In this document: positions 1 to 38,605 of the stretch, piece by piece | How the letters are laid out: every line of letters begins with the position of its first letter | Position numbering within the stretch: the first letter of the stretch is position 1 | DNA from: a bacterium | GTDB taxonomy: Bacteria; Campylobacterota; Campylobacteria; Campylobacterales; Sulfurimonadaceae | DNA length: 38,605 bases | Direction of reading: 5' to 3' | NCBI GenBank assembly: GCA_018824305.1 | Contig: JAHJGM010000049.1 | Coordinates: forward strand, 1 to 38,605 | Made by a program: the position numbers and the translations under genes | The notes under the pieces: model-generated | The model's database searches: none | What the model saw: only the letters and a program-made list of their open reading frames with translations | Told to the model about the DNA's origin: nothing

Positions 1-1
1 A

Positions 2-859
2 GAACCTGTGATGGAAGAAAAAGCTGAACCAAAAGCAGAAGAGGTTTCAGAAGATGATTTCAATTTGGATGATTTCGGACTCGATGAAGAGGAAAGCACA
101 GAGCCTGAGACAGAAGAGACCGACGCGTTAGATGAAGATGTCGATGCTGCTACACAAGAGAGCGTGATAAGAGAGCTGGAAGAGTTAAATGATGAACTAG
201 ATCTTGATGAAGAATCAGAAGAGACAGAGGAAGAGATTCCAGTTGCTGAACAAGAAGACCTCCTTGAGCAATCTGATGCAATAGATATTGATAATCTAGA
301 GCTTGGCGAAGAAAATGAAATTGATGCTACTGTAATGGATCAAGATATGATCTCTGAAGAGCTTGCTGAGTTAGATGAGATTGATAACTTAGAGCTTAAC
401 GAGGAAACGTCGCAAGAGGAATCACTCGAAGATGAAGAAGTTGATTTAGACAAACTTGATCTAGATGAACTTGAGAGCAAAATTGAAAGTGCTGTAGGTG
501 ATTTGACACAAGAAGACTTAGACCAAGAAGTGGAATTAGATATAGATACAAATGATTTGAATGAACTTTCATCACTGGACGAAAAGTCGTTAAAAATTGC
601 TTTAGGTGAAGAAGTAGAAGAGAATACAGAAGAGGCAGAAGATGAAATTCCTCTTGAGTTTGAAGATGATGAAGATGGCAATAGCTCTTTTGAACTCGAT
701 GAAAATATGAAAGATCTAGTGAAAGAGCATACTTCAAATGATGGTGTAGAAGCATTGAAAACGCTTTTAGAAGCATTGAACAATAAGGATGTTGCAGCTT
801 CATTAAAAGGTGCAAATATCACGATAAATATCTCATTTGGAGATAAAGTTGAAAAGTAG
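2..859 (+). CDS. highly acidic hypothetical protein, 5' end outside window
   Basis: The frame is open to the left edge, so the true start may lie upstream; GTG at 8 and ATG at 11 are only the first possible starts inside the window. Nearly the whole visible length is Asp/Glu-rich low-complexity sequence with repeated D-x-L-D-L-D-E-like units and very few basic residues. Only the last 40 or so residues look like a folded segment (ending in ITINISFGDKVEK). No enzymatic motif is seen. The stop lies inside the start region of gmk (overlap of 11 bases with the TTG chosen there), so the two are translationally coupled. From memory, Campylobacter jejuni also carries a gene called 'highly acidic protein' directly before gmk, which supports a conserved locus of unknown role. 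It might act as a charged scaffold or chaperone, but that is a guess. Confidence 0.8.
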   Translation, partial: EPVMEEKAEPKAEEVSEDDFNLDDFGLDEEESTEPETEETDALDEDVDAATQESVIRELEELNDELDLDEESEETEEEIPVAEQEDLLEQSDAIDIDNLELGEENEIDATVMDQDMISEELAELDEIDNLELNEETSQEESLEDEEVDLDKLDLDELESKIESAVGDLTQEDLDQEVELDIDTNDLNELSSLDEKSLKIALGEEVEENTEEAEDEIPLEFEDDEDGNSSFELDENMKDLVKEHTSNDGVEALKTLLEALNNKDVAASLKGANITINISFGDKVEK

Positions 860-1463
860 CGGTGCGATTCTTGTCCTCTCCGGTCCAAGTGGAGCAGGAA
901 AAAGTTCTTTGATTAAGAAAGTTTCCAGTGAGCTGGGAGAATACTATTTTTCCATATCAACCACGACACGTCCAATGCGTGATGGTGAGGTACATGGAAA
1001 AGATTATTATTTTGTCAGTGCAGAAGAGTTTAAAAAAGATATAGAAGAGGAACAGTTTTTAGAGTATGCCGTTGTTCACGGAAACTATTACGGGACATCT
1101 GTAAAACCTGTAAAAGAAGCACTAAAAGCCGGAAAACTAGTGGTTTTTGATATTGACGTTCAGGGAAACATGTCTGTAAAAAACAGATTTAGCGATATTA
1201 CGACATCGATATTTATTACGACTCCAAGTCTAAAAGAGCTTGAACATAGATTGCGTTTTAGAGGAACCGATAAAGAAGAGATCATCCAAAACCGTATCAG
1301 TATGGCAAAACGTGAAGTCCAACGTATATCTGAATATGAGTTTTTTATTGTCAATGAGGATCTGGAAAAAGCTGCAAAACATCTTCTGACTATAGCTAAA
1401 GCAGCAAGGTTGAAAATCCCGACTTCAGAGATCAATAAGTTTATAATTGACTGGGAAAACTAA
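849..1463 (+). CDS. gmk: guanylate kinase
   Basis: Phosphorylates GMP to GDP with ATP in purine nucleotide synthesis and salvage, in the cytoplasm. The P-loop GPSGAGKSS is at about residues 11-19, followed by the GMP-binding segment (STTTRPMRDGEVHGKDYYF) and the lid region with RFRGTD. The 204-residue length matches the family. There is no ATG. TTG at 849 is chosen because GGAG at 839-842 sits six bases upstream and the protein then begins right before the first strand; TTG at 837 would also be in frame but would place the GGAG inside the coding sequence. The start overlaps the end of the acidic gene, suggesting coupling. Downstream genes tatA and argS run in the same direction with short gaps, so they probably share a transcript. 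Confidence 0.96.
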   Translation: MKSSGAILVLSGPSGAGKSSLIKKVSSELGEYYFSISTTTRPMRDGEVHGKDYYFVSAEEFKKDIEEEQFLEYAVVHGNYYGTSVKPVKEALKAGKLVVFDIDVQGNMSVKNRFSDITTSIFITTPSLKELEHRLRFRGTDKEEIIQNRISMAKREVQRISEYEFFIVNEDLEKAAKHLLTIAKAARLKIPTSEINKFIIDWEN

Positions 1464-1539
1464 GGGCATATACAGCAAATTGTAGATACACTTTCGATAT
1501 TTAAAATATTGTGATATTATTGTGTCAAAAAGGAGTGTC

Positions 1540-1782
1540 ATGGGAATGCCTGGTGGATGGGAATGGATAATTATCCTTCTTGTAATCGTTATATTATTTG
1601 GTGGTAAAAAGATTCCGGAACTTGCAAAAGGTTTAGGAAAAGGTATTAAAAGTTTCAAAAATGAGATGAAAGATGAAACTACATCTGAAACTGCATCTTC
1701 TGAACAACCAAAACAAGTAGAGGCTGATACTAAAGCTTCAACTACTGAAGAAACAACTTCGTCAACTACAAAACAAGCATAA
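1540..1782 (+). CDS. tatA: twin-arginine translocase subunit TatA
   Basis: Small pore-forming subunit of the Tat system that exports folded proteins across the inner membrane. The N-terminus ([15 protein letters not shown]) is one short membrane helix, followed by the [21 protein letters not shown] hinge and amphipathic helix typical of TatA, then a Thr/Ser/Glu-rich tail; total 80 residues. ATG at 1540 is chosen because AGGAG (1531-1535) precedes it at proper spacing and because family members start at this point; a GTG at 1522 would add six residues and engulf the ribosome binding site. No tatB or tatC is in the window. The order gmk-tatA-argS matches my memory of Campylobacter. Confidence 0.95.
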
Positions 1783-1785
1783 GCA

Positions 1786-3390
1786 TTGAAACAACGAGTA
1801 GGATCGCTTTTACGCGAAAGATTTGATCGTGACGTTGTTTTAGAAAAACCCAAAGACAGAAGTTTTGGGCACTTTTCTACTCCGATAGCATTTTCTCTCG
1901 CTAAGGAACTCAGAAAGTCACCTATGGTGATAGCCGAGGAACTTAGTTCATCTTTTGGTGAAGCTGATATGTTCAGTTCAGTAGAGTCTGTTCAGGGATA
2001 TATCAACTTTCGTTTAAGTGAAACATTTTTAGATGAATACGCTTCATGGGTTTTAAAAAATCAAGATCAATTTGGAAAATCAGATAAAAAAGAGAAGATA
2101 CTTTTAGAGTTTGTAAGTGCAAATCCTACAGGTCCTCTTCATATCGGTCACGCTCGCGGGGCTGTATATGGAGATACTCTTTTGCGTCTAGGCCGTCATC
2201 TTGGTTATGATATCACGGCCGAGTACTATGTAAACGATGCCGGTAATCAGATAGACCTGCTTGGGCTTTCTATTCAATTAGAGGGTAGAGCGAGTATCTT
2301 AAATGAAGATGTAGAATGGCCGGAAAGTTTTTATCGCGGCGAATATATGACAGATCTGACGATCAAGGCTGTTGAGAAGTTTGGTAAAGAGATACTCTCT
2401 GATGAATCCCGTCAAAAAGAGCTTGCACTTTGGGCAAAAGAGAGTGTGATGGAACTGATCGTCAAGACATTGGCAGACACGAACATCCACTTTGATACTT
2501 TTGTCAACGAATCGTCTTTATATGATGATTGGAACAGAGTCATGGCTAAGATGGGCGAGGGCATTTACAAAAAAGATGACAAGATGTTCATAGCGTCATC
2601 TTTAAAAGGTGATGATGCGGACAGAGTCGTCGTTCGTGAAGATGGCCGCCCGACATATCTTGCCGGAGATATTGTCTATCATAACCAAAAATTTGAAAGA
2701 GGTTATGAACACTATATCAATATCTGGGGAGCAGATCATCACGGTTATATACCACGCGTAAAAGCTGCCGTTGAGTTTTTAGGCTATGACAGTTCAAAGC
2801 TGGAAGTGCTTCTGTCTCAGATGGTCAGTCTTTTAAAAGACGGTGAACCGTACAAGATGAGTAAACGTGCCGGTAATGTCATACTTATGAGTGATATCGT
2901 AGAAGAGATCGGTTCTGATGCACTTAGATTTATCTTTGCTTCAAAAAAGAGTGATACAGCTTTAGAATTCGATGTCGAAGAGTTTAAAAAACAAGACAGT
3001 TCAAACCCTATATATTACATTCAGTACGCACATGCACGTATTAAGACTATTATCTCAAAAAGCGAGCTTTCAATAGATGAGATACAAAGCACACCGTTAA
3101 AAGGTCTGAGTGCCGACGCAGATTCTCTTTTATTTGAAGCGCTTTTACTCGCAGAAGTGATCGAGGATGCTTTTAGTTCTAGACAGGTTCAAAAATTAAC
3201 TGATTATCTCAAATCTCTTGCGGCAAAACTGCATAAATTTTATTATGATTGCAGGATTATCGGCACAGAGGATGAGGCAAAACTTTTAAAAGTTTTAGAA
3301 GTCGTCGCTCTTTCTTTGAAAACAGGGATGAACCTGCTTGGTATCGAAGCAAAAGAGAGAATGGTCCGTGATGAGGAAGAGACTGTATAA
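1786..3390 (+). CDS. argS: arginyl-tRNA synthetase
   Basis: Class I synthetase that charges tRNA-Arg with arginine. The HIGH signature occurs in GPLHIGHARGAVYGD near residue 119 and the KMSKR loop in YKMSKRAGNV near residue 357; the C-terminal half has the DALRFIF and YIQYAHARI segments that begin the anticodon-binding helical domain. Length 534 fits the bacterial family. The start is TTG at 1786, three bases after the tatA stop; no ATG lies near, and the sequence from this TTG aligns with the usual N-terminal add-on domain (EKPKDRSFGHFSTPIAFSLA). No Shine-Dalgarno sequence is obvious, so translation is probably coupled to tatA. Convergent with the next gene, with only five bases between the stops. 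A tRNA-Arg gene lies about 18 kb away in this window. Confidence 0.96.
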   Translation: MKQRVGSLLRERFDRDVVLEKPKDRSFGHFSTPIAFSLAKELRKSPMVIAEELSSSFGEADMFSSVESVQGYINFRLSETFLDEYASWVLKNQDQFGKSDKKEKILLEFVSANPTGPLHIGHARGAVYGDTLLRLGRHLGYDITAEYYVNDAGNQIDLLGLSIQLEGRASILNEDVEWPESFYRGEYMTDLTIKAVEKFGKEILSDESRQKELALWAKESVMELIVKTLADTNIHFDTFVNESSLYDDWNRVMAKMGEGIYKKDDKMFIASSLKGDDADRVVVREDGRPTYLAGDIVYHNQKFERGYEHYINIWGADHHGYIPRVKAAVEFLGYDSSKLEVLLSQMVSLLKDGEPYKMSKRAGNVILMSDIVEEIGSDALRFIFASKKSDTALEFDVEEFKKQDSSNPIYYIQYAHARIKTIISKSELSIDEIQSTPLKGLSADADSLLFEALLLAEVIEDAFSSRQVQKLTDYLKSLAAKLHKFYYDCRIIGTEDEAKLLKVLEVVALSLKTGMNLLGIEAKERMVRDEEETV

Positions 3391-3395
3391 GCCTC

Positions 3396-4076
3396 TCACT
3401 CTATTCGGATTTGTGGAAAAAGTTTTCTAACATCGTTTAGATATTTTTTCGGGATCTGCACTAAAATCGGCTTTTGAGCCGGATCCAGCCATTTTAATAT
3501 TATTTGCAAATCATTATAGCTCATAGAAGTACATCCTGAGGTGGGATGAGAAAGCTCTTTTTGTACATGTAAGAATATACAAGAACCTCTGCCTTTGAGA
3601 CCCTTCGGATTATAATTTATAACTGCACCAATCGCATACTGTTCATCATCTCTTTTCATAAATTCAAAGCTCTTTGGCTTAATGGTCGGCATATCTATTA
3701 TTTGATTGTAAAATGTTGAATTGACATCATCCACACATATTTTATTAGCTGTATTTTTTATATAAGGAAGCAGAAAACTGCTGTCTTCATATCCAAAACT
3801 TTTTGTCAGTTCAAAAATACCCGCAGGTGATTTTCCGTCACCCTCATGTTTTATGGGTTCATCTGCTTGATGGATGAAATGTTTATCGTCCAAATCCCAT
3901 CCAAGGCCATTTCTTCCCAAATTGACTTCAATGCCGCTAAAGGGGTATTTTGAGCCATCGTAACAGAACAGTTTTGCCTTTGATGAATTGAAATCATCAC
4001 CGACAACCAATATGATTTGACGGGCTGTTAAAACATTAAATTGAAACAGCATGAAGATTAAGAATACTTTTATCAT
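3396..4076 (-). CDS. secreted L,D-transpeptidase (YkuD-fold) family protein
   Basis: A 226-residue protein with an N-terminal hydrophobic signal peptide (IKVFLIFMLFQFNVLTA) and a YkuD-type catalytic region near the C-terminus: IFLHV (His170) followed by HPTSGC (Cys182), which matches the His...Cys arrangement of L,D-transpeptidases of the COG3786 type rather than the ErfK/YbiS type. The family makes or edits 3-3 cross-links, attaches molecules to peptidoglycan, or acts as a carboxypeptidase in the periplasm. The middle (DGKSPAGIFELTKSFGY) is the usual substrate-groove segment. No LysM or other wall-binding domain is seen. The gene is divergent from the GNAT gene with a 48-base AT-rich shared upstream region. 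In Campylobacterota such enzymes can affect cell shape, but I cannot assign that role here. Confidence 0.82.
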   Translation of the reverse strand: MIKVFLIFMLFQFNVLTARQIILVVGDDFNSSKAKLFCYDGSKYPFSGIEVNLGRNGLGWDLDDKHFIHQADEPIKHEGDGKSPAGIFELTKSFGYEDSSFLLPYIKNTANKICVDDVNSTFYNQIIDMPTIKPKSFEFMKRDDEQYAIGAVINYNPKGLKGRGSCIFLHVQKELSHPTSGCTSMSYNDLQIILKWLDPAQKPILVQIPKKYLNDVRKLFPQIRIE

Positions 4077-4124
4077 AAAATATGATACTATTAGTAAGAT
4101 TTAATAAATATAAAGTGTAGGTTA

Positions 4125-4751
4125 ATGAAAAAAATTGAGATTAGAAAAGCTGTTAAAAGTGATTCAAAATTTTTAGCTTTATCAATGTTGAATAGCTCTC
4201 GTGCCGGAAAAAAGATAGGGATATTCGATCTTATTTTTAATGTGGATAATGATGCTGTGTTATTAGAGAAGTTGGAAGCACTGACAACTTCTGATATAAA
4301 GACATATTGTCATTATTCTAATTTTTTTATAGCGGTCATTGATGGTCAAAATGTCGGTACTCTATGTAATTATGAGCCAAGAATAGCTACTGCAGAACTG
4401 CTGACAAAAGCCCTTGAAGAGTTAGGAGTGAGTGAAGAGTATGAAGAGCGTGCTTCAATGATCTCGCTCTGCAATTTTGAAACGGATAAAAGAACATGGA
4501 TGCTTGACTTCTTAACAGAGCAAGACGGATACGGCGGATTAGTGATCATTAAAGAGCTGATAAAGAAAAGTTTACTTACTGCAAGCCTCAAGGGCTATAG
4601 AATAGTACACACGATTGTCGAGATCGGCTCAGCCGATATTATGTTGGTATATAAAAAGCTTGGATTTAAAGTTATCGATGAAAAGAAATGTGAGATTTTT
4701 AAAGAGAACTTCGGACGAAGCGGGGTTGCTCTTTTAGAATTTCACCTATAA
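4125..4751 (+). CDS. GNAT-like acyltransferase
   Basis: A 208-residue protein opening with IEIRKAVKSDSKFLALSML, the first strand and helix of the GNAT fold, and ending with the C-terminal strand pattern ...MLVYKKLGFKVIDEKKCE typical of acetyltransferases (YKKLGF before the last strands). The acetyl-CoA loop is seen as DGYGGLVIIKELIKKSL, where the usual Q/RxxGxG/A is altered to DGYGG. This suggests an acyl-CoA-dependent N- or O-acyltransferase of unknown substrate. Start ATG at 4125 follows AGG at 4117-4119. It is 10 bases ahead of the presumed antiporter start, so the two are probably cotranscribed. Confidence 0.75.
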   Translation: MKKIEIRKAVKSDSKFLALSMLNSSRAGKKIGIFDLIFNVDNDAVLLEKLEALTTSDIKTYCHYSNFFIAVIDGQNVGTLCNYEPRIATAELLTKALEELGVSEEYEERASMISLCNFETDKRTWMLDFLTEQDGYGGLVIIKELIKKSLLTASLKGYRIVHTIVEIGSADIMLVYKKLGFKVIDEKKCEIFKENFGRSGVALLEFHL

Positions 4752-4761
4752 GGTAAAACAG

Positions 4762-6120
4762 ATAGATTACTTAAGTGTTTTACCACCTCTCTTGGCTATA
4801 TTTTTAGCTTTATTTACGAGAAATGTATTAGTCTCACTTTTTGGCGGTATATTTCTCGGATTATTTATTCTTAACAGCTTCTCTTTTATTGATTCATTTG
4901 GTGCAGTCTTCAATCTATTTTTTACTCTTTTATCACAGGCTTGGATACTCAAAACTCTCGGATTTGCTCTTCTTGTAGGTTCTATCGTTATTCTAATAGA
5001 AAGTTCCGGCGGCATAGGCGGATTCATTCATTTTGTACAAAAAAAGCATTCGATAATATCTTCTGCCAGAGCATCTCTGCTTTTAGCATATTTTATCGGT
5101 TTAGTGATCTTTGTCGAATCTTCTATAACATCACTTATAGCAGGTACCGTCAGTCGTCCTTTGAGCGATAGTTATGGCGTATCTCGGGCAAAACTTGCCT
5201 TTGTTTGCGATTCTACTTCTGCACCCGTTTGTTCTCTCATCACGATCAACGGCTGGGGTGCACTCCTTTTAGGACTGATCTCTACTCAAGTGCTTGCCGG
5301 TGTATTAACAGGTGAAAGTATAGATATCCTCATACATTCGCTTGCATACAATTTTTATGCAATGGCCGCTCTTGTCGTGACTTTCCTCGCGATTTGGTTT
5401 AATATAGAGATCGGACCTATGAAAAATGCTGTAGTAATACAAGAGAGTGCGATAGATTACAAAAACGGAAAAATAGGACATATGGTCTATCCCATACTAT
5501 TGATGGTTATTTTGGTTTTTGTCTTTTTATACATAACAGGCAGTGGCAATATACTAAAAGGAAGCGGTTCTTCATCCATATTTTATACGATGATTTTTAC
5601 GACTCTATTCTCTCTTTTGTACTACAAAATCGATGGTATTATGAGCATAAAACAGGGTTTATTCCTCTCATATCAGGGAATAAAGAAAATGATACCAATC
5701 GCTACAATCCTACTTTTTGCATTTGCTATTGGAGAAGTGACAAACGAGCTTAAAACAGGGCTTTATTTGGCCTCATTTACCTCTAATATTTTGTCTGTAC
5801 ACTATCTAGCTGTCATAATATTTATACTCTCATCTATTATGTCCTTTTCGACCGGGACTAGTTGGGGGACTTTTAGTATTATGACACCGATAGCAATGCC
5901 GATGGCAGTAGCTATGGGTGCTGACATCCCCCTTGTTATGGGCGCTGTGATCTCCGGAGGAGTTTTTGGAGACCATTGTTCACCCATTTCAGATACGACG
6001 ATTATCTCTGCAATGGCCAGTAAATGCGATGTAGTCGAACATGTAAAAACACAGCTTCCCTATGCCCTCATATCCGGTTTGGTAGCATCTGTAATGTTCG
6101 TTATTTTCTCTTACATGTAA
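4762..6120 (+). CDS. NhaC-type Na+/H+ antiporter, probable ATA start
   Basis: Polytopic inner-membrane protein with about 10-12 hydrophobic segments, conserved TSAPVCSLITINGWGA, FSTGTSWGTFSIMTPIA and GGVFGDHCSPISDTTIISA motifs that identify the NhaC/ArsB-like ion transporter group; likely exchanges sodium (or an organic ion) against protons. The first canonical start is TTG at 4792, but the frame is open upstream and encodes DYLSVLPPL, the conserved beginning of the first helix in this family. The codon where Met is expected is ATA (4762-4764), with AAGG at 4750-4753 at fitting distance. I therefore place the start there (452 residues); if ATA is not used, the protein begins at 4792 and lacks part of helix 1. 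The stop codon region forms one TTACATGTAA palindrome (6111-6120). Confidence 0.85.
   Translation: MDYLSVLPPLLAIFLALFTRNVLVSLFGGIFLGLFILNSFSFIDSFGAVFNLFFTLLSQAWILKTLGFALLVGSIVILIESSGGIGGFIHFVQKKHSIISSARASLLLAYFIGLVIFVESSITSLIAGTVSRPLSDSYGVSRAKLAFVCDSTSAPVCSLITINGWGALLLGLISTQVLAGVLTGESIDILIHSLAYNFYAMAALVVTFLAIWFNIEIGPMKNAVVIQESAIDYKNGKIGHMVYPILLMVILVFVFLYITGSGNILKGSGSSSIFYTMIFTTLFSLLYYKIDGIMSIKQGLFLSYQGIKKMIPIATILLFAFAIGEVTNELKTGLYLASFTSNILSVHYLAVIIFILSSIMSFSTGTSWGTFSIMTPIAMPMAVAMGADIPLVMGAVISGGVFGDHCSPISDTTIISAMASKCDVVEHVKTQLPYALISGLVASVMFVIFSYM
6111..6120. repeat. TTACATGTAA palindrome, copy 1
   Basis: Perfect 10-bp palindrome covering the last codons and stop of the antiporter gene (frame TAC ATG TAA). 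One of six exact copies in the window. Confidence 0.9.
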
Positions 6121-6163
6121 AAAGAGGAAAAATAATTTTACCATAGGTTACATTTGAGTAAAA

Positions 6164-6199
6164 TTGTAACATTACAAAACGTAACATTGTTACTATAAT
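6164..6199 (+). promoter_or_regulatory. double palindromic operator abutting a -10 box, upstream of icd
   Basis: Two inverted repeats in tandem: TTGTAACATTACAA (6164-6177; arms TTGTAA/TTACAA, spacer CA) and GTAACATTGTTAC (6181-6193; arms GTAACA/TGTTAC, one-base spacer). They share the core GTAACATT as a direct repeat 15 bases apart and end right at TATAAT (6194-6199), a good -10 box. A further related half-site GGTTACATTTG is at 6146-6156. A transcription start near 6206 would leave a leader of about 97 bases before icd. The geometry, with operators filling the -35 region, suggests a transcription factor that represses or replaces -35 contacts. Its identity is unknown. Confidence 0.6.
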
Positions 6200-6302
6200 A
6201 CACATTTTGATGAAATAAATATGAAAAAAAATCTAATTTCATTTAGATATATAAAACTATGTTAAGATACCTGAATTTTAAAATCTGATTTAGGAGTCAT
6301 AG

Positions 6303-8504
6303 ATGGCAAACCCAACTATTATCTGGTCTGTAATAGATGAAGCACCTGCTTTAGCTACATACTCATTGTTACCAATCGTACAAGCTTTCACTAAAGAAGC
6401 TGGAATCAACGTTGAGCCAAGAGATATCTCTCTTGCAGGAAGAGTTATTGCTACTTTCCCGGAATATTTGACAGAAGATCAAAGAATAGCTGATGAGCTG
6501 GCATATTTAGGTGAAGTTGCTAAAGAGCCTGAAGGTAATATCATTAAATTGCCAAACATCTCTGCATCTATCCCTCAGTTAAAAGAGTGTATCGCTGAGC
6601 TTCAAGAGCAAGGCTACAACCTTCCAAACTATCCTGAAGATCCACAAACTGAAGAGGAAAAAGCGATCGCTGCTAAATACTCTACATGTCTAGGTTCTGC
6701 AGTTAACCCTGTACTTCGTGAAGGTAATTCTGACCGTCGTGCGGCTGTTGCAGTTAAAAAGTTTGCACAGAAAAACCCACACAAACTAAGAGCATTCGAA
6801 GAGAACTCTAAAGCGTGTGTCAGACATATGCAAGATGGTGACTTCTATGAAAACGAGCAATCAGTTATCACTGATTCTGCTGCTAATGTCACTATCACTT
6901 TAAACGGAAAAGTTCTTAAAGAGCTTAAAGATGTTCAAGACAAAGAGGTACTTGACGGTACATTCATGTCTGCAAAAGCATTACGTGCTTTCATCGCTGA
7001 GACTATCAAAGAAGCTAAAGAGGAAGGACTACTTTGGTCTATCCACTTAAAAGCGACTATGATGAAAGTTTCAGACCCGATCATGTTCGGTCACGCTGTT
7101 GAAGTATTTTTCAAAGATGTATTTGCAAAATATGCTGATGAGTTCAAAAAACTAGGGGTAAACTCTAACTTAGGTCTTGGAGATATCGCTAAAAAGATCC
7201 AAAAATCTGATAAAAAAGCTGAGATCGAAGCGGCTATCAAAGCTGTTGTAGATGCTGCTAGCCCTGCGATAGCAATGGTTGATTCAGATAACGGTATCAC
7301 AAACTTACACGCTTCAAATGACGTGATCATCGATGCTTCTATGCCAGTTGTTGTACGTGATGGCGGTAAGATGTGGAACAAAGACGGAAAAGTTCAGACT
7401 TGTATGTCTGTAATTCCTGACAGAAGCTACGCGACTTTTTATAAAGAGATCGTAGAAGACTGTGTTAGAAACGGACAGTTCGATGTTACTACAATGGGTA
7501 ATGTTGCAAACGTCGGTCTTATGGCTCAAAAAGCTGAAGAGTACGGTTCTCACCCGACTACATTCGAGATGGCTGAAGACGGTGTTGTCGAAGTAACGCA
7601 AAACGGAAACGTTCTTATGACTTTCAAAGTAGAAAAAGGTGATATCTGGAGAATGAGCCGTGCTAAAGACGAGCCGATCAAAGACTGGGTAAGACTTGCA
7701 CATGAGCGAGGAATGCTAACTGGTGATCCTATCGTATTCTGGTTAGATTCTAACAGAGCTCACGATGCGAACATCATCAAAAAAGTTATGGAGTACCTAC
7801 CGGCACACTTAGCAAAAACTCCGATCGAGTACCATATCATGGCTCCAAAACAAGCTATGAAACATGCACTTAGACGTGTAAGAGCGGGACTAAACACAAT
7901 TTCAGTGACAGGTAACGTTTTACGTGACTACTTAACTGACTTATTCCCGATCTTAGAACTTGGAACATCTGCAAAAATGCTTTCAATCGTTCCATTACTT
8001 GCTGGTGGCGGTCTATTTGAAACAGGTGCGGGCGGATCTGCTCCTAAACACGTTGACCAATTCCTTGCAGAGGGTCACTTACGTTGGGATTCACTTGGTG
8101 AGTTCTTGGCACTTGCCGAGTCACTAAGATACATCGCACAAAAACATCCAAGTGACAAACTTGCTGCTATGACTGCTGCACTAGATGCTGCAAATGCAGG
8201 TTACCTAGACAACAACAAAGCTCCGGGAAGAGCTGCTGGCGAGCCGGATAACAAAGCAAGTCACTTCTATGTAGCACAATACTGGGCAAAAGCATTGGCT
8301 GAGTCTAAAGATTCTGCACTTGCTGCAAAATTTGCTCCAATAGCAAAAGCTTTAGTTGATAATGAAGCAAAAATTATGGAAGAGTTACTTTCAGTTGAAG
8401 GTAAAGCGCAAGATATCGGTGGTTATTACCATCCAGATCTTGCAAAAGCAAATGCTGCTATGCGTCCATCTGCGACTCTTAACGCTATCATCGACGCTAT
8501 ATAA
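6303..8504 (+). CDS. icd: isocitrate dehydrogenase, NADP-dependent, monomeric type
   Basis: Catalyses oxidative decarboxylation of isocitrate to 2-oxoglutarate, or the reverse in a reductive TCA cycle. At 733 residues it is the large monomeric (Azotobacter/Corynebacterium) type, not the dimeric 40-kDa enzyme. The N-terminus ([26 protein letters not shown]), the LREGNSDRR segment, the [18 protein letters not shown] segment and the [29 protein letters not shown] segment are family hallmarks. ATG at 6303 follows AGGAG in TTTAGGAGTCATAG. The gene has its own upstream region with a -10 box and palindromes, and a hairpin follows the stop, so it looks monocistronic. Codon usage is clearly more optimised than in the neighbours (many GCT, CTT, ATC and AAC), consistent with high expression. 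Confidence 0.96.
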
Positions 8505-8523
8505 TCTTTCTTTTTTAAGATTT

Positions 8524-8542
8524 CAAAGGGTTTTGCCCTTTG
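8524..8542 (+). terminator. hairpin after icd
   Basis: CAAAGGG and CCCTTTG form a perfect 7-bp stem with loop TTTTG, 20 bases after the icd stop. No run of T follows, so it is either a weak terminator or a 3'-end stabiliser. Confidence 0.45.
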
Positions 8543-8664
8543 GAGTCAATTCAAACTTCTTAATTTGTAAATCTGATTTTATTTGATAGTTTTTATTTTG
8601 TGGAAATTTATGAAAATAAATATTTCATGTGGAGGGATGACCTCCAATGAAAGAGAGTTTGGTA

Positions 8665-8838
8665 CTAAGCTTTTTTAACAGCTTTTTTTGCTACTTTTCT
8701 CGCAGCTTTTTTTGTCGTAGGTTCTTTTTTGGCTACCACTTTTGCTACTTTTTTTGCTACTTTTTTAGATGCATCCGCTTTTTTAACAACTTTTGCAACA
8801 ACTTTCTTTACAGCTTTTTTCTTTAATGCTTTTGCCAT
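8665..8838 (-). CDS. lysine/alanine-rich histone H1-like small protein
   Basis: A 57-residue reading frame made almost only of Lys, Ala and Val: it starts MAKALKKKAVKKVV and continues with repeated KKVAKKVA-type units, a single EPTT break, then AARKVAKKAVKKA to the stop. ATG (8836-8838) has AAGGAG seven bases upstream on the reverse strand, and a consensus promoter (TTGACA, 17 bases, TACAAT) lies 54 bases further out. Composition matches bacterial H1/Hc1-like nucleoid proteins, which bind DNA through KA-rich tails without a fixed fold. About half the residues are Lys or Arg, so DNA or RNA binding is likely. The Ala/Thr/Phe-rich frame on the opposite strand is a shadow of this repeat. Confidence 0.82.
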   Translation of the reverse strand: MAKALKKKAVKKVVAKVVKKADASKKVAKKVAKVVAKKEPTTKKAARKVAKKAVKKA

Positions 8839-8891
8839 ATTAGGCTCCTTAATTGAAGTAATATTAGTACAAATAGTAATAATATATAGTG

Positions 8892-8920
8892 ATTGTATAT
8901 TGTTTATATAGTTATGTCAA
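8892..8920 (-). promoter_or_regulatory. sigma70-type promoter of the lysine-rich gene
   Basis: Read on the reverse strand: TTGACA (8920-8915), a 17-base spacer, TACAAT (8897-8892). This is unusually close to full consensus for a group whose promoters mostly lack a -35 box. The leader would be about 45-50 bases long. Confidence 0.6.
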
Positions 8921-8983
8921 GCTTTTTTAATACTAACAGTAATAATTTATAGATATTTTATTGGATATCATAATCACATAAGA

Positions 8984-8989
8984 TATAAT
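8984..8989 (+). promoter_or_regulatory. -10 box upstream of the 90-residue gene
   Basis: TATAAT in the context GATATAATTTC, 31 bases before the ATG at 9021. The same TATAATTTC string occurs before both tRNA genes of this window. Confidence 0.5.
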
Positions 8990-9020
8990 TTCACATAAAA
9001 TATAAAAAGATTGGAGTCTT

Positions 9021-9293
9021 ATGACTTTTATAGAGTTTAAAAAATTGCTACTCGATGCCGAGATAAGCCTTCCCAAGTTTAGTAACTTGATTAAAGTAAG
9101 TGAAAAAAACATCCAATCCTATAAAAAAAAGGGAGATGTACCAAATACTATAGCAGTTATAGCAAGCTGTTTTGCTGCTATGCACAAAGCAGGTATGGAC
9201 TATCGCCAAGTAGTAGAATTACTGGCACTTGAGGCCAAAAAGAAAGAGGGAGTAGGATTTACAAAGAAAAAGATGGGAAAAGTAGAAGAGTAA
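9021..9293 (+). CDS. small HTH-like protein of unknown function
   Basis: A 90-residue protein with ATG preceded by GGAG (9012-9015). The first 40 residues (FIEFKKLLLDAEISLPKFSNLIKVSEKNIQSYKKKGDVPNTIAVIASCF) fit a helix-turn-helix in which a short helix (LPKFSNLIKV) is followed by a possible recognition helix (SEKNIQSYKKKG), much as in Cro/phage-regulator-like proteins that decide by NxQxYxKxGxVP. The tail is Lys-rich (EAKKKEGVGFTKKKMGKVEE). A DNA-binding role is therefore plausible but not shown. It has its own -10 box, and is convergent with the DedA gene with five bases between stops. It sits next to the histone-like gene with a divergent promoter region between them. Confidence 0.75.
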   Translation: MTFIEFKKLLLDAEISLPKFSNLIKVSEKNIQSYKKKGDVPNTIAVIASCFAAMHKAGMDYRQVVELLALEAKKKEGVGFTKKKMGKVEE

Positions 9294-9298
9294 GATAC

Positions 9299-9865
9299 CT
9301 ATCTACTTCTTTTCTTAGTCGCAGTTGACATGTAAAGCCATAACAATGTAAAAAAAGTCGCCACGATGATAACGGCGATATATGGTTTTGCGGCTATAAA
9401 ATCATATGCTTTGACAATAGCACTGCCTGAGAAATAACTTGTAAATCCAACCACTAAAGTCCAAACAGCGGCAGATAAAACGTTTAAGATAGTGAACTTT
9501 TTGAGATCATATTTCGTAAGACCGATGGCTATTGGGATAAGGGTTTTTATCCCGTAAATAAACTTTTGAAAAAGGATGATCCATGAACCGTACTGCTTCA
9601 TCTTTATGTGTGCAAGGGCAAGTTTTCTACGATGTTTTTTGAGATAGTTGTGCATATCCGCTTTTTGGTTTCTTGCAAGGTAGAAAAGCAGATTATCCCC
9701 TATGGCGTTTGCGCTAAAGGCGATGACCATCGAAGTGGCTAAGTCCATCTTTCCCATGTAGGATAGAACCGATGCCGCTACAAGCGCTACAAACCCACCG
9801 CCGAGTGAGTAGATAAAAAGTCCGATGTAGCCGTAAGTGGCGATGTTGCTTAACATATCTTCCAT
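9299..9865 (-). CDS. DedA/VTT-domain membrane protein
   Basis: A 188-residue polytopic membrane protein of the DedA (SNARE-associated, VTT) family. Visible family features are the LGGGFVALVAASVLSYMG segment near the N-terminus, FSANAIGDNLLFYLAR (the G-D-x-x-x-Y motif), the FQKFIYGIKTLIPIAIGLTKYDLKKFTILNVLSAAVWTLVVG core (counterpart of the R-F-x-P-x-x-R-x-x-x-x-x-x-x-G segment of DedA), and two more hydrophobic helices before a basic tail. Family members are linked to lipid scrambling/flipping (undecaprenyl phosphate, phosphatidylethanolamine) and envelope proton-motive-force homeostasis. Here the usual arginines of the core are replaced by K and Y (FQKFIYGIKTLIP), as in the shorter DedA subgroup. 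The spacing of 33 bases to uvrB upstream suggests cotranscription after uvrB. Confidence 0.85.
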   Translation of the reverse strand: MEDMLSNIATYGYIGLFIYSLGGGFVALVAASVLSYMGKMDLATSMVIAFSANAIGDNLLFYLARNQKADMHNYLKKHRRKLALAHIKMKQYGSWIILFQKFIYGIKTLIPIAIGLTKYDLKKFTILNVLSAAVWTLVVGFTSYFSGSAIVKAYDFIAAKPYIAVIIVATFFTLLWLYMSTATKKRSR

Positions 9866-9877
9866 ATATTTTTTCCT

Positions 9878-9887
9878 TTACATGTAA
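9878..9887. repeat. TTACATGTAA palindrome, copy 2
   Basis: The only exact copy outside a coding region, in the 33-base gap between uvrB and the DedA gene. With flanking bases it reads CCTTTACATGTAAGGC, so the inverted repeat could extend to CCT-TTACATGTAA-GG with one unpaired base. Confidence 0.85.
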
Positions 9888-9898
9888 GGCTTGTATGC

Positions 9899-11872
9899 CT
9901 ATAGTTTTTTGATCTTTGTTATTTCGTCACGCAGGCGGGCCGCTTCTTCAAACTCTAGTTCACGCGCTGCTTTTTTCATTTGCTCCGTGAGTTCTTTTAT
10001 GATCTTTTTCTTTTCAGTAGGTGGCATTTTATCGATATTTTTGCGTTTTGAATAGAGATCGCCGTGATCTTCCAGTTTGAGGTTCTCATCTAGTGTACGT
10101 ATAGTCGTTGTCGGTGTGATACCATGGATCTTGTTGAACTCCTCTTGGTGGGCACGTCTGTTTTTTGTTTTCTCTATGGCTCTTTGCATCGATCCTGTTA
10201 TCTTGTTTGCGTACAGTATAACACGTCCGTTAGAGTTTCTCGCAGCACGACCTATGGTCTGTACAAGTGCGGTCTCGCTTCTTAAAAAGCCTTCCTTATC
10301 TGCATCCAAGATGGCTACAAGGCTGACTTCAGGAAGGTCGAGTCCCTCACGAAGAAGATTGATCCCGATAAGCACGTCAAACTCTCCGACACGCAGGGAA
10401 CGGATGATCTGGTTACGTTCGATTGTATCGATGTCAGAGTGCATATACTGCACTTTTATGCCAAGATCGGCAAGGTATTTTGTAAGAGCTTCGGCCATCT
10501 TTTTAGTAAGAACGGTGATGAGGACTCTCTCATTTTTAGCCGTGATCTTTTTTATCTCATCATGGATATCTTCTACCTGATTATCAAGTGGTTTGATGTC
10601 GATGATAGGGTCAAGCAGACCTGTCGGACGGATGATCTGCTCGGCTTTTACAGCGGAGAGCTCCAGTTCATACTGAGAGGGAGTCGCAGAGACGAATAGA
10701 TAGTGAGGCGCTTTATTGATGTATTCATCTGCCTTTAGCGGGCGGTTGTCTAAAGCACTGGGAAGACGAAAGCCGTACTCGACAAGCACCTCTTTTCTTG
10801 CACGGTCGCCTGCATACATCCCGCGAAACTGTGGAAGACTTACATGTGATTCATCGACGATAACAAGATACTCTTTATGTTTGACTTCAAAATAATCGAG
10901 CAGAGTAAAGGGTGCTTCACCGGGTTTTTTATCGGTGAGCAGTCTTGAGTAGTTCTCCACCCCTTTACACATTCCTGTTGTTTGTAGCATCTCAAGGTCA
11001 AACTCAACACGTTGTTTTAGACGTTGTGCTTCGACGAGTTTCCCCTCTTTTAAAAAGTAGTCAAGTCTTTCTCCAAGTTCATCTTCTATGCGTTTGATAG
11101 CTACTGCCATACGATCTTGCGTTACACTAAACTGGCTGGTTGCGTAGATATTGATGTTTTTATAGTCTTCGATGCGTTTGTTTTCTAACACACTTATTTT
11201 ATAGATAGATTCGACTTCGTCGCCAAAGAACTCGATGCGGATCGCTTCATCTTCAAAGTAGGGTGGATAAACATCGATGACGTCCCCGCTCACACGGATA
11301 TGTCCGCTGTCGAAGTAAGCATCGTTTCGGGTGTAGCCCATTTCTACAAGGCGAAGAAGAAGTTTCTTTTGGCTTATCTCATCTCCCACTGTAACAGCTT
11401 GCACCATCTTTAGGTACTCTTCAGGATCACCCAAACCATAGTTTGCAGAGACCGAAGCTATGACGATGACATCGTCATAGCTAAGCAGATTTGCAGTACA
11501 TGAGAGGCGAAGACGCTCTAATTCGTCGTTGATAGCACTGTCTTTTTCTATGAAAAGATCTTGGCGGGGGATGTAAGCCTCTGGCTGATAGTAATCATAG
11601 TAAGAAACGAAATACTCGACATGGTTATCTGGAAAGAACTGCCTAAACTCGCTGTATAGCTGAGCCGCGAGCGTCTTGTTGTGGGTCATGATGATGGTCG
11701 GCATCTTCACGTTCTCTATGACACGCGCCATAGTGTGCGTTTTACCGCTTCCCGTCACACCTTCAAGGGCTTGGTAACGATTGCCATTTAGTATGGAGTC
11801 GCTTAAGACTTTTATGGCTGTAGGCTGATCTCCCGCAGGAGAATAGGGTGAATGTACTTTAAAATTCGGCAT
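9899..11872 (-). CDS. uvrB: excinuclease ABC subunit B
   Basis: Damage-verifying helicase-like subunit of nucleotide excision repair; it receives damaged DNA from UvrA and recruits UvrC. The 657 residues contain Walker A GVTGSGKT (38-45), the beta-hairpin region [15 protein letters not shown], the DESHV Walker B, helicase motifs including [19 protein letters not shown] and QTIGRAARN, and the C-terminal UVR coiled-coil motif ([25 protein letters not shown]) that contacts UvrC. The length is standard and no key motif is missing. The start ATG at 11872 is followed by [19 protein letters not shown] as in the family. No uvrA or uvrC is present in the window, in line with scattered uvr genes. Confidence 0.97.
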
Positions 11873-11970
11873 CTGAAATTATAGCTGATTTGGTGTTTGT
11901 TTATCGATTAGACAACAACTTTATTAAATTTGTGCTAGACTAATGTTAAAAAGTAATTAAGGAGTGAAAT

Positions 11971-12867
11971 ATGAAAAAAACTTATACTATTTTGACTTTA
12001 ACAGCTTTTATTATCTTAGTTGTTGCAGCCGTATTTTTCTATCAAAACAGTTCAGATAAGCAGTCTATTAAAATTTCCAGTAATCCATGGGTAGGATTCA
12101 CCCCTTTTATCTATGCGCAGGAAAAAGGGTGGCTTGATAAAACCCCTTTTAAATTTATGTGGCTGGTAGATCTTTCAGACAATGCTCGTTTATATGACAG
12201 AGGTTTTACACAAGGCTTTACCGCTACTCAATATGAACTTCTGCGTTTTAAAGAACATAGTCGTCTGAAGCCGGTATTTTTAATCGATCGTTCTTATGGT
12301 GCTGATGCGATTTTATCAAATCGTCCGTTGAGTGAACTCAGCACAGCGAATGAGCCAATAACTGTATATTTGGAATTAGGCTCTTTGGATGAAGATTTTT
12401 TCAATGCATTCATCCATGAAAATAAATTGGAAAAGCTAAAGTTTATATTAAAGAACAGTTCGCAGAAAACGATGACCACGGTGAGCCCATCAGGCTCTGC
12501 TGTCATTATGATCTCGTACGCTCCGTATGTTTCAGAGTTTCTTAAAAAAGGGTATGTGACAGTTGCCTCGACGCGCAGTATGAAATCTTTTTTCGTCATT
12601 GATGCTTTGTATGTCGATGAGCGCTTTGTGATTGGACGAGAAAAACAATATCGAGAGCTTCTGATGATCTTCAATAAAGCTTTGCAGCAATTTAAAAAAG
12701 ACCCACACGAATATTATGAAACGATTCGAGGATATTTGGAAGGGCAAAGTTATGAAGATTTTATGGATACGACTACCAAAATTCAATGGCTTAACAGTGG
12801 TATACATAAAGATGTTGAGGCTCAGTTGTATCTTCAAAATGTATCAATAGATAGGTTATTACGTTGA
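11971..12867 (+). CDS. membrane-tethered NMT1/SsuA-like solute-binding protein
   Basis: A 298-residue protein with one N-terminal hydrophobic helix (YTILTLTAFIILVVAAVFFY) and no lipobox cysteine, then a periplasmic type-II binding fold of the NMT1/THI5/SsuA kind: SSNPWVGFTPFIYAQEKGWLDK is the hallmark opening, and the order of strands (TQGFTATQYELL, FLIDRSYGADAILSN, YLELGSLDEDFF, PSGSAVIMISYAPY) follows that family. The stop overlaps the TTG start of the following GGDEF/EAL gene by four bases (TTGA). No permease or ATPase is adjacent, so I infer that it senses a small ligand for that enzyme rather than importing it, in the manner of the NspS/MbaA pair of Vibrio. The ligand cannot be read from sequence. 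ATG follows AAGGAG. Confidence 0.8.
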   Translation: MKKTYTILTLTAFIILVVAAVFFYQNSSDKQSIKISSNPWVGFTPFIYAQEKGWLDKTPFKFMWLVDLSDNARLYDRGFTQGFTATQYELLRFKEHSRLKPVFLIDRSYGADAILSNRPLSELSTANEPITVYLELGSLDEDFFNAFIHENKLEKLKFILKNSSQKTMTTVSPSGSAVIMISYAPYVSEFLKKGYVTVASTRSMKSFFVIDALYVDERFVIGREKQYRELLMIFNKALQQFKKDPHEYYETIRGYLEGQSYEDFMDTTTKIQWLNSGIHKDVEAQLYLQNVSIDRLLR

Positions 12868-15320
12868 AAATCAGTAGATTAGCACTTGTTTTGGTTAGTA
12901 TAAACGGGCTAATCCTTGCATTGCTATCAAAAGAACTTTACTCTTTACAAAGAGAGATGCAGCTGCGCATGGTGGCAAATAGCATCAATAAAAGCTTATT
13001 TCGCCTTGAAGATGATGTAAGACAGGTTCTTAGCAGTAATCATCATGAGGAACTCCAAGCTGTACTTGACCGGGCATCTGCGATCAATAATGCTATAGAT
13101 ACCGTTTCTATCTCACGTAACGGAAAAAATATAGACTTTTCTTCATCCCGTTCCTTACAAGGCAAATTGATAGGTAATGAGTATTATCCTATATCTAAAA
13201 TTCTGCATGGCTTGGTGATGGATCATGAGTTGGAGTATAAAAGTGATTTCTATTATTTTGAAGGTGCTGAAAAACGTGATGTGCAAATGTTGGTGCAGAT
13301 AAACAATGAGTATGTCTTTGGCGAACTCGATAAAGCTGCTTTTATTTATGGTGTGAGTATTTTTCTCATTTTCGCTTTGTTAAGCGCCATTATATTCGTG
13401 TTAGTGCAGAAGTTTCTGGTGAATCCATTGGAAAAACTCACACAACACGCTCACGCAAAAAACGAGGAACATAATGTTTACTTTGTCGATGAACTCACAG
13501 AGCTTGATCTCACACTTACAAACTCTTTTAAATCGATGATAGTGCAACAAGAAGCGTTAAAAGAGTCATTGGAAAAAACTCGCTATCTGGATGCGATCCT
13601 TCGAACCGTTGCAGATATAAATCAGTTACTCATCTCTGTACAAGATATTGATGAATTGATGTTTAAAAGTGTACATCACCTTGCAGGCCATCATGGATAT
13701 GGACTTTGCTGGATAGGACTGGAAGAGGCGGGTGTCATTAAACTCCAAGCAGCGTCTAGCAATGAAGAGATACCGGATATCGTTATTGAACATACAGCTG
13801 CCGATAATCCGGTTCTGCAGGCATTTTTTTCAAATAAAAGTGTCATAATTAATCATATAGAAAATCTTGAATCTATCGATTCCTGGATAAAGATCGCTCA
13901 GAAAAATCTTTTCGGATCTTTTATCACTCTTCCTCTTAGATCAAGTATTCATGAGGACTCGTTTGGTGTATTGTGTCTGTATACTTTTAACTCGGAGGGA
14001 TTTGAGTCAAAAGAGGTCGCTATGCTTGAGGAGCTGGCTGGCGATATCGGATTTGCGATTGACTCATTTCAAAAACGTCAAGAACTAGAGTATCACTTGA
14101 CGACAGACGCTATTACAGATCTTCCAAACAGAATCGTTCTAGTAGATAAACTAGCTGAAGAACGTAATGATGCAACACTTGCGATCATCAATTTGGATCG
14201 CTTTAATGACTTTAACGATGTATATGGCGTCGCTATTGGGGACAGTGTTCTGGCGGTTTATGCAAATTGGCTGTCGTCAAAGATAAAGTCGCATAAATTT
14301 ATGTCTCTCTATAAACTAAGCGGTGATGAATATGCTGTTTTATTTGATAAATGTGTAGATGTGGGTAAATGTAAACAATTTATGAATGATTTGATTTTTG
14401 CAACGTCGCATGAAGTTTTTTTAGTAAAAGAGATTGAGATGACGTTTAGTATTACCGTTGGTATAGCATCAGGTCTTGAGCGTATTATTGAACACGCGAC
14501 AGCGGCATTAAAGCGTGCAAAAATCTCTCGGCAACCTCTTGAAATACATAGTGAATCATCAAGCAGAATAGAGCATGAAAACAATATTTCTCGATATAAA
14601 AATATAAAAGAAGCGATCGATGAGTCTCGAGTTGTACCGTTTTTTCAGCCAATAGTCGATAATAACAGCGGTCAAATCGTCAAGTATGAAGCACTTGTCC
14701 GTATTATTAACAAAGATGGAACTGTTATGAGTCCAGTAGCATTTTTGGATATTTCCAAGAAGACAAGACTCTATGGACAGCTAACGAAAATAATGGTCGA
14801 TAAAACATTTGCAAAATTAAAAGAGAGCAGAGTACCGATAAGTATCAACCTTTCAACGGAAGATCTGCTTAATGTCGATCTTGCAGAATATATCGAGAAT
14901 TTGATACAGTTGCATCAGATAGGACAAAAAGTGATATTTGAGATTTTAGAGAGCGAGGGTATCGATAACTATAATGAAGTCCGTGTATTCGTCGAGCGGT
15001 TTAAAGTCTTAGGATGTCGATTTGCAATCGATGATTTCGGTGCCGGATATTCAAACTTTGATCATCTGCTCAAGTTGAATATAGATACTTTGAAAATAGA
15101 TGCTAGTTTGATTAAAAATCTTTCTCACGATGTAAACGCCAGACTTTTCGTTCAGCATATCAATGATTTTAGCCATAAGATCGGGATCGAGACAGTCGCC
15201 GAATTCGTTGCAAACGAAGCCATTTATGAAGAAGTTAAAAGGATCGGGATCGATTATTCACAAGGGTATCATTTTTACGAACCTTCTGCGGATCTTGTTA
15301 GCGATAAATTTAGTATTTAA
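12864..15320 (+). CDS. transmembrane HAMP-GAF-GGDEF-EAL c-di-GMP enzyme
   Basis: An 818-residue sensor enzyme: transmembrane helix near residues 5-24, periplasmic domain to about 155, second helix with a HAMP-like segment (FLVNPLEKLTQ), a GAF domain (about 245-395), a GGDEF domain beginning DAITDLPNR with signature SGDEY (residues 486-490) in place of GGDEF, and an EAL domain with YEALVRI (609), INLSTEDLLN, FEILESEG, DDFGAGYSNFDHL, LKIDASL and QGYHFYEP. The EAL metal and catalytic residues look intact; the GGDEF is degenerate at its first Gly and last Phe and lacks an RxxD inhibitory site. Likely a phosphodiesterase whose GGDEF is regulatory. It starts at TTG inside the stop of the solute-binding gene. 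The two form a unit that turns a periplasmic signal into c-di-GMP level. Confidence 0.88.
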   Translation: MKISRLALVLVSINGLILALLSKELYSLQREMQLRMVANSINKSLFRLEDDVRQVLSSNHHEELQAVLDRASAINNAIDTVSISRNGKNIDFSSSRSLQGKLIGNEYYPISKILHGLVMDHELEYKSDFYYFEGAEKRDVQMLVQINNEYVFGELDKAAFIYGVSIFLIFALLSAIIFVLVQKFLVNPLEKLTQHAHAKNEEHNVYFVDELTELDLTLTNSFKSMIVQQEALKESLEKTRYLDAILRTVADINQLLISVQDIDELMFKSVHHLAGHHGYGLCWIGLEEAGVIKLQAASSNEEIPDIVIEHTAADNPVLQAFFSNKSVIINHIENLESIDSWIKIAQKNLFGSFITLPLRSSIHEDSFGVLCLYTFNSEGFESKEVAMLEELAGDIGFAIDSFQKRQELEYHLTTDAITDLPNRIVLVDKLAEERNDATLAIINLDRFNDFNDVYGVAIGDSVLAVYANWLSSKIKSHKFMSLYKLSGDEYAVLFDKCVDVGKCKQFMNDLIFATSHEVFLVKEIEMTFSITVGIASGLERIIEHATAALKRAKISRQPLEIHSESSSRIEHENNISRYKNIKEAIDESRVVPFFQPIVDNNSGQIVKYEALVRIINKDGTVMSPVAFLDISKKTRLYGQLTKIMVDKTFAKLKESRVPISINLSTEDLLNVDLAEYIENLIQLHQIGQKVIFEILESEGIDNYNEVRVFVERFKVLGCRFAIDDFGAGYSNFDHLLKLNIDTLKIDASLIKNLSHDVNARLFVQHINDFSHKIGIETVAEFVANEAIYEEVKRIGIDYSQGYHFYEPSADLVSDKFSI

Positions 15321-15403
15321 AATAAAACCGAGAATTTATACTTGGGACAAATCTTCTATAGGTTGATGAATCAGAATTTTCAGTTTTAATGATTTGAATA
15401 TTT

Positions 15404-16918
15404 CTACGGTACGATTGTCTTTTTAGACACAAGAGCTTTAGCTAAGGCGTGTTTTATTGACAAATAGGCCGGTTTGTTCTGTTCTAGGATTTTTTCTTCT
15501 CGATGTATTTGTCTTACTCTTGTATCCAACATCTTTCTTAAGCTATTATATTCAGTGATAACGCTTTTTTGGACGGTCTTTGCGATTATTTTCGCTTTTT
15601 CATCTGTCTTTGCTTGTATCCCCTCTTTGATCTCATGCAGTTCTCGTTTGAGGATAAATTTTCTTTCTTCATTCTTAACAGAATTAAGGGTATCCGTGAC
15701 TCTGTCTAATCTTTTTGCATCATGCAGCAGATCTTGTTCAAGGTCATTTCTTTCTTTGTTAAGGTAGGTTTGATACTCCAAAGGTGAATAATTGCCAATA
15801 TATAAGACCTTGATTTTTTTATTGAGTTCATCGGCCTCTTTTTTCAAAGTATCTATCGATGTTTTTGTTTTGATATATATTTTTACGATAGACAGCATAG
15901 AAACGACATTCCATTTCAGACCGCCTTCTGTTTCTAATTCGGGAACTTTGTATTTTTTGCCATCCATGACGACGATATTTAAAGAGTAATATTTCAAAAA
16001 GTCCATCATATATTCATTGGAAGATGCGATCTCTGCCAGTATAAGATTAGCGATATGCCCAAATACCTCTTCAAAGTGCATTCTAAAAACATATCCTGAA
16101 AATCCCGTACAGAAATCTTGATCATGATTGTATGAATTATTCATCTGCTCGGCTATGATCGTCTGGATGAGTGAAAATACTTTTTTCTCATATGTATTGT
16201 TGTCGATTTTGTTATCTAATAAGTGTGTTTGGACAAACAGTTTTGCGACATAATAAAAAAAGCTTCTGTTCTCCTCTTTAGAGATAAAGTCGTCGTAAAG
16301 AGTTTTGAGTTCCTCTTCGTTTATCCCGTTGTATCTGCCGGCAATAGTGCCTTTGTCGTTTTCACTGATATCTCTTTTGTATTTATCATCTAATATTTTA
16401 ATAAATATCTGGTCATCTTTGATGATTACGATATCATGGGGCTGGAGTTTAAAAAATTCATTGACTGCAAATCTTCCCAGCTCTTTTTTATTGATCTCTT
16501 CATTATCGATCTTATTAATAAAGGTATATATTTTTTCTTTTAATTTTTTTGGTATCGATATCTGATTTTTATTGCCGTTATAGTTATATTCGATCATCTC
16601 TTTATGCTGTGAGAGTATCTCAAGAATTGCAGGGAGGTTTATACTCTCTTTTGGTTCTATCTTGTATGGAAAGACTTTGATGAGTATCTTATTTTCGGTT
16701 ATCTTAAATAGTATGTACCCTACCGATTCAAAATACTCTTTAAAGGCTTTTTTTATTTTTAATTGCTGTTTTGCATCTTGCAGACAGCCATCCTCACAGT
16801 GTTCATTTAAATAAGCAAATAATTTCTCATTCTCTTCATCGCTTAGTTTAAAGTCGACAGAGGGCTTGCCTAAATTTGCTTTTAAATAAAACCTTAATTC
16901 CGAATCCAACATAATCAT
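15404..16918 (-). CDS. hypothetical protein, 504 residues, unrecognised
   Basis: I do not recognise this protein. It is soluble (no signal peptide or membrane helix), rich in Lys and Glu, with a short Cys cluster near residues 36-40 (CEDGC), a middle region of mixed alpha/beta character, and a long C-terminal helical segment of roughly 130 residues (from about 350 to 490) with heptad-like Leu/Ile spacing and many K/E residues that looks like a coiled coil. The middle has FFKLQPHDIVIIKDDQIFIKILDDKY, which resembles an SpoVT/AbrB-like or barrel strand pair, but only weakly. The frame is intact over 1.5 kb, so it is a real gene. It is divergent from the HD-GYP gene, with 214 bases of AT-rich DNA between them. 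The second ATG (16912) has better spacing to the upstream GGG. Confidence 0.72.
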   Translation of the reverse strand: MIMLDSELRFYLKANLGKPSVDFKLSDEENEKLFAYLNEHCEDGCLQDAKQQLKIKKAFKEYFESVGYILFKITENKILIKVFPYKIEPKESINLPAILEILSQHKEMIEYNYNGNKNQISIPKKLKEKIYTFINKIDNEEINKKELGRFAVNEFFKLQPHDIVIIKDDQIFIKILDDKYKRDISENDKGTIAGRYNGINEEELKTLYDDFISKEENRSFFYYVAKLFVQTHLLDNKIDNNTYEKKVFSLIQTIIAEQMNNSYNHDQDFCTGFSGYVFRMHFEEVFGHIANLILAEIASSNEYMMDFLKYYSLNIVVMDGKKYKVPELETEGGLKWNVVSMLSIVKIYIKTKTSIDTLKKEADELNKKIKVLYIGNYSPLEYQTYLNKERNDLEQDLLHDAKRLDRVTDTLNSVKNEERKFILKRELHEIKEGIQAKTDEKAKIIAKTVQKSVITEYNSLRKMLDTRVRQIHREEKILEQNKPAYLSIKHALAKALVSKKTIVP

Positions 16919-17132
16919 CCCAGATAAAATTTATGATTTAAGCTTTGTCCTATAATAACCTTAGCTTTGATCTCAAATTCTACAATAAGTAATACAAAGA
17001 ATGCCTAAAGTTTGAGTTATATCTTATATTTATTATGAATAAGTAATGAAATTACATGATATTTATAGTAATTGTATTGTAAAATAATATATAGATACGC
17101 AGGGTGTTTTGTTTTGTTAAAGGAGGTCTGTT

Positions 17133-18098
17133 ATGCTATTGATGAAAATAGATAAAGAACCTATGTACCGTAAATATAAAGTGGGTGATACTGTCACAGA
17201 AGATATCGTATTAAAAATATCGGATGATTACATCATTGTTATAAAATCGGGTACACAAATAGATGAGAAAATACTATATACATTATTTAATTATGAAAGT
17301 GCATATAAACTAAATTCTGAGTTACAAGAGTTTGATACTTTTCAAAGCAAAATAAAACAGATGCAATGTAAATCATTGCTGAATCGTGTTCAATTTTTCA
17401 AACATGATCCATCAAGAGTTTTTAATATGCTTTTTCAGGTCAATGAGCAACTATTTAAAGGTTTTTTAGCAAGTGAAAACAATATTATAGATATGTCTTG
17501 TGTAAAAGCTCTTGTTGAATCGATTATTTCTTTAGTCAAAGATGAACAGTATCACTTAAAAAAGATCATGCCTTTGTTAAGAGATGATTTTAATTTAGCG
17601 ACACACTCATTCAATACTACATTGTATGCATTGCAACTTGGTCATCTTTTGAACCTTGATCTTGACGAGCTTGTCAAATTGGGCTATGCCGCTTTATTAC
17701 ACGATATAGGGGAGAAGTATATAGATTCTATTGTCAATAAAAGTGGAGAATTGGATACGGACGAGTTTGAATTGTTGCGTAAGCATGTACAGTATACTTT
17801 AGATATACTTGGAGAAAACAATATTGAGGATCCTATCATTCTAGAAGCTGTGCAGCAACATCATGAACGATATGACGGAAGCGGTTATCCAAAAGGTTTA
17901 AAAGAGAGATATATCGGTCTTTTGGCTTCGATTGTAGGTATATGCGATGTGTTTGATGCTTTGACCGTCGAGCGACCTTATAGACGCGGATATAGCTCTT
18001 TTGAAGCTTTAAAATTAATGATAACGGATCCGCAGATGAAAAAGCAGTTTAACCATCATTATATTAAAAAGCTTTTGATCACGATCAGTGCAAGTTAG
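17133..18098 (+). CDS. HD-GYP domain protein, copy A
   Basis: A 321-residue soluble protein with an N-terminal beta-rich domain (residues 1-70, ...IIVIKSGTQIDEKILYTL) and a C-terminal HD-GYP domain that would hydrolyse c-di-GMP to pGpG or GMP. Visible: His158 (THSFN), HD at 190-191 in LLHDIGE, His218 in RKHVQ, HHE at 243-245 and DGSGYP at 248-253, then DVFDALTVERPYRRGY. The conserved Lys of HDxGK is Glu194. No receiver, PAS or membrane part is seen, so regulation must come through the N-terminal domain or a partner. ATG at 17133 has a strong AAAGGAGGT 5 bases upstream. It is a paralogue of the gene at 19755-20738, with the NhaP antiporter between them. Confidence 0.88.
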   Translation: MLLMKIDKEPMYRKYKVGDTVTEDIVLKISDDYIIVIKSGTQIDEKILYTLFNYESAYKLNSELQEFDTFQSKIKQMQCKSLLNRVQFFKHDPSRVFNMLFQVNEQLFKGFLASENNIIDMSCVKALVESIISLVKDEQYHLKKIMPLLRDDFNLATHSFNTTLYALQLGHLLNLDLDELVKLGYAALLHDIGEKYIDSIVNKSGELDTDEFELLRKHVQYTLDILGENNIEDPIILEAVQQHHERYDGSGYPKGLKERYIGLLASIVGICDVFDALTVERPYRRGYSSFEALKLMITDPQMKKQFNHHYIKKLLITISAS

Positions 18099-18125
18099 TT
18101 CTTTGTAGCATAAGAGACTTTATAT

Positions 18126-19679
18126 TTAATCCAAAAATAGGATCTCTTTATTGACCGTATTTATGAGCTTTTCTCCGACATGTATGGAGATGATCCCGTG
18201 TTTCATCGATTCTTGTATGGAGTCTTTTTGTTTTAAAAGCAATCTTTTCAGAGAAGTCTTAAATTCATAATCTTTTACATTGGCTTCTTTTGCTAATTGT
18301 TCGATGATATCTTTGGCTTTTTCCATATCTTTGGTGGTATATTCTGAAAGCAGATTATACACATGAGTTGAGATCAAAGCGTCTTTATACATCCCCTCAA
18401 GCTCTTGAAAAGCTCCGTTTATTGCGATGAGTTTTCCTTTTTCAAGTTCATAGGATTCAAGATTTTTATCTCTTCCGCCAATTTTTAATATTTTTAGAAG
18501 GTTGCCTATAGATAACCCTTGTACTATCAAAGAGAATCCGACCACACCAAATGTCATAATCAAGATAATATCTCTAAATTCATAATCTTTTGGAATCGCC
18601 AAAGCCAGTGCCATAGCAAGTGCACCTCTGACTCCGCCCCAGATAAATACCGCCTGCCATTTAAACTCGATTTTTTTGTCGATTCGATTAATGATCTGGG
18701 TTAAAAATAGTATGGAAATTACTCTGCCGACTAAAACGGAGATGATAGCTATGATGATATAATGAAAATTTGTAAAAATGTTGACGATCCCGACTTCAAG
18801 TCCGATGATAAAAAAGACTACGGAGTTGATGATAAAGGCGATATAATCCCAAAAATCTTTTACCGATACTCTCGTAGTAGGACTCATACCTATTTTTGTC
18901 CCATAAGTTCCAACCATCAGACCTGCTGCAATAACAGAGATGACCCCGGATACTTCAAAGTATTCAGCAACAATGTATGAAAGATAGGTAAGAATAGTAG
19001 TCAGCGTGATCTCTATTAGATGATCGTCTATTAAGGCGGTGATCCTTGAAAAAGTAAGTCCAAGAATCGTTCCGATGAGCGCTCCGCCAAAAGCCACGGC
19101 AACGAACTCTTTTACTCCATAGACTAAGTTAAAGTGGCTATGTGAAATGACCGCAGATAAAATTATGCCGTACACGACGACAGAGACACCGTCGTTTAGT
19201 AAGCTCTCCCCTTCGATTATGGATGATAACCTTTTGGGAACGCCTAGCTGTTTAAATATGGCAAGAACTGAAATCGGGTCGGTAGAGGAGATGACGGCTG
19301 CAAATAACAAACAGGCGATCAGCGGCATAGCTATTTCAAGTCCAAATAGCGCAAATGTCTCATGAAGCAGGAATCCTGTGACAAAAACAGCCACTATGAC
19401 GCCAAAAATTGCATAAACCAATATGGGTTTGATATTTTCTCTCAGTTCCAAGGTATTTAGATTAAAAGCAGCTTCAAATAGCAGCGGGGGAAGAAGAACA
19501 TGAAAGATGAGTTCAGGCGTTAAATGAATATCCGGAAATATATCAAAAAAGCTTAATATGATCCCTGCAAATATCAATGCGATCGTGTATGGCAGTTGGC
19601 TGAAATATCTAACACCCATAGCAACGGATACAATAGCCATAAACAGCAGAATAATCTCGATTTCAATTGAAAAATGCAT
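18126..19679 (-). CDS. NhaP/CPA1-family Na+(K+)/H+ antiporter
   Basis: A 517-residue membrane protein with about 12-13 hydrophobic segments over residues 1-395, the VISSTDPISVLAIFKQLGVPKRLSSIIEGESLLNDGVSV signature of CPA1 antiporters (with the ND pair in the ion-binding helix), the FIWGGVRGALAMALALAIP segment near helix 10-11, and a 110-residue charged cytosolic tail (KDKEGKLIAINGAFQELEGMYKDALIST... to IQESMKHGIISIHVGEKLI) that is probably regulatory. It exchanges sodium or potassium for protons across the inner membrane, with roles in pH and salt homeostasis. ATG at 19679 is preceded by a reverse-strand purine-rich AGAGGAAG. It lies between the two HD-GYP genes and is convergent with copy A (27 bases between stops). 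Confidence 0.9.
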   Translation of the reverse strand: MHFSIEIEIILLFMAIVSVAMGVRYFSQLPYTIALIFAGIILSFFDIFPDIHLTPELIFHVLLPPLLFEAAFNLNTLELRENIKPILVYAIFGVIVAVFVTGFLLHETFALFGLEIAMPLIACLLFAAVISSTDPISVLAIFKQLGVPKRLSSIIEGESLLNDGVSVVVYGIILSAVISHSHFNLVYGVKEFVAVAFGGALIGTILGLTFSRITALIDDHLIEITLTTILTYLSYIVAEYFEVSGVISVIAAGLMVGTYGTKIGMSPTTRVSVKDFWDYIAFIINSVVFFIIGLEVGIVNIFTNFHYIIIAIISVLVGRVISILFLTQIINRIDKKIEFKWQAVFIWGGVRGALAMALALAIPKDYEFRDIILIMTFGVVGFSLIVQGLSIGNLLKILKIGGRDKNLESYELEKGKLIAINGAFQELEGMYKDALISTHVYNLLSEYTTKDMEKAKDIIEQLAKEANVKDYEFKTSLKRLLLKQKDSIQESMKHGIISIHVGEKLINTVNKEILFLD

Positions 19680-19754
19680 CGCAATCTTCCTCTCACTTTG
19701 GTTGATAATTGTAGCATATAATTCAATGTATCAACGCAATTTATAAACGGTTTT

Positions 19755-20738
19755 TTATGTAATTGAGAGTAAACCTTTTTTGAGATACTGATTGTTAAAT
19801 TTATTCTTCATCGATACATCCTGCATCATTATTTTTAATGCTTCAAAAGTCCCATAGCCTTTTCTATGCGGTCTGTCAGTGGTCAATGCGTCAAAAACAT
19901 CGCAAATAGCTAAGACAGAGCCAAATTCACAGATATCGTCTTTTCGTAAGTTATTTGGATAACCGCTTCCGTCATATCTTTCTTGGTGGTGTTTTATAGC
20001 ATCATGAATCATTGTGTCAGTGATATTATTGTTTTCAAGAATCAATATACAATGTTCAACACGTTTATATATTAGTTCTAACTCTTTATCGGTGAGTTCA
20101 CTGTTTTTTTCGATAATGGAACCAATGTTTTTCTTGCCAAGATCATGCAACAGTGCAGATCGTCCAAGTTGAAAAAGCTGTTGGTCATCATAATGAAGGA
20201 TGCTTCCAAGATGAAGCGCATATATCGTCACGTTCAATGAATGTATATAAAGCTTATGATCATTATAGATCTTTGGCATGATGATCTTTAAATAATTTTT
20301 ATTATTTTGAATTAAAAAAATTATAGATTCGACAACACTGTCGATACATCCCAGATCGATTTTATTATCCTGATTATTTAAAAAATCCGTAAAAATTTTA
20401 TGATTTGTCGTATAAAGCAGATCAAGAGTTTTTAAAAAATCGTTTTTATCCTTTTTTATACGCGTCAGCAATGTTTTACATTTGACATTTTTGGTATTGT
20501 CGACAAGCGCATGTATATCAGTCGGTTCAAGATTTACTATAAAGAGTTCTTTGTGTCTTTGCAGGGTGGCAAATAGTTTTTCCGTAAGTATACTGCCGGC
20601 TTCGATTATGATAATAAATTTCTCGGATCGTTTGATATAGATGTCATTAATGACGACATCACCTATTTTTAAGTTGCTTGCATCAAATAAACAGAATGAT
20701 TCTTCGGTAAAATCTTGAGTTATTTCAATAAGTTTCAT
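19755..20738 (-). CDS. HD-GYP domain protein, copy B (degenerate)
   Basis: A 327-residue paralogue of copy A (17133-18098), similar along its whole length: N-terminal beta-rich domain, then HD-GYP with His166, HD at 198-199 in LLHDLGKK, and DGSGYP at 256-261. Compared with copy A, two expected metal-site residues differ: the His of the K-H segment is Arg226 (YKRVE), and in the HHE motif the second His is Gln252 (HHQE, shifted by one against QHHE of copy A). It may therefore be a c-di-GMP-binding or weakly active protein rather than a full hydrolase; this rests on my by-eye alignment. It does keep HDxGK, which copy A lacks. The gene reads in the same direction as the NhaP gene downstream, with 75 bases between. 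Confidence 0.85.
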   Translation of the reverse strand: MKLIEITQDFTEESFCLFDASNLKIGDVVINDIYIKRSEKFIIIIEAGSILTEKLFATLQRHKELFIVNLEPTDIHALVDNTKNVKCKTLLTRIKKDKNDFLKTLDLLYTTNHKIFTDFLNNQDNKIDLGCIDSVVESIIFLIQNNKNYLKIIMPKIYNDHKLYIHSLNVTIYALHLGSILHYDDQQLFQLGRSALLHDLGKKNIGSIIEKNSELTDKELELIYKRVEHCILILENNNITDTMIHDAIKHHQERYDGSGYPNNLRKDDICEFGSVLAICDVFDALTTDRPHRKGYGTFEALKIMMQDVSMKNKFNNQYLKKGLLSIT

Positions 20739-20897
20739 TTTGGAGTATCTTGAAATAGAAAATAATTTAATTTTTTTGTGAATATTTGCATTGAAAAATT
20801 CTTATCCCTGAATAAATGTTTTATTATATTTTTTTATGATTATATCATACCAAAATGAATGTAAACATAGTGCGCGATGAAATTTTTTATTTTGTGA

Positions 20898-20903
20898 TAG
20901 AAT
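20898..20903 (+). promoter_or_regulatory. -10 box of the small coiled-coil operon
   Basis: TAGAAT in the context TGTGATAGAATTACAG, an extended -10 (TGTGATAGAAT), about 50 bases before the ATG at 20953. The rest of the 214-base region upstream is AT-rich without visible genes. Confidence 0.45.
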
Positions 20904-20952
20904 TACAGAGTAAAACGGATATTATCCGAAAAAATTATTGTTAGGCTTGTTT

Positions 20953-21180
20953 ATGGAAAAGATATCGATGTTAGACACATTGAGTGCGAAAGTTTCTGAG
21001 ATTATTCATCAGTATCACAACTTAAAAGGTGAAAATGAGATGTTGCGAAATGAATTGGTGACATTAAAGGCTGAACGTGAAATAAAAGATCAAGAGATCG
21101 AGAGATTGGTTCAGGAAAATTCTACAAAAGACAAAGAGATCGAAGAGATAGTCAATAAGATCGAAAGCATATTAAGTTAG
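20953..21180 (+). CDS. small coiled-coil protein, ZapB-like
   Basis: A 75-residue protein that is one continuous helix with heptad spacing (ISMLDTLSAKVSEIIHQYHNL..., ENEMLRNELVTLKAE, IERLVQENSTKDKEIEEIVNKI). Length, coil pattern and pairing with a ZapA-like gene fit the ZapB type of division-associated coiled coil, but low-complexity coiled coils can be assigned only by context. ATG at 20953 has AGG at 20943-20945; an upstream TTG at 20938 would add MLGLF and has no better site. The stop lies five bases before the next start, so the two genes form an operon. Confidence 0.7.
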   Translation: MEKISMLDTLSAKVSEIIHQYHNLKGENEMLRNELVTLKAEREIKDQEIERLVQENSTKDKEIEEIVNKIESILS

Positions 21181-21185
21181 TAATC

Positions 21186-21401
21186 ATGAGCAAAAAAATA
21201 TCTTTAACTATAGGCGGCAAACGATTCGATTTAAATATCGATGATAAGTTCGCATTATTCTTACATCAGCAGATGGCACTGGATTTAAATGTTGACGGCA
21301 ACAATGAAGTAAAAAAAATCCTAGAAGCTTATGTAAGAAAAACATATGAGCTGTATACAAAAGAACAAAAAATAGAAGAGATTTTAAAAAAATTTGACTA
21401 A
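21186..21401 (+). CDS. ZapA-like small protein
   Basis: A 71-residue protein. The N-terminus SKKISLTIGGKRFDLNIDDKFALFLHQQ has the beta-hairpin pattern of ZapA (I-x-V/L-x-I-x-G-x-x-Y/F-x-L), followed by one helix that continues into a short charged coil (AYVRKTYELYTKEQKIEEILKKF). In ZapA proteins this domain binds FtsZ and promotes Z-ring bundling at the division site. The helix here is shorter than in E. coli ZapA (about 109 residues), a usual feature of the Campylobacterota versions as far as I recall. Translation may be coupled to the upstream coiled-coil gene, since no strong Shine-Dalgarno is visible. The assignment is by fold pattern and gene pairing, not a diagnostic motif. Confidence 0.65.
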   Translation: MSKKISLTIGGKRFDLNIDDKFALFLHQQMALDLNVDGNNEVKKILEAYVRKTYELYTKEQKIEEILKKFD

Positions 21402-21427
21402 TTTATCTTATTGTAAGCTTTTTTATA

Positions 21428-21433
21428 TATAAT
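21428..21433 (+). promoter_or_regulatory. -10 box of tRNA-Arg
   Basis: TATAAT in the context ATATATAATTTCG, 21 bases before the mature 5' end of the tRNA. The same ATATAATTTCG string stands before the tRNA at the window end. Confidence 0.6.
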
Positions 21434-21454
21434 TTCGTTCTCTTTAATATATGT

Positions 21455-21531
21455 GCGTCCATAGCTCAGCTGGATAGAGCACCGGTTTGCGGTACCGGCG
21501 GTCAGAGGTTCGAATCCTCTTGGGCGTACCA
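21455..21531 (+). tRNA. tRNA-Arg, anticodon GCG
   Basis: 77 bases with a complete cloverleaf: acceptor GCGTCCA/TGGGCGT, D arm AGCTCAGCTGGATAGAGC, anticodon stem CCGGT/ACCGG with loop TTGCGGT (anticodon GCG at 21489-21491), T arm AGAGG-TTCGAAT-CCTCT, discriminator A and an encoded CCA. The sequence is close to bacterial tRNA-Arg, and reads CGC by Watson-Crick pairing and CGU by wobble. Acceptor pairs 1-72 (G-U) and 4-69 (U-G) are wobble pairs. Anticodon GCG, rather than the ACG (inosine) tRNA of most bacteria, means this decoding branch need not use TadA. Confidence 0.93.
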
Positions 21532-21748
21532 TCCTTCTATAAAACATCCTAAAAAATGATAATTTTCAAAAAATCACGATAAATAAAAAACCTCTTTACC
21601 TCTTATGTTTTACCTGTAATAATGTTTGAATCCGGCTCGAAAAAAGATTATTCGTGCACTTTATGCTAATATATAGTTATAAAAAGTTTACGAATCATTG
21701 CTTTCTCTATACTTTTTAGATATTTAAATAATTTATTGTGAGAAAAAT

Positions 21749-22243
21749 ATGAATTTAAGAAAGACGTTACTAAGCTTGATCTTCATTTTATCATTTATCT
21801 TAGTAGCTTTGATACTCGTTAAGTTCGCCTTGGAATCCGATTTTGCAAAATTAAATAGCAAAAATTTTCATGGCAATGACAGCGGGTATAAGATGAAAAC
21901 AAAATACTATAAAGAGCTTTATTATGCAACCGGCTTCAAAAGAAGCACAAAGAATAACAATATAGTCTCTTTGGGCTATTTTAATATAAACATCAATGAT
22001 AATATGCGACATAATAAGCTTATTATAGAGGTCGCTATTGAAACGGGAGAAGATACTATCGATACCATTATGGACAGACAATCCGTAATAAGAAACGATG
22101 TCATCGATAGTGTTTTGAATATAAAATCTTCAGGTGGCATCACTCAAGAAAATGTATCAAGAGAGATTAAAAAGAAACTCAATAAAAGACTTAATGCGAA
22201 TGTAGTGAAAAATGTCTATTTTGAGAAGTTTATTGTTCAATAA
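21749..22243 (+). CDS. FliL-family protein, paralogue-like
   Basis: A 164-residue single-pass inner-membrane protein: helix at residues 7-27 (LLSLIFILSFILVALILVKFAL), a linker, then a periplasmic domain with VSLGYFNININDNMRHNKLIIEVAIET and an end of ...KRLNANVVKNVYFEKFIVQ. This last string (V-K-D/N-V-Y-F-x-x-F-x-I/V-Q) is the conserved C-terminus of FliL, the stator-associated flagellar protein that wraps MotB and increases torque. It stands apart from other flagellar genes here (tRNA upstream, convergent unknown gene downstream), so it is likely a second FliL-type protein rather than the fliL of a flagellar operon. A TATACT at 21708-21713 could be its -10 box. Confidence 0.82.
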   Translation: MNLRKTLLSLIFILSFILVALILVKFALESDFAKLNSKNFHGNDSGYKMKTKYYKELYYATGFKRSTKNNNIVSLGYFNININDNMRHNKLIIEVAIETGEDTIDTIMDRQSVIRNDVIDSVLNIKSSGGITQENVSREIKKKLNKRLNANVVKNVYFEKFIVQ

Positions 22244-22266
22244 TAAAGTATCAAAGAGTATTGAAG

Positions 22267-22620
22267 CTATTCTTTCCTAATAGAATTTTTGTATTCATCA
22301 CTAAGTTCTAGATTATCACAAGGTTTTACAAGACCATAGAGTTCCATCTCTGCTCCGCCTACATGACAAAGCGTCTTTCCCGTTTCATCTAAAAACACAA
22401 ATAGTTCACTATGATGATCTGCTTTTTTGATATGCGGCGAATAGACTACATAAGCTGCATCATTTAAAAAACATATACTTTCGCACTCTTTTTGATATTT
22501 TTCACAATTTTTATCTACACGGCGAATAGCTAAAAAATCTGTCTGCAACGCTTCTTTCAATACTTGTGCTAAATTTGGCAACTCTTTTTCAATATTTGTA
22601 TATTTGTCTATTTTTTTCAT
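22267..22620 (-). CDS. small hypothetical protein, Cys-containing
   Basis: A 117-residue soluble protein without signal peptide. I do not recognise it. Five cysteines are present, of which three are closely spaced near residues 39-50 (CEKYQKECESIC), and two more (LCHVGG, KPCDNLE) in the C-terminal half; the pattern C-x6-C-x3-C is not a standard metal motif. The middle (ICFLNDAAYVVYSPHIKKADHHSELFVFLDETGKTLCHVGG) looks like alternating beta strands. ATG at 22620 follows AGGA on the reverse strand at about nine bases. It is convergent with the FliL-like gene (23 bases between stops) and lies downstream of the CBS-GGDEF-EAL gene in the same direction, separated by 79 bases. Confidence 0.7.
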   Translation of the reverse strand: MKKIDKYTNIEKELPNLAQVLKEALQTDFLAIRRVDKNCEKYQKECESICFLNDAAYVVYSPHIKKADHHSELFVFLDETGKTLCHVGGAEMELYGLVKPCDNLELSDEYKNSIRKE

Positions 22621-22699
22621 ATTAGTTCCTTTTTATGCCATTTTATCTCGTTTAGAGATAATAGTGTAATAGATATGATAAATCTCTTAGTCTTTATTA

Positions 22700-25225
22700 T
22701 TAATATAAGTTGTTAACGGAGTCGTACTCAGCTTTTAATAATTTTTCAAATTGAGCTGCCGGCAAAGGGACACTTTTATAATAGCCTTGATAGATATTGC
22801 AACCCTTTTCTTTTAAAAACTCGATCTGTTCGATATACTCAGTTCCTTCTGCCAGTACCTTGTAGCCCAAGGCTTTAGCCATCTCTATAATAGCTACGAT
22901 AATCGCTTGGCTGTCATCCTGATATAAAATATCATCCACAAAGCTTTTATCTATTTTAAGAACATCGATAGGAAACAGTTTCAGATATGAAAGTGAAGAA
23001 TAACCGGTACCAAAATCATCTATCGCCAGCTGAATCCCTTTGTCCTTGAGAATATTTAACATCTCTATGATCTCTGCTTCTCTGTTGATAATCGCACTTT
23101 CCGTTAACTCAAGCTCAAGATTTTCATATTTGAATCCGCTGTTTTGTATAGCATCGTCAACTAATTTCGGAATATTCTGATATTTTAATTGATGGGAAGA
23201 TACATTCACGGCTAAAGTTAGGTCATACCCTAAATCAAGCCATCTTTTACCGTCTTTACATGTTTGATTTAAGACCCATTCACCGATAGCCGCAATAAGT
23301 CCTGTTTCTTCTGCAATAGGAATGAAGAGAGTAGGTAAAATGAGACCTTCTGTCGGGCATATCCATCTGAGGAGTGCTTCGGCACCGATGATCTTATCTG
23401 TCTGCATATCAACTTGAGGCTGATAATAAACTTCCAGTTCACAGTTATGTAGAGCTTTATGCAGTCTGTTTTCATAGTCTAAATATTTGAGTGCATCTTG
23501 AGTCATATTGTCATTATAATATCTATATTTGCCACGACCCTCATTTTTTGCTTTATACAATGCGCTATCGGCATATTGTATGATAGTTTCTACAGAATCG
23601 GCATCTTTTGGTGAGACGGCGATACCTGCACTTGTGCCTATATGTATCTCCAAACCATTTAAAATATATGGTTTAGAGATGATCTCAATCATTTTTTTTG
23701 CTGTGTGCGCGGCATCTTCTATATTAGTCATATTATCCAAAAGAAGTGCGAATTCATCTCCTCCCATTCTTGCAATAAGATCTTCCGTACTTAATGTTGT
23801 TGAGAGTCTGTTTGCAACAGCAACTAGGAGTTCATCACCGACTGTATGTCCATAGCTGTCGTTTATATTTTTGAATTTGTCCAGATCAAATATGATCAAA
23901 GCTATATACGAGTCATTGCTTTTAGCATTTGTAATAGCTTTTTTTAGATGGTATTTTAGTAAAGAGCGGTTTGGTATTTCCGTTAAAAAATCATAATTAG
24001 CCAGCTTTTTAAGCTCTTTTTCTTTTTCTCTTTGTTCAGTTATATCGTGTGCAATATATAATGTTCCGATAATGATATTGTCATTGGACAACATAGGAGT
24101 CTGGCGGATTTTGTATAATCCGCTGTGAGAACCATCTGCAAAAACAAGATATTCTTCACTTTCCATTGTTTTTTTATCATAGTCGTGAAGATATACAGGC
24201 AGTTTTTTATCGACGAAATCATAGTCGGCTTTACCGATAATATTTTCTTTTTCGATACCGAAGTAGTTTTCAAACAACCTGTTACATGTAAGATACTTTC
24301 CATCCAGATCTTTTATCCAGATGAGGTCAGGGATGGTATTGATGATATTGTTAAGAAAAGCAGTCTGTGTATTGAGTGCAGTTTGACTCTTTTGCAATTC
24401 TATAAGTGTGAGGTTCTTCATCTCGATCGTATTGATAAGATGCTTGAAATATGAGCCATAGAGTGCTTCAAGCAGATCATGACGAGAAATAATACCAATG
24501 AGCTCATCTTTGTCATCGACTATGATGAGTTGATGTACGCCCGCACTCTCCATAAGGACAATAGCTTCTCTAATAGAAGAGGATTTATTTAAAAAATGAA
24601 ATCTTTGCGTTTGAAGTGTGCTGATCGATCTGGATGAGAGTTCATTCAGAGAGACTTCTGTGAGACAACGGCTTATATCTCTTTGGGTGATAAGAGCCTT
24701 TGGTTTGTTGTCTTCCGTGATGATCGCGAAATTAAAATTCCGCTCTTCCATGATTTTGGCGACATCTTTGATAAGTGCCGTTGCCTCTACCGTCAAGGGG
24801 ACACTTATGCTGATGTCCGAAACACTTTTAAAGAGATTTATTTGTTTAAAAGTCGCATTTCTCAAAAAATCGCCTTGAGTCACAACACCTAGATACGATC
24901 CCTGTTTATCCACGACAACTAGATGGTTGAAACCCTCTTTATCCATCTCTATGTAAGCATCATTGATATTTATATCATCTCTGATTGTAAAAATCTTCTT
25001 TGTCATAACATCGGATATTTTATTTGAAGTATTTATAAAATTTGAAGCTATTTTCAAACTGTCATGTTCTGTGAAGATACCGATAGGTTTGTTGTCATTG
25101 TCGACAATAACAACAGAACTGATCTGGTTCTCTGTCATTAAAGTGAGTGCATCATAAATAGAATCATCACTTTTTAACGGGAAGGCTTTTTTTGACACGA
25201 TAGAACTTAGTTGAACATTCTGCAT
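22700..25225 (-). CDS. four CBS domains-PAS-GGDEF-EAL c-di-GMP enzyme
   Basis: An 841-residue cytoplasmic protein. Residues 1-125 and 130-260 are two Bateman modules (four CBS repeats with G-I-F-T-E-H-D, G-V-V-T-Q-G-D and G-I-I-S-R-H-D ends), a PAS domain follows at about 287-400, then GGDEF (IARMGGDEF, signature 488-492) and EAL (AEALLRW, 616-618; NVSSHQLK, ELTESAI, DDFGTGYSSL, LKIDKSFV, AEGTE, QGYYKSVP). All catalytic signatures look intact; no RxxD inhibitory site precedes GGDEF (STED there). CBS modules normally bind adenine nucleotides or S-adenosylmethionine, so activity may be set by energy charge, and PAS may add a redox or ligand signal. Both synthesis and hydrolysis of c-di-GMP are possible. 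Confidence 0.92.
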   Translation of the reverse strand: MQNVQLSSIVSKKAFPLKSDDSIYDALTLMTENQISSVVIVDNDNKPIGIFTEHDSLKIASNFINTSNKISDVMTKKIFTIRDDININDAYIEMDKEGFNHLVVVDKQGSYLGVVTQGDFLRNATFKQINLFKSVSDISISVPLTVEATALIKDVAKIMEERNFNFAIITEDNKPKALITQRDISRCLTEVSLNELSSRSISTLQTQRFHFLNKSSSIREAIVLMESAGVHQLIIVDDKDELIGIISRHDLLEALYGSYFKHLINTIEMKNLTLIELQKSQTALNTQTAFLNNIINTIPDLIWIKDLDGKYLTCNRLFENYFGIEKENIIGKADYDFVDKKLPVYLHDYDKKTMESEEYLVFADGSHSGLYKIRQTPMLSNDNIIIGTLYIAHDITEQREKEKELKKLANYDFLTEIPNRSLLKYHLKKAITNAKSNDSYIALIIFDLDKFKNINDSYGHTVGDELLVAVANRLSTTLSTEDLIARMGGDEFALLLDNMTNIEDAAHTAKKMIEIISKPYILNGLEIHIGTSAGIAVSPKDADSVETIIQYADSALYKAKNEGRGKYRYYNDNMTQDALKYLDYENRLHKALHNCELEVYYQPQVDMQTDKIIGAEALLRWICPTEGLILPTLFIPIAEETGLIAAIGEWVLNQTCKDGKRWLDLGYDLTLAVNVSSHQLKYQNIPKLVDDAIQNSGFKYENLELELTESAIINREAEIIEMLNILKDKGIQLAIDDFGTGYSSLSYLKLFPIDVLKIDKSFVDDILYQDDSQAIIVAIIEMAKALGYKVLAEGTEYIEQIEFLKEKGCNIYQGYYKSVPLPAAQFEKLLKAEYDSVNNLY
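24282..24291. repeat. TTACATGTAA palindrome, copy 3
   Basis: Exact copy inside the CBS-PAS-GGDEF-EAL gene (PAS region, reverse-strand frame CTT ACA TGT AAC). Confidence 0.9.
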
Positions 25226-25306
25226 GATTATCCATAATAATTATAAAAGTGATATATATTTTTTATGTTATGGTAACAGAATCCAAGCTAAAATCATCTT
25301 AAAGAG

Positions 25307-26095
25307 CTATGCATAAAAACAGGAGCTTAGATATCCGACGACTCTGTCTTTGTCTCCGCTTGCGTCCGCACTTGTTCTATAATCCAATATATTTACATGT
25401 AAGCCTGCTTTTTTAGCACTGATTATCATCGCTTCTACACCAATGATCCCGCATGCCTCACATCCTTCATGGATCCCACGGAGGTCAAGATTTTTTACAG
25501 CGTCAATACAAATATTGTCTAGTTGATTTGCCGTTTTTTGATCATAAAAATGACTTAGATCCGTGCTGATGATGATTCCTGTATCATCTTTACTTAGCAG
25601 ATAGTCGATGATTTCGGATATCTGCTTTGGATCAGCCATACCGTAAACAATCTCCAAAATAGACACATTATCTAGATAGTGTTTGATAAAAGGAAACTGG
25701 ACTTCCGTACTGTGTTCATGATGTGCATCGGCAAAACAACTAAGATTAAATTCTTGTTTGAGATCATCAAGTAGTTCCGTAGAGCTGTTAAGCTCTCCCA
25801 GCGGTGTCTTGTATGTTTCAAACTCACAGAGACTGGCTCCGTGAAATGAGACTCTGTGGGAAGGACCTATGACAACAAACTTTTTCAAACCGCTGTTTTT
25901 TAAAACTCTGTATGCGACATTGGCAGTAAATCCGGAGTAGATATAGCCTGCATGAGGGACTATGACGGCTTTTGCTTTGATATCCGGCAGAGTAAGGTTT
26001 TTATCATAGAGGTTCGTAAACTGATTAAAATATCTTTTTATTTCATCGGGATCATTTGGATAAAATGCTCCGGCTACACTCATCTCTCTTTTCAT
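25307..26095 (-). CDS. amrB: AmmeMemoRadiSam system protein B (Memo family)
   Basis: A 262-residue protein of the Memo family, related in fold to non-heme iron dioxygenases (LigB). Candidate metal ligands are in VPHAGYIYSG (near residue 45), GPSHR, EHSTEVQFP and STDLSHF. The start ATG at 26095 overlaps the stop of the radical SAM gene as ATGA, with GGGAG ahead; an ATG six bases earlier (26101) is less likely because its distance to GGGAG is nearly zero. It is the last of three tightly packed genes (AMMECR1-like, radical SAM, Memo) that are known to occur together across bacteria and archaea as 'AmmeMemoRadiSam'; their reaction is not established to my knowledge. Confidence 0.88.
   Translation of the reverse strand: MKREMSVAGAFYPNDPDEIKRYFNQFTNLYDKNLTLPDIKAKAVIVPHAGYIYSGFTANVAYRVLKNSGLKKFVVIGPSHRVSFHGASLCEFETYKTPLGELNSSTELLDDLKQEFNLSCFADAHHEHSTEVQFPFIKHYLDNVSILEIVYGMADPKQISEIIDYLLSKDDTGIIISTDLSHFYDQKTANQLDNICIDAVKNLDLRGIHEGCEACGIIGVEAMIISAKKAGLHVNILDYRTSADASGDKDRVVGYLSSCFYA
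25393..25402. repeat. TTACATGTAA palindrome, copy 4
   Basis: Exact copy inside the Memo gene, in reverse-strand frame TTA CAT GTA (Leu-His-Val), a different frame from the other coding copies. Confidence 0.9.
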
Positions 26096-27081
26096 GACCA
26101 TCTCCCTTTTATCTCATATCCGCAATTTGTACATTTGCCATCTATGAGACTTAGAATCTGCGAATTAAATCCATTTCTCTCTATCAGCTTTTTAGCGCAA
26201 TTTGGACAATAGGTACTGCTATCATTTGCAATATTGCCCAAATAGATATATTTGATCGCGTGTTTTTGTGCTATTGCTTTGGCTTTTAACAGTGTATTAA
26301 GGGGGGTATTGGCTGTATCTTGCATCTTATAATCCGGATGAAAGGCACTGAAGTGCCAAGGTATTTCGGTACCCAGTTTCGTAGCTATAAACTCCGCCAT
26401 TTGTTCTATCTCTTCGCTGCTGTCATTGACCCCCGGTATAAGAAGTGTTGTTATCTCAAGCCAGATATTGCTTTTTGCAAACTCTATAAGCGATTCTAAG
26501 ACACCTTCAAGATTTACTTTTAAAACTTTTTTATAATAATCATGCGAGAAGCTTTTTAGGTCGATATTGGCTGCGTCAAGCCAAGAGTGCATGTCTGCTA
26601 TCACTTCATGTGATTCATACCCGCTGGAAACAAAAACATTCTTTAGTCCCTTTTCTCTTGCCAATACTCCTATGTCTTTTGCATAGGGATACCATATAGT
26701 CGGTTCATTATAGGTGTAGCTAATACTTTGGCAGTTGTATTTTAGAGCGAGTTCGACTACATCTTCGGGCATCAATGTGACACTCTCATCTACGACTGTT
26801 GTTTGCGAGATCGAGTAGTTTTGGCAGAACGGACATCTGAAATTACACCCTACGGTCCCCAGTGACAAGGAGAGCGTATTTGGCAAAAAATGGTAAAGAG
26901 GTTTTTTCTCTATGGGGTCTACATGTACGGCACTTGGATGACCGTAAGTTTTATTGACTAGTTTGGAATCTATATTGTAGTTGATACCGCAGATCCCGTG
27001 GCCATCTTTTTTTAGAGTACAGTAATGTTTGCATAAAACGCATTCTATGGAATTTTCATCATTATAGCGGTAGTACTTCAT
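26092..27081 (-). CDS. amrS: AmmeMemoRadiSam system radical SAM enzyme
   Basis: A 329-residue radical SAM protein. The cluster motif is CNFRCPFC (CX3CX2C) in the context GTVGCNFRCPFCQNYSISQ, preceded by an N-terminal Cys motif (CVLCKHYC...GHGICGIN) and followed by a C-terminal zinc-ribbon pair (CPNC ... CTNCGYEIKGRWS). This layout is diagnostic of the AmmeMemoRadiSam enzyme, formerly confused with pyruvate formate-lyase activators. The overlap is 20 bases with the AMMECR1-like gene upstream and four bases with the Memo gene downstream, so the three are translated as a unit. The substrate is unknown; published genome-context ideas include modification of a nucleobase or a cofactor. Confidence 0.92.
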   Translation of the reverse strand: MKYYRYNDENSIECVLCKHYCTLKKDGHGICGINYNIDSKLVNKTYGHPSAVHVDPIEKKPLYHFLPNTLSLSLGTVGCNFRCPFCQNYSISQTTVVDESVTLMPEDVVELALKYNCQSISYTYNEPTIWYPYAKDIGVLAREKGLKNVFVSSGYESHEVIADMHSWLDAANIDLKSFSHDYYKKVLKVNLEGVLESLIEFAKSNIWLEITTLLIPGVNDSSEEIEQMAEFIATKLGTEIPWHFSAFHPDYKMQDTANTPLNTLLKAKAIAQKHAIKYIYLGNIANDSSTYCPNCAKKLIERNGFNSQILSLIDGKCTNCGYEIKGRWS

Positions 27082-27634
27082 CGAATCTCTCCTCTAAGGC
27101 ATCGACTCTATAACTGTAGATGCTTGGATGTTCCTCATATATAGACGGATTTGCACCTGCCTTATAGCTTAAGTGTTCTAAAAACTCTTCAGTTGAGGGC
27201 AGTTGTTCCCATACTTGAGGTAAAAATGTTCCCTGATATATCCCCTGTTTCAAAATCAATCCGTCAAGACGGGGTGTTATCTTCGTAAGAAGATCAGTAT
27301 AATCATCATAGTTTATCAATTCAGGTTCTGTCAAAACAGAGACTTCTAGCTTCAGATGTGATAACTCATCTACACTCAAAGATGAAAATCTGGGATCGTT
27401 AAACGCGGCAGAAACGGCATTACCTACAATATCATCCAGTAGACTTCTATGGGCGATAATAGAACCAATACAGCCTCGAAGCTGATTGTCATAGTGCAGT
27501 GTTACAAATGCCGCACCGTTTTTTAAAAGGTAAGGGTATTCTTCAAAAAGATCTGCTCTATCGATCTTATAATCGGCATCAAATCTGTTAAGAATCGCTG
27601 TTTTTGCAATACGAAGTAAAATATTATCTAACAT
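27062..27634 (-). CDS. amrA: AmmeMemoRadiSam system protein A (AMMECR1 domain)
   Basis: A 190-residue protein of the AMMECR1 family, recognised by LRGCIGSI (the conserved L-R-G-C-I-G motif with a buried Cys), the segment NAVSAAFNDPRFSSLSVDELSHLKLEVSVLT, and LDGLILKQGIYQGTFLPQVWEQLPS; the family length is 180-220 residues. The N-terminal stretch runs to about residue 20 before the first strand. It is first in the operon: stop overlapping the radical SAM start by 20 bases. Upstream are 124 bases that also hold the amtB-glnK terminator. Biochemical activity is unknown. A role alongside the radical SAM and Memo proteins is inferred from the conserved set. Confidence 0.92.
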   Translation of the reverse strand: MLDNILLRIAKTAILNRFDADYKIDRADLFEEYPYLLKNGAAFVTLHYDNQLRGCIGSIIAHRSLLDDIVGNAVSAAFNDPRFSSLSVDELSHLKLEVSVLTEPELINYDDYTDLLTKITPRLDGLILKQGIYQGTFLPQVWEQLPSTEEFLEHLSYKAGANPSIYEEHPSIYSYRVDALEERFDEVLPL

Positions 27635-27729
27635 AATTTCCCCTTTAAAAAGAGATTGTTTGATTATATAACAAATTTAAATTCAGGAAGTTTAAAAAAA
27701 AGTTTTAGGTCGGCAGTTATAAGGAAGAG

Positions 27730-27752
27730 TAGGCACAAAAGATTTGTGCCTA
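27730..27752 (-). terminator. terminator of the amtB-glnK operon
   Basis: TAGGCACAAA and TTTGTGCCTA form a perfect 10-bp stem with a three-base loop, starting seven bases after the glnK stop. On the reverse strand it is followed by CTCTTCCTTAT, a T-rich but not pure-T tail. Confidence 0.75.
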
Positions 27753-27758
27753 AGGTTG

Positions 27759-28097
<339 letters not shown>

Positions 28098-28112
28098 CTA
28101 AATATCCTTCAA

Positions 28113-29417
28113 TTATAAGTTTAATCCACGTTCACCGTGTACTGCTTCATCAAGACCAACTGTTTCTACTTCTTCACTAACACGTCCGCCACCAGTGATT
28201 GCAGAAGCTATAAAGTAAACTATAACTGTACCGACTAGAGTTACTAGACCGACAACTGCGATAGATTCAAGTTGAACCATGATTTGTCCCATTCTGTCAT
28301 CACTTGCTTTAAGTGGACCGTCCCATAAAAGATCTTTGTCGTTTAGAGCGAATATACCAGTTGCTAATGCACCCCATAGACCAGCTAGGAAGTGAATACC
28401 AAATGCATCTAAACTATCATCATATCCAAGTTTTTTCTTCAAGAAAGCTACACCGAAGAAACCGATTACTGAACCAACTATACCGATGATGAAAGCTCCG
28501 CCAACACCAACAAAACCAGCAGCCGGAGTGATCGCAACTAGACCAGCTACAACACCTGAAGCTGCCCCAAGAAGAGTAGGTTTTTTGAAGATTACCCATT
28601 CAATTACCAACCATGTGATAGCTGCTGCTGCAGTTGCTATTGTAGTAGTTAAAAGAGCTACACCAGCGATTGCATTTGCACCGAATGCAGAACCTGCATT
28701 GAATCCATACCAACCAAACCAAAGGATAGCTGCACCAAGAGCAGTTAACATAACACTCATAGGTTTCATAGCGATTTTTGGATATCCGGCACGTTTACCG
28801 ACCAAGAAAGCAAGAACTAAACCAGCAAGACCACCATTCATGTGAACAACTGTTCCACCTGCGAAGTCAAGAGTACCGGCATCAAATAGGAATCCTCCAC
28901 CCCATACCATGTGAGCGATTGGAGCATAAACTACAACTGTCCAGATAGCTGCAAATATTAGCCATGTAGAAAATTTCATACGCTCGATAATAGAACCACT
29001 AGCAATAGCAACAGTAATAGCAGCAAATGTACCTTGGAACGCAATGAATACGAAAGTCGGGTATGTACCGCTTAAATCTGTCCACTTAATGCCCTCAAGC
29101 ATAAAGTTAGATAAACCACCTATAACACTGTTTAAACTGCCATCAGCTGAACCAAATGCCATTGAATAACCAGCAACAACCCAAGCGATAAACGCAACAC
29201 TAAATCCTACGAAAACCATCGCATATGCGTTAAGCACGTTTTTCGCACGAGTCATACCACCGTAAAACAGAGCAAGACCTGCCGGAGTCATTAGTAATAC
29301 CAATGCAGTAGAAATCATCATCCACGCAGTGTTACCACTATCTAGTGTAGGAGCAGCATCTTCAGCAAGTACTAAAGATGGTAAAAGCAATAACGTTGCT
29401 AAAAGCCATTTTTTCAT
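28113..29417 (-). CDS. amtB: ammonium transporter AmtB
   Basis: A 434-residue ammonium channel of the Amt/Rh family with a cleavable signal peptide (KKWLLATLLLLPSLVLA) followed by eleven hydrophobic helices. Markers are TPAGLALFYGGMTRAKNVLNAYAM, FVFIAFQGTFAAITVAIASG, YAPIAHMVWGGGFLFDAGTLDFAGGTVVHMNGGLAGL, containing the first pore His, and DAFGIHFLAGLWGAL with the twin pore His. It is cotranscribed with glnK 15 bases downstream. The last 15 or so residues (VETVGLDEAVHGERGLNL) are the cytosolic tail which GlnK contacts. The upstream region carries two palindromes, one in the leader and one 86 bases before the ATG, that are candidates for nitrogen control. No sigma54 -24/-12 element is visible. 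Confidence 0.96.
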   Translation of the reverse strand: MKKWLLATLLLLPSLVLAEDAAPTLDSGNTAWMMISTALVLLMTPAGLALFYGGMTRAKNVLNAYAMVFVGFSVAFIAWVVAGYSMAFGSADGSLNSVIGGLSNFMLEGIKWTDLSGTYPTFVFIAFQGTFAAITVAIASGSIIERMKFSTWLIFAAIWTVVVYAPIAHMVWGGGFLFDAGTLDFAGGTVVHMNGGLAGLVLAFLVGKRAGYPKIAMKPMSVMLTALGAAILWFGWYGFNAGSAFGANAIAGVALLTTTIATAAAAITWLVIEWVIFKKPTLLGAASGVVAGLVAITPAAGFVGVGGAFIIGIVGSVIGFFGVAFLKKKLGYDDSLDAFGIHFLAGLWGALATGIFALNDKDLLWDGPLKASDDRMGQIMVQLESIAVVGLVTLVGTVIVYFIASAITGGGRVSEEVETVGLDEAVHGERGLNL

Positions 29418-29431
29418 TTTCTTTCCTTTAT

Positions 29432-29447
29432 ACTCAATTGCTTGAGT
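29432..29447 (-). promoter_or_regulatory. inverted repeat in the amtB leader
   Basis: ACTCAA-TTGC-TTGAGT (6-bp arms, four-base spacer), 14-30 bases upstream of the amtB ATG, adjoining the Shine-Dalgarno AAAGGAAAG. It could be an operator or an RNA hairpin next to the ribosome site. Confidence 0.4.
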
Positions 29448-29502
29448 GAATTAATTTATGAGAAAAGTATATCACTTCGTTGTATATTAAAAATCAATTA
29501 TA

Positions 29503-29519
29503 TGATTAAAATTTAATCA
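29503..29519. promoter_or_regulatory. 17-bp palindrome TGATTAAA-A-TTTAATCA between amtB and selO
   Basis: Perfect 8-bp arms with one central base, 86-102 bases before the amtB ATG and 80-96 before selO. The divergent position allows control of either gene. AT-rich sequence makes chance palindromes more likely, hence the low confidence. Confidence 0.4.
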
Positions 29520-29598
29520 ATTGAAAAAATACCTATAAGTTTTGACTATATTGCATCGCTTATATGCTTTGAAGCTATATCTATGTAAAACTGCAGGT

Positions 29599-31005
29599 AT
29601 GAAATTAGAAAATATAAAGTTAAAGACCGATTATCTGAATTTTGATGAAGAGTTTTTCCATAAAGTAAAACCAATGCCCTTAAAGGGGGCTTTTTTGATA
29701 TCTGCGAATGCTGAGATCGCAAAGCTATTAAATATAGATATTGATGAACTCTCTAGTAAAGAGTTCGTTGAGTTTGTCAATGGAAATACTATATTAGAGG
29801 GAAGCGAACCGTTTGCTATGTGTTATGCGGGTCATCAGTTTGGATACTATGTTCCGCGTCTTGGCGACGGCAGAGCTATTAATCTTGGAGAGTTAAATGG
29901 GTGGCATCTGCAACTCAAAGGATCCGGACTAACGCGTTATTCAAGAGAGGGTGACGGAAGAGCCGTGCTTCGTTCCTCCATCCGAGAATATCTGATGAGC
30001 GAGGCGATGCATGCTCTAGGTGTACCGACGACGAGAGCTTTGGCTGTGATAGGCAGTAATGAGAATATCGCACGTGAAAGATGGGAAAAAGGAGCGATCG
30101 TTTTAAGAGTATCGTCTAGCTGGATACGATTTGGTACATTTGAGTACTTCTATTATAAGAAGAGATACGAAAAACTTGAACAGCTGGCAGATTATGTTTT
30201 AAAACAAAGCTTTAGTGAGTATGCCGATAAAGAGAATAGATATATATTAATGTACGAAGAGATAGTAAAACGCACTGCACACCTTATGGCTTATTGGCAA
30301 AGCATAGGTTTCTCTCACGGAGTAATGAACACGGATAATATGTCCATTGCCGGACTCACTATCGATTACGGACCGTACTCGTTCTTGGATGACTATGATT
30401 TTGACTTTATATGTAACCATACCGATGTGGAGGGGCGATACAGTTTTGGAAATCAGCCCAATATAGGTTACTGGAATCTCTCCATGCTGCTTAAAGCTCT
30501 CTCTCCTCTTATAAATATGGATAAGGGAAAAGAGATACTAGAGAAGTATCCTGCATATTTCACACAAAAGTTTCATTCTTTGATGTGTGCAAAGCTTGGA
30601 ATTAGTGAGAGCAAAGAGCACTCAAAACTTATACAGTGGCTTTTTAATATTATGCAAAATGATGCTGTTGACTATACGCTTTTCTTTAGAACACTCAGTG
30701 AATATAATGATAGAAGCGAGATATCTAAGCTTTTTATATCAGATAAACGAATAGTTGAGTGGTTGGAGGAGTATGAAAAAGAGCTTCCATATAAAGAGGG
30801 CATGAAAAGAGTCAATCCAAAATATGTTCTAAAAAACTATATGCTTCAAGAAGCAATAGAAAAAGCGGAGATCGGAGATTATTCTTTGGTTGATTCACTT
30901 TTAAAGATAGCACAAGATCCATATGAAGAACATGCAGAATTTAACTCTTATGCAAAGGCTACACCGCATCAGTTAAAGGCATTAAAGCTCAGTTGTTCCT
31001 CCTAG
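29599..31005 (+). CDS. selO: SelO/YdiU-family protein adenylyltransferase
   Basis: A pseudokinase-fold enzyme that transfers AMP to Ser, Thr or Tyr of target proteins (AMPylation), linked to redox stress in bacteria and mitochondria. At 468 residues it has CYAGHQFGYYVPRLGDGRAINLGE, SGLTRYSREGDGRAVLRSSIREYLMSEAMHALGVPTTRAL, HGVMNTDNM with the catalytic-loop Asn, and IDYGPYSFLDDYD with the metal-binding Asp. The C-terminal end is SCSS, where other bacterial members carry the redox-active Cys (selenocysteine in animals). ATG at 29599 is chosen because GCAGGT precedes it and homologues start at this point (KLENIKLKTDYLNFDEEFFHKV); TTG at 29542 would add 19 residues without a ribosome site. Confidence 0.92.
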   Translation: MKLENIKLKTDYLNFDEEFFHKVKPMPLKGAFLISANAEIAKLLNIDIDELSSKEFVEFVNGNTILEGSEPFAMCYAGHQFGYYVPRLGDGRAINLGELNGWHLQLKGSGLTRYSREGDGRAVLRSSIREYLMSEAMHALGVPTTRALAVIGSNENIARERWEKGAIVLRVSSSWIRFGTFEYFYYKKRYEKLEQLADYVLKQSFSEYADKENRYILMYEEIVKRTAHLMAYWQSIGFSHGVMNTDNMSIAGLTIDYGPYSFLDDYDFDFICNHTDVEGRYSFGNQPNIGYWNLSMLLKALSPLINMDKGKEILEKYPAYFTQKFHSLMCAKLGISESKEHSKLIQWLFNIMQNDAVDYTLFFRTLSEYNDRSEISKLFISDKRIVEWLEEYEKELPYKEGMKRVNPKYVLKNYMLQEAIEKAEIGDYSLVDSLLKIAQDPYEEHAEFNSYAKATPHQLKALKLSCSS

Positions 31006-31062
31006 ACGTTCATTAAGAGATTGCATATTGCAAAGTTAGTAGAAACTTAAGGCAAGTTTCGC

Positions 31063-31068
31063 TAGAAT
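31063..31068 (+). promoter_or_regulatory. -10 box of gyrA
   Basis: TAGAAT in TTTCGCTAGAATGGG, 28 bases before the ATG. No clear -35 element. Confidence 0.45.
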
Positions 31069-31096
31069 GGGAAAAAATTATTTCTAGGCATGATTG

Positions 31097-32635
31097 ATGA
31101 ACGATTTGTTGCAAAACGGTGAAATACAAAACATAAACATAGAAGACACTTTACAGAGCAGTTATCTTGACTATTCTATGAGTGTCATTATAGGTCGTGC
31201 GCTTCCTGATGTTCGTGATGGTTTAAAACCTGTTCATAGACGTATACTTTATGCTATGGATAAACTCAACTTATCAGCCGGTGCAAAGTATAAAAAATCA
31301 GCGCGTATAGTCGGTGACGTTATCGGTCAGTATCACCCTCATGGGGATACTGCTGTTTATGACGCGCTAGTACGTATGGCTCAGCCATTTTCTATGAGTA
31401 TGCCACTCGTCGACGGACAAGGGAACTTCGGTTCGATCGATGGCGATAATGCGGCTGCTATGCGTTATACGGAAGCTCGTATGACAAGATATGCAGGCGA
31501 ACTTCTTAAAGACCTTGAAAAAAATACTGTCAATATGATAGACAACTATGACGGTACGACTCAAGAGCCTGATGTTCTTCCTACTCGTGTTCCAAACCTT
31601 CTTATCAACGGTTCAAGCGGGATCGCGGTCGGTATGGCTACAAATATTCCTCCACACAATCCAAGAGAGATCATAGATGGACTAAAAGTTCTTTTAGAAA
31701 ATCCTGACTGTGAACTTTATGAACTTATGGAGTATATCAAGGCACCTGACTTTCCAACCGGTGGAACCATTTTTGGTAAAAAAGGGATCATGGATGCGTA
31801 TGAGACAGGACGCGGTCGTATTAAAGTGCGTGCAAAGACTCATATTGAGAAAAAAGCGAACAAAGATGTCATCGTCATAGATGAACTTCCATATCAGGTC
31901 AATAAAGCTCGTTTGATCGAGAGTATCGCTAACCTTGTAAAAGAGAAAGTGATAGAGGGTATCTCTGAGATAAGAGACGAATCTGACCGTGAAGGTATCC
32001 GTGTCGTCATCGAACTTAAACGCGATGCGATGAGTGAGATCGTACTGAATAACCTGTACAAATCTACAAATATGCAGACTACGTTTGGTATTATCATGTT
32101 ATCTATCCTAAACCAAGAACCTCGTATTTTTGGGATTAAAGAGATATTGAAGCAGTTTATCAACCACCGTAAGACTGTCATCATCCGTAGAACTATCTTT
32201 GATCTTGAAAAAGCAAAAGCTCGTGCGCATATCTTAGAGGGTCTGAAAAAAGCGCTTGACATCATTGATGAGATCATCAGAGTTATCAAGACAAGTGCAA
32301 GTATCGAAGATGCCCGTGACAATTTGGTAAGCGAATTTGATTTTTCACCTATTCAGGCACAAAGTATCGTGGATATGCGTCTTGGTAGATTAACAGGTCT
32401 AGAACGTGAAAAGATCGAGAATGAACTAAGAGAACTTATCGCACTTATCGAGTATCTAGAATCTATCTTAAAAAGTGAAGAGGTCTTACACGGAATCATC
32501 AAAGCGGAATTTGATGAGATATATGAAAGTTATTCTATAGAAAGACGTACGGATATCGAAGATGATTATGATGACATCGATATAGAAGATCTTATCCCTA
32601 ATGAGCCTATGGTCGTTACAATTACTCACCGTTGA
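31097..32635 (+). CDS. gyrA: DNA gyrase subunit A, N-terminal part ending at an in-frame TGA
   Basis: The breakage-reunion part of GyrA, which together with GyrB introduces negative supercoils. The 512 residues carry the winged-helix and tower domains: [38 protein letters not shown] (QRDR with Thr at the 83-equivalent and Asp at the 87-equivalent, a quinolone-susceptible pattern), and MRYTEARMT with the active-site Tyr. ATG at 31097 follows AGG; a TTG three bases earlier is less likely. The frame ends with VVTITHR and TGA at 32633-32635. The next codons read YIKRVPLAQYEKQRRGGKGKT, the expected continuation, so the gene is one gyrA interrupted by a stop. Without it the product would be 828 residues. 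Confidence 0.95.
32633..32635 (+). other. gyrA: in-frame TGA in gyrA where a Gly codon is expected
   Basis: Codon 513. Family alignment at this site is ..SHxG-Y.. (E. coli LSHQGYVKY), so Gly is expected in THR-x-YIKR, and one G-to-T change turns GGA into TGA. The reading frame before and after is undisturbed, and the whole gene spans 31097-33583 as one unit. Confidence 0.9.
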
Positions 32636-33583
32636 TACATTAAACGTGTTCCTCTTGCACAGTATGAAAAACAACGCCGTGGCGGTAAAGGTAAAACAGC
32701 TGTAACTATTTATGAAGATGACTTTATAGAGAAATTCTTTACATGTAACACGCATGATACTTTACTGTTTATAACTAACCGCGGTCAGCTACACTGGTTG
32801 AAGGTATACAAAATTCCTGAAGGAAGCAGAACGGCAAAAGGTAAAGCGGTTGTAAATCTCATTAATCTAATGGCTGATGAAAGTATCTGTTCTATCCTTC
32901 CTACAACTGATTTTAGTGAAGATAAATCGTTGACTTTCTTTACTGAACAAGGGATTGTAAAACGTACAAATCTTTCAGAGTTCTCAAACATCAGAAGCAA
33001 CGGTGTCAGAGCTATCGTTCTTGATGATGACGACACACTGATCGTTGCTAAGATAGCGACTAAAGAAACAAAATATCTTTTCATCGTGACTCAAAAAGCT
33101 CAGTGTATTAAATTCGATATAGAAAAAACTCGTGAGCAAGGTCGTAGCACTCGTGGTGTAAGAGGTATTAAGTTTAAAATAGCCGGCGATAAAGTAGTCG
33201 ATGCGAATGTCATAGAAAGCGATGAGCAAGAGATCCTTATGGTGAGTGAAAAAGGTATCGGCAAACGTACGGATGCCGGAGAATACAGACTCACTAATCG
33301 TGGCGGTTCAGGTGTTATCGCAATGAAACTAAACCAAAAGACAGGCGTGAACGTCGTAGGTTGTCTGATGGTAGATGAAAACATGGATATGATGGCTCTG
33401 ACTGTCGGCGGTAAGATGATACGTGTCGATATGCAGACGATCTCAAAATCATCAAGAAATACAAGCGGTGTCTATATCGTAAAAGGTGATGATGTCGTCA
33501 ATGTGTCTCGTTGTCCGAAAAAAGAGGAAGATGAAGATGATGATTCAGAATCTGAAGATGTTTCGACTTTAGATCTAGAATAA
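32636..33583 (+). CDS. gyrA: DNA gyrase subunit A, C-terminal domain after the in-frame TGA
   Basis: Same frame as the upstream gyrA part. It encodes the GyrA box QRRGGKG (32672-32692) and the six-bladed beta-pinwheel repeats (LLFITNRGQLHWLKVYKIPEGSR, LTFFTEQGIVKRTNLSEFS, YLFIVTQKAQCIKFDIEKTREQGRSTRGVRGIKF, ILMVSEKGIGKRTDAGEYRLTNRGGSGVI, MMALTVGGKMIRVDMQTISKSSRNTSGVYIV), with an acidic tail typical of GyrA. The first possible start in frame after the TGA is TTG at 32798, with no ribosome binding site, and it would omit the GyrA box and the first blade. Stand-alone translation is therefore unlikely; readthrough, a base-call error or a recent mutation is more plausible. Confidence 0.9.
   Translation, partial: YIKRVPLAQYEKQRRGGKGKTAVTIYEDDFIEKFFTCNTHDTLLFITNRGQLHWLKVYKIPEGSRTAKGKAVVNLINLMADESICSILPTTDFSEDKSLTFFTEQGIVKRTNLSEFSNIRSNGVRAIVLDDDDTLIVAKIATKETKYLFIVTQKAQCIKFDIEKTREQGRSTRGVRGIKFKIAGDKVVDANVIESDEQEILMVSEKGIGKRTDAGEYRLTNRGGSGVIAMKLNQKTGVNVVGCLMVDENMDMMALTVGGKMIRVDMQTISKSSRNTSGVYIVKGDDVVNVSRCPKKEEDEDDDSESEDVSTLDLE
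32739..32748. repeat. TTACATGTAA palindrome, copy 5
   Basis: Exact copy in the GyrA C-terminal domain (frame TTT ACA TGT AAC). Confidence 0.9.
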
Positions 33584-33594
33584 AACTTCTTACA

Positions 33595-33632
33595 GTTTCG
33601 ATATATCGCTTATAAAGCTGATATATCGAAAC
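33595..33632. terminator. long inverted repeat after gyrA
   Basis: GTTTCGATATATC (33595-33607) pairs perfectly with GATATATCGAAAC (33620-33632), and inner GCT/AGC add three pairs around a bulged T and the loop TATAA. The stem is 16 bp in total, 12 bases after the gyrA stop. There is no T-run, so it may be a bidirectional or Rho-associated end, or a protein-binding palindrome before flgR. Confidence 0.55.
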
Positions 33633-33695
33633 AAGCTCCCATCGTATCAATATATATCCCATAAATTTCACAGTCGAGTTTAATGATAATTTAGT

Positions 33696-33701
33696 TAAAA
33701 T
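33696..33701 (+). promoter_or_regulatory. possible -10 box of flgR
   Basis: TAAAAT in TTTAGTTAAAATTGCCCC, 43 bases before the ATG. It is a moderate match only. Confidence 0.35.
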
Positions 33702-33744
33702 TGCCCCATAAAAATAGTAGTTTTAAAGATTAAAAGTGAGGTTT

Positions 33745-34899
33745 ATGGTGAAAATCGCCATCGTTGAAGATGATATCAATATGCGCAAATCTTTAGAGAT
33801 CGCAATGGAAGATTATAAAGAGTTTGATATCAAAACCTTCAAGAATGCAAAAGACGCACTTAAAGGCTTAGACAGTAGTTTTGAACTAGTAATCACAGAT
33901 ATCAATATGCCGGGAATGGATGGTATCGAATTTGTAAAAGCATTAGAGGGAAAATATGAAGTCATCATAATGACCGGAAATGCTACGCTTCAAAGAGCGA
34001 TCGAATCTATCCATCTGGGCGTGAAAGATTTTCTGCTAAAGCCTTTTGAGATCGATACATTGATAAAAGCTATTAAAAGAGCGGATGAAGTATCTAAAGT
34101 CGTCAAAAAAGCTGCTCCGAAAATAAAAACTAGCACCTCTAACGGCTTTATTGCCACGTCGGATGCTCTAAAAAAGGTTATCTCTATCACTGATAAGGCT
34201 GCTAGGACAGATGCAACAGTGATGCTTCTTGGCGAGAGCGGTGTAGGTAAAGAGGTCTTTGCAAAGTATGTACATGAAAACTCACAAAGAGCTAAAAAAG
34301 TATTTGTAGCTATCAATATGGCGGCGATTCCAGATAACCTGATAGAGAGTGAACTGTTTGGTTATGAAAAGGGTGCTTTTACCGATGCGACTGAAGCAAA
34401 AGCAGGACATTTTGAAAACGCAAACGGCGGTACACTTTTTTTAGATGAGATAGCAGAGATGCCCTACGGTGTCCAAGCGAAACTTCTTCGCGCTTTGCAG
34501 GAAAAAGAGATAAGACGTCTTGGATCATCTAAATCGATTAAGATAGATATTCGTATAATATCGGCAACGAATGCCAATTTGAGCGATAAGATAAAAAATG
34601 GCGAGTTTAGAGAGGATCTCTATTATCGTTTAAACACGATCCCGCTCAATATCCCTCCTTTACGTGAACGTAAAGAGGAAATTTTGCCTATAGCGCAAAA
34701 TATTTTGGAGCAGAGCTGTAGAGAGTACGGGCTTTTTGAAAAAAGATTTCAAGATTGTGCAAAAGAGCAGTTAGTACTGTATAAGTGGCCCGGGAATATA
34801 AGAGAGCTTATCTCTGTTATTCAAAGAGCAGCGATACTAAGTGACGGTAATGAGATTACAGCTGAAGATCTTTTTTTAGAAAGTCGTGGATTACATTAA
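33745..34899 (+). CDS. flgR: sigma54-dependent response regulator, FlgR-like, without DNA-binding domain
   Basis: A 384-residue NtrC-family activator. A receiver domain (about 1-115) has the phosphoacceptor Asp in VITDINMPGMDG and the Lys in LLKPFEI. An AAA+ domain follows with Walker A GESGVGKE, the sigma54-contacting loop GAFTDA in ELFGYEKGAFTDATEAKAGHFE, Walker B GGTLFLDEI and the R-finger region REDLYYRLNTIPL. The protein ends about 35 residues after WPGNIRELISVIQRAAIL, so there is no Fis-type helix-turn-helix. The same lack is known for FlgR of Helicobacter. It would activate sigma54 flagellar genes from solution with FlgS. ATG at 33745 is used; GTG at 33736 and GTG at 33748 are alternatives. 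Gene order gyrA...flgR-asd matches Campylobacter as I recall. Confidence 0.88.
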   Translation: MVKIAIVEDDINMRKSLEIAMEDYKEFDIKTFKNAKDALKGLDSSFELVITDINMPGMDGIEFVKALEGKYEVIIMTGNATLQRAIESIHLGVKDFLLKPFEIDTLIKAIKRADEVSKVVKKAAPKIKTSTSNGFIATSDALKKVISITDKAARTDATVMLLGESGVGKEVFAKYVHENSQRAKKVFVAINMAAIPDNLIESELFGYEKGAFTDATEAKAGHFENANGGTLFLDEIAEMPYGVQAKLLRALQEKEIRRLGSSKSIKIDIRIISATNANLSDKIKNGEFREDLYYRLNTIPLNIPPLRERKEEILPIAQNILEQSCREYGLFEKRFQDCAKEQLVLYKWPGNIRELISVIQRAAILSDGNEITAEDLFLESRGLH

Positions 34900-34915
34900 A
34901 AATTTAGGAGAAAAT

Positions 34916-35947
34916 ATGAGTAAATATAATGTTGCTGTTGTAGGTGCAAATGGCGCTGTTGGAGAGGAAATTTTAAGAGTTTTAGAAGAGGTAGATTTTC
35001 CTGTTGCAAAACTAGTACCGCTGGCAAGTAGCAGAAGTGCCGGTCAGACAGTTGAATTTAATGGTAGAGATGTAGAAATAAAAGAGTTGACAGAGACAAT
35101 TTTTGAAGAGGAAGATATCCAAATAGCACTTTTTAGTGCAGGCGGAAGTGTTTCTGCTAAATTTGCTCCGTTTGCTGTAAAAGCGGGAGCTGTAGTCGTT
35201 GATAATACAAGCCATTTTAGAATGGATAAAAATGTTCCTCTTGTAGTTCCTGAAGTAAATCCTGAAGATATCGCTTTGTGGAAAGACACGGGAATCGTAG
35301 CCAATCCAAACTGCTCGACTATTCAGATGGTTCAAGCACTTAAACCGCTTGATAAGGCGTATGGGTTGGTTCGTGTAGATGTTGCTACATATCAGGCGAC
35401 TTCGGGTGCAGGTAAATCTGCTATGGAAGAGCTTGTAAATCAGATGCAGTCATTTTTTGCATTTAAACTTGATGAAGCGGCACACACTAAGTTTCCACAT
35501 CAAATAGCACTCAACGTCATCCCTCAGATAGATTCGTTTACTGACAGCGGATACACAAAAGAAGAGCTGAAAATGGTCAATGAAACTACTAAGATCATGC
35601 ACAAAAATATTCAGCTGAGTGCTACATGTGTACGTGTGCCGACACTTCGCGGACATGCAGAAGCTCTTACTCTTACATTTGAGAACAGTGTTAGCGCAGA
35701 TGCGGCAAGAGAAGTATTGTCAAAAGCACCAAACATTATTATTTTGGACAACCCTCAAGCCAGCGAATACCCGATGCCGATAGCTTGTATGGATCAAAAC
35801 GAGACATTCGTAGGTCGTATCAGAGGTGACTTATTTAACGCTAAGATGATCCATATGTTCATCGTAGCGGATAACTTACGAGTCGGTGCTGCTACAAATG
35901 CTGTCCGTATTGCCCAAAAATGGGTAGAGATGCAAGAGGCTAACTAA
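34916..35947 (+). CDS. asd: aspartate-semialdehyde dehydrogenase
   Basis: Reduces aspartyl phosphate to aspartate semialdehyde with NADPH, the branch point to diaminopimelate, lysine, methionine and threonine. A 343-residue protein with the nucleotide loop GANGAVGEEI at the N-terminus, the catalytic Cys in IVANPNCSTIQM, the ATYQATSGAGKSAMEEL segment, and the HTKFPHQIALNVIPQID and VPTLRGHAEALT segments. ATG at 34916 follows TTTAGGAG; an ORF start ten residues earlier would overlap the flgR end. The next gene follows with one base between stop and start, suggesting cotranscription. Confidence 0.96.
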   Translation: MSKYNVAVVGANGAVGEEILRVLEEVDFPVAKLVPLASSRSAGQTVEFNGRDVEIKELTETIFEEEDIQIALFSAGGSVSAKFAPFAVKAGAVVVDNTSHFRMDKNVPLVVPEVNPEDIALWKDTGIVANPNCSTIQMVQALKPLDKAYGLVRVDVATYQATSGAGKSAMEELVNQMQSFFAFKLDEAAHTKFPHQIALNVIPQIDSFTDSGYTKEELKMVNETTKIMHKNIQLSATCVRVPTLRGHAEALTLTFENSVSADAAREVLSKAPNIIILDNPQASEYPMPIACMDQNETFVGRIRGDLFNAKMIHMFIVADNLRVGAATNAVRIAQKWVEMQEAN

Positions 35948-35948
35948 G

Positions 35949-36467
35949 ATGATAGAAAAAATATTTGAAAGCGGTCTATGGAGCAGTAGATTTATAGTTC
36001 TGCTTGCGGTTATATTTGGTCTCATCGGTGCTATCGCTCTTTTCGCGGTGGCAAGTTTTGATGTTTATGACACTGCGAAAAAAGTGTTTTTGACATATTA
36101 TGATCATCTGCATCCTGAAAACTTCCATGAAGATGTCGTCGGCGGCATCATCGGTGCAGTCGATCTTTATCTTATCGGTGTGGTTATGCTGCTTTTCTCA
36201 TTTGGTCTGTATGAACTCTTTATCTCTGATATAGATGCTGCAAAAGAGGATGGAGAAAGAGAAAACAAGATACTTGCTATCCATTCGCTTGATCAACTAA
36301 AAGACAAGATATCAAAAGTTATCGTTATGGTACTTGTTGTGACTTTCTTTCAACGTGTAGGGCATACCGAGTATCACGGTGCATTAGAGATGATGTACTT
36401 TGCACTTTCAATCACTGCGGTGAGTGTAGGTCTGTATTTTTTAAGCAAAGTCGGCGAGAAACACTGA
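35949..36467 (+). CDS. YqhA (UPF0114)-family membrane protein
   Basis: A 172-residue polytopic membrane protein with hydrophobic segments near residues 14-40 (FIVLLAVIFGLIGAIALFAVASF), 66-90 (IIGAVDLYLIGVVMLLFSFGLYELF), 121-132 and 145-165, and the family's opening FESGLWSSRF (YqhA: E-x-x-L-x-x-S-R-x-x) plus DLYLIGVVMLLFSFGLYELFISDID. Its function is unknown; family members are small inner-membrane proteins in diverse bacteria. It begins one base after the asd stop and its TGA stop is a genuine use of that codon in this genome. A His-containing loop RVGHTEYHGALEMMYF precedes the last helix. Confidence 0.88.
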   Translation: MIEKIFESGLWSSRFIVLLAVIFGLIGAIALFAVASFDVYDTAKKVFLTYYDHLHPENFHEDVVGGIIGAVDLYLIGVVMLLFSFGLYELFISDIDAAKEDGERENKILAIHSLDQLKDKISKVIVMVLVVTFFQRVGHTEYHGALEMMYFALSITAVSVGLYFLSKVGEKH

Positions 36468-36554
36468 TTTTTCTAGTGTGACTTGTTGCAATAGCGTATT
36501 AAATAAATGGAGGTTCCCTTCATTTTATGCAATAAAATTAAGGAGAATATTTTA

Positions 36555-37586
36555 ATGAGTAAAATTTTTGTAGATGCATGTTTTGGCAAAGAAACACCGT
36601 ATACTCCAGTTTGGATGATGCGTCAAGCGGGACGTTACCTTCCGGAATATATGGAAGTACGTGCAAAAGCCGGCAACTTTTTAAACCTCTGTCATGATCC
36701 GAAAAAAGCATGTGAAGTGACACTGCAACCAGTTGATATCGTCGGTGTCGATGCTGCTATTTTGTTTAGCGATATTTTGGTGATCCCCGATGAGATGGGA
36801 ATGGAGCTCTCTTTTGTAAAGGGGGAAGGTCCTAAATTTTCTGACCCTATCAGAAACGAAGCTGATCTTGAGAGACTTATCGGCGGCGAGGAAGCGGCTT
36901 CAAAACTGACTTATGTTTACGACACTATCAAACTTATAAAAGAGCAGTTGGCTGAAGATAAAGCGCTTATCGGTTTTACGGGAGCACCTTGGACGCTTGC
37001 AACATATATGATAGAGGGCGAAGGTACGAAGACATACAACATCTGTAAAAAGATGATGTATTCAAATCCGGAACTTTTACATAAAATTCTTGCAAAAGTG
37101 ACAGAAGTCGTAAAACTCTACATGGAAAAACAGATACAAAGCGGTATCGATGTCGTTCAGATATTCGATTCATGGGCAGCGGCGATCGAGCCGTCCAAAT
37201 ATGATGAATTCTCTTGGAAATACATGGTCGAGATCGCTGAGTATTTAAAAGAGAAGTATCCGCATATCCCTGTGATCATGTTTCCTAAAGGGATTCCTGC
37301 GTTTTTAGACAAAGTGTACGGAAACTTCGATGTATTTGGTGTAGACTGGTCGACACCTATGGCTTACGCGAAAGAGAAACTTGGCGATAGATATGTGCTT
37401 CAGGGAAATATGGAGCCATGCCGTCTTTACTCAAAAGAATCGACTACAGAGTGCGTAGAAGCACTTCAAAAGATCATGGGCGGAAAACGCCATATCTTTA
37501 ATCTAGGGCACGGCATCCTTCCCGATGTTCCTGTAGAAAATGCGAAGCATTTTATCAATGAGTGTCACCGCGTTAGTGGAAAATAA
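36555..37586 (+). CDS. hemE: uroporphyrinogen decarboxylase
   Basis: Converts uroporphyrinogen III to coproporphyrinogen III in haem synthesis by removing four carboxyl groups; cofactor-free, acting as a dimer. A 343-residue protein with [16 protein letters not shown], the conserved RQAGRY loop that binds substrate carboxylates, [17 protein letters not shown] containing the catalytic Asp, [16 protein letters not shown], and [22 protein letters not shown] at 36555 is chosen with AAGGAG (36540-36545) nine bases upstream; an in-frame upstream start at 36507 has no ribosome site and would add 16 unrelated residues. The 3' end overlaps the radical SAM gene start. Confidence 0.97.
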
Positions 37587-38517
37587 GACCATTTTCGGAC
37601 CGATCCGCTCAAGACGGTTCGGTAACTCGCTGGGTATCGATCTCTCTCCTGCACTAAAACAGTGCAACTTCGACTGTCTTTACTGCGAACTCGCTCCTGC
37701 TGCTACAGTCGATAAACAGACAAATATTGTAAGTGTACAAACGATTATCGAGGATCTCAAAAATGCGCTTGATGAGCATAATAATATCGATGTTATTACA
37801 CTTACCGCAAATGGTGAACCGACTCTTTATCCATATCTAAGCGAACTTATAGATGAGATAGCGAAGATAAAAGGTGAACGAGAGATACTCATCCTCACAA
37901 ACAGTGCAGCACTCATAGATGAAAAAGTATTTCAAACACTTTTAAAATTAGATCAAGTGAAACTTTCTCTTGACGCCGTCACGCCGGAAGTGTTTAAAAA
38001 AATAGACAGACCGCATAAAGGTATAGAGATAGATATCCTTACATGTAAGGTACAAGAGTTTTCACAAGAGTTTGCAGGCAAGCTTTACATAGAGATACTT
38101 TTTGTTTATGGGCTCAATGATACAAAAGAGGAAGTACAGGCTATAAACGAAGTGCTAAAAACTCTTTCGCATGTAGAGCGCATAGATATAGGAACTATCG
38201 ACAGACCTCCGGCATATCCTGTGCAAGGCATAAGCTACACAGAGTTGTATGAGATTGCACAGATGTTCGATGCCTCTTTGCCGATTCATATAGCTTCACG
38301 TACTCATGCTGAAAGCTGCGTAAGCAGTTATACGGATGAAAAGATTATCAACACACTGGACAAACGTCCTCTTACTTTGGAAGATATTGAACTTTTGTTT
38401 GATGAAGACTCAAAATCAAGACTCAAAAAGCTGATTGAAACAGGTGATATAACTACAAACAGAATCGGAAATTTAGAGTTTCTCGTACTATCAAAAAATC
38501 TCAAAAGAAAACGCTAA
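37558..38517 (+). CDS. radical SAM protein, wybutosine-type (COG0731-like)
   Basis: A 319-residue radical SAM enzyme. The cluster motif CNFDCLYC (CX3CX2C) sits near residue 40 in [17 protein letters not shown]; the SAM-binding [15 protein letters not shown] (Gly-Glu motif) and [21 protein letters not shown] follow. The N-terminus ([19 protein letters not shown]) matches the subgroup often annotated as 'radical SAM protein' or 'wybutosine synthesis-like', whose substrate in bacteria is not known to me. A C-terminal region of 80 residues ([32 protein letters not shown]) may bind a target. It overlaps hemE by 29 bases; ATG at 37558 is chosen over ATG 37540, though neither has a clear ribosome site, so coupling to hemE is likely. 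Confidence 0.85.
38039..38048. repeat. TTACATGTAA palindrome, copy 6
   Basis: Exact copy inside the radical SAM gene (frame CTT ACA TGT AAG). Confidence 0.9.
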
Positions 38518-38556
38518 ATAAGCTTAGTTTAAAGGTGCTCTTAAGTTCCTTTAACA

Positions 38557-38562
38557 TATAAT
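38557..38562 (+). promoter_or_regulatory. -10 box of the 3'-end tRNA
   Basis: TATAAT in CATATAATTTCGGCTC, 17 bases before the tRNA 5' end; same TATAATTTCG context as the tRNA-Arg promoter. Confidence 0.6.
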
Positions 38563-38578
38563 TTCGGCTCATAAATAT

Positions 38579-38605
38579 TCCGGATTAGCTCAGCGGTAGA
38601 GTAGG
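38579..38605 (+). tRNA. tRNA, 5' part only (cut by window end)
   Basis: Starts TCCGGATTAGCTCAGCGGTAGAG, i.e. a seven-base acceptor strand TCCGGAT followed by the D arm (AGCTCAGCGGTAGAG). The anticodon lies outside the window, so the amino acid cannot be assigned; the acceptor strand is compatible with tRNA-Asn but this is only a guess. Confidence 0.85.

Follow-up and report, generated by a model that had tools for sequence, protein, structure and literature searches.

The window, meaning the whole 38,605-nucleotide stretch of Sulfurimonadaceae DNA analysed here, is contig C60 of a 2.4 Mb genome that is 99.7% complete. It carries adjoining genes for a membrane-anchored solute-binding protein (SBP) and for a membrane GAF-GGDEF-EAL protein, hereafter the partner (Table 1). 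The overlap of the SBP stop codon with the TTG start of the partner, and the GAF, GGDEF and EAL domains, had been read from the sequence in a preliminary description, and were recovered at the ORF level and by Pfam, respectively. Further c-di-GMP genes, encoding two HD-GYP-type proteins and one CBS-PAS-GGDEF-EAL protein, are clustered within 10 kb of the pair.

Table 1 Features of the SBP/partner locus, with positions in the window
Feature	Position	Strand	Basis
SBP gene	11971..12867	+	ORF, ATG start, 298 aa; NMT1/SsuA-type, membrane-anchored (AlphaFold, SsuA fold match)
SBP N-terminal helix, residues 2-27	11974..12051	+	Predicted uncleaved signal anchor; DSSP of model, sequence without lipobox Cys
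Four-base overlap TTGA	12864..12867	+	SBP stop TGA 12865-12867, partner start TTG 12864-12866 (sequence)
Partner gene	12864..15320	+	ORF, TTG start, 818 aa; membrane GAF-GGDEF-EAL protein (Pfam, model)
TM helix 1, residues ~6-26	12879..12941	+	Sequence; DSSP helix 3-57
Periplasmic domain, Cache-like, residues ~28-150	12945..13313	+	Model secondary structure; kept in relatives; relative L090 matches sCache_4
TM helix 2, residues ~159-181	13338..13406	+	Sequence; DSSP helix 148-198
GAF domain, residues 261-400	13644..14063	+	GAF_2 E=3e-12
GGDEF domain, residues 414-553	14103..14522	+	Pfam E=4e-17
Degenerate GGDEF motif SGDEY, residues 486-490	14319..14333	+	Sequence
EAL domain, residues 580-807	14601..15284	+	Pfam E=1e-58
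Local c-di-GMP genes (two HD-GYP-type, CBS-PAS-GGDEF-EAL)	17133-18098; 19755-20738; 22700-25225	+; -; -	Pfam

The AlphaFold model of the SBP, built with 77 sequences (pLDDT 93.6), matched E. coli SsuA (2x26) with a Z score of 23.1 and 3.0 Å over 261 residues, and TauA with a Z score of 21.3, giving the two-domain SsuA/TauA fold. At the sequence level, the window SBP has no Pfam match above cut-off, neither to NMT1 (PF09084) nor to NMT1_2 (PF13379; 12.2 bits, E=0.16, cut-off 24.7), and neither the SBP nor its profile drew a credible match in sequence searches against PDB chains; among the 77 family members, 34 match NMT1 and 27 match NMT1_2. The initial assignment to the NMT1/SsuA type is therefore upheld by fold and family matches. 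So is the transmembrane anchor in place of a lipobox, which appears in the model as a single N-terminal helix; a lipobox is present in many relatives, whereas the window SBP has none.

The partner model (pLDDT 89.2) shows a periplasmic domain with the order helix-helix-strand-helix-strand-strand. This domain looks Cache-like in the model; the window partner has no match to Pfam sCache_4, and the sole relative to provide that link is a GGDEF-only protein (L090, E=3e-5). The HAMP domain given in the preliminary description was not found, as none of 66 aligned partners matched Pfam HAMP at E<=0.01. A GAF domain is present in 22 of the 66, all on the window's branch of the family (see below). All EAL residues examined in the window partner are intact (E609, N662, E693, E696, D723, D724, K744, E780 and Q800), and the metal and substrate residues checked are likewise intact in 65/65 partners that reach that far. 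The degenerate GGDEF motif, which the preliminary description does not mention, together with the intact EAL domain predicts that the window pair acts mainly as a phosphodiesterase. SGDEF-type motifs can retain cyclase activity.

A contig scan with the single SBP returned nothing, and a scan with an SBP alignment returned 103 relatives, 80 loci of which were read. These loci were gathered by SBP motifs alone, with the partner playing no role in their selection. The next gene begins at -11 to +52 bp from the SBP gene in 79 loci, and the -4 overlap recurs in 42 of these. A TM-periplasmic-TM domain lies directly downstream of the SBP in 76 of 79 judgeable loci, 29 of the 76 having helped to build the model of that domain. 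The three exceptions are a next gene for another type of sensor, whose AHQWRQP motif makes it kinase-like (L127), a next gene for another membrane protein (L133), and a downstream domain that could not be assigned either way (L063). Adjacency of SBP and partner is thus not due to chance, given the closeness of the next gene in 79 loci and the same periplasmic domain in 76. The hosts are Campylobacterota (Sulfuricurvum, Sulfurimonas, Arcobacter, Sulfurovum and others), in which the preliminary description had suggested looking for the pair, and also gammaproteobacteria (Thiomicrorhabdus, Hydrogenovibrio and Cognaticolwellia); contigs binned as Methylotenera, Gallionellaceae and Halothiobacillus may be misbinned. 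A literature search, with subscription papers outside its reach, found no description of this pair.

In a sample of the phylum, 48 of 397 genomes contain a match to the SBP model; the weakest matches are guanidine importer SBPs, and the partner domain adjoins most of the strong ones. The partner domain is split by an insertion in G358, a kinase-like partner accompanies the SBP in G365 and G270:C15, and the SBP stands alone in G407. An unlinked arrangement, which had been named as speaking against the coupling, does occur and is rare: one locus has the SBP without a linked partner (L222), a few periplasmic domains resembling that of the partner are found where this SBP is missing, and L063 is ambiguous. 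A plasmid search gave a single distant ABC SBP. In an Arcobacter-like pair (L214:1969-5377), an insertion carrying a transposase-like ORF breaks the partner gene. GGEEF proteins whose periplasmic domain is related lie downstream of ammonium-transporter-like genes with this SBP absent (L201-L203), and unrelated SBPs occur in tandem with kinases or GGDEF proteins (L206-L208, L209, L211 and L213).

The SBP tree splits into 21 and 43 rows with 99% support, and the 64 pairs divide by partner type in the same way. Partners on the window's branch are ~820 aa long and have a GAF domain and a GGDEF motif that is degenerate (for example SGDEY or GSDEY), with the exception of one intact GGDEF (L071) and one protein without GAF (L074); partners on the other branch are ~660 aa long with the GGDEF motif intact. 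The SBPs of the other branch are lipoproteins (L116 and L125 judged by eye), and on the window's branch the lipobox is retained in the basal members L072, L073, L074, L076 and L077, the others having a hydrophobic anchor. The window's genome holds one pair from each branch, the second, absent from the preliminary description, with a lipoprotein-type SBP and with GGDEF and EAL both intact. We infer from these sequences that the phosphodiesterase-type paralogue arose from an ancestral bifunctional, lipoprotein-coupled receptor, rather than in the reverse direction. The distances between SBPs track those between the GGDEF and EAL domains, with correlations of 0.81-0.92 within the two clades; together with the shared two-branch split of the 64 pairs, this indicates that SBP and partner are inherited together.

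Dozens of sulfur-oxidising bacteria carry this pair with no transporter next to it, so that a role as a chemical sensor is very probable; the sensor would be of a familiar general type but based on a different class of SBP. The reading we favour, and consider likely, is a ligand-sensing c-di-GMP receptor in which a signalling-dedicated SBP docks on the Cache-like periplasmic domain and so sets c-di-GMP hydrolysis. The SBP, held at the membrane, would capture a small molecule in the periplasm and close; in one of its two states it would dock on the periplasmic domain of the partner, shifting the helices through the membrane, and the signal would pass via GAF and the degenerate GGDEF to set the rate of hydrolysis by EAL. 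The linkage of SBP and partner shows co-function, not contact. The SBP most likely acts through the periplasmic domain, as that domain is constant across differing outputs: GGDEF-EAL in 65 of the 66 aligned partners (the remaining one ends at a contig edge), GGDEF alone in L090 and PAS-GGDEF in L106. Conserved pairing and the SsuA/TauA fold agree with the earlier proposal of an SBP from a different family coupled to a c-di-GMP enzyme by NspS/MbaA-like logic, with contact between the two the presumed route.

NMT1/TauA-type SBPs usually feed importers, and the SBP fold is that of transporter SBPs, so the SBP might instead serve an ABC importer encoded elsewhere, with the enzyme responding to transport as in transporter-linked sensors. 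However, no TauC-type permease was found in 870 ORFs of the 80 loci, by a search that recovered its positive controls. The window's genome has seven BPD permeases, two of them TauC-type, each adjoining its own SBP gene; of the two, one is part of a guanidine operon and the other of a second cluster, which includes a separate SBP gene. As the SBP also stays beside sensor genes across two phyla, the importer explanation is highly improbable, and the absence of transporter partners noted from the window holds in both the relatives and the genome.

A loss of ligand binding that would leave the SBP as a structural or regulatory receptor subunit is very unlikely; the SBP is anchored rather than free and the window SBP is missed by Pfam profiles, but all 77 proteins keep W40, T86, D112, Y183 and D211, residues that fall in or close to the TauA ligand site when aligned, as expected for a retained binding site. 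The partner might also be a catalytically dead, LapD-like c-di-GMP binding receptor within the same sensor, in keeping with its degenerate GGDEF motif and with the Foldseek matches listed for the full-length partner, all of them GGDEF or EAL structures and LapD one of them. This is very unlikely, as no partner that extends to the EAL residues checked has lost any of them.

The 16 invariant SBP columns in the 77 proteins contain no Lys, Arg or His, and include acidic and aromatic residues among others. In TauA, Glu106 and Asp205 bind the taurine amine and Gln30 binds the sulfonate (PMC6906117); in an alignment at ~10% identity these correspond to D112, D211 and W40 of the SBP. Of the ligands named in the preliminary description, a sulfonate or nitrate now appears unlikely, because there is no invariant basic residue, Gln is replaced by Trp, and Asp112 and Asp211 fall at amine-binding positions; a thiamine precursor is conceivable, but none of the results here favours it. 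Among NCBIfam models, TIGR03427 is the one matched most often (32/77 members), SsuA_fam being matched by 2/77, and the window SBP itself scores 12.1 bits against the TIGR03427 cut-off of 333.9. The TIGR03427 protein encoded in the window's genome has a guanidine-I riboswitch upstream, as do the six related SBPs examined. The guanidine ABC-transporter SBP (TIGR03427) represents the nearest transporter relatives found, and shares the D-x-S-x-G-x-D motif and the Asp at TauA Asp205; unlike the window SBP, it has permease, ATPase and carboxylase genes alongside. In the window's genome, one region (L048:310-8000, G000:C13) contains two guanidine-I riboswitches, a TIGR03427 importer and a carboxylase-type operon; guanidine importers have been reviewed (PMC12186494). 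With guanidine-riboswitch-controlled SBPs as nearest transporter relatives, and with the alignment to the TauA amine site, a small amine or guanidine-like cation would be our best guess. Co-occurrence with the guanidine importer gave no support, both being present only in G000 and G006 of nine genomes with importer-like matches in the phylum sample. It is doubtful that the signal which the family relays to c-di-GMP is extracellular guanidine or something closely similar to it; if true, guanidine, so far mainly known as a signal via riboswitches, would have a signalling system at the membrane as well.

NspS is a PotD-type polyamine SBP. The window SBP is instead NMT1/SsuA-type and anchored, as judged by family profiles and best fold matches. 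In NspS-MbaA of Vibrio cholerae, found also in Sinorhizobium meliloti, MbaA acts as a cyclase or as a phosphodiesterase depending on whether NspS is occupied (PMC8967002). As there, the SBP gene adjoins a gene for a membrane GGDEF-EAL receptor, which the periplasmic SBP is proposed here to control; unlike the bifunctional NspS-MbaA, the window partner combines a degenerate GGDEF with an intact EAL and an added GAF. By analogy, the working principle is that of NspS-MbaA, with differences in SBP family, in anchoring and in the output (GAF plus degenerate GGDEF). SsuA and TauA share the two-domain fold of the SBP, but differ in sequence (~10% identity), in the sulfonate-binding Gln and in serving an importer. 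SBP/histidine kinase pairs (for example AgtS, PMC11113362) likewise have an SBP gene beside a membrane sensor gene, and related SBPs lie beside kinases in L050, L052, L220 and L221; unlike these, the window pair has c-di-GMP turnover as its predicted output. According to a 2022 review, of the 27 Pfam families in the periplasmic binding protein clan only SBP_bac_3 had been studied in c-di-GMP networks (PMC8846402). The present pair adds a conserved and widespread example in which the SBP is NMT1-type and forms a separate chain. Its hosts are free-living sulfur oxidisers with many c-di-GMP enzymes, mostly without assigned inputs.

The second pair of the window's genome, with GGDEF and EAL both intact as in NspS-MbaA, lies at L035:2773-7933 (G000:C13) behind motA, motB and fliP in one gene run, an order repeated in L037 and L039, and this position suggests motility as the output of the second pair in the window's genus.
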